64,000 bases of DNA from Denitrovibrio sp. (GTDB lineage: Bacteria > Chrysiogenota > Deferribacteres > Deferribacterales > Geovibrionaceae), in contig PKTN01000005.1 of the NCBI GenBank assembly GCA_002869185.1, positions 124,001 through 188,000 of the forward strand, written 5' to 3'. Shown here one piece after another: positions 1-64,000 of the stretch (its first letter is position 1; every line of letters starts with the position of its first letter). A model generated the notes under the pieces. The model searched no databases. It had not been told where the DNA came from and saw only the letters and a program-made list of their open reading frames with translations. Position numbers and translations under genes: made by a program.

Positions 1-508
1 ACCAATATTAATGAAAAGCGGTACATTTACTGTTCCACCTGTACTAATTGTTGCTGGTTTGTTACCACCTGACACAGTATCGCCTTTAAGCCCTGGCTCT
101 GTGTAAGTAACCTCAAGTTCAACGAAGTTAGGGAGATCGATACCAATAGGTTGTCCATTGAATAACTGAACCTTAACCATGATATTCTCTGGCATGAAAA
201 GAGAAGAATCTCCAACATACTCAGCATCAACTTCTACCTGCTCATAGCTCTCACTATCCATGAAAAAGAATGTCGTTCCATCATTGTACAGGTACTGCAT
301 CTCTTTATCTTCGAAATCTGGTTGCTTGATTTTTTCGTCTGATTTAAAAGTACGTTCAATCACAGCTCCTGTACGAAGGGACTTAACCTTTGTACGAACA
401 GTAGCTCCACCTCTACCACATTTGATATGTAGATACTCGACTATGCCATAAGGTTCATTGTCGAGCTCAATCTTTGCTCCTCTTTTAAACTGGTTCGGAG
501 TAATCATT
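1..508 (-). CDS. efp: Translation elongation factor P, partial at window edge
   Basis: Elongation factor P binds between the P and E sites of the ribosome and relieves stalling at polyproline stretches. The 169 visible residues cover the N-terminal KOW-like domain and both OB domains (signatures FVELEV, PGLKGDT and KPATISTG); roughly the last 18 residues lie beyond the left edge. The start is the ATG at 508. The gene follows pepQ by 16 bases, and aroQ-pepQ-efp is a common order, often followed by accB. The loop that carries the modified residue reads KCGRGG where E. coli has KPGKGQ, so the tip is Arg rather than Lys and the usual loop Pro is Cys. Arg at the tip is known from EarP-rhamnosylated EF-P; no earP is visible here. 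Confidence 0.96.
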
Positions 509-524
509 TAAACACCTCTATTTT

Positions 525-1577
525 CTATATTTCGTAAATATATTTTTCAAAAACTGCTGTGAGGTTCTCACAACCATCTTCTTTAACCACAATAGTATCT
601 TCTAGACGGACACCAAATTTGCCCGGCAGGTAAATGCCCGGCTCGATTGTAAGTACCATGTTCTCCTCTAAGAGAGTCTCGTCTCTAGAGTTAAAAACTG
701 GCTTCTCATGCACATCTATGCCAACTCCATGCCCAAGTCCATGCTGAAAAAAGTCTCCATAACCTTTAGAGGTGATATATTCTCTAGCAACGGCATCTAT
801 CTCGGAACACTTAACACCAGCTCTCACGGCATCCTTCTCTTTATAAAGAGCTGTATAAACTATATCTGCGACAAGATCAACATTAGAGTCTGCTCCTGTC
901 TTTACAAGCCTCGTAACATCACTGCAATACTCTTTTTTAGAACCAAAGTCTACAACAACAGCGTCGCCATTCGCCACGATTTTATCAGATGCGATCCCGT
1001 GAGGCATTGCTCCTCTGTAACCTGAACCAACTATAGTTTCAAATGATGGGCATTTAGCACCATTCATCTTCATATTTTTCTCAAGCTCTGCCGCCCAGTA
1101 GAGTTCGCTCTTGCCCGGCTTAAAGCTGTCCAACGCCTGAACGAATGAATCGTGAGCACATGCAAACATCTCTCTCAGTTTAACAAGCTCACTCTCATCC
1201 TTAACCATACGGAGCTTACCTATAATGTCATTCGCATCTATCACGACCTTCGCAGGACCTTCCATCAGAAGTTCGTACTCAGGCAACTTACAATCATAAG
1301 TTACATAGAGCTCTGAGATAGTTTCAGCATATTCCGCAAGTTGCTTACGATAATCGTTAACAATCTGTATTTCAAAATCAGTACCTATCTGCACCTTAGA
1401 CTGCTCAGCATAACGACCATCCGTTACGAAAACAGCATTATCAGCAGAGACAAAAAGGAAGGCTGTGCTTCCTGTAAAGCCAGTAAGGTAATATATATCA
1501 GACAATGAAGTGACAAAAAGGTTTGTAATCCTATTGTCATTCATAGATTTTCTAAGTTGTAATAATCTATTTTTCAA
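525..1577 (-). CDS. pepQ: M24 aminopeptidase (Xaa-Pro aminopeptidase/dipeptidase type)
   Basis: Cytosolic metallopeptidase of family M24 that removes residues preceding proline. The protein is 350 residues: an N-terminal creatinase-like domain (about 1-125) and a C-terminal pita-bread catalytic domain. The five expected metal ligands are visible: Asp in VVVDFG, Asp in SDVTR, His in GLGHGVG, Glu in TIEPGIY and Glu in VRLEDT. The start is a TTG at 1577 whose bases overlap the aroQ stop (TTGA), which suggests translational coupling. Family membership is certain; the split between PepP-like and PepQ-like specificity is not, so the symbol is provisional. Confidence 0.92.
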
Positions 1578-1996
1578 GAATCTTGCTCCATAAAATACTC
1601 AAGAGCAAAAACATATGACATAGCACCAAATCCAGAGATAACCCCCTTCGCTATATCAGAGATATAGGATTTGTGTCTAAACTCTTCCCTAGCAAAAACG
1701 TTTGATAAGTGTACTTCAATCACAGGTTTAGATACTGCAAGGAGCGCATCCCTTATAGCAATACTCGTATGTGTATAAGCTCCAGCGTTCAGGATTATTC
1801 CGTCTGCATCCGTACGATGGATCATTCCGACAATGTCACCTTCGTGGTTAGACTGAAAGAACTCAACAAGAGCTTTTCCGTCAGCTTTTTGCACTAGCAT
1901 CTCATTAATAGTTTCAAGTGTCATTTCGCCATAAATGCTTTTTTCTCTCTTACCAAGCATATTCAGGTTTGGACCATTGATTACTAATACCTTCAT
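1574..1996 (-). CDS. aroQ: 3-dehydroquinate dehydratase, type II
   Basis: Third step of the shikimate pathway: dehydrates 3-dehydroquinate to 3-dehydroshikimate. The 140-residue length is typical of the dodecameric type II enzyme. The N-terminus [11 protein letters not shown], the NAGAYTHTS segment, [17 protein letters not shown] and the following I-A-GVI-GFG region are family hallmarks, including the catalytic Tyr, His and Arg positions. It lies in the same minus-strand run as aroB and aroK, so three shikimate genes sit within 4 kb. Its stop overlaps the pepQ start. About 90 bases separate it from the acidic TPR gene upstream. Confidence 0.96.
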
Positions 1997-2086
1997 AATA
2001 GTATCCTTGCTATTTTAAAATTGATTGTTGATTATAGCGAATATTCTGGTTTTATCCAGAAATAAGAGTGATTTTAATGAATTTTA

Positions 2087-4048
2087 TCAACTTGTGGCGT
2101 TATTTTTTATAGTTTCCAACAAGTTTTCAAGCTTGTTCACCTGTTCACGTGTTTCAGGTTTAAGCTCATTCTGCTGATTTTCAGGCTCAATTTGCTGTTC
2201 TTCAATCTCAGGACCAGATTCTAAGAGCTCGTCCATAGAAGCTTCAAAAATTTCTTCTTCTGGAGTCTCTTCCAAAGATTCAATAACTTTATCTTCTGCT
2301 AACTCGGCTTCTGAATCTTCATCAGCAACCTCAGCACCTGCAAGCATAGCCTCAAGATCATCCATTGGTTCTTCAGATATTTCTTCATTAACTTCTGAAT
2401 CTGAACTTTCTGATTCGAGCTGTGCCATCATAGCTTCTACATCATCAACAGGTTCTTCAACTACTTCTTCTTTAGATTCTGGTTCAGTGCTTTCTGCTTC
2501 GAGCTGTGCCATCATAGCTTCTACGTCATCAACAGGCTCTTCAGCGACTTCTTCTTTAGCTTCTGGTTCAGTGCTTTCTGCCTCGAGCTGTGCCATCATA
2601 GCTTCTACATCATCAACAGGCTCTTCAGCGACTTCTTCTTTAGCTTCTGGTTCAGTGCTTTCTGCTTCGAGCTGTGCCATCATAGCCTCTACGTCATCAA
2701 CAGGTTCTTCAACTACTTCTTCTTTAGCTTCTGGTTCAGTGCTTTCTGCCTCAAGCTGTGCCATCATAGCTTCTACATCATCAACAGGCTCACCTTCAAG
2801 AGCTGCCTCTTCTGATTCTACCTGTTCAACCATTGACTCTACATCGGGCAAGTCTGGTAGCTCCGCCTCAACATCTAACTCTTCGCCAGTTAGTTCTCTA
2901 AGTAGAGCTGCAGTATCAGTAGGCTCATCATCTGCAACATCAGCAACCTCATCAAACATGTGGGATAAAGATTCTTTCTCTTCCGCCACTTGCTCAAGCA
3001 TAGATTCAACATCTGGTTCTTCGTCATCTATAGTAATCTCTTCATCTGATTCGTTCAGTTCTTTAAGGAGTGCTTCACCATCTTCTTCTTCTTCAGAGTC
3101 ATTAACACCCTCAAATAGTCCAGCAAGAGCCTCATCAACAGCATCACCAGTGTCATCGGCATCTATTTCTGATTCGAGACCAAGATCAGCACCAAGCTCG
3201 GCAGCCAATGCTTTTACGGCTCCTTCATCTGGATCTTCGTCATCACCAGCCATCTCAAGGACAGCGTCATCAAGCTGTATAGCTCCAGTCTCTTCAGAAG
3301 AATCCTCTATATTAGAAGGGGTAGGGACAATTTCATCATCGAATGATGCAATCATCTCCTCCTCAAGTTCATCTTCAAAATCATCTACAGGCTCAGACTC
3401 AAGGCTATCCAGACTCATCTCATCAGCAACTTCTGAAGCTGTCTCACCAACAATATCATCTACAGCCTTACTAACTTCATCTGCTGAAGCTTCGGAGGCT
3501 CCAAACTCAGCTTCGCCAACTTCTTGTCTAACCTCTTCAGCAAGCTCTTCACCAAGCTGATCAAGCATCTCATCATCAGCGTCCATCAGATTTCTATCAT
3601 CTGCAAGCTCATGCACACTAAGTCCAGAAGTTTCCATAAGCTCTTCTACCAAGCTCCTGAGCTCGGTATCTTCTGGGGCAACCATAAGTGCATTGCGATA
3701 ACTAATAAGTGCTTTTTTGATATTATCTTCGTTACGTAGAATATCCCCCATCAGTTTTGATGCTAGATAGTTGTTATGATCAATCACCTCAACCTCAGTA
3801 AGGATAGCTTTGGCGTCATCGATCTTTGCAAGACCTAGATATGCTTTGGCAAGCATTGTTTTGGCGGATAGAACGTCTGTATTTTTATCTATTCCAGCTG
3901 TCAGTATAGCAACAGCCTCATCGAATTGTTCAAGTTTAAGGTGTGCCTGAGCTAGAGGCACAAAAAGGACGGAGTTAGGACTCACTTCAAGTTTTGCAGA
4001 GAAGTACTCAACGTCACCAAGATATTTGGCTTTGTCCTTTTCATCCAT
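2087..4048 (-). CDS. TPR protein with long acidic tail of tandem 28-residue repeats
   Basis: 653 residues, not a recognised named gene. Residues about 1-145 are tetratricopeptide repeats (for example FDEAVAILTAGIDKN, DDAKAILTEVEVIDHN, KKALISYRNALMVAP). The remainder is extremely rich in Glu and Asp and predicted to be disordered. It contains five nearly identical 28-residue units plus one degenerate unit, each starting EPVDDVEAMMAQLE, encoded by an 84-bp tandem DNA repeat. A C-terminal helix follows (TREQVNKLENLLETIKNN). There is no signal peptide or membrane segment, so it is probably cytoplasmic. The layout (TPR plus acidic disordered region with a repeated short helix) suggests a scaffold, but the function is unknown. 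It sits between aroB and aroQ in an apparent operon. Confidence 0.85.
   Translation of the reverse strand: MDEKDKAKYLGDVEYFSAKLEVSPNSVLFVPLAQAHLKLEQFDEAVAILTAGIDKNTDVLSAKTMLAKAYLGLAKIDDAKAILTEVEVIDHNNYLASKLMGDILRNEDNIKKALISYRNALMVAPEDTELRSLVEELMETSGLSVHELADDRNLMDADDEMLDQLGEELAEEVRQEVGEAEFGASEASADEVSKAVDDIVGETASEVADEMSLDSLESEPVDDFEDELEEEMIASFDDEIVPTPSNIEDSSEETGAIQLDDAVLEMAGDDEDPDEGAVKALAAELGADLGLESEIDADDTGDAVDEALAGLFEGVNDSEEEEDGEALLKELNESDEEITIDDEEPDVESMLEQVAEEKESLSHMFDEVADVADDEPTDTAALLRELTGEELDVEAELPDLPDVESMVEQVESEEAALEGEPVDDVEAMMAQLEAESTEPEAKEEVVEEPVDDVEAMMAQLEAESTEPEAKEEVAEEPVDDVEAMMAQLEAESTEPEAKEEVAEEPVDDVEAMMAQLEAESTEPESKEEVVEEPVDDVEAMMAQLESESSDSEVNEEISEEPMDDLEAMLAGAEVADEDSEAELAEDKVIESLEETPEEEIFEASMDELLESGPEIEEQQIEPENQQNELKPETREQVNKLENLLETIKNNATS
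2370..2795 (-). repeat. 84-bp tandem coding repeat, about five copies
   Basis: The string GAGCTGTGCCATCAT (plus strand) recurs at 2417, 2501, 2585 and 2669, with a one-base variant at 2753, an exact spacing of 84. The units differ by a few silent or conservative changes and stay in frame within the acidic TPR protein. Copy-number change between strains would be expected. Confidence 0.95.
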
Positions 4049-4128
4049 ATAGGTCTAATCCTCTGAGAATTTGGCTAAATTCAAGATTGTAAAAATATGT
4101 CTCGACCAAACAATAAAACTAACCTTTC

Positions 4129-5178
4129 TTAGATATTGTTAAAATAATCTTCGATAGATTGAGGCGGAATATTTTTAAGAATTTTACATGAGCCGATAGC
4201 TGGTGTCAAGGCTAGGGTAAGCCCTTTCTTGTCTGCCTTCTTGTCTGCCAGCATTGCTTGTATGAAAAGGTCTCTATCTTCTATCTCATATGAAAGATCA
4301 AAACCGTATAGCCTAAGTATATCTGCGATGGCATTTAGTGTCTCTTCGGTTGCCTCGCCTTGCTTAACAGCAAAGTCTGTCTCAAGATACATACCAGTTG
4401 CAACGGCGTAGCCATGTTTAACCCCATGATGAGAGTCTGTCTCTATAGCGTGTGCAAAGGTATGACCAAAATTAAGGAGAGCTCTGTCCCCCTTCTCTTT
4501 CTCATCCTTCTTCACAACATCAGCCTTCATCTCGCAACAACGTTTAACAACATACGCAAGAGTATCCAGATCACGAGCGATCACTTTATCTTTATTTGCT
4601 GATAAATAGTCAAAAAACTCTTTATCAAAGATTGCACCATACTTGATAACCTCAGCAACCCCATTTAAGAATTCTTCGTCAGTGAGGGTATTAAGAAAAT
4701 GCATATCTATGTAAACGTGTTGAGGTTGAGAAAAAGCTCCTACATTGTTTTTAGCACCACGGAAGTTTATACCTGTCTTTCCGCCAACACTAGAGTCTAC
4801 CATTGAAAGTAGAGTGGTCGGCATCTGAACAAAAGATATTCCACGCATATATGTAGCAGCGGCAAAGCCACCAACGTCACCAGTTATACCACCGCCAACG
4901 ATAGCAAGGTTAGCATCTCTTCTAGCGCCGCACTTAAAGAGGAAACCAAGCACAGAGACTACAGACTCGTGAGTTTTGTTGTGCTCATCCGCACGAAAGC
5001 GAAACATATTGTTATGGTCAAAATAATCTTGGTAGAGTTCAAAAACATTTTCATCAACCATGAAGTAAGCACCTTCATCACGCAATTTCTGTAATACTTC
5101 CCTAGCAAATGATGAACCGATTGTGATTTCGTATGAGGAATCAACCTCTTTTTTTAGATCTACCTTAACTGTTTTCAT
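4129..5178 (-). CDS. aroB: 3-dehydroquinate synthase
   Basis: Second step of the shikimate pathway, converting DAHP to 3-dehydroquinate with NAD+ and a divalent metal. The 349-residue length is typical. The nucleotide-binding segment GGGITGDVGGFAA, the strand MRGISFVQMPTTLLSMVDSS, the GKTGIN motif and the metal-binding NFGHTFAHAIE segment are all present. It starts 21 bases after the aroK stop and belongs to the same minus-strand run. The C-terminal part (DKKADKKGLTLALT) matches the family. Confidence 0.97.
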   Translation of the reverse strand: MKTVKVDLKKEVDSSYEITIGSSFAREVLQKLRDEGAYFMVDENVFELYQDYFDHNNMFRFRADEHNKTHESVVSVLGFLFKCGARRDANLAIVGGGITGDVGGFAAATYMRGISFVQMPTTLLSMVDSSVGGKTGINFRGAKNNVGAFSQPQHVYIDMHFLNTLTDEEFLNGVAEVIKYGAIFDKEFFDYLSANKDKVIARDLDTLAYVVKRCCEMKADVVKKDEKEKGDRALLNFGHTFAHAIETDSHHGVKHGYAVATGMYLETDFAVKQGEATEETLNAIADILRLYGFDLSYEIEDRDLFIQAMLADKKADKKGLTLALTPAIGSCKILKNIPPQSIEDYFNNI

Positions 5179-5199
5179 ATAAAATTTTCAGCCTTTTAG

Positions 5200-5709
5200 T
5201 TATGCCTCTTTCACTAAATCGAGGATCTGATTGGCTGCCTCTCTTGCTGATATATCGGATGTCTCGACGATATGATGAGCATTAATATAAAAAGATGCTC
5301 TATCAAACAGAAGTTTTTTTATTTCTTCGAAAGGTTCATCGACTTCAAGTAGTGGCCTATTGCTGCCGTCAGCCATTACACGGTCCATAATCGTCTGCAC
5401 ATCAGCTATTAGAGTAATTACTATACCAGTCTCTTTCATAAGCTCTAAATTGCCCCTAGTGACGACTATACCGCCTCCTGTGGACACAACAAGGTTATCC
5501 TTATCTGTTATCTCACGAAGGACGTCAGTTTCAAGTCTGCGAAATTCTTCTTCAGATGATTCTTCAAATATATCCGAAATAGTTTTTCCTGTTTTTCCTT
5601 CTACCATTTTGTCGGTATCCACGAAATTTGCTCCAAGATCTTCAGCTAGCATTCTTCCTACAGTGCTCTTTCCTGTACCCATAAATCCTATGAGATATAT
5701 ATTTTTCAT
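5200..5709 (-). CDS. aroK: Shikimate kinase
   Basis: Phosphorylates shikimate with ATP. 169 residues, normal length. Walker A is GFMGTGKST near residue 8, the shikimate-binding Asp lies in FVDTDK, and the STGGGIV glycine stretch and the lid Arg in SNRPLLE are visible. The start is the ATG at 5709, which lies just after the PBP gene end at 5711, so the two are probably translated from one message. aroB follows directly. Confidence 0.97.
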   Translation of the reverse strand: MKNIYLIGFMGTGKSTVGRMLAEDLGANFVDTDKMVEGKTGKTISDIFEESSEEEFRRLETDVLREITDKDNLVVSTGGGIVVTRGNLELMKETGIVITLIADVQTIMDRVMADGSNRPLLEVDEPFEEIKKLLFDRASFYINAHHIVETSDISAREAANQILDLVKEA

Positions 5710-5710
5710 T

Positions 5711-7645
5711 TTAGCTCCCCTTATTATTTTTAGTAAATTTCAATACGATCTTCCGTCTGTCACAGGCATCAGGAACTTCCTCTTTTAAGAATGCTTCGAG
5801 GTAATTCCTTTTGGTGTAGCACCCTTTACCTATAACAACTCCAGTCTTTTGGTTCACACGTCTAAATACAACACCTTTCGGCACATTGAAATCTATTTTT
5901 TTTGCTTTTTTTGTGACGATCTTCTGAAACTCTGCAATAACAGGTGCGGCACGCCCTCCACCAGTCCCTTTTTCGCCCATACTACGATGATCGTCAAAAC
6001 CGACCCAGCAGACAACAGCATAAGGCGGAAATATGGCTACAGTCCATGCGTCACGATACTCGTTTGTTGTTCCTGTCTTTGCAGCAGTACCCCATATAAG
6101 CCCGCTACCCCTTGCCGTCCCTCTACGCACGACATCCTTCATCATGTACAAAACTTGATATGTTTCACGTTCCTTAGTAACCCGCTCTGGGAGTTTTTTC
6201 TTTAAATATACCTCTTCACCTCGACCATTTTCGATCTTTGATATGAAGCCTATATCATTCTTTATCCCATAAGTTCCAAATGTGGAATACACCTTTGCTA
6301 AATTAAGAGGTGTTATTGGGAATATCCCAAGTGGCATCGCAAGATATGGTTTTATCCTCGCCTTCATCCCTAGATCGACTGCCATCTGCCCTACGTTGCG
6401 AAGTCCAGCCATCTTAGCCAGTATTATAGTTGCATTATTAAGTGAATGAACAAGCCCAAGCCTCATAGGTATATTACCCATATAATAGTCTTCGAAATTA
6501 CTAGGTGAATAAACATAATTCCCTAGGTTGTAGCTATACTTTTTATCGTGGATAATCTCATTTGGTTTTGCACCATTAACTACCGCTGTAAGGTAAACAA
6601 TAGGCTTAAAGGTTGACCCTATCTGCCTACGCATCTTCATTGTGCGATACTCCCAACGATCATTTGCGGCTAAAGCCTCTATACCGCCAGTCTCATAGTT
6701 CACAACAGCCATAGCGACATTCACCCCTTCTGGATATTTTGCTAATCTTTTTTCTATAGCAAATTGTGCTGCATATATTGTCTTTACGCTGATATTTGCA
6801 TGAACTACAAGCTGTCTATCAGCCTTTACTCCTTTGGATTGTAGCTCACGAATTATTAAGCTTGAATACTCTGGCAAGGTATCTACATCAGAATGCATGC
6901 CATATTTCAGACGAGAATTTGTGTAAGCGGAATACTGGTTGTAATCTATGCTCCCATTCAGGTAAAGCCTGTAAATAAGCATATCTGTACGTTTATTAAA
7001 TGAAGGTGTGTCGTCCTCAGGCAGATGCCCAAGTGTGAGCACGGTGACAAGCCACGCCTGCTTTGATATATCTAAGAAATTAACTGATTTCCAAAAATAG
7101 CTAAATGCCGCAGCCTCTAGCCCCCACACATCATTCTGCATGTAGGTGTTTTCCATGTATGACCTAAGCACGCCCTCTTCTGAATATCGGCTGACAATAT
7201 CACCCGCTGTCTTCCATAGACGTAGTTTATTTATCTCATCGACCCCTTTCTTACCAAGAGCTCTCTCAGCAAAAAACAGCACAATGCAGTTATTCAGACC
7301 AGTTTTTGGAATGTGATGGAATTGTAAAAGTTTTTGATCTTCATCAGTTGATGGTTTGTCGCAAGTGAAGAGGTTCTCCCCTGCAAAACGCACCATATAC
7401 ATTAGCTCTGAAGGGACATCCGAAGGGAGAGGAGCTGTTCGCTCATAAATTTTTTCATATATTTTGACCTTATCTTTGGAATAGATTGTGAGTGATTTCC
7501 CCTGCCTATCACTCTTTAAAAGGTCGTCTAAATCTATCGCATACCCATCGACAGCAGACTTCTCACCCTGTAACACAATATAGAGCCCGACAATAAAAAT
7601 CGTGCATATTGCGAGAACAAGAATAAGAAACCTCTGCATGTTCAT
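5711..7645 (-). CDS. Class A penicillin-binding protein-like, degenerate glycosyltransferase domain
   Basis: 644 residues with one N-terminal membrane helix (about 5-25), a GT51-like region (about 85-255) and a transpeptidase domain. The transpeptidase motifs are intact: STFK (active-site Ser), SLNN and KTGTT. The GT51 region keeps the overall pattern (RFAGENLF for the first motif, GLEAAAFSYFWKS for the region around the fifth) but the second motif, normally GGSTITQQ, reads TGLNNCIV. The ILExYLN motif reads VLRSYMEN and loses its Glu. Expected role: cross-linking periplasmic peptidoglycan, probably with a partner glycosyltransferase. It lies between rdgB and aroK. Confidence 0.88.
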   Translation of the reverse strand: MNMQRFLILVLAICTIFIVGLYIVLQGEKSAVDGYAIDLDDLLKSDRQGKSLTIYSKDKVKIYEKIYERTAPLPSDVPSELMYMVRFAGENLFTCDKPSTDEDQKLLQFHHIPKTGLNNCIVLFFAERALGKKGVDEINKLRLWKTAGDIVSRYSEEGVLRSYMENTYMQNDVWGLEAAAFSYFWKSVNFLDISKQAWLVTVLTLGHLPEDDTPSFNKRTDMLIYRLYLNGSIDYNQYSAYTNSRLKYGMHSDVDTLPEYSSLIIRELQSKGVKADRQLVVHANISVKTIYAAQFAIEKRLAKYPEGVNVAMAVVNYETGGIEALAANDRWEYRTMKMRRQIGSTFKPIVYLTAVVNGAKPNEIIHDKKYSYNLGNYVYSPSNFEDYYMGNIPMRLGLVHSLNNATIILAKMAGLRNVGQMAVDLGMKARIKPYLAMPLGIFPITPLNLAKVYSTFGTYGIKNDIGFISKIENGRGEEVYLKKKLPERVTKERETYQVLYMMKDVVRRGTARGSGLIWGTAAKTGTTNEYRDAWTVAIFPPYAVVCWVGFDDHRSMGEKGTGGGRAAPVIAEFQKIVTKKAKKIDFNVPKGVVFRRVNQKTGVVIGKGCYTKRNYLEAFLKEEVPDACDRRKIVLKFTKNNKGS

Positions 7646-7654
7646 ATGGTATCC

Positions 7655-8236
7655 TTACTTAGTTTTAAGATATTCTTTCAGTTCTTGCAGAGCCATATTC
7701 CTATGACTAATACTATTCTTCTCTTTATCGGTAAGCTCCGCCATATGTCTTCCATCAGGCAAGAGGAACATGCTGTCATATCCGAACCCGCCAGCCCCTT
7801 TATACTCTTTCGCGATAAAACCTTCGCAAAGCCCACTAAATGTGCGCTCTACGATGCCACCTCTTGAGAGAGCTATCACGCATACATAGCTTGCTCCACA
7901 CTGCTCTTCTGGCAAAGGTTTCATAACAGTCATAAGCTTTTCATTATTTTGTTCGTCAGTTGCATCAGGACCTGCAAACCTAGCAGAGTAAACACCTGGG
8001 GCACCGTCAAGTGCATCAACAGTTATGCCTGAATCATCAGCAATAACATATTCATCAAGCATCGCAGACAGAGTCTTTGCTTTTAAAGATGCGTTAGCCA
8101 GAAAGGTATTTCCTGTCTCTTCAACATCTATAGAATCATCCACAACTTCATATACAGAGTGTACATCAACATCAGACAGAATCTCTTTTATCTCTTTCAG
8201 CTTATGCTGATTCTTGGTCGCTACATATAATTTCAT
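7655..8236 (-). CDS. rdgB: XTP/dITP pyrophosphatase (RdgB/HAM1)
   Basis: House-cleaning enzyme that hydrolyses ITP, dITP and XTP to monophosphates. 193 residues, typical. Visible signatures are TKNQHKLKEI at the N-terminus, VIADDSGITVDALDG, GVYSARFAG, the GGFGYDSMF segment and the SHRNMAL C-terminal motif. Its ATG at 8236 overlaps the rph stop by four bases, a common gene pair, so it is translated with RNase PH. Confidence 0.96.
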   Translation of the reverse strand: MKLYVATKNQHKLKEIKEILSDVDVHSVYEVVDDSIDVEETGNTFLANASLKAKTLSAMLDEYVIADDSGITVDALDGAPGVYSARFAGPDATDEQNNEKLMTVMKPLPEEQCGASYVCVIALSRGGIVERTFSGLCEGFIAKEYKGAGGFGYDSMFLLPDGRHMAELTDKEKNSISHRNMALQELKEYLKTK

Positions 8237-8952
8237 ATACCCAACACCTGTTTCTGAGCCTTGGTTAACTGCTCTATCCCAGCGAAACCAAGATCAAGCA
8301 TCTGGTTTAGTAGGTCTCTATTGAATGCGACCTTCTCAGCACTCCCTTGTATCTCAACAATATCAGAGCAATCTTTTACTACTAAGTTAGTGTCAACATC
8401 AGCTACAGAATCCTCGATATACTCAAGGTCAAGGAGTGGCTCACCGAGAACAATACCAACGCTAACAGCTGAGACAATTCCGCTAATAGGATTCTCAGTT
8501 ATTATTTCTTCTTTTATCATCCACTCACAAGCCATATAAAGTGCACAAAAACCACCAGTAATAGCCGCTGTTCTTGTTCCACCATCAGCCTGTATAACAT
8601 CACAATCTATAGTAATAGTGTTTTCACCAAGTTTTTGAAAATCCACAGCCGCCCTGAGGCTTCTGCCTATCAGCCTTGAAATCTCTTGCGACCTTCCGTC
8701 CTGTTTGCCACGTTTTGACTCACGCTGGTTTCTTGTGTTGGTTGCACGAGGGAGCATAGCATATTCTGCTGTAACCCAGCCCTTACCAGAATCTCTAAGG
8801 AATGACGGGACACCCTCTGTCACTGTAGCGTTACATATCACTTTTGTATCACCAAAAGATATAAGCACAGATCCTTCTGGATGGTTTATATAATCTCTAA
8901 TTATTGTCACTTCTCTCATCTGATCATTTTTTCTAATTTTTCTTACTGACAT
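8233..8952 (-). CDS. rph: Ribonuclease PH
   Basis: Phosphorolytic 3' exoribonuclease that trims tRNA 3' ends. 239 residues, normal. The RGKQDGRSQEISRLIGRSL block, DCDVIQADGGTRTAAITG and LDLEYIEDSVADVD with its catalytic Asp residues are present. The start at 8952 has a purine-rich site upstream (ACGGAG). The upstream 155 bases contain a terminator and a dispersed repeat, so rph probably starts a new transcription unit running towards efp. Confidence 0.97.
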   Translation of the reverse strand: MSVRKIRKNDQMREVTIIRDYINHPEGSVLISFGDTKVICNATVTEGVPSFLRDSGKGWVTAEYAMLPRATNTRNQRESKRGKQDGRSQEISRLIGRSLRAAVDFQKLGENTITIDCDVIQADGGTRTAAITGGFCALYMACEWMIKEEIITENPISGIVSAVSVGIVLGEPLLDLEYIEDSVADVDTNLVVKDCSDIVEIQGSAEKVAFNRDLLNQMLDLGFAGIEQLTKAQKQVLGI

Positions 8953-8970
8953 ATCAACTCCGTTTACTTG

Positions 8971-9098
8971 ATTTTTTTTGCAGTCCTAGCAAAAAAATCA
9001 GTCGCTCTGACTGAACAAATCCAGCCTTCTCTCACACTCCGAAGAGACCTTCAAAGCAAGGTTTTTACGGATCTCTCCGTGAGGTACATCATGTACCT
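8971..9098. repeat. Dispersed structured element, copy 1
   Basis: A 128-bp element between rlpA and rph. One end is a stem-loop with loop AGTCCTA closed by GC and T/A arms (8973-8997). The other end is a 17-bp palindrome, AGGTACATCATGTACCT (9082-9098), preceded by CTCTCCGTG. The middle contains TCTCAC and CGAAG. A related 131-bp copy lies at 19562-19692 with the same order of blocks and different, compensated stem arms. Confidence 0.7.
8991..9014 (-). terminator. Rho-independent terminator of rlpA
   Basis: Read on the minus strand: stem TCAGTC/GACTGA with loop AGAGC, followed by seven T. It lies downstream of rlpA and upstream of rph and overlaps the dispersed element. Confidence 0.75.
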
Positions 9099-9108
9099 AC
9101 TTATTAGT

Positions 9109-9879
9109 TTAGTCTTCTGTAACTACTAATGCACCAGGATATTTTCCCTTCATCCTGCCTTTGTATCTTTCTGCGTCTTGACGACTAGAGAAACCTGTAA
9201 CCTTCACTCGGTAATATGGTTTACCACTAACATACGCCATAACTATCTTCGATTTATCAAGCTTTCTTGCAAGTTCACTCGCATATTTTCTTTGTGAAAA
9301 TGATGCAAGCTGAACAGAGAAATGCCCATCTTGAGGTTCCGCTGTTGCCCCATTAAGAAGCTCAAGAGTCACATGCGTGAGCCCCTTGTTCACAATCCCT
9401 AGCTTAACAGCACCTGTGAATGATAGATCTATTATCCTACCTTTTACGTGAGGTCCTCTGTCGTTTACCGTCACGATTATATCTTTTCCAGTCTCAAGGC
9501 ACCGAACAAGAACCTTACTCCCCAGTGGAAGTTGTTTATGTGCTGCGGTCATTGCATACATATTATATCTTTCGCCACTTGCGGTCAGTTTTCCGTGTTC
9601 CTCTTTACCATACCAGCTCGCAATACCGCTTTGGTTGAAAGAGTTTACAGATTTCAGTCTATAGTAAGTCACCCCTCGTACAGTATACGGACGGTCATAA
9701 ACAGCACCAACCATAACAGCACCAACTGGTGTGCGATAATCTGATTTTTTATAACTCGTTGAATTACTAGAATGAGATGTTGACGAACAGGCAATCAGGA
9801 AGAACGCAAAGAGACTAATCAGCCTCGCAGCTTTTGTAAAGTTCGGCAAGTTTTTCAGAACCCTCTTTAATGCTTTCAT
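9109..9879 (-). CDS. rlpA: RlpA-like septal ring lytic transglycosylase, lipoprotein with SPOR domain
   Basis: Outer-membrane lipoprotein that acts on septal peptidoglycan. From the ATG at 9879 it is 256 residues with a signal peptide and a lipobox (FFLIAC, Cys about residue 31). A double-psi barrel follows (GIASWYGKEEHGKLTASGERYNM, here given only as a landmark by GIASWYG and TASGE), then VTVNDRGPH and RIIDLS. A C-terminal SPOR domain (HFSVQLASFSQRKYA) binds denuded glycan. A longer reading from 9945 would bury the signal peptide behind a polar tail, so the inner ATG is preferred. Its 5' end overlaps the end of mnmH by 65 bases. Confidence 0.92.
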   Translation of the reverse strand: MKALKRVLKNLPNFTKAARLISLFAFFLIACSSTSHSSNSTSYKKSDYRTPVGAVMVGAVYDRPYTVRGVTYYRLKSVNSFNQSGIASWYGKEEHGKLTASGERYNMYAMTAAHKQLPLGSKVLVRCLETGKDIIVTVNDRGPHVKGRIIDLSFTGAVKLGIVNKGLTHVTLELLNGATAEPQDGHFSVQLASFSQRKYASELARKLDKSKIVMAYVSGKPYYRVKVTGFSSRQDAERYKGRMKGKYPGALVVTED

Positions 9880-10864
9880 ATTTAATAACATAGTCTGGTT
9901 TTTCTGGTATTGAGCGGAAATACAGCGGGTCATAATAGTCCACAAGCAGGTCTCGTGTGAATGTTTCGTAGTCCTGCTTATCTAGCAATGCTGACAGTTC
10001 CGCAATCCTCGTGCCACCGATATATTTCTTTAATCTTTGCAGCGACACCCTTATCTCTTCAATATATCGGTCAGGTTTGTAATTCTCTACAGTAAATGAA
10101 ATGCGGAAATCAAGGCTTGTATCTGCCACCACACTGTATCCTGTCTTCATCCTATCGAAAATCTTCGAAGGAACACTAACCTTACCGATCCTCTGACTCT
10201 CTCCCTCTACAAGGAAAAGACTCCCCCCATTTTTATAAAATGTATTCCAAATTTTTGATTCAAAATTCTTCTGCGTCACATTTTTATACTCTGGTTCGTC
10301 TACCTCACCAAAGCTAGACCCCTTGTGTGCGGCATGCTTTTCGAGATCGAGAACATTCAGCCCCTCTGCTTCCAGTTCCCTTAGTATCTCAGTTTTAGCA
10401 CACCCTGTTGGGCCGTAAAAATTCATAAATTTATATCTCTCTGGAAAATTATCTAAAAAATCAGAAACATGTTTGCGATAATCCTTCCAGCCACCTTTTA
10501 CTACAAAAACCTGCATTCCCGCAAGCCTAACTAAACCAGCTGAGCTATTACTCCGCAATCCACCACGCCAGCAGTAAACCACTGTCATCTTGTTATTCTG
10601 TTTAATCTCCAGAAATTCCCTGATAAACTGAGGTAACTTTGGGCTGACAAGATCAACACCAAGCATCCGGGCTTCTCTAGGTCCGACGTTCTTATAACAA
10701 ATCCCAACCTCTTCACGTTGTTTGTCGTCAAGTAGCGGAATATTAATAGCTGTAGGTATGTGGTCGTGAACATACTCAGACGGGGAGCGCACATCTACCA
10801 GATTGATGTTCTCCAGCCCCTTGTCTAAAATAAAGCTCAGTTCCTGCTCTTCGTTTAGACTCAC
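9815..10864 (-). CDS. mnmH: tRNA 2-selenouridine synthase
   Basis: Replaces sulfur by selenium in the wobble-position 2-thiouridine of tRNAs, using selenophosphate. 349 residues: an N-terminal rhodanese domain (about 1-130) with the catalytic Cys in VVYCWRGGLRS, then a P-loop domain with GPTGCAKTE. This is a normal length for SelU/MnmH. It implies that the organism makes selenophosphate (selD elsewhere). The ATG overlaps the end of the LysR gene by four bases, so the regulator and this gene are co-transcribed. Its last 65 bases overlap the rlpA signal-peptide region. Confidence 0.95.
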   Translation of the reverse strand: MSLNEEQELSFILDKGLENINLVDVRSPSEYVHDHIPTAINIPLLDDKQREEVGICYKNVGPREARMLGVDLVSPKLPQFIREFLEIKQNNKMTVVYCWRGGLRSNSSAGLVRLAGMQVFVVKGGWKDYRKHVSDFLDNFPERYKFMNFYGPTGCAKTEILRELEAEGLNVLDLEKHAAHKGSSFGEVDEPEYKNVTQKNFESKIWNTFYKNGGSLFLVEGESQRIGKVSVPSKIFDRMKTGYSVVADTSLDFRISFTVENYKPDRYIEEIRVSLQRLKKYIGGTRIAELSALLDKQDYETFTRDLLVDYYDPLYFRSIPEKPDYVIKYESIKEGSEKLAELYKSCEAD

Positions 10865-11751
10865 CTGAATTTCAGAATTGTTTCTATAAAATGCTTAAGT
10901 AGCTTTTTGTTTGTTCTGTTTTTGCTATAAACCACATAGACATCCTTCTCTACAACAAGGTCGGTCACAGGGATAGCTTTTACGCCAGAGTTGCACTCCT
11001 CTTCTGCAAGAGCCATCTCAGACATGAAAGCGATACCAAGCTCACGTTTAACAGCATTGCGGATAGAGAATGTAGAGCTAAGGACAGCTACAGCATTCAG
11101 GCTGTCGAAGTCATAACCCTTATTTTTAAAGGCGTGCTCAACAGATGCTCTTGTACCTGAGCCTACTTCTCTTGTGATGAACTCTTCACTAAGGATTTCC
11201 TCTATGAAGACAGAATCACGTGTGTAGAATCTGTGGTTTTTATGTACGATAAGGACAATCTTGTCCTTTGTAAGAACTTTATATTCGAGATCTTTTTTCG
11301 GAATTTTTCTAGCTACGATAGCAAGGTCGAGTATCCCGTCTGATAGACGTTGGATGATATTTTGAGTGCTACCATTATCAAGCGTAAAGAATGTTTTATA
11401 GTATTCTTCTTTAAATTTTTTAATAACCTCAGGAAGTATAAACTCCGCGGCAACCGTACTGTATCCAATATGAAGATGTCCACTAATTTCGTTTAAGAAT
11501 TCCTTCACAGCTTCGTGAGAACGCTCTCTAAGATCGAGTATGTCAACAGCATACGGGTAAAAAACCTGCCCAGCCTCAGTAAGGACAACCTCTTTGGAAA
11601 GCCTATCAAAAAGCTTAACTCCAAGTTGCTCTTCAAGTGTGCTGATGTGTGTTGAAATAGTCGGTTGAGAGAGAAGTAACTTTTCTGCTGCTCTGGAAAA
11701 GGATTTATACTTTGCCACAAAGACAAAAGCTTCAATCTGTTTGAAATCCAT
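10861..11751 (-). CDS. LysR-family transcriptional regulator
   Basis: 296 residues. The N-terminal winged helix-turn-helix (about 1-60) contains FSRAAEKLLLSQPTISTHIS, the classic LysR recognition helix. The C-terminal two-lobed effector domain starts near residue 90 (LHIGYSTVAAEFILP). It resembles CysL/YwfK-type regulators, but the target is unknown. It is fused in one transcript with mnmH through a four-base overlap. Its upstream region carries ATTAT-N5-ATAAT (about 11770-11790), a shape compatible with a LysR autoregulatory site. Confidence 0.93.
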   Translation of the reverse strand: MDFKQIEAFVFVAKYKSFSRAAEKLLLSQPTISTHISTLEEQLGVKLFDRLSKEVVLTEAGQVFYPYAVDILDLRERSHEAVKEFLNEISGHLHIGYSTVAAEFILPEVIKKFKEEYYKTFFTLDNGSTQNIIQRLSDGILDLAIVARKIPKKDLEYKVLTKDKIVLIVHKNHRFYTRDSVFIEEILSEEFITREVGSGTRASVEHAFKNKGYDFDSLNAVAVLSSTFSIRNAVKRELGIAFMSEMALAEEECNSGVKAIPVTDLVVEKDVYVVYSKNRTNKKLLKHFIETILKFR

Positions 11752-11871
11752 AGTGTTGCTCCATGCTATTATAAATCATAATAATTAAATCGGTTCCCCA
11801 AAATAGCATAAACATAGAGAAAATCAATATGCAAAATACATCTCATAGCAAAAACCAATTACTTCTTGCCA

Positions 11872-13434
11872 TTATCTACAGCTAGGATCGACCTTATATA
11901 TGGATAGTGCTTGGTTATTTCTATATAGACGTTTAAAACAATCGATATTTGCAAGCCCTATAACGTGAAGTTTAAAATACAGAGTATCTACAATTTTACG
12001 CACTAAATCATCACTATTGATCTTAGCCCAAATCCCTGAAGTCTTCATCATAGAGCCTAATTTTTTATCCATATCGGGGGTAAAAACTAAATATACTGGT
12101 TTTTTTCCTGCTATTTCATTCAGTATTGATGCAGATTTATAACAATCTGTTTGGAATATTGCCTTTGCAAATAATCCAGAACCAACTTTAAACTGTGATG
12201 CTCCATCAGCAACGACAGTCCTGCCAGTCAGATATTCTATTATGAAACCATTGTCCCAAAGTGACGCTATAACTGCATCTTTCTCTAGGTTATTTATACT
12301 TCTGATTCCCTCGTATGTATCTTTTGAAACTACGGGGGCGGGTATCTTGTCAATGTGCGGTTTCAAAATAAAAAGTATCATAATAGAGACTATCAAAGCA
12401 TAACCAAGGGTTCTAAATTTTTCACTGAGCATATAATCAAAAACAAGCCCAAGCCCAGCCCCACACATTGGCGCCAGATACATAGCATAACGATTACCTC
12501 TGAAAAAGAGCATCATGCCAAGTATATAAAAGACTGCAAGTGGAAGCATCCTCCATTTAAGCGAGAACGACAAGAGTAAACCTAACGCCACCATCCACCA
12601 GTAAGAACCTATCAATTCAAAGTTATCATCAAGAGTCAGCCTTTGTAACTCTGCCACAGAAACAACTACCACATTACCAGCAACAGCAAAGATAAACTCG
12701 TAAATACCTTTTAGACCATTGAATAAGAGATATAGTGACACAAAAATAGAATAAACAAGCACCGACGATACGATAGTCTTTATATCATTTTTGCGTATCA
12801 TAAGTATGAGCAGAGCTAAGTAAACAACTGAGAACCCACTGTGAAAATACCAACGCCAAAAGATATACATGGTCAGACCCAACAGAGCTGACCAAAGGAT
12901 AGTGCGTCCTCGCTCAGCCAGCACCAATAAAAGTGCTCCAAGCGAAACGAAAAACAGATTAAGCATATCCGTATCTATCTGAAACGCTGACGTTCGACCA
13001 AGATACCCAAGTGCCAAACTACCAAGCAACCCTGCACCGAGACCTGCGGTAGGAAGACCAAATATCCAGAATATCAGCCCAAGCGGAAATATAAAAAGCC
13101 CAGATAAAAATACTGTCATCAAAGACCCCGTGACCGCAAGATCACCATCTGAAAAATATGCTATTAATTGGCTAAGTAACGGAAGCATCGGTGGTTTCAT
13201 AGAGTGTTCAGGTAAACCTGAAAGCTGATCCAAACCATCAGTGTAAGTATTTGCTTTATGATCAGATGCGAACCTGAGCCATCTGTAGCCGTCATGAGTT
13301 GTAAGGATTATATCGCCACCAGCATTGAACTCTGGATGGTTTACTATTGTTATATGCTGATGATAACGCACTCCAACGGAGCACAGATATATAAAAACTA
13401 GAAAGAAAAGGTATATGTATATGTTGTTTTTCAT
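11872..13434 (-). CDS. STT3/PglB-like oligosaccharyltransferase
   Basis: 520 residues, integral membrane, about 11-13 helices followed by a periplasmic C-terminal domain. Family landmarks: HDGYRWLRFASD after the first helix, matching the first acidic motif; DTDMLNLFF, the second metal/substrate motif of PglB; and SLWDNGFIIEYLTGR in the periplasmic domain, aligned to the WWDYG motif that recognises the acceptor sequon. It should transfer lipid-linked glycan to Asn in exported proteins. The WWDYG motif is altered to LWDNG. No other glycan genes are nearby. It is flanked by lysR and pepA and ends at 11872. Confidence 0.82.
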   Translation of the reverse strand: MKNNIYIYLFFLVFIYLCSVGVRYHQHITIVNHPEFNAGGDIILTTHDGYRWLRFASDHKANTYTDGLDQLSGLPEHSMKPPMLPLLSQLIAYFSDGDLAVTGSLMTVFLSGLFIFPLGLIFWIFGLPTAGLGAGLLGSLALGYLGRTSAFQIDTDMLNLFFVSLGALLLVLAERGRTILWSALLGLTMYIFWRWYFHSGFSVVYLALLILMIRKNDIKTIVSSVLVYSIFVSLYLLFNGLKGIYEFIFAVAGNVVVVSVAELQRLTLDDNFELIGSYWWMVALGLLLSFSLKWRMLPLAVFYILGMMLFFRGNRYAMYLAPMCGAGLGLVFDYMLSEKFRTLGYALIVSIMILFILKPHIDKIPAPVVSKDTYEGIRSINNLEKDAVIASLWDNGFIIEYLTGRTVVADGASQFKVGSGLFAKAIFQTDCYKSASILNEIAGKKPVYLVFTPDMDKKLGSMMKTSGIWAKINSDDLVRKIVDTLYFKLHVIGLANIDCFKRLYRNNQALSIYKVDPSCR

Positions 13435-13440
13435 TGTACG

Positions 13441-13467
13441 AAAAAGGGCTCCATCAAAGGAGCCCTC
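13441..13467 (-). terminator. Terminator downstream of pepA
   Basis: Minus-strand stem GGGCTCC with loop TTTGAT and GGAGCCC, followed by five T. It separates pepA from the STT3-like gene. Confidence 0.85.
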
Positions 13468-13476
13468 TTATATCTA

Positions 13477-14988
13477 TTATTTAGTAGCGTAATTAGCTTT
13501 CAGAAAATCTGCTATAAATCGCACACCAAATCCACTGGCATGCTTACCAAAGACAGGGTGCGCCTCGTGCAAGAATGCAGGACCAGCGATATCAAGATGA
13601 ATCCATGGCCAGTTATCCACAAACTCTTGTAGAAAGAGCCCAGCCACTGTTGAGCCAGCCTCACCCTTCTGCTTAGAAATGTTTCTAAGATCAGCGACAT
13701 CAGACTTAACACGTTCCTGATAAGCTTCAAGGAGAGGAAGCTCCCAAATGTCTTCGCCAAGTGCTCCCGAAACATCCGAGATATTCTTAGCGAGGAATTT
13801 TCTATTAGAAAATAATCCCGCACAGAATGAACCGAGTGCAACAACACAAGCTCCAGTTAGAGTGGCAACATCAACTATAACCTCTGGGTCAGTCTTAGTC
13901 GCTTCATATAGTGCATCCGCAAGGATCAAACGACCCTCAGCGTCAGTATTAAGTATCTCGATCGTTTTCCCCTGCTTGCTAGTAAGGATATCACCAGGTT
14001 TGTAAGCACATGAGCCGATAATATTCTCCACAAGTGGGATGTATGTGATGATATTGATAGCCATTGATGTATCATGAGCGATCTTTGTCACGCCAAGCAC
14101 AGTAGCTCCGCCAGACATGTCACACTTCATATCTTCTATAGAACCTGAAGGCTTCAGATTAGTCCCTCCAGAATCGAATGTCACGCCTTTACCAACGAGA
14201 GCAACGTGCTGCTCTGTATCTGGCGCACCTTTATACTCAAGCTTCAAAAACTTTGGAGGATTTGTGCTACCTTTTCCAACTGCATAAACGAGTGGAAAAT
14301 CCTTCTCAAGGACTGCCATATCGTCAATAACGGTAATTTTAAGTTTGTCAGATGCAAGCTCCATAGCTTTATCAACAAATATTTGTGGAGTCATGTCAGC
14401 AGGAGGAGTGTTTATCAGATCCTTTGTAAGGTAAATAGATTCGAAAACTGAGTTCCAATCCTCTGCGTTCTCATCAACAAATCTCTTCAACCTTGTAAAA
14501 GCTGTTATAACCTCTGCCTCTTCGAACTGATAGTTCTTCTCTTGAATACTCTTGAATCTATCAAAGGAGTATAGACCAAATGCAAAACCATCGAGGAAGG
14601 ATTTAGTAAAGTTAGTATCCTTCTTCTCTAAGTAAATATCTTCGAAAGATAATATAGAGAATGAAGATATACGTTCTTTACGTAGAAGTGCCGCAAAGCT
14701 TGCGCCAAGCTCGGTATAATACCTGTAGTCTGCAGGATCTTTCGGCACAGTGACCAAATATACTTTTCTAAGCTTACCGCCGATTTCCATAAAGAATACG
14801 GTAAATTCCTTCTCTTCGTATGAAAAATAGTCGGAAGCAACTACAGTATTTATCTCGTCTTCTATCTTTTTCCCTGTTAATGGTTTAAGGGGGCGCATAT
14901 TCCTATAAACAGGAATGAGGATAGCGTCCTTCTTCGAATTAAGTGCAATTTTCTTTCTGCATGAAATTTTCATCTCAAATAACCTCAT
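13477..14988 (-). CDS. pepA: Leucyl aminopeptidase (M17)
   Basis: Cytosolic hexameric metallopeptidase that removes N-terminal residues from peptides. 503 residues. The catalytic domain has VGKGVTFDSGG, the metal-binding KCDMSGGA, and the NTDAEGRLILADAL signature with its catalytic Arg. The N-terminal domain is divergent, as is usual. It has its own terminator and is divergent from the initiator tRNA. Confidence 0.96.
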   Translation of the reverse strand: MRLFEMKISCRKKIALNSKKDAILIPVYRNMRPLKPLTGKKIEDEINTVVASDYFSYEEKEFTVFFMEIGGKLRKVYLVTVPKDPADYRYYTELGASFAALLRKERISSFSILSFEDIYLEKKDTNFTKSFLDGFAFGLYSFDRFKSIQEKNYQFEEAEVITAFTRLKRFVDENAEDWNSVFESIYLTKDLINTPPADMTPQIFVDKAMELASDKLKITVIDDMAVLEKDFPLVYAVGKGSTNPPKFLKLEYKGAPDTEQHVALVGKGVTFDSGGTNLKPSGSIEDMKCDMSGGATVLGVTKIAHDTSMAINIITYIPLVENIIGSCAYKPGDILTSKQGKTIEILNTDAEGRLILADALYEATKTDPEVIVDVATLTGACVVALGSFCAGLFSNRKFLAKNISDVSGALGEDIWELPLLEAYQERVKSDVADLRNISKQKGEAGSTVAGLFLQEFVDNWPWIHLDIAGPAFLHEAHPVFGKHASGFGVRFIADFLKANYATK

Positions 14989-15072
14989 TTTTTCTATGTT
15001 CCCTTATTAAGCTACTTTTCGTCCCATAATTCAAGAGGAAAGAAGTTTGTTATTTTTTTTCACATTTACCTG

Positions 15073-15101
15073 TTGACATACTATATAAAAGTTGCTAATC
15101 T
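15073..15101 (+). promoter_or_regulatory. Sigma-70 promoter of tRNA-fMet
   Basis: TTGACA at 15073-15078, a 17-base spacer, and TAATCT at 15096-15101. The expected transcription start is about six bases before the tRNA. Confidence 0.8.
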
Positions 15102-15114
15102 TCCATTCCCTTGA

Positions 15115-15191
15115 CGCGGAGTAGAGCAGCTTGGTAGCTCGTCGGGCTCATAACCCGAATGTCGTTGGTTCAAATCCAGCCTCCGCAACCA
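15115..15191 (+). tRNA. Initiator tRNA-Met (CAU), CCA encoded
   Basis: 77 bases folding to a full cloverleaf with anticodon loop CTCATAA. It is the initiator because position 1 is C opposite A at 72 (no pair) and the anticodon stem has three consecutive G:C pairs (GGG/CCC). The 3' CCA is encoded. It stands alone with its own promoter and terminator. Confidence 0.97.
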
Positions 15192-15201
15192 AATAAATAA
15201 C

Positions 15202-15232
15202 GGGATTCATGTTCTGCATGGATCCCTTTTTT
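15202..15232 (+). terminator. Terminator of the tRNA-fMet unit
   Basis: Stem GGGATTCAT / ATGGATCCC with one G:T pair and a seven-base loop, followed by six T. Confidence 0.88.
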
Positions 15233-15362
15233 CGTGGTAACTATATCAGCAAACCAAAACAATAGATACCCAACTGTTATGTACAAAAAATTACATTTCT
15301 GACTCTAGATAATTATAAAATATTACCTATACTGTATCTCTTAGAAATAAACATGGTGACAA

Positions 15363-16247
15363 ATGAGCAACGGAATTCTATACGCACTTATGACATTAGG
15401 GATGATCTGCTGGGGTTCTTCTTGGGTATCCGCAAAGCTTTTAACTAGTTTTGCTGAGCCAGAGGTTTTAGCATTCTGGCGTTTCTTCCTCACATGGGTA
15501 ACATTCATACCTGTTATGCTTTTTATGAAAAAGACTTTTCGCATTAACGCAAAAGGGCTATTAACAGCTCTCGGTGCGTCTTTGCTCCTTGTTTTATATA
15601 ATGAAATGTTTTTTACAGGTCTTATATATGGTCTGGCTGGTGCTGGTGGCATACTTGTGACAACACTGATTCCTGTGCTGACATTCGGGCTTGGCTGTCT
15701 TTTTACTTTTAAAGTACCAACCCGCAAAGATTCTTTTGGACTTCTGCTCGGAGCCATTGGAGCGGGTATCATTATGGAGATATGGAAGATGGATATCACC
15801 CTCCTTCTAAAGAGTGGCAATGCATATTTTCTTATCGCAGCCATAAGCTGGGCTTTCCTCACGCACACTAGTGCACGAGCTAACAAATATACATCAGCAT
15901 ACACCTACAGCTTCTACCTATTCTTTTTTACATCATTTTTGGATCTGCTTTTGGTACACAGCAAAGGGCTGACAGTAATTCTCCCTTCTGACACTCTGTT
16001 TATAGCAAATATTTTATTGATTGCTGTCGGAGCGACAACATTTGGAACAACAATTTACTTTGTAGGGACAAAAGCACTCGGTAGTGCGAAGGCAAGTTCA
16101 TTCATATTTCTAGTACCCGTGATAGCACTCGCCATGAGCTATATATTCTTAGATGAAACAATCAACCTAAATACTATTGTCGGAGGTCTATCAGCCATCA
16201 CAGCCGTTTACCTGATCAACCACAAAACAAAGGCTAGGCAACCTTAA
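15363..16247 (+). CDS. EamA/DMT-family transporter
   Basis: 294 residues with ten predicted membrane helices in two EamA repeats (about 5-140 and 150-290). The first helix has the family pattern ICWGSSWVSAKLL, and the second repeat ends with LDETINLNTIVGG, the common E-x-hydrophobic loop. These inner-membrane permeases export amino acids or other small metabolites; the substrate cannot be read from sequence. It is monocistronic: about 130 bases separate it from the tRNA terminator, and the next gene (glgA) converges on it. Confidence 0.9.
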   Translation: MSNGILYALMTLGMICWGSSWVSAKLLTSFAEPEVLAFWRFFLTWVTFIPVMLFMKKTFRINAKGLLTALGASLLLVLYNEMFFTGLIYGLAGAGGILVTTLIPVLTFGLGCLFTFKVPTRKDSFGLLLGAIGAGIIMEIWKMDITLLLKSGNAYFLIAAISWAFLTHTSARANKYTSAYTYSFYLFFFTSFLDLLLVHSKGLTVILPSDTLFIANILLIAVGATTFGTTIYFVGTKALGSAKASSFIFLVPVIALAMSYIFLDETINLNTIVGGLSAITAVYLINHKTKARQP

Positions 16248-16265
16248 GCCTCCTTAGAGATAACA

Positions 16266-16313
16266 CAATATACCGCCACACTTTTACGGCTCACGCTGTT
16301 GGCCTGATATTTT
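16266..16313 (+). repeat. 45-bp dispersed repeat, copy A
   Basis: TACCGCCACACTTTTACGGC followed by TCACGCTGTTGGCCTGATA. It shares the pattern CCAC, CGGCTC, TGTTCGCCTGAT with copies at 19838, 58898, 60661 and 60731. A degenerate GAGATTCTTC-type repeat follows at 16324-16350. Confidence 0.6.
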
Positions 16314-16374
16314 TTATTGCTATGAGATTCTTCACTTTGTTCTGGATAACACTACTGAGAGCACCAAAGTATCT

Positions 16375-17844
16375 CTAGACGTAGATTTCACCATCCCTCT
16401 TCTCTATAGACGCATAAAGTTCTAAATACTCTTTCGCAGATTGTATCCAGCTAAAATCCTTCCCCATTGCACGTAATTGCATAGCTTTATAATGCTGAGG
16501 TCTATCGTAATATGTACTAACAGCCCAGCCTATCGTATCAAACAGAGCCTGACCACTTATCGCACTAAACTTAAACCCTGTCCCCTGACCAGTCGACTCA
16601 TCATAGTTATCCACAGTATCATCAAGCCCACCAGTAGCACGAACGATAGGTAGAGTTCCGTATGCCAATGAATACATCTGATTAAGTCCACAAGGCTCAT
16701 ACAAAGATGGCATCACAAAAAAGTCTGAACCAGCCTCAACCAAATGAGCTAGCTCTTCGCTATAACCTATGTAGCTCGCACACTCGCCAGGAAACCTATC
16801 CGCTATACCAGCGAAAAAATCTTCGTATTCCTGCTCACCAGAACCTACTACTACAAACTGGCATACCATCTCGTTCATAGCTCTCTCTATGGCATGTTGC
16901 AAAAGATAGATCCCCTTCTGATCAGCAAAACGACCAACAAAGCCAAATAGAGCTACGTCTGGTCTTTCTGTTAGACCAAATTTTTTCTGTAGTTCTTGCT
17001 TGTTCTTTGCCTTGCCACCCATAGACTTAACACTGAAGTTATAAGGGATGTCTCTATCTGTGGACGGATTCCAAACATCAGCATCTATCCCATTTATGAT
17101 ACCAGAAAGGTCTGCACCTCTCTTATTCAGTATTTCATGCAGTCCAGATGAACCTATAGGTCCACGAATCTCTTCAGCATATTTAGGGCTAACTGTTGTA
17201 ATCTTATCAGCGAAAGCTATTCCGCCTTTTAAAAGATTAACCTCGCCAAATGATTCGAAAGCATTATCGTGCATATCATCCACAGATATACCTGCATACT
17301 CTATAAACTCAGTGCCGAATATACCTTGATAACCGATATTATGTATTGTCAGAACGCTTGAAGTATTTTTATAATAAGGATCATTATCCTTCTTTAGATA
17401 ATAAGGGACGAGTGACGTCTGCCAGTCATTAGCATGTATAACATCAGGGATAAAACCAATATCCTTATCCACTTGAAAAACAGCTTTGGAGAGAAAGCTA
17501 AACCTGAAAGGGTTATCGCCATATTCGCCAGCTTTTGTATGGTATATTCCCTCTCTATGGAAATATTTATCAAATTTTATAAAGAGAAAATCAACACCAG
17601 ACTCATTTGCATGATAAAGAGAATAGAACTCCTCGCAATTCCCCATATGTACACAGCAACCGTGCATTACCTCAGTAATCCCATACTTAACTAAATCTAT
17701 CGACGAATAAAGCGGCAGAACCACTTTTACGTTATTCTCCTTCGCAAGAGCCTTTGGGAGTGACGAGCAAACATCAGCCAAACCGCCAGTCTTCGCATAT
17801 GGAGCAGCTTCACTTGAAGCAAAAAGTATATTCATTCCAGCCAT
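16375..17844 (-). CDS. glgA: Glycogen (starch) synthase
   Basis: GT5-family ADP-glucose-dependent alpha-1,4-glucan synthase, 489 residues. The substrate motif KTGGLADV lies near residue 20, the C-terminal Rossmann domain has GRFADQKG, and the nucleotide-sugar site has MPSLYEPCGLNQMYSLAYG with its conserved Glu. Other glycogen genes (glgB, glgC) are not in the window. It is transcribed convergently with the EamA gene and shares the intergenic repeat. The start at 17844 has GAGAGGT upstream; an inner ATG at 17835 is possible. Confidence 0.95.
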   Translation of the reverse strand: MAGMNILFASSEAAPYAKTGGLADVCSSLPKALAKENNVKVVLPLYSSIDLVKYGITEVMHGCCVHMGNCEEFYSLYHANESGVDFLFIKFDKYFHREGIYHTKAGEYGDNPFRFSFLSKAVFQVDKDIGFIPDVIHANDWQTSLVPYYLKKDNDPYYKNTSSVLTIHNIGYQGIFGTEFIEYAGISVDDMHDNAFESFGEVNLLKGGIAFADKITTVSPKYAEEIRGPIGSSGLHEILNKRGADLSGIINGIDADVWNPSTDRDIPYNFSVKSMGGKAKNKQELQKKFGLTERPDVALFGFVGRFADQKGIYLLQHAIERAMNEMVCQFVVVGSGEQEYEDFFAGIADRFPGECASYIGYSEELAHLVEAGSDFFVMPSLYEPCGLNQMYSLAYGTLPIVRATGGLDDTVDNYDESTGQGTGFKFSAISGQALFDTIGWAVSTYYDRPQHYKAMQLRAMGKDFSWIQSAKEYLELYASIEKRDGEIYV

Positions 17845-18054
17845 TTCAAACCTCTCTGGTGTGATCTATCCTTATGGTTTAACCCATTTATCAACGCTTG
17901 TCTAATAAGAATTTTGATCACTCAAAGTCTACAAATAACTATTAAACCAATAAGATTACAAGGGAAGGCAAACATCCTATTTAGATAAAGAATCTAACTT
18001 TTTTTTAATGAACAGTAGATGATTATAAGGAGAGCTTAACAAAACTTTTTTGAT

Positions 18055-18084
18055 AAAAAAAGGGAGGTTGTTACGCCCCCCTTG
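18055..18084 (-). terminator. Terminator downstream of mrp
   Basis: Minus-strand hairpin AAGGGGGG / CCTCCCTT with one mismatch and loop CGTAACAA, followed by seven T. Confidence 0.8.
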
Positions 18085-18089
18085 TTATA

Positions 18090-18977
18090 TTACTTTTCAG
18101 CCTTGATAGTTTGGCTGAGGATATTATCTGCTATAGCTTTAAAAGCGTTCGCCGTCGGGGTATCTTTAACTTCAAGCACATAAGGCTTTCCGCTATCTCC
18201 CTGAACAACAACCATAGGATCGATTGGCACACGACCGAGGAAATTAACATTCATCTCTTTCGCTGCCTTCTCTCCGCCACCACTTTTAAAAAGGTCTACT
18301 GTTTCGCTACAGTGTGGACAAACAAGACCTGACATGTTCTCAACTATTCCATAAACAGGGATATCGAGTTTGCCAGCGAAAGTTACTGATTTTCTAGAGT
18401 CAAGGAGTGCAACCTCTTGTGGAGTTGTGACTATCACAGTTCCATCAACATTACCTTTACCTATTATGTGAGCAACAGAGAGTGGTTCATCACCTGTGCC
18501 AGGTGGTAGGTCGATAATAAGGAAATCAAGATCACCCCATTCAACCTCACTCATAAACTGCTCTATCATTCCGTGTTTAACAGGTGCACGCCAAATAACA
18601 GCGTCATCGTCATCACGAACAAGAAAACCGACAGACATGATCTTAAGCCCTTCTTCAGATTCAAAAGGGAGCAGACCGTTCTCGTCACTAAGAACACCTT
18701 TTTGTGTCAGCCCAAACATCTTTGGGATGTTAGGACCGTGGATATCAGCATCGAGGATACCAAAACTAAAGCCAAGAGCATTCAGTGTCGCAGCGAGAGA
18801 TACGCTGACAGTTGATTTACCAACTCCACCCTTCCCACTCATAACCATTATCTTATATTTGATTTTAGACAGTCTTGCAGTCAGCATAGCCTGTGTATGC
18901 TGTTTCTTTTCGTCTGGGCTACAGTTACTATCTGAACTGCATGAATTGCAAGAACCGTCAGTACTACAACTACTCAT
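18090..18977 (-). CDS. mrp: Mrp/NBP35-family Fe-S cluster carrier ATPase
   Basis: 295-residue P-loop protein of the MinD/ParA superfamily that holds and transfers [4Fe-4S] clusters. The deviant Walker A is MSGKGGVGKST, the switch region is LDADIHGPN, and the C-terminal bridging CxxC is in GLVCPHCSE. The N-terminus has four Cys (residues 4, 10, 13, 19), like the NBP35 N-terminal cluster site, rather than the DUF59 domain of E. coli Mrp. It is monocistronic, with a promoter region shared with the receiver-domain gene. Confidence 0.95.
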   Translation of the reverse strand: MSSCSTDGSCNSCSSDSNCSPDEKKQHTQAMLTARLSKIKYKIMVMSGKGGVGKSTVSVSLAATLNALGFSFGILDADIHGPNIPKMFGLTQKGVLSDENGLLPFESEEGLKIMSVGFLVRDDDDAVIWRAPVKHGMIEQFMSEVEWGDLDFLIIDLPPGTGDEPLSVAHIIGKGNVDGTVIVTTPQEVALLDSRKSVTFAGKLDIPVYGIVENMSGLVCPHCSETVDLFKSGGGEKAAKEMNVNFLGRVPIDPMVVVQGDSGKPYVLEVKDTPTANAFKAIADNILSQTIKAEK

Positions 18978-19146
18978 TTAAAATACCTCCGTAGTTTCAA
19001 AACCGATCAGATTCAAATATATAAACAATCGAATATTATTGCCAGATTTTTTTCATTTTGTTTGATTTTTCTGGGTCTATAATTATTTTTATTGCCTCAA
19101 TGGAAAGAAAAGACTAGTATGTATATTAATAAACAAAGGGATTCCA

Positions 19147-19557
19147 ATGAACACAGAATACATAAAAGATGTTGAGCTACTTAAGCAATTCTCTGTAATG
19201 CACGTTGAGGACGACACAAGCGTACGCGAAAGCCTTATGCGTTTCCTCAAGAGGAGATTCAACACTATTTATTCAGCCAAAGACGGTGCAGAAGGCTTTG
19301 ACCTATACATGGAAAATAAGCCAGACATTATCATCACAGACATCCAGATGCCTATCATGGACGGTATTGAAATGTCTCGTCGAATCAAAGAACAAGACAG
19401 CGACGCCCTTATCATAGTAACAACAGCGTTCAACGAGAAGCCATATCTTGAAAAAGCTCAAGAGATTGGCATTACTGAATACCTTAAAAAACCTGTTGTA
19501 AAAGATGACATTATGCAGGCTCTCCGCAATTGCGCTGACATTTTAAACAACAGATAA
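19147..19557 (+). CDS. Stand-alone response-regulator receiver domain
   Basis: 136 residues forming one CheY-like receiver and nothing else. The acidic pocket is in VMHVEDD, the phosphoacceptor Asp in IITDIQMP, the switch Thr in IIVTTAF, and the Lys in YLKKPV. It has no output domain, so it probably acts by binding a partner, or as a phosphorelay sink. No histidine kinase is adjacent. The coding strand is unusually rich in clean codons, suggesting good expression (impression only). Confidence 0.93.
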   Translation: MNTEYIKDVELLKQFSVMHVEDDTSVRESLMRFLKRRFNTIYSAKDGAEGFDLYMENKPDIIITDIQMPIMDGIEMSRRIKEQDSDALIIVTTAFNEKPYLEKAQEIGITEYLKKPVVKDDIMQALRNCADILNNR

Positions 19558-19561
19558 TTTT

Positions 19562-19730
19562 AATAATTTTTCAGTTCTAGGAAAATTATTCTCTCGTTCT
19601 GCTTAGCAAAGCCAAGAATCACTCTCACTACGTTGAAACTTACGCAAAATGAATTTTACTCCTGTTCTCTCCGTGAACCACATCCTGTGGTTGATTAATT
19701 TTAATTATTTCTCAGTCCTAGAAAAAGTCC
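19562..19730. repeat. Dispersed structured element, copy 2 plus extra stem-loop
   Basis: The stem-loop with loop AGTTCTA (19573-19579), then CTCTCAC, CTCTCCGTGA and the palindrome AACCACATCCTGTGGTT (19676-19692). The order and spacing match copy 1 (131 against 128 bp). The palindrome arms differ from copy 1 but remain complementary. A further loop AGTCCTA lies at 19714-19720. Confidence 0.7.
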
Positions 19731-19837
19731 TGTCATACTTAGCATAGCGAAGTGTATCTAATTTATCAGATTATTTAAAGGCTGAGATTCTCACGTCGAA
19801 GCTACACTTATCATCAGAATGCCTTGCATATAATATT

Positions 19838-19890
19838 ATATCAGGCGAACAACGTGAGCCGAAAGAGTGTGGTAGCACAAAACATTATCT
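19838..19890 (-). repeat. 45-bp dispersed repeat, copy B
   Basis: Minus strand reads TGTGCTACCACACTCTTTCG then GCTCACGTTGTTCGCCTGAT, the clearest copy of the family. Confidence 0.65.
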
Positions 19891-19941
19891 CGAAACATAA
19901 AGCCCGTCGGTGCTGATCGACATATCCACCCCTGCTAGGGG

Positions 19942-20142
19942 TTAGCCGCCGCCTACGAAGCGTATAAGTTCGATAACGTCACCATCTTTTGTTTGGGTTG
20001 CGCCATAAGTGGATTTATCTGGCAAGTCTCCATTAATCTCAACAACAACAGTCTCTCTTTTCATATCATATTTATCTATTAACTCGTTAAATGTAAGTGG
20101 AGCCTCAAGCTCAACCGTCTCACCATTTAGCATTATCTTCAT
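19942..20142 (-). CDS. thiS: Sulfur carrier protein ThiS
   Basis: 66-residue ubiquitin-fold protein ending in the required Gly-Gly (RFVGGG). As a C-terminal thiocarboxylate it supplies sulfur for the thiazole ring of thiamine. The ATG at 20142 is chosen over a longer frame because GGAGG lies just upstream and the protein then begins MKIMLNGE, as in the family. It starts one base after the thiF stop, so it is coupled to thiF. Confidence 0.93.
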   Translation of the reverse strand: MKIMLNGETVELEAPLTFNELIDKYDMKRETVVVEINGDLPDKSTYGATQTKDGDVIELIRFVGGG

Positions 20143-20143
20143 A

Positions 20144-20953
20144 TCAATCCTCCAAAATATCAGCAAGCACATGACGCACTGCAATATTAGCCTGTATACC
20201 AGCGGCGATGGTCACTCTAGTAGACATAAGTCCACGTCCAATCTTCGCCTCCGCCTCAAAATCCCCAACAAGTGACACATTTCGTCCAACGCTAACAACC
20301 TTAAAGCTTTCATGAGAGCCCAGCCCAGCCACACCACTAGCACCTACAATATGTGCATCAGGATAAGCACGAGCTGCTTCCATTATAAACATAGCCTTTG
20401 TCTCAGCACCATCGAATGCTTCGATTATAACATCACAGCCATCAAAAAGACCTGTAATATTAGACTTCTCAATGAATATATCTCTCATGTCATATTTTAT
20501 AAATGGGTTAACCCTTTTTAGGTTTTCATGGGTTGCATCCGTCTTCTTCATCCCAATCTGGTCTATATAATATTGTTGTCTGTTAATATTAGACGGAATG
20601 ATCACGTCGTAATCTATAAGTATCAACTCTCCAACACCCATTCTAGCAAGAGCAAGTGCGATGTTTGAACCGAGTCCGCCAAGCCCACAAACAGCCATTT
20701 TACACTCTGCCAGTCTTTTTGCGACCTTTGGAGTATGTCTAGCAGTCAAAAGATACTTTATTTCTCCCTCTCCAAGTTTCTCGCCCCGCTTAATCAGATA
20801 GACAGAATCACCAGCTGTAATCTTGCTATCTGACTTAACTATATGACCGTTTTGTATGATGATGTCTGCATCGCTTTTATACTTTGCGCACAGATCACCA
20901 GCAGTCGTTTTATCATCTATATTTATCTCTGTTTCGTTAACTCTAATCTGCAA
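20144..20953 (-). CDS. thiF: ThiS adenylyltransferase ThiF with N-terminal ThiS-like domain
   Basis: 269 residues. The N-terminal 60 form a ThiS-like beta-grasp domain without the terminal Gly-Gly (MQIRVNETEINIDD to VYLIKRGEKL). The remainder is an E1-like Rossmann domain with CGLGGLGSNIA for ATP and NINRQQYY, the conserved Arg/Asn region. It adenylates the C-terminus of ThiS. This fused form (TIGR02354 type) is common in anaerobes. The usual CxxC zinc pairs of E. coli ThiF are absent. It overlaps comEC by 11 bases. Confidence 0.92.
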   Translation of the reverse strand: MQIRVNETEINIDDKTTAGDLCAKYKSDADIIIQNGHIVKSDSKITAGDSVYLIKRGEKLGEGEIKYLLTARHTPKVAKRLAECKMAVCGLGGLGSNIALALARMGVGELILIDYDVIIPSNINRQQYYIDQIGMKKTDATHENLKRVNPFIKYDMRDIFIEKSNITGLFDGCDVIIEAFDGAETKAMFIMEAARAYPDAHIVGASGVAGLGSHESFKVVSVGRNVSLVGDFEAEAKIGRGLMSTRVTIAAGIQANIAVRHVLADILED

Positions 20954-22634
20954 TTTTCAAATCCCCTGTTTCATTCAAAATATATGTTTTGTCTGTCTTG
21001 CATCTGTTCTTATAAAGTATATGTACTTTATCGTCATCACACTTATAGGTATTAGATCTAGTATGATATATAGCTTTGCATTTTTCATCAATACCTTTTA
21101 CACACATCCAGCCATAGTCCCCGTTCTCTTCTGCTATAGGTATGAAAACATTCTCTGTGCCATAAATATTTATACTACCCGAATCAGCAGATTCCACGCC
21201 CAGAGTTGCTAGATACGGCAAGAAGCTATAAATAAAACTACCGTGATCCCCTTTGTAAAATATATGCGTTTTATCATCCACAATAACAAAACCTTTTGAT
21301 TTACCCATATTAGGAACATACCCACCTTTACTAACATTCGCAGGGATATAGGGGATAAACAACAATAAAAAACAAGCCCAAAATATTCTAAGTCTGATGC
21401 ACAAAATTAGAAAAATGCCCATAAGGATAGCCCATACCAGCTCTGTCTTATAAAGGGTAAACATAAAACTGAGTTTATCCGCAAAAATATCAACCGCCAA
21501 TAAATGTAATTTCTCTAACAGGATGAGTGGCTCTAAAGATAATGACGGTATAAAGAGATATATGATGAAAACTATCACCTGTAACGACAATATAGGGATA
21601 AGTATCGGTGTTGATATCACTGAAGAGATATTGTATGAGCCGAATATAGTCGATGCCGCAGGGATTATAAACGCTGTAGCAACCAAGCCGACCATAAAAG
21701 GGCTTAACAAACGACGAACTCTTATCATATCCATATGCAAAAGCCCATATACAGCGGAAAAAGATAGCAGAAATGATGGAGACGCTATCATATTTGGTGA
21801 TATGAGGATAAACAGACCTGCAAAAAATAAAAGTAGCTTCTTAAAATCTGTCCCATAATCCACAACCCTAGCCACCGCCACAGATACACCAATAAGCCCA
21901 GCCCGAAGAACGGGGATCTTAAATCCTGTAAACGGTATCAAAGCAAACAACATGCAAGACACAAATACTAAACGCACCTTATAAGGCAGAAAAGATAGCA
22001 AAAAGAAACAAACCATACCATATAGACCGACATGTAAACCAGATATCGCAAGAAGATGACCTAGACCAGTAAGGAAATATTTATCTGTTGTATCTGACTC
22101 TAGATATTTTTTATCTCCGAGGACAACCCCCTGTGTAAGCCTCAGTTTTCCACCTGAACTCTCGAAAAGCCTTTCAGATAGATTCTGGCGATAATTCAAT
22201 ATAGTACTTATAAATGGTATAGAGAGTTGATAACCATCTTTGTCAGCTATAAAATACCCTCTTGAAAACCGACCATCAGGTTCACCTGAGTATTTTCTCT
22301 TAGTAAATCCGCCTGTTATTATGTCACCCGGTGAAAGATACTGACTACTTACAAGTGTCCCGCCTGTGGTTAAATAAACTCTTTTGGACCCATCATCAGA
22401 TTTAACCCCAGTGATTAGCAGACTATTAATAGAGAATAGATGTAACGCCAATATCAATACCGCGATAAAAAAACCTGACTTTTTTTTAATAAAAATAATA
22501 GGGAGCAAAAAGGCGGTTGTAATAGTTAAAAAGTGATTGGGATAAAAGACAAAAGCAGCACTTACGGACAATAGAAAGAAAATCTCTACCTTTCCGACCC
22601 CAAGCACAAACATCTGGTAAATAAGTCTTTTCAT
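20943..22634 (-). CDS. comEC: ComEC/Rec2-type DNA uptake channel, no metallo-beta-lactamase domain
   Basis: 563-residue inner-membrane protein. An N-terminal OB-like DUF4131 region (about 40-140) is followed by the Competence domain with the hallmark LLAISGLHVGLYG and many helices. The C-terminal 110 residues do not contain the HxHxDH motif of the usual nuclease-like domain and are short, so the protein lacks that domain. The expected role is to carry single-stranded DNA across the inner membrane. It is divergent from dnaE; the start at 22634 has AAAGGGGAATA upstream. Other com genes are not in the window. Confidence 0.9.
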   Translation of the reverse strand: MKRLIYQMFVLGVGKVEIFFLLSVSAAFVFYPNHFLTITTAFLLPIIFIKKKSGFFIAVLILALHLFSINSLLITGVKSDDGSKRVYLTTGGTLVSSQYLSPGDIITGGFTKRKYSGEPDGRFSRGYFIADKDGYQLSIPFISTILNYRQNLSERLFESSGGKLRLTQGVVLGDKKYLESDTTDKYFLTGLGHLLAISGLHVGLYGMVCFFLLSFLPYKVRLVFVSCMLFALIPFTGFKIPVLRAGLIGVSVAVARVVDYGTDFKKLLLFFAGLFILISPNMIASPSFLLSFSAVYGLLHMDMIRVRRLLSPFMVGLVATAFIIPAASTIFGSYNISSVISTPILIPILSLQVIVFIIYLFIPSLSLEPLILLEKLHLLAVDIFADKLSFMFTLYKTELVWAILMGIFLILCIRLRIFWACFLLLFIPYIPANVSKGGYVPNMGKSKGFVIVDDKTHIFYKGDHGSFIYSFLPYLATLGVESADSGSINIYGTENVFIPIAEENGDYGWMCVKGIDEKCKAIYHTRSNTYKCDDDKVHILYKNRCKTDKTYILNETGDLKIAD

Positions 22635-22735
22635 TATTCCCCTTTCCCTATTGGTTTAACAATTGTATTGCATTTATGGTTTCATTCATAGTCTAGTTTT
22701 GTTAGAATTATCTATTAATAAAACTGGAATACTAA

Positions 22736-25700
22736 ATGAGCAAAAGCAACGATTTTGTACATCTTCATTTACATACACAATACTCGCTACTAGACGGTGC
22801 TGTCCTAGTTGGCGACCTGATGGAAAAGATAAAAAAGACTGGCATGACTCCTATGGTTGGGATATCTGACCACGGAACAATGCACGGTATAGTCGATTTT
22901 TATCGTCAGGCTCTCGCAAACGATATTAAGCCTATCCTTGGTTGTGAAGTATATGTCGCCCCAGACAATCGCTTCAACACTAGCTACGAACGTGGACAAG
23001 ACAAGAACCACCACCTTGTTTTACAAGCAGAGAGTAACAAAGGTTTATCAAACCTACAAAAGTTAGTCTCCCGTGCTCAGTTCGAGGGTTTCCACTATAA
23101 ACCAAGAATCGACAAAGAACTTCTAGCTGAATATTCAGAAGGAATTATTGGGCTTTCAGCTTGTCTCGCAGGTGAAGTACCGCGTAAACTCATGCGCGAA
23201 CAATACGACGAGGCTGTAATTGCTGCTCACGAGTACCGCGATATCCTAGGCAAGGACAACTTCTTTTTAGAAATACAAGAAAACGGTATTGAAGAGCAGT
23301 TGATGGTAAACAGGAATCTCATTAAAATGTCTCGTGAATCTGGCATCCCTCTGGTTGCGACAAACGACTGTCACTACCTAAACAAAGGGGATCACCTCTC
23401 CCATGAGATACTTATATGCATACAAACCCAATCAACAATAAATAGCCCTAATAGATTCGAGATACACTCTGATCAACTATGGGTCAAAACTGGCGAAGAG
23501 ATGTGGAGAGCTTTTGGTGAAGTACCAGATGCACTAACAAACACAGTAGAAATTGCGAATAGATGTAGTACTAATATAGAATTCGGTAACCTACACCTCC
23601 CTGACTATGACGTGCCAGAGGGCTACACAATTGAGAGTTACCTGCTCCACCTCGCAAGGAAAGGTCTGCACGAAAAGCTTGCTAAAGTACCAGCGGAAAA
23701 ACACGAAAACTATTACAAAAGACTAGATGATGAGATGGCTGTCATCTGTGGAAAAAACTTCGCAGGTTACTTCCTCATTGTTTGGGACTTTATGAATTAC
23801 TCTCGCAGAGTAGGTATCCCAGTTGGACCTGGGCGTGGTTCTGGTGCTGGCTCTATTGTCGCATATACTCTAGGAATCACAGACCTTGATCCACTCGAAT
23901 TCAATCTCCTCTTTGAAAGATTTCTCAATCCTGAAAGATCGTCCATGCCCGATTTTGATATCGACTTTTGTGTTCGTGGACGTGAGCAGGTTATTAAATA
24001 TGTACGTGAAAAATATGGTGACGACAGAGTTTCTATGATCATTACCTTTGGTAAGCTCCAAGGTAGGTCTACCGTCCGTGACGTTGGTAGAGTCCTTGAG
24101 GTTCCATTGCCGATAGTTGATAAGCTAGCTAAAGCTATCCCACCAGACCCAGGGATGACACTCCGCAAAGCACTGAAAAAGGATGACGAACTTAAGAAAG
24201 TTTTCCAAGCAGTTGATGGTGGTGAAACTATACTGAACCATGCCGTTAAGCTTGAGGGCTTGATTCGTAACACAGGTATGCACGCTGCTGGTGTTATTAT
24301 CGCTGACAAGCCTCTAAATGAATACGTGCCTCTGTCCAGAGGTCAAAACAATGAAGTTATATGCCAGTTTGAAAAAGACACGGCAGAAAGTGTTGGTCTT
24401 GTTAAGTTCGACTTCCTCGGACTAAACAACCTCACTATCATCGATGAAGCTGTCAAACAGATCAAAAAGAACAGAGGGGAAGACCTAGATATTTCAAATA
24501 TCCCTCTTGATAATAAAGAAGTCTTCGAACTACTCAGCAGAGGTGACGCTACAGGTGTCTTCCAGCTAGAGAGTTCGGGCATGAAAAACCTCCTCAGAAA
24601 GCTTAAACCTGAGTGTTTCGAAGATATTATTGCGCTTGTAGCTCTATACCGTCCAGGTCCTATGGAATCAGGGATGCTTGATTCCTTCGTAAAAAGGAAA
24701 TACGGAGAAGAGGCGATAGATTTCATTTTTCCTGATCTCGAAGAGATACTTAAAGAGACCAGAGGGGTTGTTATATACCAAGAGCAAGTTATGCAGATCG
24801 CCCAGATCATCGGTGGATATTCGCTCGGTTCTGCGGACAACCTCCGTCGAGCTATGGGTAAAAAGAAAGAATCCGAGATGGCACGTCAAAAAGAGTTCTT
24901 CCTATATGGCGATGGCAAAACTATCCCCGGTGCAAAAGAGCGTGGCTACGACATGGTCAAGGCGGAAGATTTATTTGATAAGCTGGCGAAATTTGCTGGA
25001 TACGGGTTCAACAAATCTCACTCAGCAGCCTATGCACTCATTTCTTATCAAACAGCTTACCTTAAAGCTCTTTACCCTGTTGAGTATATGGCTGCTATCC
25101 TCTCATGTGAGATAGATAAGGGAGAAAAGATCGTTACATTCACCGAAGAGTGTAAATCTATGGGGATCGAAGTCCTCCCACCTAACGTAAATAAATCTTG
25201 AACTTCATTTGAAATTGAAGGGACATCAATCCACTTCGGACTCGGCGCTATCAAAGGTGTTGGCTGTGCGGCTATCGACTCTGCACTTGCTGAACGCACC
25301 GAAAATGGCGAGTTCAAACATATATATGACTTTTGCGAAAGAGTAGATCTTCGCGCTTGTAATAGGCGAGTACTAGAAGCACTAGTGAAGGCTGGTGCAT
25401 TCGACTGTATGGGTAAAAACCGTAGACAACACCTACAGGTGCTAGATCAAGCTCTAGAAGAGGGTCAAAGAAAACAAAAGATGAAGAATCAGGGAATTAT
25501 CTCCATTGAGGCGTTCCTTATGGATGATGATGAAGAGGAAGAAGAATTCTTTTATCCTGATGTGGAAGAAATGCCAGAGAATGAGCTCCTTAAAATGGAG
25601 AAAGAGGTTCTCGATTTTTATATCTCTAACCACCCACTAGCTATATATAACAGTATCCTAAAGACCTTCACCATACCACTTGGTGAAACCCAAGCTCCAG

Positions 25701-26266
25701 ATAGTGAGGGGGACGTCGTTGTTGGTGGTCTAGTGAAAAACGTTAAGCGAATAGTCACAAAGAAGAAGGGCGACAAGATGGCTTTTGTAAACCTTGAGGA
25801 CATGGACTCAGAGGTTGAGGTTGTTGTCTTCCCTAGAACTTTTGAAGCGTATAATAGACACCTCGAAAATGACAAGATAGTCATTATCGCTGGTAAGATA
25901 GACAAAAAAGAGGACAGCTCGGTCATTATCGCTGATAAAATTTTTGACGTAACCGAGGCTATGGAAATGCTCACCAAGCACGTCACAATCAACCTATCAT
26001 CGGTAGGTATGACAGCAGAAATGATAAGCAAGATAAAGACATTAATAGGGACTCATCACGGTGAAGTTCCAGTTAAACTTAGGCTAGAGCGACCTAAAGC
26101 TTTTGCCGCATATATTCAGACTGGTCAGGACTTTTGTATAAAACCCGGCTATGATTTTTTCAACGAGATAGACAATCTACTCGGCAAAGACAGGTACGAG
26201 ATTTCGTCAAAACCGTATGTACATGAAGAGCGTAAGAAACGCTACCAAAGCAACAAATCAGCGTGA
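22736..26266 (+). pseudogene. dnaE: DNA polymerase III alpha subunit, interrupted by an in-frame TGA
   Basis: Replicative polymerase catalytic subunit, 1176 codons in one frame with a single TGA at 25199-25201 (codon 822). Upstream of the stop are the PHP domain (FVHLHLHTQYSLLDG), the palm with PDFDIDF and the GFNKSHSAAYA motif. The sequence resumes without any gap (TSFEIEGTSIHFGLGAIKGVG region, then helix-hairpin-helix and an OB-fold). Total length is normal for DnaE1. The affected codon lies in the NVNKS-x-TSFEIEG segment, a loop just after PPNVN. The gene's own terminator is TGA (26264). Cause unresolved: sequencing error, mutation or readthrough. Labelled pseudogene only because the frame is broken; the gene is probably needed for life. 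Confidence 0.9.
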
Positions 26267-26274
26267 GGTAACAA

Positions 26275-27069
26275 ATGTTTAAAGCGTTAACAATAGCAGG
26301 TTCCGACTCAGGCGGAGGGGCTGGCATTCAGGCTGATTTAAAATCATTTAGCGCAAATGGCGTATTCGGAATGTCCGCTATCACAGCTATCACAGCTCAA
26401 AACACCACTGGTGTTCAAGGCTATGTTGATGTACCGCTCGAATATATCGGCATGCAGATCGACTCAGTATTTTCTGATATATTCCCTGATGCTGTCAAGA
26501 CTGGTATGCTCTCAAACCCTGACACAGTGGCACTAGTCGCTCAGAAGCTACACCACTATAAGGTAAAGAATCTCGTTGTTGATCCTGTCATGATAGCAAA
26601 AGGTGGTTCACCACTCCTAAAGGAAGAAGCTGTCCAAAATATGGTTGGGATGCTCTTTCCACAGGCGACGATCATCACTCCAAACATCCCTGAGGCTGAG
26701 TTTATTACGGGTAAAAAGATTGTTTCATCATCAGATATGCAAGAGATTTGCTTAGAACTTACCGACATGGGAGCGAAGTGTGTTCTTCTTAAAGGTGGGC
26801 ACATGGGGACTATTGAGGCGAATGATCTTTTATTTGATGGCGATGAGTTCCATACATTCACCTCAAAACGTATAGAGACTAAAAATACCCACGGAACTGG
26901 TTGCACTCTAGCGTCTGCTATAGCCGCCAACCTCGCAAAAGGTTTTTCTATCTATGAAGCTGTGTCTATGGCTAAAGAATACATTCAAGGTGCTATAGAA
27001 CATGCAGACGAGCTAAACATCGGCTCTGGTCACGGTCCTGTTCATCATTTTTACCGATTTAATAAATAG
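26275..27069 (+). CDS. thiD: Hydroxymethylpyrimidine/phosphomethylpyrimidine kinase
   Basis: Phosphorylates HMP and HMP-P for thiamine synthesis. 264 residues of the ribokinase fold: TIAGSDSGGGAGIQADLK at the N-terminus, VVDPVMIAKGG in the middle and the anion-hole THGTGCTLASAIAANLA near the C-terminus. It starts nine bases after dnaE and shares its transcript. Together with thiS-thiF this shows at least partial de novo thiamine synthesis. Confidence 0.96.
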   Translation: MFKALTIAGSDSGGGAGIQADLKSFSANGVFGMSAITAITAQNTTGVQGYVDVPLEYIGMQIDSVFSDIFPDAVKTGMLSNPDTVALVAQKLHHYKVKNLVVDPVMIAKGGSPLLKEEAVQNMVGMLFPQATIITPNIPEAEFITGKKIVSSSDMQEICLELTDMGAKCVLLKGGHMGTIEANDLLFDGDEFHTFTSKRIETKNTHGTGCTLASAIAANLAKGFSIYEAVSMAKEYIQGAIEHADELNIGSGHGPVHHFYRFNK

Positions 27070-27079
27070 GAGTTTTTAG

Positions 27080-27802
27080 ATGCCTACTATAGATCTTCAA
27101 CATATTACTGTAATCTATCCGCTTGCTAAAAAAGTCTACTTCAATAAAATGCCTATGAGAGATGCCGTTGAGGAAGCAGTAAATAATGGTTTAAATGAGA
27201 ACTCAGCAAAAGACTTAATCAACAATTTCAAGTCTATGTATGAAGGCAAGACTTATAAACGGACAAATAACAAAATAACCACAGAATATTTTATTGATCA
27301 TATATACAGCGACTTCGGTATATCATTTCTCAAAAATGCCCTAAATGCACTTGAAGGTAACATCAATTACTATGAATCCAAAAAACGAGGAAAACTTCGT
27401 ACACAAAGGAATATACTAGATAATTATTTAAAAAAACTAAAAAAGTCTGAACTTGTAACTATTTACCCAGATGAGATTTCTAATGAAATATTTCTTGAGG
27501 GATCAAAAAAACAAATATTTATTAATATATATAAGAGAAACCCTAACGCTAGAAATGAATGTATAGCATATCATAAACCTCTTTGTGCAATATGCCTATT
27601 TGACTTTAGCAAAACGTACGGAGTCATAGGTAAAGATTTCATACATGTACACCACATAAAAAACATATCAACCAACAAATCAGAATATGAAGTTGACCCC
27701 ATTAATGACTTAATCCCAGTATGCCCAAATTGCCATGCCATGCTACATAGAAAAAATCCTCCCTATACTATAGATGAGCTTAAGCTACTCTTACAAAAAT
27801 AG
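27080..27802 (+). CDS. HNH endonuclease
   Basis: 240 residues. The C-terminal third carries an HNH/ββα-metal domain: CAIC, then VHHIKNI with the general-base His, NDLIPVCPNC with the Asn, and CHAMLHR with the last His. The remainder (MRDAVEEAVNNGLNENSAKDLIN and onward) resembles N-terminal regions of lone McrA-type or HNH restriction endonucleases. No methylase or specificity gene is near. It is AT-richer than its neighbours (Asn/Lys/Ile heavy) and follows thiD by ten bases with AGGAG, so it is probably co-transcribed; lateral gain is likely. Substrate unknown; a modification-dependent nuclease is one possibility. Confidence 0.85.
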   Translation: MPTIDLQHITVIYPLAKKVYFNKMPMRDAVEEAVNNGLNENSAKDLINNFKSMYEGKTYKRTNNKITTEYFIDHIYSDFGISFLKNALNALEGNINYYESKKRGKLRTQRNILDNYLKKLKKSELVTIYPDEISNEIFLEGSKKQIFINIYKRNPNARNECIAYHKPLCAICLFDFSKTYGVIGKDFIHVHHIKNISTNKSEYEVDPINDLIPVCPNCHAMLHRKNPPYTIDELKLLLQK

Positions 27803-27830
27803 GAGCTACTATTCTAACTATATTCTTAAT

Positions 27831-27960
27831 GCTTCGAGATTTTTCGTTTTACTCATAATGCCAGTAACTTGACACAAAAAAGGGTTCTCAGAAGAGAACC
27901 CTTTATATTAGTTTGTCATAATTTAAGTGTGAGATTCTTCGCTTTCGCTCAGAATGACAT
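27831..27960. repeat. GAGATTCTTC...CAGAATGAC dispersed repeats
   Basis: An almost exact unit GAGATTCTTCGCTTTCGCTC followed by AGAATGAC at 27931-27958, plus a degenerate unit at about 27831-27860. This is a widespread intergenic motif in many bacteria. A transaldolase terminator lies between them. Confidence 0.75.
27876..27905 (-). terminator. Terminator of the transaldolase unit
   Basis: AAAGGGTTCTC / GAGAACCCTTT stem with an AGAA loop; on the minus strand it is followed by six T. Confidence 0.88.
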
Positions 27961-27966
27961 ATCTAC

Positions 27967-28611
27967 CTACTTTACTGCGTTTTCCCAGTCAGCGAGAAAC
28001 TGCTCAATACCTGAGGTAGTGAGTGGGTGTTTCATCATCTGCTCGATAACTTTGTAAGGGATAGTAGCGATATCAGCTGCGATCTCCTGACACTGGAGCA
28101 TGTGAGCTGTGCTTCTGATAGAAGCTGCGATAACTTCTGTATCGTAATCGTATGTATCTACAACAGCCTGACACTGACCAACAACCTCTATTCCGTCATG
28201 ACCGATATCATCAAGTCTACCAGCAAATGGTGAGATGTATGCTGCACCAGCTTTACAAGCGAGGAGCGCCTGATTAGCTGAGAATATGAGTGTTACGTTT
28301 ACGTCAATACCTTCAGCAGCCATGATACTTGTCGCTTTAAGTCCATCTTTAGTAAATGGAACTTTAACAACAACATGCTCACTAATAGCAGCGAGTTCGC
28401 GCCCTTCTTTAACCATTGTCTCCCAGTCGAGAGCGATAACTTCAGCACTAACTGTACCGTTTACAACTTCGCAGATTGCTGCGATAGTCTTTTTAAAGTC
28501 CTTTTTTTCTTTTGCTATCAGTGATGGGTTAGTTGTAACTCCATCAAGGATACCAAGGTCTTTAACTTCTTTAATCTCTTCGATGTTTGCTGTATCAAGA
28601 AAAATTTTCAT
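27967..28611 (-). CDS. Transaldolase/fructose-6-phosphate aldolase family protein
   Basis: 214 residues, the short TalC/FSA-type class of (beta/alpha)8 aldolases of the pentose phosphate pathway. The N-terminus MKIFLDTANIEEIKE and GVTTNPSLIAKE give the family, and the catalytic Schiff-base Lys lies in VVVKVPFT. The short class includes both transaldolases and F6P aldolases; sequence alone does not decide. It follows a small YHS-like gene by a three-base overlap. Confidence 0.94.
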   Translation of the reverse strand: MKIFLDTANIEEIKEVKDLGILDGVTTNPSLIAKEKKDFKKTIAAICEVVNGTVSAEVIALDWETMVKEGRELAAISEHVVVKVPFTKDGLKATSIMAAEGIDVNVTLIFSANQALLACKAGAAYISPFAGRLDDIGHDGIEVVGQCQAVVDTYDYDTEVIAASIRSTAHMLQCQEIAADIATIPYKVIEQMMKHPLTTSGIEQFLADWENAVK

Positions 28612-28862
28612 TCTTTTTCACCCTTTTTTTTCTGCTCAATAAATTCGTCCATAGACTCTTTAGAGCTGAAATAATATATCTTGTCGTAATATTTTACCTT
28701 GAACTCTGTGTCTTTTCCAACAAAAACGCCATTAATAGGGTCTTGCACGGTCTCCACAGCGTCCACTTGTTGTGTTTTATCACCTTCGACACCAGCAGGC
28801 TTTCTGAACAGTTTAAAAACGATGAATGCAAGAGCACCTGCAAGAGCTAGCTTCATTATCAT
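28608..28862 (-). CDS. Small membrane-anchored YHS-like protein
   Basis: 84 residues: one N-terminal hydrophobic helix (about 5-22), then a short domain resembling YHS: DPINGVFVGKDTEFKVKYYD, then KIYYFSSKESMDEFIEQ. YHS domains are thought to bind metal, but the usual Cys in DPVCGM is replaced by Asn-Gly (DPINGV). It lies between jag and the transaldolase gene with short gaps and is probably part of the rpmH-yidC-jag transcript. Function unknown. Confidence 0.8.
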   Translation of the reverse strand: MIMKLALAGALAFIVFKLFRKPAGVEGDKTQQVDAVETVQDPINGVFVGKDTEFKVKYYDKIYYFSSKESMDEFIEQKKKGEKE

Positions 28863-28867
28863 ATCTA

Positions 28868-29638
28868 CTAGTCCTCTGTCTTTTTAGTTGGCTCTGGACT
28901 TGCATCCTTTGCAGGAGCAGCCTGAGCATTTCTATCAGCTTCTGGTCTACGACCTCTTGGTCTGTTATTGTTATTATTATTCCTGTTGTCTGGTCTGCGA
29001 CCTCTGCCGCCACCCTTTCTTTCAGGAACGATCAATATCTCTTTGAGATGTCCGTCACCTTTGCTCACAGTACTGATTCCAGTGACTGATTTAAGAGCTA
29101 GGTGGATCTCTTTTCTAACAAGAGTAACCATAGGAGCCATCTTTATCGGCTTACCTGTCCTGCGTACAGTCTTAGCAAGTTTTATAGCTTTTTCTTTAAG
29201 GCTATCTACAACTCTCTCTCTATAGTCTTCTACATCTACGATAAAAGCTATATCTGCACTGTTCCAATTCATCATCCTATTAAGGATAAACTGCATAGAA
29301 TCGAGCATTTGAGCGTTTTTACCGATAAGAAGTTTAGAGTCTGGAGAGACAATATTAAAGACTATGTCAGTGTGTCTAGTCTTTGTTTCTATACTGAAAT
29401 CTTCGAATCCAGCTTTTTCAAGGAGCTCAGAAAGTGTGAGTCTACCTTTACGTTTAAAAAATTCTATATCGTTAAATTTTACCTTAACAATTGCTTTCTT
29501 TTTTCCGAACCCAAGGAAACCCTTAGAGCCAGCTTCAAGAATCTCCTGTTCGATAAAATCTTTCGGAATATTGTTTTCTGTAAGAAAGTCGTTCACCGCT
29601 TGTTCTACTGTGGCGCCTTCTACTTCAAAATACTTCAT
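28868..29638 (-). CDS. jag: Jag/SpoIIIJ-associated RNA-binding protein (KH-R3H)
   Basis: 256 residues. An N-terminal Jag_N domain (about 1-55: MKYFEVEGATVEQAVNDFL) is followed by a KH domain (SKLLIGKNAQMLDSMQFI), an R3H domain (LVRKEIHLALKS) and a disordered Asn/Arg-rich tail. It binds RNA and is associated with YidC and cell elongation in other bacteria. It follows yidC by 18 bases. Confidence 0.95.
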   Translation of the reverse strand: MKYFEVEGATVEQAVNDFLTENNIPKDFIEQEILEAGSKGFLGFGKKKAIVKVKFNDIEFFKRKGRLTLSELLEKAGFEDFSIETKTRHTDIVFNIVSPDSKLLIGKNAQMLDSMQFILNRMMNWNSADIAFIVDVEDYRERVVDSLKEKAIKLAKTVRRTGKPIKMAPMVTLVRKEIHLALKSVTGISTVSKGDGHLKEILIVPERKGGGRGRRPDNRNNNNNNRPRGRRPEADRNAQAAPAKDASPEPTKKTED

Positions 29639-29656
29639 TAATTAAATATCTCCGTG

Positions 29657-31183
29657 TTACGCAAGTTTTTTGTTTATAACGTACTGCTGCGCAATAGTAA
29701 GAACGTTATTTGTAAGCCAGTAAACCACGAGTCCCGCTGGGAATGTGAGAAAAAGGAATGTAAATACCAGAGGCATATACATGAATATCTTCTTCTGTAG
29801 AGGGTCAGTAGCTGTTGATGGTGTCATTCTCTGCTGAAGGAACATAGTAGCACCCATAAGCAGTGGTGTAACATAGTAAGGATCTTTAAGTGCGAGGTCA
29901 GTTATCCAAAAGATAAACGGTGCACCCTGAAGCTCAATAGACAGAAGCAGAGTCTTATAAAGAGCAAAGAAGACAGGAATCTGAAGGATCATAGGGAGAC
30001 AACCGCCAAGAGGATTAACACCCTCCTTCTTGTAAAGTTCCATATTAGCTTTGTTCAGTAGTTCTTTATCGCCTTTGTATTTCTCTTTAAGGGCTGCCAT
30101 TTTAGGTTGGAGCGAAGACATCTTCTTCATACTCACCATACTCTTTTGAGTAAGTGGGAATGTCACAAGCTTTATAGCGAGTGTAAGGAGGATAATAGCC
30201 ACACCATAGTTGCCAACATAACCATATATAATCTTAAGGAAAGCAAGCATTGGGATCGCAAGGAAGTAGAATATACCGAAGTCGATAGATTTCTCAAACT
30301 TCTTTCCGTAAGACTTAAGAAGCTTGTACTCTTTAGGGCCTGCGAAAATATTAAAGCTAATCTCTTCACTCGCACCAGGATTAAGCTTGAGTTCTCTTTT
30401 ACCTGTAACAGTAGCAGAATCACCCTTCTTTGCTATAATTCCTGTTTCAAAATCTTGAGCAACACCTACCATATAGTATTTAGACATGTAACCAACCCAT
30501 GCTGGTTTATCTACTACTATAGACTCATCGACTTTCTCAGCCTTTTTCTTCTTCAGCCTTTTGCCGTCGAACATAAGAGGACCTTGAAAAGTGTATCTGT
30601 CGCTTTCGAAAGCGTCAACAGCATGAGAACCGATACCAGAATTAAAAGGTACACTAACTGTCCTTTCCCCTGTATTGCTGATCGTAACACTTCCGTTTAC
30701 AAGATAGTTGCCATCTTTGATTTCATATTTCTTTGTAACAACAACATCACCTTGGGAGCCGGTGAAAGTTACTGTTGTTTTACCATTGTTTTTTCTTACA
30801 TTTGATTTGTAGACTGAAATAAAAGGTATATCAGCAAATACAACATCACTTGTTGGGCTTGCAAATTTAATATCTTCTAATTCTCTACCTGCATATTCAT
30901 TAATAGTAGCACTGCTAATATTACCTGTATTTTCATTGAAAGAGTAATTTACTAATTTAGTGTTTACGTCGAATGTTTCAAGAACAGCGGGAGCCGTTTG
31001 TTCAATCTGGATTTCTTCTGCTTGAGGGGTTGCCTTTTCTTCGGCTACGGGTTTATCAACTTTAGTTTCTGCAATAGCTTGAGTTTGTTGGTCCAGCACA
31101 GTTGATTTTGGTGCGAAAAAGACCTGAAAAGCGAGTATGACCACCGCACTCAGTGCAATAGCCAGCATGGTATTCTTATTCAT
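29657..31183 (-). CDS. yidC: Membrane protein insertase YidC
   Basis: Inserts and folds inner-membrane proteins. 508 residues, the Gram-negative form: one N-terminal helix, a large periplasmic beta-domain (about 60-290) and a five-helix core (FFLAIPMLAFLKIIYG onward). The hydrophilic groove Arg is in FPLTQKSMVSMKKM-type core sequence, and GGCLPMILQIPVFFALYK is the signature. It is the fourth gene of the rpmH-rnpA-yidD-yidC-jag cluster. Confidence 0.97.
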   Translation of the reverse strand: MNKNTMLAIALSAVVILAFQVFFAPKSTVLDQQTQAIAETKVDKPVAEEKATPQAEEIQIEQTAPAVLETFDVNTKLVNYSFNENTGNISSATINEYAGRELEDIKFASPTSDVVFADIPFISVYKSNVRKNNGKTTVTFTGSQGDVVVTKKYEIKDGNYLVNGSVTISNTGERTVSVPFNSGIGSHAVDAFESDRYTFQGPLMFDGKRLKKKKAEKVDESIVVDKPAWVGYMSKYYMVGVAQDFETGIIAKKGDSATVTGKRELKLNPGASEEISFNIFAGPKEYKLLKSYGKKFEKSIDFGIFYFLAIPMLAFLKIIYGYVGNYGVAIILLTLAIKLVTFPLTQKSMVSMKKMSSLQPKMAALKEKYKGDKELLNKANMELYKKEGVNPLGGCLPMILQIPVFFALYKTLLLSIELQGAPFIFWITDLALKDPYYVTPLLMGATMFLQQRMTPSTATDPLQKKIFMYMPLVFTFLFLTFPAGLVVYWLTNNVLTIAQQYVINKKLA

Positions 31184-31210
31184 TTCGAGATAACCTCCAG
31201 AGGTTTCAGC

Positions 31211-31453
31211 TTATTTAACAGGATCGTATCCACCCTTTGACAGTGGATTGCACCGGACAACACGCCATGTAGCGAGGATTGTCCCTTTAATGAGCCCTTT
31301 CTCTTTAAGGGCAGTAACAGCATAATCTGAGCATGAGGGATAGAACCGGCATCTGTCGCCGAGCATTGGGGAAATGAAGAGTTTATAAAACCTGATTAGC
31401 AGAAATATCGGTCTTCTCAGGTCTAATATTTTCAGCAAGTGAGAGGATTTCAT
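31211..31453 (-). CDS. yidD: Membrane protein insertion efficiency factor YidD
   Basis: About 80 residues with the family core FYKLFISPMLGDRCRFYPSC and the following SDYA. An amphipathic peripheral membrane protein that helps YidC. Cys residues in CRFYPSC are conserved. The ATG at 31453 is chosen; a GTG at 31465 is also possible. It overlaps the end of rnpA by about 70 bases, a common arrangement. Confidence 0.9.
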   Translation of the reverse strand: MKSSHLLKILDLRRPIFLLIRFYKLFISPMLGDRCRFYPSCSDYAVTALKEKGLIKGTILATWRVVRCNPLSKGGYDPVK

Positions 31454-31730
31454 ATCTGAGTTCACCGTATTCAGCCTTTGCAGATGTTGGTAACGCCCTC
31501 AGGACTATATCAATCCCATCAGGTAAAGATGGTCTTTCTGTCCTGAAAACTTCTCTAAAAATGCGTTTGAGCCGATTTCGGGTCACCGCTTTTTTGTCAA
31601 CGCGTTTGCTGACGGTGACCCCTACTCTCTGTAGATCTTCTTTATTATATATATAATGGAGGGCTACTAACTTACCAGTAAGCTTTCGACCACGCCTGAA
31701 GACCCTTTCAAATTCCTTTTGCTTCCTCAG
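31383..31730 (-). CDS. rnpA: Ribonuclease P protein component, start codon unclear
   Basis: Protein subunit of RNase P, which matures tRNA 5' ends. The frame gives RKQKEFERVFRRGRKL near the N-terminus, GVTVSKRVDKKAVTRNRLKR (the RNR signature) and EYGELRYEILSLAE. The open frame begins after a stop at about 31806 and has no ATG, GTG or TTG before a GTG in the middle of the protein (31586), which would lose half of the domain. The first plausible start is the CTG at 31730, giving 115 residues, the usual size. The reading of RnpA is certain; the start is not. Confidence 0.88.
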   Translation of the reverse strand: MRKQKEFERVFRRGRKLTGKLVALHYIYNKEDLQRVGVTVSKRVDKKAVTRNRLKRIFREVFRTERPSLPDGIDIVLRALPTSAKAEYGELRYEILSLAENIRPEKTDISANQVL

Positions 31731-31758
31731 CCTTTCTTGTTTAGAAAAACGCTGATCG

Positions 31759-31902
31759 TTAAACGGCGAGACGCTTACGGCCCTTCGCCCTTCTTCTAGC
31801 GATAACTATTTTACCACTTCTCTTTTTCATTCTAGATCTGAAACCGTGCTTGCGCTTGCGTTTCAAGTTACTTGGCTTTTTCATAGTGAGCATTTGTGCC
31901 AT
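31759..31902 (-). CDS. rpmH: Ribosomal protein L34
   Basis: 47 residues: [19 protein letters not shown], then a basic tail ending RKRLAV. Slightly longer than the usual 44 at the N-terminus. The start at 31902 follows AGGAG with eight bases of spacing. It is the first gene of the rpmH-rnpA-yidD-yidC-jag cluster and has a consensus promoter upstream. It is about 27 kb from dnaA, not adjacent as in many bacteria. Confidence 0.97.
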
Positions 31903-31971
31903 GATAACTACTCCTTTATTTCATTTATATATAGAGACTACAATACTGTCTTACTAGTTGGTAAGCCCGTG

Positions 31972-32000
31972 ATTATATAGGTACATATTTTGTTTGTCAA
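31972..32000 (-). promoter_or_regulatory. Sigma-70 promoter of rpmH cluster
   Basis: On the minus strand TTGACA (31995-32000), 17 bases, TATAAT (31972-31977): a perfect consensus, as expected for a ribosomal protein operon. Confidence 0.9.
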
Positions 32001-32023
32001 TATTTGAAATATGCATTTTTTTC

Positions 32024-32052
32024 TTGACTTCAAATCTAAGCTTATGTATAAG
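32024..32052 (+). promoter_or_regulatory. Sigma-70 promoter of rplU-rpmA
   Basis: TTGACT (32024-32029), 17 bases, TATAAG (32047-32052). The leader of about 40 bases contains the hairpin CCTGC-ATACG-GCAGG, a possible L21 autoregulatory site by position only. Confidence 0.75.
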
Positions 32053-32096
32053 TGATGTTCCCTGCATACGGCAGGTTTCGTGGAGGTACGTTAAAA

Positions 32097-32411
32097 ATGT
32101 TCGCAATTATAAAATGTGGCGGAAAACAATATACAGTCAAACCCGGCGATAAGCTGAAGGTCGACAGTATAAACGCTGAAACAGATTCTCAAATTGAAAT
32201 CAAAGATGTACTCGCAGTTAGTGACAATGGTCAACTTAATGTTGGCGCACCATTCGTTAGTGGTGCTGTTGTTACAGCTAAAGTAGTTGCTCATGATAAA
32301 GGTGACAAAATTCTCGTTTTCAAAAGAAAGCGTCGTAAAGACTACAAAAAGAGATACGGTCATCGTTCATCACTAACATCTATCAAGATCGAAGATATTA
32401 AAGTAGGTTAA
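32097..32411 (+). CDS. rplU: Ribosomal protein L21
   Basis: 104 residues beginning MFAIIKCGGKQYTVKPGD. The ATG at 32097 is chosen because GGAGG lies just upstream and the protein then matches the family; a longer frame from 32052 has no homologous content. The basic C-terminal segment KRKRRKDYKKRYGHRS binds 23S rRNA. The next gene, rpmA, follows after 12 bases, the usual pairing. Confidence 0.97.
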   Translation: MFAIIKCGGKQYTVKPGDKLKVDSINAETDSQIEIKDVLAVSDNGQLNVGAPFVSGAVVTAKVVAHDKGDKILVFKRKRRKDYKKRYGHRSSLTSIKIEDIKVG

Positions 32412-32423
32412 GGGAGGCGTCAA

Positions 32424-32684
32424 ATGGCTCATAAGAAAGCTGGTGGTAGTACCAGAAACGGAAGGGATTCGAACTCAAAACGTCTCGGCGTTAAAAAGTA
32501 CGATGGTGAAGCTGTACTTGCTGGTAATATTATTATTAGACAGCGCGGTACTAAAATTAATGCAGGCGAGGCTGTAGGCATGGGTAAAGACCATACTCTT
32601 TTTGCTCTTACCGATGGTTTCGTTAAGTTTCAAGACAAAGGCCGTAAAGGTAAATTTGTTTCGATCCTTGCAGAAAGAGCGTAA
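32424..32684 (+). CDS. rpmA: Ribosomal protein L27
   Basis: 86 residues, [20 protein letters not shown] being the classic N-terminus that reaches the peptidyl-transferase centre. No extra N-terminal extension of the Firmicutes type is present. A terminator follows at 32721. Confidence 0.98.
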
Positions 32685-32720
32685 GTCAGTTTAAATTCTG
32701 CTTACAATTTGAATTAAAAT

Positions 32721-32748
32721 AAAGCTCACCTCAATAGGTGGGCTTTTT
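32721..32748 (+). terminator. Terminator of rplU-rpmA
   Basis: AAGCTCACCT / AGGTGGGCTT stem with a four-base loop, then five T. Confidence 0.85.
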
Positions 32749-32780
32749 GCTTTTATGATATAGTGTTCCTAGAGGATTAA

Positions 32781-33806
32781 ATGAAGTTTATAGATACCTG
32801 TGAAATAATGGCTATTGCTGGAAACGGCGGTAATGGATGTATGAGTTTCCGTAGAGAAACATACGTCCCACGTGGTGGTCCTAACGGCGGAAACGGCGGA
32901 AACGGTGGCGACGTTATACTTATTGCTGACAGTACTAAACACACTCTTATGGATGTTCGATACATTTATCACCGTAGAGCTGAAAGAGGCGTCCACGGTA
33001 AAGGTAAGGACATGCACGGTCGTACTGGGGAACATGCTTATGTTGTTGTCCCTGTTGGTACGGTTGTAAAGAATGCTGACACAGGTGAAATCCTTGCAGA
33101 TATGACAGAGCAAGATGAAAGACTTGTTGTAGCTAAAGGTGGACGTGGTGGACGTGGAAACGCAGCCTTTGTCACACCTACCCAAAGGGCTCCTAGAAAG
33201 TCCGAAGAGGGGCATGAGGGTCAGACAGTTAGACTTGCTCTTGAGCTTAAGCTTATTGCTGATGTTGGTATCATTGGATTTCCTAACGCTGGTAAATCTA
33301 CTTTTATATCTTCAGTATCTGCTGCTAAGGCTAAGGTCGCTGACTATCCTTTTACAACTCTCACACCAAACCTTGGTGTTATCAAAGGTCTTTACGGTAA
33401 TGCTTTTGTTATGGCTGACATGCCTGGCCTTATCGAAGGTGCACACGAAGGTGTTGGTCTTGGTATTCAGTTACTTCGTCACATCGAAAGGACTAAACTA
33501 CTTCTTCATCTCATAGATGCATCTGATGAAGAATCTATGATTGAGCGTTATGAGAAGCTAAGAAATGAATTAGATAAATTCTCTGATCATGTGTCATCCA
33601 AACCAGAAGTTATCGCTGCAACCAAGATGGATTCAGTATATCAAGAGAACCTTGATGAGTTTGAAGCTTACCTTAAGGAAAATCGCCCTGAGGTTACACT
33701 GTTTAAGATATCATCGATTGCTAAGCAAGGTACATCTGAGCTAATTTCTCACTTAGACAACACTCTCTTGGCTTTAATGAAGGAAGAGGATGAAGAGGCT
33801 CTCTGA
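32781..33806 (+). CDS. obg: GTPase ObgE/CgtA
   Basis: 341-residue ribosome-assembly and stringent-response GTPase. The N-terminal glycine-rich Obg domain (about 1-158, GGNGGNGGDVILIAD) and the G domain with GFPNAGKST, DMPGLIEGAHEG and ATKMD are visible. There is no C-terminal OCT domain. It follows the rpmA terminator and precedes the DUF721 gene with a 17-base overlap. Confidence 0.97.
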   Translation: MKFIDTCEIMAIAGNGGNGCMSFRRETYVPRGGPNGGNGGNGGDVILIADSTKHTLMDVRYIYHRRAERGVHGKGKDMHGRTGEHAYVVVPVGTVVKNADTGEILADMTEQDERLVVAKGGRGGRGNAAFVTPTQRAPRKSEEGHEGQTVRLALELKLIADVGIIGFPNAGKSTFISSVSAAKAKVADYPFTTLTPNLGVIKGLYGNAFVMADMPGLIEGAHEGVGLGIQLLRHIERTKLLLHLIDASDEESMIERYEKLRNELDKFSDHVSSKPEVIAATKMDSVYQENLDEFEAYLKENRPEVTLFKISSIAKQGTSELISHLDNTLLALMKEEDEEAL

Positions 33807-34239
33807 TATATTACCTAATTCCATACCTGGTAACTTTCAGTCTTATCTGAAAATAAAAAAGGTATGGAATGAATGTGCTGGGGATACGATATCTTTTATC
33901 ACAACACCCGGTAGTCTGAATGAAGGAACGCTTAATATGTATGTCCATGATCAAACTTGGCTTTCAGAGATAGGGTTTCTTAAGGGTGATCTCATTAATC
34001 GCCTTAATATGGCAGGGCTCAACGTTACTAATATTAACTTTTTTTTCAAACCTAGACCTGTGACAACAAGCGAAAGAGATAACAAAGCTCTTCCAAGAAA
34101 ATCAATGTCAGAAAAAGAGAAGAAGTTTGCTGATAGACTCGTTGCTACTATAGAGGATGAAACACTCAGAAATTCATTTCAAAATGCGATTTATGCCTAC
34201 TTTACCCGCTATACTCTTGACGATTACCTAAACTGTTGA
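33790..34239 (+). CDS. DUF721/DciA-like protein
   Basis: 149 residues with an N-terminal DUF721 domain (LSDILPNSIPG, KKVWNECAGDTI, LNMYVHDQTWLSEI), the family that includes DciA, the DnaB helicase loader of bacteria lacking DnaC. The C-terminal half is polar and low in homology. It starts within the end of obg, so it is translationally coupled. DciA function is inferred from the family only. Confidence 0.82.
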   Translation: MKRLSDILPNSIPGNFQSYLKIKKVWNECAGDTISFITTPGSLNEGTLNMYVHDQTWLSEIGFLKGDLINRLNMAGLNVTNINFFFKPRPVTTSERDNKALPRKSMSEKEKKFADRLVATIEDETLRNSFQNAIYAYFTRYTLDDYLNC

Positions 34240-34313
34240 TTTAATAATTCTCAAACACATTTTTTACTTTGAATATATTACATCTTATACTATTTTAAAG
34301 TCATGGAGGAGTC

Positions 34314-34835
34314 ATGATACTTCAAGTTAAAACATTTCCTGACAAGGTTCTTCGTATTAAAGCTGAACCAGTTACTAACATAGATGACAGTCTTAATAAA
34401 CTACTCGACGATATGGTAGACACTATGCACGAGAGTAAAGGCGTTGGCTTGGCTGCGCCTCAGGTCGGAGTCAGTAAGCGTGTTATTGTTGTTGATACTT
34501 CTGTGGGTGAAGACAGTTAGATGATATATAAGCTTATTAACCCTGAAATCATTTCTGAAGCTGGAGAGCAGCTCGGAGAAGAGGGTTGCCTAAGTGTCCC
34601 TGGTGAATACGAAAATGTTAGACGTGCTGATCAGGTTACTCTTAAAGCAATGAATTTAGATGGTGATACTTATACAATAGAAGCTGAAGGCTTTCTTGCT
34701 AGGGTTTTCCAGCATGAAATCGATCACCTTAACGGTATACTTTTCATTGATAAGCTACCTTCATACAAGAAAGACACACTTAAAAAATCTATTAAAAGAC
34801 GCATTCAAGAGGGAGACTATACGGTCACTGGCTAG
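34314..34835 (+). pseudogene. def: Peptide deformylase, interrupted by an in-frame TAG
   Basis: Removes the formyl group from nascent proteins; normally essential. The full frame is 173 residues with a single TAG at 34518-34520 (codon 69). All three active-site motifs are present: GVGLAAPQVG before the stop, EEGCLSVPG and QHEIDHLNG after it. The sequence reads VGEDS-stop-MIYKLINPEI, which lines up with the family without a gap, in a surface loop. TAG is a normal stop elsewhere here (thiD, HNH, ssb). GGAGG precedes the ATG. An ATG directly follows the TAG, so a split two-piece enzyme is conceivable but unlikely. Labelled pseudogene because the frame is broken. Confidence 0.9.
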
Positions 34836-34900
34836 TTATAATTACCAAGCAATTTTCTTTCTTCAATGCTATTATTACATAAAACTATTGGAGATTTATC

Positions 34901-35425
34901 ATGATTGAAGGTATAGCTCTTGCACTAATGAAAACTCTGGCAACTTATCTTTTTAAGAATTACATCCTTATGCAATCTCAGATTACTATTGAAGGCGCGC
35001 CTAAGTGGTATATGCAAAATGTATCTAATCAGGTTTGCGTATATGACCATCAAACTGGCGGCATGGAAGCTGTTGATAAAGCTAAAGCAGCAACATACCC
35101 TAAAATGAAAAAAGAACTTTCTAATATTCTCGAGGCTGTCATTTTTGATAACTACTCTGATCTTAAAGACCCTAAAGAGAAAAAATTTGTGATGATGTTC
35201 AAAGATGACCCAAATGCACAAATATTTATCAGAAAAACAATGTCATTCCCTGCCATCGAATACAAAAAGAATGAACAAATAGCCTTTGTGAAAGCTTGTA
35301 TCCAGAAAGACGTCATACTTAAATACCAAGAAAAGCGTACTAAAACTATAAAATACGAACTCACTCATAAGCGAGCTGACAATGCTTTTGAAGAACTTGA
35401 GAGTGACGATATGAAACTCGAATAA
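34901..35425 (+). CDS. Unrecognised membrane-anchored protein
   Basis: 174 residues, not recognised. The first 25 (MIEGIALALMKTLATYLFKNYIL) are amphipathic or weakly hydrophobic, after which the sequence is soluble, Lys-rich and Cys-poor (KWYMQNVSNQVCVYD, FVMMFKDDPNAQIFIRKT). It may be an LPP20-like or exported protein. It begins a run of three uncharacterised genes downstream of def. AT-rich codons match its neighbours. Confidence 0.7.
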   Translation: MIEGIALALMKTLATYLFKNYILMQSQITIEGAPKWYMQNVSNQVCVYDHQTGGMEAVDKAKAATYPKMKKELSNILEAVIFDNYSDLKDPKEKKFVMMFKDDPNAQIFIRKTMSFPAIEYKKNEQIAFVKACIQKDVILKYQEKRTKTIKYELTHKRADNAFEELESDDMKLE

Positions 35426-35450
35426 TCTTAAATTATTATACAATTTATAT

Positions 35451-35501
35451 AGCCCTCTTTTATAATTATCATATATTAGATAGCAAAAGGAGGGCTTTAT
35501 G
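35451..35501 (+). promoter_or_regulatory. Hairpin that pairs with the ribosome binding site
   Basis: AGCCCTCTTTT at 35451-35461 is complementary to AAAGGAGGGCT at 35486-35496 (11 pairs with one G:T). The right arm contains the Shine-Dalgarno site AGGAGG five bases before the ATG at 35499. Folding would hide the site; the 24-base loop is AU-rich. It could also act as a weak terminator of the preceding gene. Confidence 0.6.
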
Positions 35502-35954
35502 TTGTACTTAATCCCAATTATTCTATTTACAATATTTTCTTGTTCTGGCGTAGACAACAGTCGTTTATCACCCAATAGTGATTTTTATAAGTATCAAGTA
35601 AACTCTAATACTGTGCTTGAAAGGTTTGCATTCCAGCCTGAAGTTATGCGATCTATTGTAACAACACCTATTAGCCTTAAACCAACTGATGAAGATTTCC
35701 TTACTATCACTACAGACTTAAATAACGATGGAAATGATGACATAATTGGCACTATTGACCATTATAAATTCAGAAAGGACAATACTTTACATCTTTATAT
35801 ATTGATATCTAAAGATAATTATTTCATATCTTTGAACGATTCTCCACGCATCAGGTCTTTAAATCTGAAAGTACTTACTACATCAACTCGTGGCTACAAA
35901 GACCTCAGTGTGGATGGAAAAATATATAAATTTGACGGAACTAATTATAAATAG
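35499..35954 (+). CDS. Probable lipoprotein with an FG-GAP-like segment
   Basis: 151 residues with a short signal peptide and lipobox (FTIFSC, Cys about residue 15), so likely to be lipid-anchored in the envelope. DLNNDGNDDIIGT in the middle resembles the Asp/Asn-rich loop of FG-GAP or EF-hand-like calcium sites. No named family is recognised. Its ribosome binding site is in a hairpin (35451-35501). The next gene starts nine bases later with AGGAG. Confidence 0.75.
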   Translation: MLYLIPIILFTIFSCSGVDNSRLSPNSDFYKYQVNSNTVLERFAFQPEVMRSIVTTPISLKPTDEDFLTITTDLNNDGNDDIIGTIDHYKFRKDNTLHLYILISKDNYFISLNDSPRIRSLNLKVLTTSTRGYKDLSVDGKIYKFDGTNYK

Positions 35955-35962
35955 GAGTTTTT

Positions 35963-36637
35963 ATGCGTTTTATACTCGTTTCTCTGCTGCTGCTTTTAAG
36001 CACTAGTGCTATGGCGGCAGACAAATTGATAGTCTTAGACTCTATAACTGTATCTAAATCAGCTAAACCAGACATAATGCACTAGAACATATCAGTTTCT
36101 GTAAAGGGCTCAAGCTTCTCTCAAGCATCAGAATTCATGGAAGAATATGTCAATATTTTCAATAAATACAGTAAGATATGTACTTCCAATAGCTACTCAG
36201 TCTCTCCGGAGTATGTTTACAATAATAATAAACGAGAGATCATAGGTTACAAATCTTATATGAATATACCTTGTCAGTTTAAGTCTATGAAACTGTTTAA
36301 TGAGCTATTGTCCTCTATTACTTCTGATTCTAACCCTATCAAAGCTGACATTATATTGTCTTCTGTAAATTGGGTTATAAGTAGTGAGCTACAAAGCAGC
36401 CTTAACTCACAGCTTAAAATTGATGCTATTAAACAAGCTGGTGTTACTGCTAAACAAATGGGCGAATCTTTGGGTAGTGAGTGCTCTATCCTTAAAGTCT
36501 CTTTCCTTAACGGTGTTTATTCACCCTCTCAGCCTTTGTTTGAGTCTGCTAAACTGGCTAGTGTAAACGTTTCACAACCTAATCAGTCTGACAAATCAGT
36601 GTCTATCACTGCTAAGTATAAGCTTAAATGTTTTTAG
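35963..36637 (+). pseudogene. SIMPL-domain (DUF541) periplasmic protein, in-frame TAG
   Basis: Frame of 224 codons with a signal peptide (MRFILVSLLLLLSTSAMAA) and a SIMPL/DUF541-like fold: ISVSVKGSSFSQASEF near the start and SSVNWVISSEL...DAIKQAG with AKQMGESLG later. A TAG at 36083-36085 (codon 41) interrupts it in MH-stop-NISVSV, and the reading frame continues unchanged for 184 codons. No suitable restart exists before 36137. Non-essential, so a real null mutation is possible here. Downstream is a bidirectional terminator. Confidence 0.75.
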
Positions 36638-36720
36638 ATTCTTTTAGTTGGAAACTAAATGATCTATGCATAATTAGAATTTATTTTTGTTAATAATTAA
36701 GTCATACAACTTAAAAATAA

Positions 36721-36747
36721 AAAAGCCGCTCAAAAGAGCGGCTTTTT
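36721..36747. terminator. Bidirectional terminator
   Basis: AAAAGCCGCTC / GAGCGGCTTTT with an AAAA loop and T-runs on both strands, between the convergent SIMPL and ferritin-like genes. Confidence 0.92.
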
Positions 36748-36770
36748 ATATATAGATTACTAAATAGTTA

Positions 36771-37232
36771 TTAGTTTTCTAAGTTTACAATATCGTCATA
36801 AACGTATTGTATGTCTTTCTTGTGACAGGCAACGTCGTATGCAAGTCTCTGAAATGCCTCACCAGCAGATGTGCCAGCAAATTTTTCAGACATACTCTCA
36901 TAGTACTTCATAGAACCTTCCTCATGCCTAATAGCAATGAGAAGAAGCTCTTGAACATTCAAGTCAGGTGTTACAACCTCTGAATGTCCAGTTTTGCCAA
37001 TCCCAAGATCTCTAAGCTTACATGTAGAATCGAGCCCCAGTTTATCTAGGCATCCACACATAATAGAGTCTTCTATGTCCTTCTTAAAACGCTGCTTAGT
37101 CTCCATTAGCTCTTTAATGATCGCTTTCGCGGAGAGCTCAGAAACAAGCGAGAGAAGTTTCTCATAGAAGTCATAAGTAAGCTGTTCTTTCTGTGCGGCT
37201 TCTTTCAAAGCCTCTACAACTGTTGCTTCCAT
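36771..37232 (-). CDS. Ferritin-like (rubrerythrin-type) di-iron protein
   Basis: 153 residues, mostly helical. Glu/His pairs of the four-helix bundle are visible: EQLTYDFYEKL in helix 1, KELMETKQRFKKDIE in helix 2 and IRHEEGSMKYYESM in helix 3, with the last helix around VACHKKDIQYVYDD. It lacks the rubredoxin-like CxxC tail of rubrerythrin. The Cys in MCGCLDKLG are unusual. It lies immediately upstream of the nuoN stop and is likely its own unit. Confidence 0.8.
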   Translation of the reverse strand: MEATVVEALKEAAQKEQLTYDFYEKLLSLVSELSAKAIIKELMETKQRFKKDIEDSIMCGCLDKLGLDSTCKLRDLGIGKTGHSEVVTPDLNVQELLLIAIRHEEGSMKYYESMSEKFAGTSAGEAFQRLAYDVACHKKDIQYVYDDIVNLEN

Positions 37233-37243
37233 TTAATTCACTC

Positions 37244-38683
37244 CTACACAAGCAGTGTCTTCACAAGATTAACAAAGAACGATGGGAAGAAACCAATTAC
37301 TAAGATCATTATTGCACTTATAAATGAAGTGATGAATGCAGATCTAGTAACAACAGCTTCAACTTCGTACTCAGCCTCTTTGAAGTACATGAATATAGTG
37401 ACACGCATGTAGTAGTAACAAGCGAGTGCACTGTTAAGACCACCGATGATAGCGAGCCAGTAAAGCTCAGCTTTCATTGTAGCCATGAGTATCTGGAATT
37501 TACCGATAAATCCAGCGAGTGGTGGAATACCAGCAAGTGAGAACATGAAAATCATAAGACCAACAGCAAGCATTGGGCTCTTTTTAGAGAGACCTGCAAA
37601 GCTTTCTAGTCTTTCATCTTCGATCATGCCCTTGTTCTTTATTATACCTATAAGGGTGAATGCTCCAATGTTCATGAAAGCGTAAATCAGTGCATAAAGA
37701 GCGACTGACTGGTAGCCTTCAGGGTTCATAGAAACAAGACCCATCAGCATAAAGCCCGCGTGAGCGATAGCTGAGTAAGCAAGCATTCTCTTCACGTTGT
37801 TCTGTGCAAGTGCCACAAGGTTACCATAGGTCATTGTGATCACAGCAAGGATAGAGAAGAAGAGTGCCCACATTCCACTAACAGGCTCTAGAGCGATCCA
37901 TGCGAATCTTATAAGAGCACCCATAGCAGCAGCCTTTGGAGCAACTGTCATGAAACCTGCAGCAGGTGTTGGTGCGCCTTGATAAACATCAGGTGCCCAC
38001 ATGTGGAAAGGTACAGCAGAGATTTTAAAAGCGAAACCAGCAAGCATCATAACAAGACAGAGCTTGAAAGTAGTGAGGCCAGCGGCATCACCCTTAAGAG
38101 CAGCAGCAATCTCGAGATAATTCATGCTTCCTGTTGCGCCATATACATATGTAAGACCATAGAGGAAAAGACCTGAAGAGAAAGCACCGATAATAAAGTA
38201 CTTAACTCCAGCCTCAGAAGATCTTACTGACTTTTTGTTAAATCCAGCGAGTATATACATTGATATCGCCATTGTTTCCATACCTGCGTAGAACACAGTT
38301 AGGTCGAATGCAGATACCATAAACATCATACCAACAATGCTGAAGAACATTACTGTATAGAACTCACCCTTGAGTATTCCGTTATCCTTAAGGTAGCTAA
38401 CTCCACCGAGTGTTGTCAGTGTATAAGCCACGCCAAAGATCAGGAAGAATACAAAGGAGTATGAGTCCCACATTACCATGTTACCAAAGCCGAGGAATTT
38501 TTTCCCAACTGGTGGCCATGCGATCAACACAGTAATAATTATAAACGCTATACCAAAGTAACCGACCATTGACTTCTTCTCATCGCTTGTCATTACATCA
38601 AGTACGACTAGGACAAGACCGAAAACGATCATTATCACTTCTGGGTATATTGAAAGAAGGTTCATTATTGCAATTGGTGTCAT
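37244..38683 (-). CDS. nuoN: NADH-quinone oxidoreductase subunit N
   Basis: Antiporter-like membrane subunit of complex I, 479 residues with about 14 helices. The TM5 region has DLTVFYAGMET with the Glu, and the Proton_antipo_M core has AYSAIAHAGFMLMG. The KRMLAYSAIAH Lys is typical. It is the last gene of the nuo operon. Confidence 0.96.
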   Translation of the reverse strand: MTPIAIMNLLSIYPEVIMIVFGLVLVVLDVMTSDEKKSMVGYFGIAFIIITVLIAWPPVGKKFLGFGNMVMWDSYSFVFFLIFGVAYTLTTLGGVSYLKDNGILKGEFYTVMFFSIVGMMFMVSAFDLTVFYAGMETMAISMYILAGFNKKSVRSSEAGVKYFIIGAFSSGLFLYGLTYVYGATGSMNYLEIAAALKGDAAGLTTFKLCLVMMLAGFAFKISAVPFHMWAPDVYQGAPTPAAGFMTVAPKAAAMGALIRFAWIALEPVSGMWALFFSILAVITMTYGNLVALAQNNVKRMLAYSAIAHAGFMLMGLVSMNPEGYQSVALYALIYAFMNIGAFTLIGIIKNKGMIEDERLESFAGLSKKSPMLAVGLMIFMFSLAGIPPLAGFIGKFQILMATMKAELYWLAIIGGLNSALACYYYMRVTIFMYFKEAEYEVEAVVTRSAFITSFISAIMILVIGFFPSFFVNLVKTLLV

Positions 38684-38697
38684 ATCTTAACCTCCCC

Positions 38698-40197
38698 CTA
38701 CTTCATTGCCACAGCAACAGTTTGCATGTGTTCTACAAGATTTTTAACACTTTCGTGCATGTAGGCAGTGAAAGTCTCAGGGTACATACCGATCCAGAAC
38801 ACAATAATGAGAAGAGGGAAGATATAAATAACTTCTCTCAAATTCATGTCTTTTAGGTTTTCCCATTTAGTGTTGAGTCCCTGATAGAATACTCTCTGGT
38901 AAACCCAGAGCATGTACACAGCAGAGAAGATTACACCAATCGCAGCGAGTATAGCCCAGTCGGAGAAAGCCTGAAACGCACCTACAAGTACGAGGAATTC
39001 ACCGATGAACGCGCCCATTGAAGGGAGACCTATAGAACCCATTGTGAAAATAAGGAATATAGTAGCAAATACTGGTACGCTTTTAGCGATACCGCCGTAG
39101 TCAGCTACTTCCCTAGTATGTGTTCTCTCATAAACAAGACCAATAAGAAGGAAGAGTGCACCTGTGATGATACCGTGGTTGAACATCTGCAGGATACCGC
39201 CTTCTATACCAGACTGATTCAGAGCATATATACCTAATGTTACAAAACCCATGTGTGAAACAGATGAGTATGCAACAAGCTTTTTAATGTCTTTCTGCAC
39301 CATCGCAACAAGAGCACCGTAGATAATAGCGATTACAGACATAATAGCTACGAACGGCATCAGCTTAATAGATGCGATAGGTGTTATCGGCAGACAGAAT
39401 CTCAGCATACCATAAGTACCCATTTTCAACAGTACACCAGCAAGGATCACAGATCCAGCTGTAGGCGCCTCAACGTGTGCGTCAGGAAGCCATGTGTGCA
39501 GTGGAAACATTGGAACTTTAATGGCAAATCCGAGGAAGAATGCCGCGAAGACTATCATTTGGAATGCTGTGCTGTAACTAGCGTATTGCGAAGTTATAGC
39601 CAAGATATCAAATGTATAAACTCCAGTAAGTGCACCGTGCTTGAAATAGAGTGCGATAATCGCAAGCATCATAAGTACGGAACCAGCGAATGTGTAAAGG
39701 AAGAACTTTACTGCAGCGTAAATTCTTCTTTTACCGCCCCAAACACCAATGATCAGGTACATTGGGATAAGCATTGCTTCCCAAAGTATGTAGAAGAGAA
39801 AGAAGTCAAGAGCAAGGAAAACACCAACCATACCTGTCTCAAGGATAAGCATGGAGATGTAGAACTCTTTTTGTCTCTTCTGGATATAAGTGAATGAGCC
39901 AAGTATTGCTATTGCACTAAGCAGAGTTGTCAGGAAGATCATTAGCACTGATATACCGTCTACTCCAACGGAGTATTGTATACCAAGAGCAGGGATCCAG
40001 TTAACCCTTTCAACGAACTGCATTGCAGAGCTTGATTGGTCAAAATTAGTCATCAGTGGGATAGTGAGAAAAAACTCAATCACTGATGCTACGAAAGCAG
40101 CCCACATAGAGTACTTTCCACCTTTAAAAAATATAAGGATGAAAAGTGCCGCCGCTAGCGGGAAGAAAATCAGAATACTTAGTATATTCGACATCAT
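38698..40197 (-). CDS. nuoM: NADH-quinone oxidoreductase subunit M
   Basis: Proton-pumping membrane subunit of 499 residues. DFFLFYILWEAMLIPMYLI carries the TM5 Glu, and KKLVAYSSVSHMGF the Lys of TM8. PLHTWLPDAHVEAPT is present, as in NuoL. Order L-M-N is the usual one. Start at 40197 follows the nuoL stop (40210) by 12 bases. Confidence 0.97.
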   Translation of the reverse strand: MMSNILSILIFFPLAAALFILIFFKGGKYSMWAAFVASVIEFFLTIPLMTNFDQSSSAMQFVERVNWIPALGIQYSVGVDGISVLMIFLTTLLSAIAILGSFTYIQKRQKEFYISMLILETGMVGVFLALDFFLFYILWEAMLIPMYLIIGVWGGKRRIYAAVKFFLYTFAGSVLMMLAIIALYFKHGALTGVYTFDILAITSQYASYSTAFQMIVFAAFFLGFAIKVPMFPLHTWLPDAHVEAPTAGSVILAGVLLKMGTYGMLRFCLPITPIASIKLMPFVAIMSVIAIIYGALVAMVQKDIKKLVAYSSVSHMGFVTLGIYALNQSGIEGGILQMFNHGIITGALFLLIGLVYERTHTREVADYGGIAKSVPVFATIFLIFTMGSIGLPSMGAFIGEFLVLVGAFQAFSDWAILAAIGVIFSAVYMLWVYQRVFYQGLNTKWENLKDMNLREVIYIFPLLIIVFWIGMYPETFTAYMHESVKNLVEHMQTVAVAMK

Positions 40198-40209
40198 CTT
40201 TCCACCCCC

Positions 40210-42129
40210 TTACACTGTATAAAAGATAGTGACTAGTACTATGAGACCTACAACAATTGTGAAGATGTATGTCTGCATACGACCAGTCTGTACATGTCTA
40301 ACAACTCCACTCATCCACATTGGTACACGACCAAATGCGTTTACTGTAAAGTCGACAACATTAACATCGAATGCTCTCCAAAGTATGTTTGAAAGCATCA
40401 CGATAGGATGAACGAAAAGGAAGTCATAAAGCTCATCGAAGTACCACTTGTTAAGGAGGAACTTGTGAAGAGGCTTAAATGTCTTAACTGTCTTCTCAGG
40501 AAGTGCTGGGAAGTTCTTAACATAAAATAGGTAAGAAACAAATATACCAGCGGCAGCAACACCGATTGACAGTATCATCAGCATAGTAGCTGTAGAGTGT
40601 GCCATGTGGTGAGGATGCGCGTGTGCTGGTGTAAGCACTGGTCCGAGGAAAGTATGAATGTATCCTGCTTCGAGAGGATAACCAAATATCATACCAACGA
40701 ATATTGAAAGGAATGCGAGGAACACAAGTGGTCCAGCCATTGTACAAGGTGATTCGTGTGCATGATCATGTAGATATTGATTTCTCGGAGTTCCTTGGAA
40801 CACGAGGAAGTAAGATCTAAACATGTAGAACGCTGTCATACCAGCTACTGCTGTACCAACGAACCATGCGATGTTATGACCGCTAGCAAATGTCATGGCA
40901 AGGATTTCATCCTTTGACCAGAAACCTGCAAGTGGTGGTATACCAGCGATGGCGATACAACCGATAAGGTATGTCCAGTGAGTAATAGGCATTTTCTTTT
41001 TAAGTCCACCCATGTTTCTCACATCAAGGTCGTCATGCATAGCGTGCATAACAGAACCAGAACAAAGGAAAAGTAGACATTTGAACATTGCGTGTGTGAA
41101 GAGGTGGAAGATTGCTGCAACATATGCTCCAACACCAGTAGCCATGATCATATAACCAAGCTGTGATACTGTTGAATAAGCAAGAATTCTCTTAAGGTCA
41201 TACTGTGTAAGACCAATAGAAGCTCCGAGGAATGCTGTCATAGCACCTGCGAATACGATGAACTGTGAAGTCACCATTGCTTCTGAAAAGAGAGCGTTAC
41301 ATCTAGCAACCATGTAAACACCAGCTGTTACCATTGTAGCCGCGTGAATAAGTGCGGAAACTGGTGTAGGACCTTCCATAGCATCTGGGAGCCATGTATG
41401 AAGTGGAAACTGAGCAGATTTACCCATTGCTCCACAGAACAGACCAAATGTCATGAGGTCGATGAGTGAAAGCTTCATGCCAAAGACAACAAAGCCAGCC
41501 TCTTTAATATGGTGAATAGCTTCAGCGTTGAAAGCATCGGAGTAGTTAACAGATTTGAATGTTACGATTACAAGAAGTAAACCAACATAGAATCCGAAGT
41601 CACCGATTCTGTTCATTACAAAAGCTTTTTTACATGCATCAGCTGCGCTCTTTTTGTGGAACCAGAAACCGATAAGTAGGTATGAAGACAGACCCACAAG
41701 TTCCCAGCCGACAAAGAGCATTAAGAAGTTGTTACCAAGAACAAGTACAAGCATGGAAAGTGTGAATACTGAAAGATATGTAAAAAATCTCCAGAATCCA
41801 GGATCCCCGTGCATGTATCCGATGGAATATATATGTACCATCAGAGAAATTGTTGTAACAACTATAAGCATAATGGATGACAGCGGATCAACAAGTATTC
41901 CGAAAGGAACGGAAAGCTTGCCCGCTATGACCCAGGTGTAAAGTGTAGCATCTACGCTGAAACCTTGTGTTGATACAAGGTAAAACACGATCAGAGCGCA
42001 GATAAAGGATACACTAACACCTGCAATAGCCACGATTGGTGCGAGATTTTTGATGTATCTTCTTCCAAGAAGACCGTTTATCAAAAAAGCAACAAGCGGC
42101 CCGAGTAGTATTAATACTGCAAATATCAT
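40210..42129 (-). CDS. nuoL: NADH-quinone oxidoreductase subunit L
   Basis: 639 residues, the largest antiporter-like subunit with a C-terminal long lateral helix region. MLFVGWELVGLSSYLLIGFW has the TM5 Glu, PLHTWLPDAMEGPTPVS is the classic block, and KRILAYSTVSQLGYM the Lys of TM8. The His-rich loop (HAHPHHMAHS) near residue 520 is unusual but lies in a cytoplasmic or periplasmic loop. Confidence 0.97.
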   Translation of the reverse strand: MIFAVLILLGPLVAFLINGLLGRRYIKNLAPIVAIAGVSVSFICALIVFYLVSTQGFSVDATLYTWVIAGKLSVPFGILVDPLSSIMLIVVTTISLMVHIYSIGYMHGDPGFWRFFTYLSVFTLSMLVLVLGNNFLMLFVGWELVGLSSYLLIGFWFHKKSAADACKKAFVMNRIGDFGFYVGLLLVIVTFKSVNYSDAFNAEAIHHIKEAGFVVFGMKLSLIDLMTFGLFCGAMGKSAQFPLHTWLPDAMEGPTPVSALIHAATMVTAGVYMVARCNALFSEAMVTSQFIVFAGAMTAFLGASIGLTQYDLKRILAYSTVSQLGYMIMATGVGAYVAAIFHLFTHAMFKCLLFLCSGSVMHAMHDDLDVRNMGGLKKKMPITHWTYLIGCIAIAGIPPLAGFWSKDEILAMTFASGHNIAWFVGTAVAGMTAFYMFRSYFLVFQGTPRNQYLHDHAHESPCTMAGPLVFLAFLSIFVGMIFGYPLEAGYIHTFLGPVLTPAHAHPHHMAHSTATMLMILSIGVAAAGIFVSYLFYVKNFPALPEKTVKTFKPLHKFLLNKWYFDELYDFLFVHPIVMLSNILWRAFDVNVVDFTVNAFGRVPMWMSGVVRHVQTGRMQTYIFTIVVGLIVLVTIFYTV

Positions 42130-42135
42130 AACCCT

Positions 42136-42438
42136 CTACCCTCTCATTGTATTTATTTCATCAGCGTTGATGGTCTGCCTGTTTCTGAACAGTGAAATGA
42201 TCAGAGCAAGACCAACAGCGGCTTCAGCAGCAGCTACAGCCATTACGAACACGATAAAGACCTGACCAGTCATCGACTGAAGGTGGTTCGAAAATGCTGC
42301 GAGGTTGATGTTAACTGCGTTAAGCATCAATTCCAATGACATGAACATAACTATGAGGTTCCTGCGTACAAGAACTCCCGTCATGCCAATGGCAAAGATG
42401 ATACCGCTAAGAACAAGATAATGTGCAAGCGTAAGCAT
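42136..42438 (-). CDS. nuoK: NADH-quinone oxidoreductase subunit K
   Basis: 100 residues, three helices, with the conserved Glu in [15 protein letters not shown] and in [13 protein letters not shown], both part of the proton pathway. Gap of six bases to nuoL. Confidence 0.97.
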
Positions 42439-42447
42439 CTTTTCCCC

Positions 42448-42960
42448 CTAATCCTTTTTTGCGATTACTATCGCGCCTATCATCGCAACGAGTAGCATTA
42501 TGGATACTATCTCAAATGGAACGATGTATTTTGTAAAAAGTTCTATACCGAATAGCTTAATATTTCCAAAGTTATTTGGATCACTAATTCCTGTAAGTTG
42601 CGAAGTTTTTATTACATCTGCACCCATAAGTGTCATCATCACCTGAAGGAAGATCACGAATGATACTATCGCTCCAAGGATAACTTTAAATGGCATCTTA
42701 ATGAAGCCAGTAGACTTAGGGTTTAGAAGCATAACTACGAACATGTACAGAACAAGAATAGCTCCTGCATATACCATTACATGAATAGCCGCAATGAACT
42801 CGGCATCAAGCTGAACAAAGATACCAGCTACACAAAAGAATGTGAGCAGCATCCATAGTGCTGAATGGACCGGGTTTTCTCTGGTTATCAACATCAGAGC
42901 AGAGACAACCGCAGTAATTCCAAGCACCCAAAAACCGATGTTTGCTAGAATTGCGTTCAT
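42448..42960 (-). CDS. nuoJ: NADH-quinone oxidoreductase subunit J
   Basis: 170 residues, five helices; MVYAGAILVLYMFVVMLLNP is the signature segment. Its start overlaps the nuoI end by four bases. Confidence 0.95.
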   Translation of the reverse strand: MNAILANIGFWVLGITAVVSALMLITRENPVHSALWMLLTFFCVAGIFVQLDAEFIAAIHVMVYAGAILVLYMFVVMLLNPKSTGFIKMPFKVILGAIVSFVIFLQVMMTLMGADVIKTSQLTGISDPNNFGNIKLFGIELFTKYIVPFEIVSIMLLVAMIGAIVIAKKD

Positions 42961-43454
42961 TGCTGTACTCCTTCAACAAGTTTCTTTTTAAGGTGCTTAT
43001 TCTTCCAGTTACCTGCAACGTTATCTTTGTAGTTCTGAGAAAGTGTCTTCATGTTGATAACATAATTATCTCTTGTGTTATCTACAGTGTTCCACTCACA
43101 ACCCATATGGATAGCGTCTACAGGACAAACTTCCTCACAGTATCCACAATAGATACATCTTGAAAGGTCAAGTTCGTACTTTCTGATAAGCCTCTCACCT
43201 TTTGGACCGCAATCGGTCTCAATGTGAATACATTCTGAAGGACAAACCTTCTGACAAAGGTAGCAACCAACACATTTTGTGCTGCCGTCTTCGTTTGTCT
43301 TAATGTATTGAACACCTCTGAATCTATCCTGAATAGGAGTAGCTTCATAAGGGTATTTGTATGTTACTGGTTTAGTAAACATATACCCAAGGGTAATGCT
43401 GAGTCCTTTCAGAATTTCTGAAAAGAATATTGTTTCAAATATATTTCTTCTCAT
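42957..43454 (-). CDS. nuoI: NADH-quinone oxidoreductase subunit I
   Basis: 165-residue TYKY ferredoxin subunit with two [4Fe-4S] motifs: CVGCYLCQKVCP and CIYCGYCEEVCP. They hold clusters N6a and N6b, which feed N2 in NuoB. The N-terminal amphipathic helix is present. Confidence 0.97.
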   Translation of the reverse strand: MRRNIFETIFFSEILKGLSITLGYMFTKPVTYKYPYEATPIQDRFRGVQYIKTNEDGSTKCVGCYLCQKVCPSECIHIETDCGPKGERLIRKYELDLSRCIYCGYCEEVCPVDAIHMGCEWNTVDNTRDNYVINMKTLSQNYKDNVAGNWKNKHLKKKLVEGVQQ

Positions 43455-43464
43455 GCTTTCACCC

Positions 43465-44451
43465 CTAGTTCCTTATCGCATACACAACAATACTTGTAAT
43501 AAGTAAGTTGGCTAGTGCGATTGGAATAAGTATTTTCCAGCCAAGGTCCATCAGTTGGTCGTATCTAAGTCTTGGGAGCGTAGCTCTCAGCCATAGATAG
43601 AAGAACATAAATGCAAATACCTTGAGTAGGAACCATACAAGTGGCGGAAGGAAAGGACCTGTGTAACCACCGAGGAACAGAATAGCAACTAAGCATGCCA
43701 TTACCCACATTGCTGCATATTCACCGAGAAAGAACATTGCAAATCTCATAGATGAATACTCAGTGTGGAAACCAGCAACAATCTCAGTCTCTGCCTCTGG
43801 AAGGTCAAAAGGAGCCCTGTTTGTCTCAGCCACTGCTGATATTATAAAAACTATAAACGCTACGAACTGTGGAATCATGAACCACATACCCGCCTGTGCA
43901 TCAGTGATGCTCTTAAGGCTGGTAGAACCTGCCAAAAGAACTGGACCGATGATTGCGAGTCCCATAGCTGTTTCGTAGCTGATCACCTGAGCTGTCGAAC
44001 GAAGTGAACCAATAGTGGCGTACTTAGAGTTCGATGCCCAACCAGACATGATGATACCGTAAACTCCCACTGAAGAGAGTGATAGGATATACAACAGTCC
44101 GACGTTGATGTCAGTTACATAAGGTTGAACCTCCATGCCGAAGATTGTCATCTTGTCGGCAAAAGGTATAACTGCAAAAGCTGCAAGTGCTGGAACCATA
44201 CCAAGGAAAGGAGCGACATAAAAGACTGGTTTATCAACCATGTCAGGAGTCATATCCTCTTTGGTAAAAAGTTTCAGACCATCAGCTAAAGGTTGCAGGA
44301 GTCCAAAAGGACCTGTGTGTGTCGGGCCAAGGCGAACTTGCATGGAACCTATTACTTTACGTTCAGCATAGGTCATGTAGGCAACACCAATGAGCGTGCA
44401 CACAACGATAATCAGTATCTTGATTAGTGTGAATACAATCGCGAGTACCAT
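43465..44451 (-). CDS. nuoH: NADH-quinone oxidoreductase subunit H
   Basis: 328 residues, eight helices. It forms the quinone entry cavity. AERKVIGSMQVRLGP, RAPFDLPEAETEIVAGFHTE and LRATLPRLRYDQLMDLGWK are the conserved blocks. Normal length. Confidence 0.97.
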   Translation of the reverse strand: MVLAIVFTLIKILIIVVCTLIGVAYMTYAERKVIGSMQVRLGPTHTGPFGLLQPLADGLKLFTKEDMTPDMVDKPVFYVAPFLGMVPALAAFAVIPFADKMTIFGMEVQPYVTDINVGLLYILSLSSVGVYGIIMSGWASNSKYATIGSLRSTAQVISYETAMGLAIIGPVLLAGSTSLKSITDAQAGMWFMIPQFVAFIVFIISAVAETNRAPFDLPEAETEIVAGFHTEYSSMRFAMFFLGEYAAMWVMACLVAILFLGGYTGPFLPPLVWFLLKVFAFMFFYLWLRATLPRLRYDQLMDLGWKILIPIALANLLITSIVVYAIRN

Positions 44452-44478
44452 TCCCCTACCTCTTATCTATAACTTTCA

Positions 44479-46725
44479 TTACTTAATAATTTCCGCTTTT
44501 AAATATCTTCCATTAGAGAAGATATCGGCTGTCTCAACAAAGTCCTCAGGGAGTGAAATACAACCCTTTGTAACTTGTTTATTTATCTCAACAACAAACT
44601 CACCTGTGAATCCGTCGCCCTTGAGTTTGACCTTATCATCTTTGTTAAGGCCCATCTCTTTTGCGTCTTCAACGCTGACATCAAGTACTGGCGCACCATA
44701 TACTTTAGCCAGGTCAGGAGACCATCTTGTGTAAGAACCGGAGTGCAGCCTGAGGCTAGCAGGATAAAGGTAGAACTTGCCGCTTCCCGCTGCTGTAGTA
44801 GCCACTTTAGCCAATTCTGTTTTGAAAACAGAAGGATAAGCAACAGTACCGCCGTCCCACTGGACATCCGCGTAAAGTTTCACCTCTTTCTCAATGAGCT
44901 TTCTTACCGCATAAGCATCAGTAGGAAGCTCAGTACCGAGTCCTTTAGCCAGACCAGAGATTATTTCTGCATCAGAAACAACACCCTTATCTACAGCTTT
45001 GCTTACAAGCTGAACTCTACCTTCAAGGTTAGTGAAGGATCCGCTCTTCTCAGCAAATGTTGCTACAGGTACGTAGACGTTTGCGAGTTTTGCAGTGTCG
45101 CTCATAAAAGGATCAGTAACCATTAAAAGCTCAAGCTTGCTAAGTGCACCAGTAAGTTTGCTCCAGCCAGTTCTAACGGCGATGTTCTCACCAAAAGAAA
45201 TAACTGCTTTAAACTTGCCAGTCTCAACACCCTTAGCGAAATCTTCAGGAGCATTAACACCAAAGCCCATGTCTACGACACCAGCTGAGTTGTTTTTAGC
45301 TTTAGCAGGAACAAGTTTAACCTTGCTGCATGCCTTCTGGATTTCCTGAGCGATATATGCGTCAGCCATGTTGTAAGCGTCGAATACTACTACTGGGTTT
45401 TCAGCGTCCAAAAGACGTTTAGCATCAGCAGTGAATTCATTTTCCGCTCCAGCAAAGGCAGCGCAGAATTTCTCCATATCCGCAGCAAGCTCAACAGGGT
45501 TACCTGTAACGAACTTTGTTGTCACTCTTTTGAGTGCTGTCTCACTAGGGTAGAAAGTGATCAGTGATGATCCCTCTTTCCTAGCTGCAACTCTAACTGC
45601 GAGTCCGAGAATTGGATTAGATTCTGTAACGTTGATGTTAAGAACTGCGACAGCGTCACTGTTTTCAACATCTTCATAAGTAGCTCCAGGCATAATTGCA
45701 TCTGTCTCAGTAGAGAAGATGTTTTTAGTGCCAATTGCGTCTGCAAGTTTCTTAGCGAGGAAAGCTTCCTCATTAGTAATTCTTGGAGAAACAACGATTG
45801 CTACACTGTCAGTGTTCATAGCTTTCAGCTTTTCAGAAGCGTACTCAACAGCTTCAGTAACAGAAGCTTTCTTAGCCTCGCCACCAACTGTTATTTGAGC
45901 TTCAGTTTCACGCTTTACACTATTCATAAAGTCGAAACCGAAACGTCCTTTAGCACACATGTATCCGTGGTTAACGCCCTCTTCAGGCATTTCATTCATA
46001 CGGAATACTTCGTTCCCTTCGTAGTCGATACTAACAGTACAACCACAAGAGCAAAGACCACAAACTGTCTTTTCGCTCTCAAGGTTCCAAGGTCTGTTTT
46101 TAAACAGATAAACCCTGTTGTTAAGTGAGCCGACTGGGCAAACGCTGATACACTGTCCACAATATTCGCAGTTCCAAGGTTGATCAAATGATGTACCAAT
46201 CTGAGTATCTGTTCCTCTGTTAAGGAAACTGATAGCCTGAATGTTTACAACCTCATCACATATACGAACGCAACGTCCACAAAGAACACATCTGTCGATA
46301 TCCCTTTCGATAAAAGGGTTTGTGTGGTCAACAGGAGTGTCGTTAGGAACAGCGTCGAAACGAACTTTTGTAACACCAACTTCATATGTAAGGTCTTGCA
46401 GAGTACACTCGCCACCTTTATCGCAGACTGGGCAGTCAAGCGGGTGGTTGATGAGAAGCAGCTCAATAGCTGTTTTACGCACTCTGGAGAGCTTTTCAGA
46501 TTCAGTTATTAATTCCATTTTGTCGGTAACAGGTGTTGTACATGCCGCTTGAAGCTTTGGCATTCCAACCTGCTCTACAAGACAAACCCTACAAGCACCG
46601 AAGGGATTCAGCCTAGAGTCGTGACATAACACAGGTATGTGAACTCCGGCCTCCTTTGCGGCGTCGAGGATTGTAGTGCCCTGTGGAACCTCTACCTCTT
46701 TTCCGTTTATCTTTACAGTAAGCAT
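44479..46725 (-). CDS. nuoG: NADH-quinone oxidoreductase subunit G
   Basis: 748 residues with the N-terminal [2Fe-2S] domain (GACRVCLVEQVG), the HxxxC motif (HPLDCPVCDKGGECTLQD), an N-type ferredoxin pair (CVLCGRCVRICDE, CEYCGQCISVCPVGSL), and a molybdopterin-like domain (CGLCSCGCTVSIDYEG near residue 235). It is the largest hydrophilic subunit of the electron-transfer arm. The C-terminal Ala/Val-rich part ends in VETADIFSNGRYLKAE. Confidence 0.96.
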   Translation of the reverse strand: MLTVKINGKEVEVPQGTTILDAAKEAGVHIPVLCHDSRLNPFGACRVCLVEQVGMPKLQAACTTPVTDKMELITESEKLSRVRKTAIELLLINHPLDCPVCDKGGECTLQDLTYEVGVTKVRFDAVPNDTPVDHTNPFIERDIDRCVLCGRCVRICDEVVNIQAISFLNRGTDTQIGTSFDQPWNCEYCGQCISVCPVGSLNNRVYLFKNRPWNLESEKTVCGLCSCGCTVSIDYEGNEVFRMNEMPEEGVNHGYMCAKGRFGFDFMNSVKRETEAQITVGGEAKKASVTEAVEYASEKLKAMNTDSVAIVVSPRITNEEAFLAKKLADAIGTKNIFSTETDAIMPGATYEDVENSDAVAVLNINVTESNPILGLAVRVAARKEGSSLITFYPSETALKRVTTKFVTGNPVELAADMEKFCAAFAGAENEFTADAKRLLDAENPVVVFDAYNMADAYIAQEIQKACSKVKLVPAKAKNNSAGVVDMGFGVNAPEDFAKGVETGKFKAVISFGENIAVRTGWSKLTGALSKLELLMVTDPFMSDTAKLANVYVPVATFAEKSGSFTNLEGRVQLVSKAVDKGVVSDAEIISGLAKGLGTELPTDAYAVRKLIEKEVKLYADVQWDGGTVAYPSVFKTELAKVATTAAGSGKFYLYPASLRLHSGSYTRWSPDLAKVYGAPVLDVSVEDAKEMGLNKDDKVKLKGDGFTGEFVVEINKQVTKGCISLPEDFVETADIFSNGRYLKAEIIK

Positions 46726-46744
46726 ACTGAAATTCTCCTCGGTC

Positions 46745-48541
46745 CTAATCTATCGCGTTAAATGGGCAATTCACGATACACTCGCGACATTTAACACATT
46801 TTTCGTTGTCGATAACTGCAAATTCTTTCTTTTCCCATGTGATAGCATCAACAGGACAAGCTTTTTTACAGAGACCGCATTTTTTACATCTTTCGTTTAC
46901 AACCACGAAGTCGATAAGCTCCGCGCACTCTCTAGCAGGACACTTCTTATCATGGATATGAGCTTCATATTCATGTCTGAAGTACTTGATAGTAGTAAGT
47001 ACAGGGTTTGGAGCTGTCTGTCCGAGACCGCAAAGTGATGATGTCTTAATATCCTCACCGACCTTCTGAAGAAGTTCGATATCGCCCTCACGACCTTTTC
47101 CGGTTGTGATTCTGTCAAGGATATCAAGCATTGTTTTAGTACCGATACGACATGGTATACACTTACCACAAGACTCTCTCTGTGTGAATGTCAGGAAGAA
47201 CTGTGCAACGTTAACCATACAGTTCGTTTCATCCATAACAACAACACCACCAGAACCCATCATAGCTCCCGCTGCGATAAGTGAGTCATAGTCGATAGGT
47301 GTTTCAAGGTGATCAGGAGTAAGGCAACCACCAGATGGTCCACCAAGCTGAACAGCCTTAAATTTTCTCTTTTTAGGGATACCGCCACCAACGTCAAAAA
47401 GAAGTTCGCGAACTGTAATTCCCATAGGAACTTCAACAAGTCCAGAAGACTTAATCTTTCCAGAGAGAGCAAAAATCTTTGTACCTTTTGATTTTTCAGT
47501 ACCGATGTTTGCATACCAATCAGAGCCTTTAAGGATAATGTTTGGAAGGTTAGCAAAAGTCTCAACGTTGTTAACGTTAGACGGCTTATCCCAAAGTCCT
47601 TTAATAGCAGGGAAAGGAGGTCTTGGTCTTGGCATTCCTCTTTCGCCTTCGATAGAAGCAATAAGAGCTGTCTCTTCACCACAAACGAAAGCACCAGCAC
47701 CAGCCTTAAGCTTAAGTTTAAAGTTATAGTCAGTACCGAAAACGCCTTTACCTAGGTAACCAGCTTCTTCAGCATCTTTGATAGCCATTATTACTCTTTC
47801 AATAGCGAGCGGATACTCTGCACGGCAATAGATGTAACCTTCGTCACAGCCGATTGCGTATCCAGCTATAAGCATACCTTCGATAACAGCGTGTGGGTTC
47901 CCCTCAATGATGGAACGATCCATGAAAGCTCCAGGGTCACCCTCATCCGCGTTACAGATAAGATATTTGTGATCATCAGTTTTGGCTCCACGGCAAAAAG
48001 TCCACTTGAGACCTGTAGGGAAACCACCGCCCCCACGACCGCGAAGTCCTGACGCTTTAACTTCATCGATAACTTCCTCAGGAGTCATAGTGAGAGCTTT
48101 TTTGATAGCTTCATAGCCACCATGCTTCACATAGTCTGCGAGGTCTTCTGGGTCTACACGACCACAGTCAGCGAGAACGTAGCGTTTTTGTTTATCGTAG
48201 AACTGAAAGTAATCTTTCTTAGCAGCCCACTTCTCAACAACATTACCACCAACAATATGCTCCTCTACAATTGTAGGGACCATCTCTGCAGTAACATGCT
48301 CATAAGTGATACTCTTTTCAGCACCAGGGATATAAACGTCAATAAGCACGTCACGTGCACAAAGACCTCTACAACCTGTTTGCTTAGCTTCACAGTTCCT
48401 TTCTTTTGATTCAGCGTTTTTAAGGCCATGCTTCTCGAATTCTTCGTCGAGAGCGATCATAACCTCTTTCGCGCCTGATGCGACCCCAGCGGTCCCCATA
48501 CAGACGTGAACTTCAACGTGATCTACTATATAGTCATTCAT
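46745..48541 (-). CDS. nuoF: NADH-quinone oxidoreductase subunit F, HndC-like three-domain form
   Basis: 598 residues, longer than E. coli NuoF (445). The first about 110 residues are a thioredoxin-like [2Fe-2S]-type domain (VHVCMGTAGVASG, TGCRGLCARD). The central part is the FMN/NADH domain with GRGGGGFPTGLKW, and the N3 cluster Cys are in ESCGKCIPCRIGT and SLCGLG. The C-terminus adds two ferredoxin motifs (CKKCGLCKKACPVDAI, CVKCRECIVNCPFNAI). This layout is shared with bifurcating hydrogenase and NADP-reducing HndC subunits. Confidence 0.95.
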   Translation of the reverse strand: MNDYIVDHVEVHVCMGTAGVASGAKEVMIALDEEFEKHGLKNAESKERNCEAKQTGCRGLCARDVLIDVYIPGAEKSITYEHVTAEMVPTIVEEHIVGGNVVEKWAAKKDYFQFYDKQKRYVLADCGRVDPEDLADYVKHGGYEAIKKALTMTPEEVIDEVKASGLRGRGGGGFPTGLKWTFCRGAKTDDHKYLICNADEGDPGAFMDRSIIEGNPHAVIEGMLIAGYAIGCDEGYIYCRAEYPLAIERVIMAIKDAEEAGYLGKGVFGTDYNFKLKLKAGAGAFVCGEETALIASIEGERGMPRPRPPFPAIKGLWDKPSNVNNVETFANLPNIILKGSDWYANIGTEKSKGTKIFALSGKIKSSGLVEVPMGITVRELLFDVGGGIPKKRKFKAVQLGGPSGGCLTPDHLETPIDYDSLIAAGAMMGSGGVVVMDETNCMVNVAQFFLTFTQRESCGKCIPCRIGTKTMLDILDRITTGKGREGDIELLQKVGEDIKTSSLCGLGQTAPNPVLTTIKYFRHEYEAHIHDKKCPARECAELIDFVVVNERCKKCGLCKKACPVDAITWEKKEFAVIDNEKCVKCRECIVNCPFNAID

Positions 48542-48544
48542 AAC

Positions 48545-49057
48545 CTACCCCTCATCCGGAAGACTTGCGTAATCCTTGAAGATTTTTCTCGCATCTTCAG
48601 GCTTAAGGTTACCGTAAGTACTATTGTTTATCATGATAACTGGAGACATACCACAAGCACCGATACAAGACACTTCTTCCAAAGTGAATTTAACGTCTGC
48701 TGTAGTCTCTCCGTCACCGATTCCAAACTCTTCTTTAACTATTTCAGAAATACGTCCTGAACCTTGAACGTGACAAGCAGTTCCTCTACAAACTCTAATG
48801 ATGTATTTACCACGAGGTTTTGTATAGAACTGGGCGTAGAAGGTAATCACACCATAAATCTGGTGTGGAGACATATTCATGTCATCAGCAATTCTTTCAA
48901 CCAACTCTGGGAAGAGATAACCGTATGCATCTTGAGTCTCTTGAAGGACAGGGATAGTAGCTCCCGGCCAATCCTGATACTTTGCACAGATCTCATCACA
49001 CATAGTGGGATCGAATTCTTGCTGTTCTTCAGTTTCTATTACTTCATTTTCTGCCAT
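48545..49057 (-). CDS. nuoE: NADH-quinone oxidoreductase subunit E
   Basis: 170 residues with a helical N-terminus and a thioredoxin-like [2Fe-2S] domain whose four Cys are in RVCRGTACHVQGS and CIGACGMSPV. It holds cluster N1a beside NuoF. Confidence 0.97.
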   Translation of the reverse strand: MAENEVIETEEQQEFDPTMCDEICAKYQDWPGATIPVLQETQDAYGYLFPELVERIADDMNMSPHQIYGVITFYAQFYTKPRGKYIIRVCRGTACHVQGSGRISEIVKEEFGIGDGETTADVKFTLEEVSCIGACGMSPVIMINNSTYGNLKPEDARKIFKDYASLPDEG

Positions 49058-49068
49058 ATCCGCTTCCC

Positions 49069-50256
49069 CTACCTGTCGATTTCGCCGAGTACAACGTCGT
49101 TTGTACCGATGATTGCAACAATGTCAGCTAACATATGCCCTTTGGCCATTTTATTGACAACACCAAGGTTTACAAAGGAAGGAGATCTAATCTTCATACG
49201 ATAAGGTCTCTCTTCGCCTTCACTAACCAGATAGAAACCAAGCTCGCCTTTAGGAGCCTCAATACCTTGATAAGTTTCACCCTTTGGTGGCTTGAAACCT
49301 TTAGATACGATGTAGAATCTTCTGATAAGTGCTTCCATACGCTCATAAACATCTTCATGAGATGGAAGTGCTACTCTAGGGTCATCAGTCATTACTGAAC
49401 CTTCAGCAGGTATCTGCTCAAGAGCTTGCTGGAGAATCTTGTTAGATTCACGCATCTCTTTCATTCTAACTTTATATCTAGCGTAAGTATCGCCAGCTTC
49501 TTCAACAGGGATTTCCCATTCGAATCTATCGTAGATTCCGTATGATTCATCTCTTCTAAGGTCGAAGTCTACACCAGAGCCTCTCATAAGAGGGCCAGAT
49601 GTACCATAAACCATAGTGTCTTCTGCTGAAAGGTGACCAATACCTATTGTACGTCCCATCCAGATTCTGTTTTTAGTAAGAAGGTTTTCGTATTCATCAA
49701 CACACTTGTCGAATCTACTTACGAAATCTGCCAATCTTACAAAGAAGTCTTCAGGCATGTCGTCTCTAAGTCCACCGATTCTGATCCAAGAAGATGTCAT
49801 CCTTTGACCTGTAGCAACCTCGAACATGTCGAGAATTTCTTCACGCTCACGGAAAGCATAAAGGAATACAGTCATAGCACCAATATCGAGCGCGTGTGTC
49901 GCGATCCATACAAGGTGAGATGCAACTCTGGACATCTCTGCGAGTATAACGCGGAGATATTCAGCCCTTTCTGGGATTTCAAGATCGAAAAACTTTTCCA
50001 CTGCGAGACAATATGCAAGGTTATTTGAAAGAGGTGATAAGTAGTCAAGCCTGTCTGTAAGAGGAATTGTTTGATGATACGTTCTGTTTTCTGCGAGTTT
50101 TTCAGTCCCTCTATGAAGGAAACCCACGTCAGGGTCGACATTGACGATAGTTTCACCGTCAAGATCAACAACAAGTCTCAAAACACCGTGTGTACTGGGG
50201 TGCTGAGGCCCCATGTTTACGGTTACTACTTCGGATACGTTTTCTGTTCTACCCAT
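49069..50256 (-). CDS. nuoD: NADH-quinone oxidoreductase subunit D
   Basis: 395-residue 49-kDa subunit. NMGPQHPSTHGVLRL near the start bears the His and Tyr that bind quinone. The C-terminus ends VIIGTNDVVLGEIDR. NuoC and NuoD are separate here, not fused. Confidence 0.97.
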   Translation of the reverse strand: MGRTENVSEVVTVNMGPQHPSTHGVLRLVVDLDGETIVNVDPDVGFLHRGTEKLAENRTYHQTIPLTDRLDYLSPLSNNLAYCLAVEKFFDLEIPERAEYLRVILAEMSRVASHLVWIATHALDIGAMTVFLYAFREREEILDMFEVATGQRMTSSWIRIGGLRDDMPEDFFVRLADFVSRFDKCVDEYENLLTKNRIWMGRTIGIGHLSAEDTMVYGTSGPLMRGSGVDFDLRRDESYGIYDRFEWEIPVEEAGDTYARYKVRMKEMRESNKILQQALEQIPAEGSVMTDDPRVALPSHEDVYERMEALIRRFYIVSKGFKPPKGETYQGIEAPKGELGFYLVSEGEERPYRMKIRSPSFVNLGVVNKMAKGHMLADIVAIIGTNDVVLGEIDR

Positions 50257-50266
50257 ATTTCAGCCC

Positions 50267-50767
50267 CTACCTTGAAAACTTAAGTCCGATACCCTGTTCA
50301 TCAGCATTATTGAACCAGGTTCTCTCCTTAAGTGGAAAGTCTTTTCTGAGAGGGTGTCCATCGAAGAATTCCGGCAGAAGTACTCTTCTGAGATCCGGGT
50401 GTCCTTCAAAAATAACACCGACAAGGTCATATTGCTCCCTTTCTAACAGGTTGGCACCAGGCCATAGATCTGTAAGCGTAGGGAACTTATTGTCTTCGTC
50501 TGCAAGCTTTACAAAGACTCTAAGTTTGTTCGCGATAGAGAAGAGGTTTGTTGTTACCTCAAATTTATCACGTCTCTTAGGCCAGTGTGTTGCAACAACG
50601 TCGACCATATACATGAAGGAGAACTCCTCTTTAAGAGCAGTCATAACTTCCATATACACGGAAGTGTCCTTCACTTTTATGAAGTTGCACTTATACTCTG
50701 AGTAGCTGTTAAGCTTATCAGGAAACTGTGCGTCCAGCTTTGCTGTAAGTTGTTCAAATGTAATCAT
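50267..50767 (-). CDS. nuoC: NADH-quinone oxidoreductase subunit C
   Basis: 166-residue 30-kDa subunit with LLEREQYDLVGVIFEGHPDL and RRVLLPEFFDGHPLRKDFP. Separate from NuoD. Confidence 0.96.
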   Translation of the reverse strand: MITFEQLTAKLDAQFPDKLNSYSEYKCNFIKVKDTSVYMEVMTALKEEFSFMYMVDVVATHWPKRRDKFEVTTNLFSIANKLRVFVKLADEDNKFPTLTDLWPGANLLEREQYDLVGVIFEGHPDLRRVLLPEFFDGHPLRKDFPLKERTWFNNADEQGIGLKFSR

Positions 50768-50778
50768 AGTAGTTCCCC

Positions 50779-51255
50779 TTATTTCCTGAGTACTTTTTCA
50801 GTCATGATTTTAGACTGAAGTGCTACGATTGCATCATACAGCGCTTCTGGTCTCGGAGGGCATCCCGGAACATAAAAGTCCACTGGAACGATCTCGTCTA
50901 CACCCTGAACTGTAGAGTAAGTGTCATAGATACCACCAGAAGTAGCACAGCTACCCATAGCGATAACACATTTTGGCTCTGGCATTTGAAGATATACTTT
51001 TCTAACAACAGGAGCCATCTTTCTTGTTACTGTACCAGCTACAATCATGACATCTGATTGTCTTGGTGTAGCACGGAAAATAATACCCATACGGTCGAAG
51101 TCATACTTCGCAGCACCGCATGCCATCATTTCAATAGCACAGCAGGCCAGACCAAAGGTCATAGGCCACAAAGAAGATTTTCTACAATAGTTGATTACGT
51201 TATCAACTGTTGTAGTCAATACATTTTCTGGTAATTTACCATCGATCAAGCCCAT
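50779..51255 (-). CDS. nuoB: NADH-quinone oxidoreductase subunit B
   Basis: 158 residues from the ATG at 51255, which follows AGGAG; a longer frame from 51276 lacks that site. [26 protein letters not shown] and GCPPRPEAL give the four Cys of cluster N2. It overlaps the nuoA end by ten bases. Confidence 0.96.
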
Positions 51256-51599
51256 TCTAACGCTCCTTTTTGCCAAGCATAAAAATAGCCAAAGACAAGA
51301 ATTACGATGAATAAAATCATCTCGATAAGTCCAAAAAGGCCAATCATGTCAAACGCGACGGCCCACGGAAACAGGAAGACTGTCTCCACATCAAAAATCA
51401 CAAACAGCATAGCGATAATGTAAAATCTTACATTAAGACGCTTTCTGTTCTCGTCGAGCACAGGCATACCGCACTCATAAACACTAAACTTAATTTTCTC
51501 GTATTTCTTAGGTCTAACGATTGCTCCGGCGAACATTACGATCACACCGAGCGCTCCAGCGATCAAAAGAAATAGCACTATAGGCAAATATCCACTCAT
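51246..51599 (-). CDS. nuoA: NADH-quinone oxidoreductase subunit A
   Basis: 117 residues, three helices. [20 protein letters not shown] and [19 protein letters not shown] are the conserved loop and helix. First gene of the operon. Confidence 0.96.
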
Positions 51600-51633
51600 A
51601 CATCACCTCTGTATTTTGTATACAGTATGCAGT

Positions 51634-51662
51634 ATTTATCACGAACACAGCAAGGGTGTCAA
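51634..51662 (-). promoter_or_regulatory. Promoter of nuo operon
   Basis: Minus strand TTGACA (51657-51662), 17 bases, ATAAAT (51634-51639). A dyad at 51661-51699 overlaps the -35 region. Confidence 0.72.
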
Positions 51663-51699
51663 CAAGAAACATCGTTTTAGGATTAAAACATTTCTTGTT
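51661..51699 (-). promoter_or_regulatory. Dyad overlapping the nuo -35 box
   Basis: AACAAGAAA (51661-51669) and TTTCTTGTT (51691-51699) with TTTTA (51675-51679) and TAAAA (51684-51688) inside. A candidate operator for an unknown regulator; no T-run follows it, so it is not an obvious terminator. Confidence 0.5.
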
Positions 51700-51751
51700 A
51701 AACCACCCTATTTTCACAACCAATTTAGTAAGCAGACGTTCAAAAAGAATA

Positions 51752-52660
51752 CTATAATTTAAGTCTTTTTATAAGTTCCCTCATATCAGTTGGTACCTGA
51801 GATTCATATGTTACCATCTCGTCTGTGAAGGGGTTAACGAACGATAGCCTGTGTGAATGAAGCGCCTGTCTAGCGATAGGCATCTTCAAAGACTGTCTGT
51901 TTCCGTAGACCTCATCCCCTGCCAGCGGATAACCTGCATGCGTCATATGTACCCTTATCTGATGCGTTCGTCCAGTATAAATTCGAATCTCCGCTAAAAA
52001 ACAAGTATTACTACGTTTTAAAACGGTGACCTCACTCTTGGCGTACTTACCATCTTCTCGGATACACATCTTCTTTCTATTCTTCGGATGTCGGAAGATT
52101 GGTTCCTCAATAAAGAAGTGATCCGTCTTCGGATTTCCCCAACATACCGCTAAATATCTCTTATCAATTTCTCGCTTTGAAAAGATTGATGCAAGCTTCT
52201 CTCTTGCGTCTCTATTCTTTGCTATTATCATAAGCCCAGACGTATCTTTATCTAATCTATGTACGATACCTGGACGTAAGTCATTCTCATCAGTTATTTC
52301 GAACTCCGCCAGCATTGCATTAACTACAGTATCTTCTGCATGTCCGGGTGCTGGGTGCGCAGTAACGCCAGCAGGTTTATCTATAACAGCATACTCAGGA
52401 CCGTCATATATAATATCTATATCCATCTTTACAGGAGTCAAATCAGGCACCTCTTCTTTAGGCACGTATATATATATGTAGTCATTCTCCTTAACTTTGT
52501 ATTTTTTGGGTTTCTTATCACCATTTACGGTAACATGTCCCTCGACTACAAGGCGTTCTGCGAATGATCGAGTGATGTCGGAATTGTCAGCTATAAAGGC
52601 ATCCAATCTGCCTGCATCTTCTTCAGCAGTGATTTCGATTGTTTTTTCTATATTTGGCAT
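51752..52660 (-). CDS. rluD: 23S rRNA pseudouridine synthase RluD/RluC family
   Basis: 302 residues: S4-like N-terminal domain (RLDAFIADNSDITRSFAERL) and the catalytic domain with GIVHRLDKDTSGLMI, bearing the catalytic Asp, and RTHQIRVHMTHAGYPLAGD. RluD modifies helix 69; RluC and RluD cannot be separated with certainty. Confidence 0.94.
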   Translation of the reverse strand: MPNIEKTIEITAEEDAGRLDAFIADNSDITRSFAERLVVEGHVTVNGDKKPKKYKVKENDYIYIYVPKEEVPDLTPVKMDIDIIYDGPEYAVIDKPAGVTAHPAPGHAEDTVVNAMLAEFEITDENDLRPGIVHRLDKDTSGLMIIAKNRDAREKLASIFSKREIDKRYLAVCWGNPKTDHFFIEEPIFRHPKNRKKMCIREDGKYAKSEVTVLKRSNTCFLAEIRIYTGRTHQIRVHMTHAGYPLAGDEVYGNRQSLKMPIARQALHSHRLSFVNPFTDEMVTYESQVPTDMRELIKRLKL

Positions 52661-52755
52661 TTTGTTCCTTTATTACCGTCATCTCTTTGAAGGCTCCAGA
52701 TTGCCACATGTTCCTCAGCATCTATATCAATAGCTTTTTCAATTCTAGTATTCAT
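52648..52755 (-). CDS. Possible 35-residue protein
   Basis: ATG at 52755 to TAG at 52648, overlapping the rluD start. The product begins MNTRIEKAIDIDAEEH and ends KGTKCQI. Its own ribosome binding site is weak. It lies four bases after the toroid-protein stop. Possible translation-coupling leader; not recognised and weakly supported. Confidence 0.3.
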   Translation of the reverse strand: MNTRIEKAIDIDAEEHVAIWSLQRDDGNKGTKCQI

Positions 52756-52759
52756 GTCT

Positions 52760-54379
52760 TTATTTCAAACCGCCTGTAAGTATCATTTTATGTATTGGTA
52801 GCTGCATCTGATCAAATACAACCGCTGTCAGCCCCTTATCATTTATTAAAATATCGTAAACCTGCTCAGGTAAATTCTCTGCCGGCATCATCCCTACGGT
52901 ATCTATTTCCTCCATACGCTCTTGCAGATCGGCCTTTGCAACCCAATTACCCATTGTCAATTCCGTGCTATCCAGCCATCTTCTCATCCTGTATGTCAGT
53001 TCCATAATATCAGGGACTTCCGCTGATGGTAAATATCCTAAAAGCACAACATCCGATGTCAGGTCTCTTATCTCCTGAGTACCAGAATAGAATCTGACTG
53101 AGTTTCCTCCTACGCTCTCTAGAAGCTTATTTATATCAGAAATATTACTCTCTGTAATCTCATAAGTACCTGCATTGCCAATATCCTTGATATCAATGCC
53201 CCATAAATCACGCTGTTTTACTAGTGAATAAGCCCCAATATCCCAAAAGATAAAAAAGAACGCCGAACCATCTAACGTCGCTTTACCCTCACCTGCATAG
53301 TGAGAAAATGCACCTTCGTCACGCTTATAGTATTTTTCAAATTTTACATTTATATACTCTTTCACTCTGTCCCTAATCTTCTCCTTGTCTTCCACATCTG
53401 CATATTTCATAAGGTATCTAGCAAGCATCTTGATTGTTTTTGACATAACAAGATCCCATTCGTGCACCCTTTCTATATCTTCGTCCCTAGGAACATCGGC
53501 GCTCATCTTCTCCATTGCAGAGTTGATAAGCTCATGCCTGTAGCGCAGAGGATAATCAGGGTGCTTATTATTTCCCTCATTATCGACAAAGGCCTTTACA
53601 ATAGATGCTGTATTACTGAGATCTTTTTTACGAAGCTTTCCACTTTTGGATTTTGGTCCCCAAAGTCCAGTGGCTGGATCCTGATAGTCATAGAACCATT
53701 TCAGCATTGCTTCTTTCCACTCAGGTGTAAACTTATAGAGCCCATTTCTCTGAATCACTAAGTCCTCATCCTCATCACTAGTTTCTACTTCTGCGATCAG
53801 ATTAACCATATCTCTTGTATTGTGAAAGGTTGTCTGAGGAAACTTGGAAGCTAGAAAACCGACTGTTCCGATATCATCCAAATAGCGAATCAACGTCTCA
53901 GGAGTATTTATCTGATCCAGGTATCGCAAAGGATATTTAAGCCTGAGAGGCTTATTGATCTTCCTTGCAAGCTTGTCCAGATAGATAAGTATGTTTTCTG
54001 TTGGACCGTGATATGAGGAATATGGATAAGCGTCATCCATAAAAGCGCCTGTAACAGGATTCTGAAGCTCCAGATAAAAATTCAGTTCATCTTCGGGATT
54101 ATCAAACTTTGGTACTTTAATCATACCTTCTGTTGTCTCCATCTCATTTGTCAGCTTTTTAATCAGGAAAATGCCTTTTTTATAATCTCCCTTGTCTAAG
54201 CAGTAAGCAATTCCAAGCAGCTTAAATTCGAATTCTGCTGTATAGTACCCCTGCTCCTGCCTGAGTTTGTTCATTTTAAAAAGATGCTTCATTGTGGATT
54301 TAATCTCTAATGCGGTATATCCTCCGCATGCCAACAATAAAATGATTAATATGATTATAAAAATTAAAAATCTTTTCAC
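52760..54379 (-). CDS. Large lipoprotein or anchored protein, alpha/alpha-toroid-like
   Basis: 539 residues from the GTG at 54379 (MKRFLIFIIILIILLLACGG), with GAGG upstream; a longer frame from 54463 would add a polar leader. The N-terminus is either a lipobox (LLLAC) or a membrane anchor. The central part is helical, with repeated hairpins ending in segments such as DPATGLWGP and DLSNTASIVKAF, resembling the alpha/alpha-6 toroid of prenyltransferase and squalene-cyclase-like domains. DEDEDLVIQRNGL and KDLWGIDIKDIGN are acidic loops. No catalytic motif recognised. It shares a transcript direction with rluD but the function is unknown. Confidence 0.7.
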   Translation of the reverse strand: MKRFLIFIIILIILLLACGGYTALEIKSTMKHLFKMNKLRQEQGYYTAEFEFKLLGIAYCLDKGDYKKGIFLIKKLTNEMETTEGMIKVPKFDNPEDELNFYLELQNPVTGAFMDDAYPYSSYHGPTENILIYLDKLARKINKPLRLKYPLRYLDQINTPETLIRYLDDIGTVGFLASKFPQTTFHNTRDMVNLIAEVETSDEDEDLVIQRNGLYKFTPEWKEAMLKWFYDYQDPATGLWGPKSKSGKLRKKDLSNTASIVKAFVDNEGNNKHPDYPLRYRHELINSAMEKMSADVPRDEDIERVHEWDLVMSKTIKMLARYLMKYADVEDKEKIRDRVKEYINVKFEKYYKRDEGAFSHYAGEGKATLDGSAFFFIFWDIGAYSLVKQRDLWGIDIKDIGNAGTYEITESNISDINKLLESVGGNSVRFYSGTQEIRDLTSDVVLLGYLPSAEVPDIMELTYRMRRWLDSTELTMGNWVAKADLQERMEEIDTVGMMPAENLPEQVYDILINDKGLTAVVFDQMQLPIHKMILTGGLK

Positions 54380-54504
54380 GATGATAACTACCTCGCCTAT
54401 TTTATCGTTTAGAAGTATATCATATATATGAATAATACAAACCTTTGAATACCTGCAATCCATCTGTATCAGGTATTTTTTAGACTAAACCAGCATATAA
54501 CACA

Positions 54505-54533
54505 TTGACTTTTAAAAAACCTCCTGTTATAAA
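54505..54533 (+). promoter_or_regulatory. Promoter of rpsF operon
   Basis: TTGACT (54505-54510), 17 bases, TATAAA (54528-54533). Confidence 0.8.
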
Positions 54534-54540
54534 GTTCGAC

Positions 54541-54597
54541 CACCTTTGTTGCGTGCACCTATAAGTGCGCAACTGTGTAAACCGTAAGGGAGGAAAA
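54541..54597 (+). promoter_or_regulatory. rpsF leader hairpin, possible S6:S18 autoregulation site
   Basis: GTTGCG (54548-54553) pairs with CGCAAC (54568-54573), with an inner CAC/GTG stem. ACCGTAAGGG follows just before the AGGAGG-type site. rpsF leaders in many bacteria bind the S6:S18 complex; the assignment is by position and shape only. Confidence 0.45.
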
Positions 54598-55137
54598 ATG
54601 AAGACTTACGAAACCGTATTCATCGTCCGTCCTGACCTTGCTCAAGAGGATCTCGACAAAGAACTCGAGTTCTACAAAAATAACATTGAGCAGCATGGCG
54701 GAAAGATTATCAAAGTTGAGCCTTGGGGCAAGCAGACAATGGCTTATGACATTGAAAACTTCAGAGAAGGCGTTTACTTTCTCATCCAGTTCGAAGCTGA
54801 GACAGACTACCACAAAGAGCTTGAGCTCAGATACCGTTACAACGAAAATGTAATGAGATCTCTAGTGGTTGCTATTGATGAGAAGAAATTCAAACTCAAT
54901 CCAAAGAAAGACGTATCTGGTCCTAAACGTTATGGTAAAAAACCTGGCGGTACTAGAAGACCTAGAGAAGATGCAGAGAAATCTGAAACAACAACAGAGG
55001 CACCAGCAGCTCCGGCAGCAGAGGCAGCACCAGCAGCAGAAGCTACACCAGCTCCAGCTCCTGAAGCAACTCCAGCAGCAGCTCCAGCTGAGCCCGCAGT
55101 TGAGACTAAAGAAGAGACAGCTAAACCAGCTGAGTAA
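54598..55137 (+). CDS. rpsF: Ribosomal protein S6 with Ala/Pro/Glu-rich tail
   Basis: 179 residues. The S6 fold covers residues 1 to about 95 (MKTYETVFIVRPDLAQEDLD). The remainder is basic then a low-complexity tail of A, P, E and T that is longer than in E. coli (which ends in short Glu runs). ATG at 54598 follows GGGAGG. First gene of rpsF-ssb-rpsR. The tail may be a target for modification, as with RimK on E. coli S6; no evidence here. Confidence 0.96.
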   Translation: MKTYETVFIVRPDLAQEDLDKELEFYKNNIEQHGGKIIKVEPWGKQTMAYDIENFREGVYFLIQFEAETDYHKELELRYRYNENVMRSLVVAIDEKKFKLNPKKDVSGPKRYGKKPGGTRRPREDAEKSETTTEAPAAPAAEAAPAAEATPAPAPEATPAAAPAEPAVETKEETAKPAE

Positions 55138-55157
55138 TTTCTTCTTAGGAGTATCTT

Positions 55158-55556
55158 ATGGGTTTTCTGAATAAAGTAGTATTGTTAGGCAATGTGACAA
55201 GGAATCCTGAAGTGCGTTATGCGCCTGGAAAGGATCTCGCTGTTGCTAAATTTGGTCTCGCAGTAAACAGAAAAACAAAAGACAGAGAAGAAACCTGTTT
55301 TATCGACATAGTTACTTTCGGCAGAACTGCTGAAATGTGTGGCGAATACGTCACAAAAGGTATGCCGATTCTTATAGAAGGCAGGCTTTCATACAATACC
55401 TGGGAACAGGAAGGCCAGAAAAGAAGTAAACACGATGTGGTGGCTGAGAACATCCAATTTGTATCCCGCAGGGAAGACAGATCGGGTTCCAGTAATAGCT
55501 CTTTTCAGGAACCGTCTAAATCAGGTGGCATTGACGAAGACGACATACCATTCTAG
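55158..55556 (+). CDS. ssb: Single-stranded DNA-binding protein
   Basis: 132 residues with an OB-fold (MGFLNKVVLLGNVTRNPEVR) and a disordered linker ending in the acidic tip DEDDIPF, the site that binds partner proteins. Between rpsF and rpsR, the usual place. Confidence 0.97.
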   Translation: MGFLNKVVLLGNVTRNPEVRYAPGKDLAVAKFGLAVNRKTKDREETCFIDIVTFGRTAEMCGEYVTKGMPILIEGRLSYNTWEQEGQKRSKHDVVAENIQFVSRREDRSGSSNSSFQEPSKSGGIDEDDIPF

Positions 55557-55565
55557 GAGGATTTG

Positions 55566-55796
55566 ATGGCAGTTGTAAAAAGAAGATTTCAACGCAGAAA
55601 GGTTTGTAGATTCTGCACTGAAACAATAGATATCGATTACAAAGATGTTAAACTGCTCAGACAGTTTATTACAGAGCGTGGCAAGATTATGCCTCGCAGG
55701 CTTACTGGAACATGTGCTAAGCACCAGCGTCAGCTCGCTACAGCAGTGAAGTCAGCAAGAATTATTGCTCTTCTTCCATTTAGCCTTACTAAGTAA
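55566..55796 (+). CDS. rpsR: Ribosomal protein S18, zinc-ribbon type
   Basis: 76 residues, [14 protein letters not shown], with CxxC and CAKHQR giving the zinc-binding (C+) version. The core [20 protein letters not shown] binds 16S rRNA. A terminator follows. ATG at 55566, not the upstream ATG at 55563. Confidence 0.97.
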
Positions 55797-55804
55797 ATTA
55801 AACT

Positions 55805-55832
55805 AAGGGGAGCTTATGCTCCCCTTTTTTTT
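55805..55832 (+). terminator. Terminator of rpsF-ssb-rpsR
   Basis: AAGGGGAGC / GCTCCCCTT with a TTAT loop and eight T. Confidence 0.93.
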
Positions 55833-55848
55833 CACTCAGGACCATAAA

Positions 55849-56751
55849 ATGCCAATAGCACTGTACCCGCTCATCTCCATTGTACTTTATGCCTCTAATG
55901 CTTTTATCCCTCAGTTAGGAATTGTCGCGTCTATATTCAGCCCACTCGTTCTTATGCTTTATCTCGCACACCCAGATCGTGCCAAGCACTATGATCTCTT
56001 TTTTATCGTGTTAATAATAGCCCTAGCGGTTTTCAATCATATACTGGCTGGTTTTTATGTAGCATCTATAGTCTTTACAGCATTCTTTGTCAGATTCTGT
56101 AACAGAAACGATATTCAAAGAAGCTGGTTACCTGTAGCTGGTTCTGCATCTTTAGCATTTTTTATTATCTTCACTGTTATATATGGAGTCAGCTCTTATC
56201 AAACAGAATTAGTAGAGTTCACTAGTGGCGCCCTAAAGTCATTTATGGATGCAGCTAAAGAGATTAATGCACCTATGGTTCAGTCACCATACTTTACTCA
56301 CATAGAAAACAATATGAAGCAGACTGCACTCTCACTCGTTCTAATGTTCCCTGCTTTCAATTATATATATGTAGCAATCGCTGCTTTTGTATCACTTAAT
56401 CTATTTGCAAAGATTAAAAGTGTACCTATCGTCCCATTCAGAATGCCAGACAACCTCGTTTGGTTGCTTATCGCATCATTCGGACTGATATTTACACCTT
56501 CTTTATATGTAATATTTGCAGGAGTTAACCTCTCAATAATCTTCCTAACGCTCTATGCCTTTCAAGGTTCTGAGATTCTTCTCTTTTGGATGGTTCGATT
56601 TAAAGTACTTCCTTTAATAAAGGCTGTAATTTTTATATTTATTTTTTCCGAACCTCCAATTATACTTATTCTCTCACTTGTGGGGCTATTTAGTGTTTGG
56701 TTTAATTTCTATGGCAAGCCGCCTGAAGAGGAGCAAGAGCAATCAAAGTAA
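55849..56751 (+). CDS. DUF2232 membrane protein
   Basis: 300 residues, six to eight membrane helices. It has the DUF2232 (YybS-like) pattern and the genomic position after rpsR that is usual for the family, where rplI often follows. The ATG at 55849 follows AGGAC; an upstream ATG would put the terminator within the gene. Function unknown; possibly an energy-coupling or transport S-component relative. Confidence 0.75.
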   Translation: MPIALYPLISIVLYASNAFIPQLGIVASIFSPLVLMLYLAHPDRAKHYDLFFIVLIIALAVFNHILAGFYVASIVFTAFFVRFCNRNDIQRSWLPVAGSASLAFFIIFTVIYGVSSYQTELVEFTSGALKSFMDAAKEINAPMVQSPYFTHIENNMKQTALSLVLMFPAFNYIYVAIAAFVSLNLFAKIKSVPIVPFRMPDNLVWLLIASFGLIFTPSLYVIFAGVNLSIIFLTLYAFQGSEILLFWMVRFKVLPLIKAVIFIFIFSEPPIILILSLVGLFSVWFNFYGKPPEEEQEQSK

Positions 56752-57635
56752 CAAAAGTATTCGCAACGAAAGTTTCGATATCAACAGCAATTATCCTTGC
56801 AGTAACCAAGGCTGGGATCGGTATATCTACTGGTTCACTTGCTGTTCTATCATCTGCGTTCGATTCCATACTAGACGTTGTCTCCTCTAGTATTAACTAC
56901 TTTGCTGTTAAGGTTGCCGAGCAGCCGCCAGATGAAAGACACCCGTACGGTCATGCAAAGTTTGAGCCACTAGCGGCCCAGATTCAATCCTTCCTTATAC
57001 TTTTCTCCGGTATCTATATCTTTTATAAGGCATACTCTAATGCCGAAGAGAATGCTGTAATCACTGAGCTAGGTGTAAGTATATGGGTTATGATCTTCTC
57101 TATGGTTGCGACTTTATTCTTAGTTATATTCCTTCGCCATGTGGCAAAAACTGAAAAATCCGCAGTAATAGAAGCGGATAGCCTCCATTACGAAATCGAC
57201 CTTCTGACAAACGGTGGCGTACTCGTCGCTCTTGTAGCAATAAAATATACTGGGCATCACTTAATAGACTCTCTTGTCAGTGCGCTGATAGCAGTATATA
57301 TTATATTTTCAGCTGTTAAGCTTAATCTTACAGTTACAAAAGAACTGCTAGACGAAGCTATGCCAGAAGATGAACTAATAAAGATTCACGATATCCTTAA
57401 CAGCCACAGTCATGAGATCGTAAATATCCATAATCTCAGGACTAGGAAAGCTGGCGTTAAGAGATTTGTTGATATGCATATCGTCTTATGGGAAGGGGCT
57501 TCACTCAAAGAAGCTAACAGTCTCAGACGTGACATAGAAGATAGAATAAAGGATAGTATCGAAGATACTGATGTACATTTATATATAGAGCCGTGCAAAG
57601 CAGACCAGTGTGACGATTGCGACGTATGCGACTAA
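56742..57635 (+). CDS. Cation diffusion facilitator transporter, ATC start
   Basis: 297 residues if read from an ATC at 56742. Inner-membrane divalent-cation efflux transporter. GSLAVLSSAFDSILDVVSSS holds the TM2 metal Asp residues, PPDERHPYGHAKFE is the family loop, EADSLHYEIDLLTNGGVLVAL is TM5-like with metal sites, and the C-terminal cytoplasmic domain includes VDMHIVLWEGASLKEAN. The stop upstream in this frame is at 56724. Between it and 57090 there is no ATG, GTG or TTG. GAGGAG lies eight bases before the ATC, and reading from there gives the normal length. The C-terminus carries CDDCDVCD, a possible metal-binding tail. Confidence 0.88.
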   Translation: MKVTKVFATKVSISTAIILAVTKAGIGISTGSLAVLSSAFDSILDVVSSSINYFAVKVAEQPPDERHPYGHAKFEPLAAQIQSFLILFSGIYIFYKAYSNAEENAVITELGVSIWVMIFSMVATLFLVIFLRHVAKTEKSAVIEADSLHYEIDLLTNGGVLVALVAIKYTGHHLIDSLVSALIAVYIIFSAVKLNLTVTKELLDEAMPEDELIKIHDILNSHSHEIVNIHNLRTRKAGVKRFVDMHIVLWEGASLKEANSLRRDIEDRIKDSIEDTDVHLYIEPCKADQCDDCDVCD

Positions 57636-57660
57636 CGGCGATTTAATACAGGAGTTGAAA

Positions 57661-58890
57661 ATGAGCCTTTTTATGGAAAACCTTATATCCGAGAGACTCG
57701 GTGGAAAGATGTTTGGTAAAGACACCACCATCTACAAATTTGAAAAGATCAAAAGAGCTAAAAGAGCTGCTATGGAAGCTAATCCAGAAATGGAGCTTAT
57801 AGATATGGGCGTTGGCGAACCAGATGCAATGGCACACAGTGACGTTGTAAAAGTTCTCCAGATTGAATCGGAAAAACGTGAGAACAGATTCTACTCAGAC
57901 AACGGTATTGGAGAATTCCAAAATGTTGCTGCTGAATACATGAAGAAACGCTTTGGTGTTGAGATGGATCCTTCTACACAGATTAACCACTGTATAGGTT
58001 CTAAACCAGCACTAGCTCTCTTCCCTATCGCACTCATTAACCCTGGCGATATCGCACTTATGACAGTACCTGGATACCCAGTTTCAGGCACTACTACAAA
58101 ATATCTCGGTGGAGACGTTTATAACATCCCACTCCTTAAAGAGAATGCTTTCTTACCTGACCTCGACAGTATCCCTGCTGATGTTTGCGAGAAAGCTAAA
58201 TTTCTATACCTTAACTACCCTAACAACCCTACTGGCGTTCTTGCTCCGAAAGAGTTCTACGAAAAAGTAGTAGCTTTCGCTAAAAAGAATAACGTAATGG
58301 TTGTTTCTGACGCTGCATACATTGAACTTACATACGGCGAAGAGCCAATATCATTCCTATCCGTTGATGGAGCTATGGATGTTGGTATCGAAATCCACTC
58401 ACTTTCTAAGTCATTCAACATGACAGGCTGGAGAATAGGATTTGTATGTGGTAACGCACACATGGTTAAAGCTTTCGCTACTGTTAAGGATAATAATGAC
58501 TCAGGTCAATACATCCCAATCCAGAAAGCGGCTTGTTACTGCCTCGAGCACCCAGAGCTTATCGAACCTACAAAAAAGAAATACTCTCGCAGACTAAATA
58601 TGCTTGCTAACGTTCTTCGTAAGCACGGGTTCGACGTTGAAGAGCCTAAGGGAACTTTCTACCTCTACTTCGGTATTCCTAAATCAACTAAATCTGGACG
58701 CGAGTTCAAATCTGGTGAAGAGTTCTGTGACTACCTCATAAGAGAGAAACTCATCTCCTCTGTACCTTGGGATGACGCTGGAAACTTCCTCCGCTTCAGT
58801 GCTACTTTCGTAGCTGACACTGTTGAGGAAGAAGAGAGAATCGCTAGCATAATCGACGAGCGTCTCTCCTCCGAAACATTTATATTTTAA
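57661..58890 (+). CDS. dapL: LL-diaminopimelate aminotransferase (DapL)
   Basis: 409 residues, class I/II PLP aminotransferase making LL-DAP directly from tetrahydrodipicolinate for lysine and cell-wall synthesis. LIDMGVGEPDA, NYPNNPTG and the PLP Lys in SLSKSFNMTGWRIGF are visible. The ATG at 57661 follows AGGAG; a longer reading from 57610 lies within the CDF gene. Terminator at 58956. Confidence 0.93.
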   Translation: MSLFMENLISERLGGKMFGKDTTIYKFEKIKRAKRAAMEANPEMELIDMGVGEPDAMAHSDVVKVLQIESEKRENRFYSDNGIGEFQNVAAEYMKKRFGVEMDPSTQINHCIGSKPALALFPIALINPGDIALMTVPGYPVSGTTTKYLGGDVYNIPLLKENAFLPDLDSIPADVCEKAKFLYLNYPNNPTGVLAPKEFYEKVVAFAKKNNVMVVSDAAYIELTYGEEPISFLSVDGAMDVGIEIHSLSKSFNMTGWRIGFVCGNAHMVKAFATVKDNNDSGQYIPIQKAACYCLEHPELIEPTKKKYSRRLNMLANVLRKHGFDVEEPKGTFYLYFGIPKSTKSGREFKSGEEFCDYLIREKLISSVPWDDAGNFLRFSATFVADTVEEEERIASIIDERLSSETFIF

Positions 58891-58897
58891 GTTGATA

Positions 58898-58945
58898 CAA
58901 TGTGCTGCCACTCTTAACGCCTTCCGTTGGTCGGCTTAAGGGTCA
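58898..58945 (+). repeat. 45-bp dispersed repeat, copy C
   Basis: TGTGCTGCCACTCTTAACGC then CTTCCGTTGGTCGGCTTAAG. Confidence 0.6.
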
Positions 58946-58955
58946 CTAATATTAT

Positions 58956-58985
58956 AAAAGCCGGCTCATCTGAGTCGGCTTTTTT
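58956..58985 (+). terminator. Terminator of dapL
   Basis: AAAAGCCGGCTCA / TGAGTCGGCTTTT stem with one G:T, then six T. Confidence 0.9.
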
Positions 58986-59026
58986 GTCGCCCAGCGACGA
59001 CAGGCTTTTGTAATTTTCTATCTTTT

Positions 59027-59100
59027 GTCATCTTGAACATAGTGAATGATCTCACTAGGTCAATTGAGATTCTTCTGTCACTATGTTCTCTCAGAATGAC
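59027..59100. repeat. Inverted pair of GAGATTCTTC...CAGAATGAC units
   Basis: GTCATCTTGAACATAGTGAA then TGATCTC (59027-59053) is an inverted, partial copy of GAGATTCTTC... CAGAATGAC (59066-59100). Together they form a hairpin-capable palindromic unit next to dnaA. Confidence 0.75.
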
Positions 59101-59289
59101 GATACATACATCAGTCGACCAACAGAAGACGAACATAAAAGGGAGTAGATTTGATTATCTCTAAGTAGAAAATAGTTTATAGAAACAAGTAGTTCAAGGA
59201 AGGATTTTACGATTGAGAAACGAGCATACAAGTAGTATGTGAGTTTTTTAGAGGGGAAGACTGACGCTGAAATACAAAGATTATATAAA

Positions 59290-60627
59290 CTATGAGGAGT
59301 AGAGTTCTTTTTCGAGAGTGTTGATAATCAGTTGAATCTCTTTGCTCTCGGCATATCTCTCAGCGATACTATTAACAGAGTGCAGGACTGTTGAGTGGTC
59401 ACGACCACCGAATAGTGAGCCGACCTCTTGCAGTGACATATTCAGTTTTTCTCTAAGCATGTACATTGTGATCTGTCTTGGGAAAGAGATACTCTTAGTG
59501 CGCTTCTTCGAGCGAAGATCAGCTAGCTTAACATTAAAATACTTGCAAACGGCTTCGGTAATCTCATCGGAAGTTACGACTCTATCTTTCTTCACAATGA
59601 ATTTTTCCAAAGCATCTTTAGCAAGCTCAATAGTAAGAGTACGCTTATGGAATGATGCAAAGGCTGACAGACGCACAAGTGCACCCATTAGCTCCCTAAC
59701 ATTATTTGTTAGCATATTATCAGCGATAAATAGGGCAACCTCTCCTGGGAGTTTAAGCCCCATGAATTCTGCCCGTTTCATAAGGATAGCTGTCTTTTCC
59801 TCTGTGCTTGGTGGTTGTATATCAGCTATCAAGCCCCAAGAAAAACGACTTTTCAGACGCTCTTCCATCTCAGGGAGTTCAGCAGGCGTCTTATCACTTG
59901 TGATAATAATCTGCTTTTGGTTATCGTAAAGTGCGTTGAATGTATTAAAAAACTCTTCGGTACTTCTCTGCTTTCCTGAAAGGAACTGAACATCGTCAAA
60001 GAAGAGAACGTCAATATTTCTATATCTGTTTTTAAACTCATCCATTTTTTTGGTACGAAGAGAGTTGATCATATCGTTAGTGAATGTCTCACTTGTAATA
60101 TAAAGTACTTTCATCTTAGGAAATTTCTCAAGTACTCTATGACCTACTGCGTGCATAAGGTGTGTCTTACCAAGACCTGAACCACCATATATAAACAATG
60201 GGTTATACTGCATAAACTGCCCTTCTGAAACAGCCTCACATGCAGAATATGAGAATTCGTTTGAGCTACCTGTAACAAAGTTCTCGAAAGTGTATTCTTT
60301 GTTCAGACCAGAGCCGTTCTTGTTGCCATAATTGCTTGCTCCAGACGGAACACTAGCGACCTCAGAGACATGAGCTCTTTTAGCACCACCAACAACAACA
60401 TTCACATCAGCGTCAATGCTAAGGGTCTCGTTAAAAACCTTCTTGATAGCTGTGAGAAATTTGTCGTCAGCCCATTTTTTATAAAATTTGTTCGGGGCAG
60501 AAAGTGTGACCATATCTCCACGCAGATCGACTATGGACAGTGGCTCTAGCCATGTCTTGATCTCGCCTTCATCAAGTTCACTTTGAAGGTTCTTTAGAAC
60601 CTCATCCCAAACACTACTTTCATCCAT
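59290..60627 (-). CDS. dnaA: Chromosomal replication initiator DnaA
   Basis: 445 residues. Domain I with VWDEVLKNLQSEL, AAA+ domain III with GGSGLGKTH (Walker A) and DVLFFDDVQFL (Walker B), and domain IV with the DnaA-box reader GRDHSTVLHSVNSI. All parts intact. Not next to rpmH or dnaN here. No clear cluster of DnaA boxes was seen in the flanking sequence, so the origin may be elsewhere or too diverged to spot by eye. Confidence 0.97.
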   Translation of the reverse strand: MDESSVWDEVLKNLQSELDEGEIKTWLEPLSIVDLRGDMVTLSAPNKFYKKWADDKFLTAIKKVFNETLSIDADVNVVVGGAKRAHVSEVASVPSGASNYGNKNGSGLNKEYTFENFVTGSSNEFSYSACEAVSEGQFMQYNPLFIYGGSGLGKTHLMHAVGHRVLEKFPKMKVLYITSETFTNDMINSLRTKKMDEFKNRYRNIDVLFFDDVQFLSGKQRSTEEFFNTFNALYDNQKQIIITSDKTPAELPEMEERLKSRFSWGLIADIQPPSTEEKTAILMKRAEFMGLKLPGEVALFIADNMLTNNVRELMGALVRLSAFASFHKRTLTIELAKDALEKFIVKKDRVVTSDEITEAVCKYFNVKLADLRSKKRTKSISFPRQITMYMLREKLNMSLQEVGSLFGGRDHSTVLHSVNSIAERYAESKEIQLIINTLEKELYSS

Positions 60628-60660
60628 AAAGGAAGTTCCTTTTGCCTTACTTCGAGTTAA

Positions 60661-60710
60661 TAATCTGTACTGCCACGTTGGTCGCCTTCCCGCTGGTCGG
60701 CTGAGGTAAG
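60661..60710 (+). repeat. 45-bp dispersed repeat, copy D
   Basis: TGTACTGCCACGTTGGTCGC then CTTCCCGCTGGTCGGCTGAG, just upstream of dnaA (which reads leftward). Confidence 0.6.
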
Positions 60711-60730
60711 TTACCTTGCCCAGTATAGCT

Positions 60731-60782
60731 AATAATCTGTGCTACCACGTTCAGCGGCTCCATCCTGTCGCCTGATGAGGCA
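60731..60782 (+). repeat. 45-bp dispersed repeat, copy E
   Basis: TGTGCTACCACGTTCAGCGG then CTCCATCCTGTCGCCTGATG, in tandem with copy D. Confidence 0.6.
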
Positions 60783-60846
60783 CTAATACGCCCAACAGGG
60801 GATGGACAATATATCAAAATGCCACCAGCATGTATAGGAGGAAATG

Positions 60847-62094
60847 TTACTTAATTATATAAACTGTTTTTGATGCATCGAAAATCTTCGCCGCACGCTT
60901 AATATCACTCAAAGTTATCCCTTTTAATACATCTATATAGTTACCGAAATATTCGCTACCAAGCCCAGAGTTCTGGAAGAAACATGCATACCACGCTTGC
61001 TTCGAGTTAGTCTGAGAATCAATAAGAATCCTTCCCAGCATATAATTCTTTACTGCCTCAAGCTCTTTCTCATCGAGGTCATTTATAAATTCTTTATTTA
61101 GCTTTTCTATAGTCTCTAAAGCGTCAGGGATGTTCTTCTCATCTAAGCCTATATGGGCGATAAACCTCGCCGCACATATCCTAGATGGATAAGCTGTACC
61201 TACAGAATATGCATACCCTTTATCCTTACGGAGTACATTAAAATATCGACTACTCATGCCGCCACCAAGGATATCAGCTATAACTTTCAGTGCAGGATAG
61301 TCCGCCTCAGATGCTGCTGGAGCTGTGTAGCCTACAAAAAGTTTGGCTTGCTGTAGATCATCATCAAGATCGATAATCTCTTTATCTTTAGTGATCGCAC
61401 TTGCTTCACATACCGCCTTAAAAGGCTTACCAGCAGGGAGTGATCCGAATATTGATTTCAATTTAGCGAGTTGTTTGTCTGTATATTTACCTGCAACAGC
61501 GACTGTAATGTTAGCCCCTTGCAGTATCTCTTTTGCGTAATTTTCCATATCCTTTACAGTGAACTTCTCAACGCTCTCCAGGGTACCTTCGGAGTTTAGT
61601 CCATATGGGTGTTTCTCATATGTAGCAGCCATAAAGTTCTTAAAAGCCTTAGAGTCTGGACTATCCTCGGATGCCTTTATCCCCTCTTTCTGAAGTTTTC
61701 TATCTTGCTCGAATATCTTTTTATCTATCTTAGGATTTTTGAGCATTTCAGCATAACTATCGATAAGCTTATCAAAATATTCAGATGGTATAGCGAGGGT
61801 AGTCTCCATAAAGTCAGAACCAACAGAAGCATAAACGCCACCACCATAAAACTCTATCTGCTTGAGCAGATCGCTCGATTTAACCCAGACAGAGCTAAAT
61901 AGTGATCCTACACCATTATTCTCTGGGGTCTCTCTTACAGTTCCACCACGCACAAAAAAGACTACTGACAGAGTTTCTGTATAGTCCCTTTTGATCTCTA
62001 TAAAATTTACACCGTTATCAAGCACTGATTTACCTCCGGCAAACGCTGATGTCGCCAGTAATAAAGACAATAATATTAAAATGGCTTTATTCAT
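60847..62094 (-). CDS. M16-family (insulinase-like) exported protein without zinc motif
   Basis: 415 residues with a signal peptide (MNKAILILLSLLLATSAFAG). The fold is two M16 halves; GYAYSVGTAYP and AVKNYMLGRIL-type segments are typical of the C-terminal half. At the place of the HxxEH motif the sequence is NGVGSLFSSVW, so the zinc ligands are missing. Such inactive subunits usually pair with an active M16 partner, which is not in the window. A structural or chaperone role is inferred only. Confidence 0.82.
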   Translation of the reverse strand: MNKAILILLSLLLATSAFAGGKSVLDNGVNFIEIKRDYTETLSVVFFVRGGTVRETPENNGVGSLFSSVWVKSSDLLKQIEFYGGGVYASVGSDFMETTLAIPSEYFDKLIDSYAEMLKNPKIDKKIFEQDRKLQKEGIKASEDSPDSKAFKNFMAATYEKHPYGLNSEGTLESVEKFTVKDMENYAKEILQGANITVAVAGKYTDKQLAKLKSIFGSLPAGKPFKAVCEASAITKDKEIIDLDDDLQQAKLFVGYTAPAASEADYPALKVIADILGGGMSSRYFNVLRKDKGYAYSVGTAYPSRICAARFIAHIGLDEKNIPDALETIEKLNKEFINDLDEKELEAVKNYMLGRILIDSQTNSKQAWYACFFQNSGLGSEYFGNYIDVLKGITLSDIKRAAKIFDASKTVYIIK

Positions 62095-62142
62095 TTTAAG
62101 CCTCTTTTATTTGAAAACATTAGTTAACCTTTCTAATGCTTC

Positions 62143-62748
62143 TTACAAGTTTATAACGACCCTTCTGCCTTCAACCTTCAGTTTGTCAGCACAAAACAGG
62201 CGGACTACTTCAGGGTATAGCTTATGCTCTTCAACCAATATTCTAGCACAAAGGTCATCCTCTGTATCATCCTGTTCCACAGGGACAACCGACTGGAGGA
62301 TAATAGCTCCGTTATCCATCTCTTCATCCACAAAATGCACAGTGCAACCAGCGAATTTAACACCATATTCAAGAGCTTGCTTTTGGGCATCTAACCCTTT
62401 GAAAGACGGGAGTAACGATGGGTGGATATTTATAATTCTGTTGCGGAAAGCATCTACAAATACTGACGATATTATACGCATAAAACCGGCAAGACAAACA
62501 AGCTCAGTTCCATTCTCTTCTAAGATGCGTACGATCTCAGTGTCATAAGCTTCACGACCATCAAAATCCTTAGGATTCACAAAAACAGCATTAAGACCAC
62601 TCTCTTTTGCAAACTCTAGCCCTTTTGCATCCGCTTTGTTACTTATAACAACTGCTATCTCACCATCTATCTCGCCAGCGTCGACTGCCTTCTTTATAGA
62701 AATAAAATTGCTCCCTCTACCGGAGAGCAATACAGCTATCTTTTTCAA
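62143..62748 (-). CDS. purN: Phosphoribosylglycinamide formyltransferase
   Basis: 201 residues. SGRGSNF near the start, MRIISSVFVDAF, INIHPSLLPSFKG with the catalytic His and VHFVDEEMDNGAII with the Asp show GAR transformylase of purine synthesis, using 10-formyl-THF. Its ATG overlaps purM by four bases. Confidence 0.97.
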   Translation of the reverse strand: MKKIAVLLSGRGSNFISIKKAVDAGEIDGEIAVVISNKADAKGLEFAKESGLNAVFVNPKDFDGREAYDTEIVRILEENGTELVCLAGFMRIISSVFVDAFRNRIINIHPSLLPSFKGLDAQKQALEYGVKFAGCTVHFVDEEMDNGAIILQSVVPVEQDDTEDDLCARILVEEHKLYPEVVRLFCADKLKVEGRRVVINL

Positions 62749-63779
62749 TTTATACCCTCAATCTCTACTTCACCAGAATCTGTAACAGAACCTATTATAC
62801 AAGCGTCATCAATGAGTGACATGCACTTCTCTGCCTGAACCTGCTCCATAACAATTATGAAGCCTATCCCCATGTTAAACACACGGTAAAGCTCTTTCTC
62901 TTCTATACCTGATTTCTCAAGGATGAATTTATAAAGCCCAGGAGTAGGGAACGCGTCAGGGTTAATTTTAACGCCTGCACCCTCAGGTAGGACTCTTGGA
63001 ATATTATCGTAGAAACCACCACCAGTGATATGGACCATACCTTTAACTTTTATCCCCTCTTCGAGAATCTTCATCACCTGTGGAACATATATTCTTGTAG
63101 GCTCAAGGAGAGCATCTTTCAGAAGTGTATCGCCATATAGAACATCATCAGCCTTCAAACCAAGGTTTTCAAAGAAGAGCTTTCTAGCTAGTGAGTAGCC
63201 GTTGCTATGTAATCCACTAGATGGAAGACCTACAAGCACGTCACCCTTTGCTATATTCTCACCTGTGATAGCTTTTGGTTTGTCGAGTATACCAACAGCA
63301 AAACCTGCAAGGTCAAAATCTTCGCCAGAGTACATACCAGGCATTTCAGCTGTCTCGCCACCAACAAGCGGTGAACCAGACTGTCTGCAACCTTCCGCTA
63401 TACCTTCGACAACTCTGCTCATCTTCTCAGAGCTAAGTTTTCCTGTTGCCATATAATCAAGAAAAAATAGTGGTTTAGCTCCTGTCACGATAATATCGTT
63501 AACACACATAGCCACTAGGTCTATACCAACGGTATCCAGTTTATCTGTATCAATAGCTACCTTAAGTTTTGTCCCAACTCCGTCAGTTCCAGAGACTAGA
63601 ACAGGGTGCTCCATACCTTTTGCCGCTGAAATATCAAAAAAGCCAGCAAAGCCACCGATGCTACCAAGTACATTTTTATTATAAGTAGACTCGACAGTCT
63701 TTTTAATCACAGAGACGAATCTGTTCCCTTCGTCGATATCCACTCCACTGTTTTTATAATCTAGTCTGTTTTCAGACAC
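62745..63779 (-). CDS. purM: Phosphoribosylformylglycinamidine cyclo-ligase
   Basis: 344-residue AIR synthetase. DGVGTKLKVA, GGETAEMPGMY and HITGGGFYDNIPRVLPEG are characteristic. Fifth step of purine synthesis. AGAGGTG lies upstream of the ATG, with a 12-base gap after the upstream partial gene. Confidence 0.97.
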   Translation of the reverse strand: MSENRLDYKNSGVDIDEGNRFVSVIKKTVESTYNKNVLGSIGGFAGFFDISAAKGMEHPVLVSGTDGVGTKLKVAIDTDKLDTVGIDLVAMCVNDIIVTGAKPLFFLDYMATGKLSSEKMSRVVEGIAEGCRQSGSPLVGGETAEMPGMYSGEDFDLAGFAVGILDKPKAITGENIAKGDVLVGLPSSGLHSNGYSLARKLFFENLGLKADDVLYGDTLLKDALLEPTRIYVPQVMKILEEGIKVKGMVHITGGGFYDNIPRVLPEGAGVKINPDAFPTPGLYKFILEKSGIEEKELYRVFNMGIGFIIVMEQVQAEKCMSLIDDACIIGSVTDSGEVEIEGIN

Positions 63780-63791
63780 ATTACACCTCTA

Positions 63792-64000
63792 TTATTCTTT
63801 ATCGCCTTTTACAAGACGATCTATTTCCGCTTTAATCGCTCTTTCTAATATTCCCGGCAGTTCCTCTTTAAGAATAGCTGATATCTTATCCGCTAAGACA
63901 TCTTTCACTGTATCGCGAAGCATAGTCTCATCGATTGAATCTTCGATAGCCCCAGCCATAACTTCACTAGGGATACTCTCTTCTGCAACACTTGACTCCT
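63792..64000 (-). CDS. C-terminus of an unrecognised helical protein (partial)
   Basis: About 68 residues visible, ending LVKGDKE at 63792. The visible part is one or two amphipathic helices (VKDVLADKISAILKEELP, then ILERAIKAEIDRL). Such Glu/Lys/Ile-rich C-termini occur in several zinc-ribbon or receiver-linked proteins; none is diagnostic. The rest is beyond the right edge. Confidence 0.6.
   Translation of the reverse strand, partial: ESSVAEESIPSEVMAGAIEDSIDETMLRDTVKDVLADKISAILKEELPGILERAIKAEIDRLVKGDKE

What the first reader, a model, noticed from the sequence alone, without database searches (positions are those of the whole stretch)
25199..25201. In-frame TGA inside dnaE
The DnaE frame runs on unchanged for 355 codons past the TGA, with family sequence on both sides (NVNKS before, TSFEIEG after). 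dnaE is essential and a truncated 821-residue protein would lack the end of the polymerase domain region and the OB-fold. A one-base change (from TGG, TTA, TCA, TGC or TGT) explains it. MnmH shows selenium use, so Sec readthrough was considered, but no SECIS-like stem was convincing and a Sec in this loop has no rationale.
Basis: partly seen in the sequence, partly recalled or inferred. Interest (0 to 1): 0.7.

Follow-up and report, generated by a model that had tools for sequence, protein, structure and literature searches.

The report
Sequence error in DNA polymerase gene
The stop codon in the middle of this bacterium's main DNA polymerase gene is real in the deposited sequence but is almost certainly not in the living cell: it is one of roughly a hundred similar G-to-T-type stop codons scattered through this draft genome, so it points to flawed sequence data and not to new biology.

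Summary
The dnaE frame 22736-26266 (+) is interrupted once, by TGA at 25199-25201 (codon 822), and both sides are good DnaE under purifying selection. It is the only dnaE found in the 2.78-Mb assembly, and no stop lies at this site in the other DnaE genes examined. Selenocysteine is unlikely: the genome has tRNA-Sec, SelB and a Sec-type SelD, but the column is not a Cys column and no SECIS-like hairpin follows. The decisive evidence is genome-wide. A sample of about 430 kb holds 16-20 in-frame stops (TAA, TAG and TGA) inside conserved genes, among them def, lepB, folD, dnaK, uvrB, tilS and selD. Nearly all fit one G:C>T:A transversion (12 of 13 informative sites; p = 3e-5). Radical missense changes of that class occur at about the same rate, so selection has not acted on them. 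The sister draft genome G001 shows the same signature; the closed genome of Denitrovibrio acetiphilus and family controls do not. Most likely this is a consensus error from oxidised or damaged DNA.

The parts
22736..25198 (+). dnaE, part before the stop (821 codons: PHP, pol3 alpha, most of the fingers)
   Evidence: ORF; Pfam; tblastn
25199..25201 (+). in-frame TGA, codon 822 of dnaE; relatives mostly have Gly (GGN) here
   Evidence: sequence; relatives' codons
25202..26266 (+). dnaE, part after the stop (354 sense codons and the final TGA: rest of HHH_6, OB-fold, C-terminal region)
   Evidence: purifying selection as in intact pairs
34314..34832 (+). def-like gene (peptide deformylase by sequence, from own knowledge) with in-frame TAG at 34518-34520; intact in six relatives
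36083..36085 (+). in-frame TAG in a secreted-protein gene that starts near 35963; five relatives have Ser here

Best explanation
The TGA is a wrong base in the deposited consensus. The organism's dnaE most likely has a sense codon there, probably GGA (Gly), and makes a full-length alpha subunit. It is one of roughly 100-130 in-frame stops in this draft genome, produced by a load of mostly G:C>T:A errors of about 1-2 per 1,000 G:C pairs. That class of error is what oxidised guanine (8-oxoG), read as T, gives. Shown here: the stop itself, the genome-wide set of stops, the G:C>T:A bias among them, equal rates of nonsense and radical missense changes of this class, hits in several normally essential genes, and absence of the pattern in the closed genome of the genus. 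Inferred: that the cause lies in the DNA sample, sequencing or assembly, and that oxidised guanine is the chemistry.
For: Relatives' codons at this site: Gly in six of the seven nearest, Asp in one, and no stop in any DnaE examined. Own genome: 16-20 single in-frame stops in about 430 kb by a codon-model scan and by orthologues. They use all three stop codons and hit genes that match def, lepB, folD, dnaK, uvrB, tilS, fabH, an ABC Walker-A serine, an MCP hairpin glutamate, and selD. Of 13 sites where relatives agree wholly or by majority, 12 need only one G>T or C>A change; 35% is expected for random single-base nonsense, p = 3e-5 (8 of 9 unanimous sites, p = 0.0014). At residues invariant in at least four relatives, G:C>T:A nonsense occurs at 1.1e-3 and radical missense at 1.2e-3 per opportunity, against 0 and 0.2-0.5e-3 in G002, G005 and G007. 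Own against these pooled controls p = 0.002. Sister draft G001 shows it more strongly (21 radical plus 1 nonsense, p = 8e-5 against G002). Stops lie in 2 of about 42 full-length ABC domains of this genome and in none of 126 matches in G002 and G005.
Against: No reads were available, so coverage and read orientation could not be seen. Long contigs (up to 847 kb) are not typical of very low coverage, so how damaged bases reached the consensus is unexplained. The missense excess in the own genome against G002 alone is weak (p = 0.066). One confirmed stop (a molybdopterin oxidoreductase, Tyr in relatives) does not fit G:C>T:A. A few sites are ambiguous because the column varies.
Confidence: 0.87

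Rival explanations
1. The stops are real mutations in the sampled cells. A lineage without 8-oxoG repair, or a damaged or dying population, has accumulated G:C>T:A changes, and dnaE is a genuine recent nonsense allele.
For: The G:C>T:A bias is what loss of MutM/MutY repair gives. No MutM match was found in any family member tested and no MutY match exceeded the curated cut-off.
Against: The repair genes are equally absent or below cut-off in G002, G005 and G007, which lack the burden. Several normally essential single-copy genes are stopped at once, and nonsense is not rarer than missense, which a growing population would not show.
Confidence: 0.08
2. Selenocysteine insertion: the TGA is read as Sec by SelB and tRNA-Sec.
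For: tRNA-Sec, SelB and a SelD with a Sec-type TGA are present. Two DnaE of the same order have Cys in this column.
Against: The column is highly variable (G, D, E, I, Y, C, F, S and others) with no Cys in the nearest relatives. The downstream RNA folds no better than shuffles (z = -0.65) and its hairpin loop ACAUCA has no G, whereas bacterial SECIS elements have a small apical loop with a conserved guanosine (PMC1088965). TAA and TAG stops occur in the same way elsewhere.
Confidence: 0.02
3. Natural stop-codon readthrough or a changed code lets the cell make full-length proteins from genes with in-frame stops.
For: Many conserved genes are interrupted yet keep family sequence after the stop.
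Against: All three stop codons are involved and they stand for Glu, Ser and Gly in a way one base-change class explains. Radical missense changes of the same class are raised too, which readthrough does not predict. The closed genome of the genus lacks them.
Confidence: 0.02
4. A two-piece DnaE: an 821-residue catalytic part and a separately started C-terminal part.
For: A GTG-started ORF of 293 codons lies downstream at 25385.
Against: No ATG, GTG or TTG start occurs in frame between the TGA and 25385, so 61 conserved residues would be lost. The shortest solved DnaE catalytic construct listed has 910 residues, beyond this point. No relative is split at this site.
Confidence: 0.01

Closest known systems
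DnaE, bacterial DNA polymerase III alpha subunit (E. coli 5fku chain A; Denitrovibrio acetiphilus orthologue in G002)
   Same: Same domain order, and about 85% identity to the genus mates over the whole read-through length
   Different: One in-frame TGA at codon 822 in the deposited sequence
8-oxoguanine sequencing artefact (G>T / C>A errors from DNA oxidised outside the cell; PMC12390751)
   Same: G:C>T:A class, spread over the genome, blind to the effect on proteins
   Different: Here it would sit in an assembled consensus, not in low-frequency variant calls; read-orientation bias cannot be tested
Bacterial selenoproteins (for example SelD of this same genome)
   Same: In-frame TGA in an organism with Sec machinery
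   Different: No Cys/Sec column, no redox site and no SECIS-like loop in dnaE

Membership tests
DnaE (DNA polymerase III alpha) | PHP, pol3 alpha, finger, HHH and OB domains in order | tested here: met
   Pfam on the read-through protein
DnaE (DNA polymerase III alpha) | Single uninterrupted reading frame | tested here: not met
   TGA at 25199-25201; uninterrupted in the nearest relatives
Selenoprotein with in-frame Sec TGA | Sec machinery in the genome | tested here: met
   tRNA-Sec, SelB, SelD with Sec-type TGA
Selenoprotein with in-frame Sec TGA | Cys in most homologues at the TGA column | tested here: not met
   Gly or Asp in the nearest relatives; Cys in only 3 of about 109 DnaE
Selenoprotein with in-frame Sec TGA | Hairpin directly downstream with G in a small apical loop | tested here: not met
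   Folding z = -0.65, loop ACAUCA. The known SelD TGA of a relative also folds unremarkably, so weak folding alone is not decisive
Reassigned TGA code (NCBI tables 4 or 25) | Only TGA, not TAA or TAG, interrupts conserved genes | tested here: not met
   TAA and TAG interrupt more genes than TGA
Oxidised-guanine (G:C>T:A) sequence error | Excess of G>T and C>A changes over other classes | tested here: met
   12 of 13 nonsense sites; 9 of 25 single-step radical changes against 3 of 12 in G002
Oxidised-guanine (G:C>T:A) sequence error | No purging of harmful changes | tested here: met
   Nonsense 1.1e-3 and radical missense 1.2e-3 per opportunity; several normally essential genes hit
Oxidised-guanine (G:C>T:A) sequence error | Read-orientation bias of the changed base | not testable with these tools
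   Reads not available

The most novel reading that the evidence does not exclude
The stops are in the living cells, and this Denitrovibrio clade tolerates about a hundred in-frame TAA, TAG and TGA codons in housekeeping genes through general stop-codon suppression.
Probability: 0.02. Interest if true: 0.9.

Novelty: not a real feature. Interest (0 to 1): 0.15.

Why it matters
It removes a tempting claim (recoding or a split essential polymerase) and replaces it with a testable data-quality one. This draft genome, and its sister G001, seem to carry about one wrong base per 500-1,000 G:C pairs, enough to break on the order of a hundred genes. Pseudogene counts, selenoprotein searches, code-change screens and dN/dS work that use these genomes would be misled. 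The simple check used here, comparing rates of nonsense and radical missense by base-change class at invariant residues, would flag other such genomes.

Tried and rejected
Rfam scan of the window: only one tRNA. SECIS fold of the region after the TGA: nothing better than shuffles. Own-lineage mutator through MutY or MutM loss: both are absent or below cut-off in clean relatives too. First spectrum test on the window alone, with all positions pooled: no G>T excess visible; only radical changes at invariant residues, on a larger set, showed it. rpoB as a yardstick: missing from this assembly. Frameshifts: none found in the window against G001 and G002. Named-genome scan for near relatives: returned only distant DnaE. 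Papers on Denitrovibrio drafts gave no source for this assembly.

Full report
What is there. The dnaE frame on the + strand starts at 22736 and meets TGA at 25199-25201, codon 822. Read through, it gives a 1,176-residue DnaE that ends at TGA 26264-26266. Pfam puts PHP, DNA_pol3_alpha and most of the fingers before the stop, and the rest of HHH_6, the OB-fold and the C-terminal region after it. Aligned to E. coli alpha, codon 822 corresponds to about residue 820, and the shortest solved catalytic construct listed has 910 residues, so an 821-residue product should not work. No ATG, GTG or TTG start lies in frame between the stop and 25385. Both parts are under purifying selection to the same degree as in intact pairs: pN/pS downstream is 0.138/0.849 (own with G002) against 0.124/0.809 (G001 with G002). 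The genome search found one dnaE only.

Who it is. The window therefore belongs to a Denitrovibrio species, known here from a draft of 13 contigs, 92.8% complete. rpoB is missing from that draft.

The codon in relatives. Among the seven nearest relatives the codon is Gly six times (GGC, GGA, GGT) and Asp once. Further out the column takes almost any residue. None of the DnaE examined has a stop there.

Selenocysteine and other recoding. The genome can make selenoproteins: tRNA-Sec, SelB, and a SelD with TGA at its Sec position. But the dnaE column is not a Cys column, and the RNA after the TGA folds no better than shuffles, with loop ACAUCA. Bacterial SECIS elements have a small apical loop holding a guanosine (PMC1088965). 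A caution: the SelD TGA of a relative (G007) did not stand out in the same fold test either, so the column pattern carries more weight than the fold.

The genome-wide picture. A codon-model scan of 410 kb of this genome found many single stops with coding sequence on both sides and no gene start after them. Comparison with orthologues confirmed stops in dnaE (TGA), def-like (TAG, 34518), a secreted protein (TAG, 36083), an MCP, uvrB, lepB, folD, dnaK, fabH, serA, tilS, an oligopeptide-type and a zinc-type ABC ATPase, an ABC permease, a molybdopterin enzyme and others. SelD also has an extra TAA. Gene names here follow sequence similarity and own knowledge of the families. In supported genes the own genome has 7 stops in 23,787 codons (one of them near a C-terminus) and G001 has 6 in 24,612. 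In the family controls the few listed lie within about 25 residues of a gene end. Those reference proteins came from G002, so G002 could not show stops in that test. An independent test can: none of 126 ABC domain matches in G002 and G005 has a stop, against 2 of about 42 full-length ones here. Extrapolated, this draft has about 100-130 such stops.

The signature. In relatives the stopped codons are Glu, Ser or Gly almost throughout. These are the residues from which one G>T or C>A change makes a stop. Of 13 sites with a clear majority residue, 12 fit; random single-base nonsense would give 35%, p = 3e-5, and 8 of 9 with the unanimous sites only, p = 0.0014. At residues invariant in at least four relatives the own genome has G:C>T:A nonsense at 1.1e-3 and radical missense at 1.2e-3 per opportunity; G002, G005 and G007 have no nonsense and 0.2-0.5e-3 radical missense. 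Changes needing more than one step, a measure of natural divergence, are not raised (15 against 17 in G002). Own against pooled controls gives p = 0.002, but against G002 alone p = 0.066, so the missense part is supportive and not strong by itself. G001 shows the same more clearly (p = 8e-5 against G002).

What it means. Nonsense and missense of one class at equal rates, in several normally essential single-copy genes at once, means selection has not seen these changes. They are most likely not in living cells. A repair-defect mutator is not favoured: MutM and MutY are equally absent or below cut-off in the clean relatives. Oxidised guanine is known to give G>T and C>A errors during library preparation (PMC12390751), and that is the likeliest chemistry, though not shown here. 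How such errors reached the consensus of a draft with contigs up to 847 kb is open.

Verdict. As biology the TGA is not a real feature. The useful result is that this genome and G001 should be treated as error-laden.

Noticed in passing
34518-34520 (def-like gene 34314-34832): Second in-frame stop (TAG) in a conserved gene of the window, intact in six relatives.
   Followed up: yes
36083-36085: Third in-frame stop (TAG) in a secreted-protein gene; five relatives have Ser.
   Followed up: yes
L202 (G000:C3:238400-239317, minus strand): SelD has a Sec-type TGA near its start and a further in-frame TAA later (DDPEVKLGF*ITGK).
   Followed up: partly
G001 stretches L117-L120, L153, L156, L182, L187, L193: The sister draft genome G001 carries the same G:C>T:A pattern, more strongly in missense (6 Asp>Tyr, 6 Gly>Cys at invariant residues) with stops in thiD-, PBP- and nusA-like genes.
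   Followed up: partly
G025:C1:888142-890928: A relative of another family has a second, shorter DnaE (about 940 residues, 61% identical over residues 5-932 of the query) beside a full-length one.
   Followed up: no
Deferribacterales relatives G000-G015: MutM is missing from nearly all and no MutY match passes the curated cut-off; a different 8-oxoG repair route may be used in this group.
   Followed up: no
G000 assembly, C1 start: rpoB is absent from this draft; contig C1 begins at an EF-Tu-like gene, so the stretch between two tuf copies is probably unassembled.
   Followed up: no
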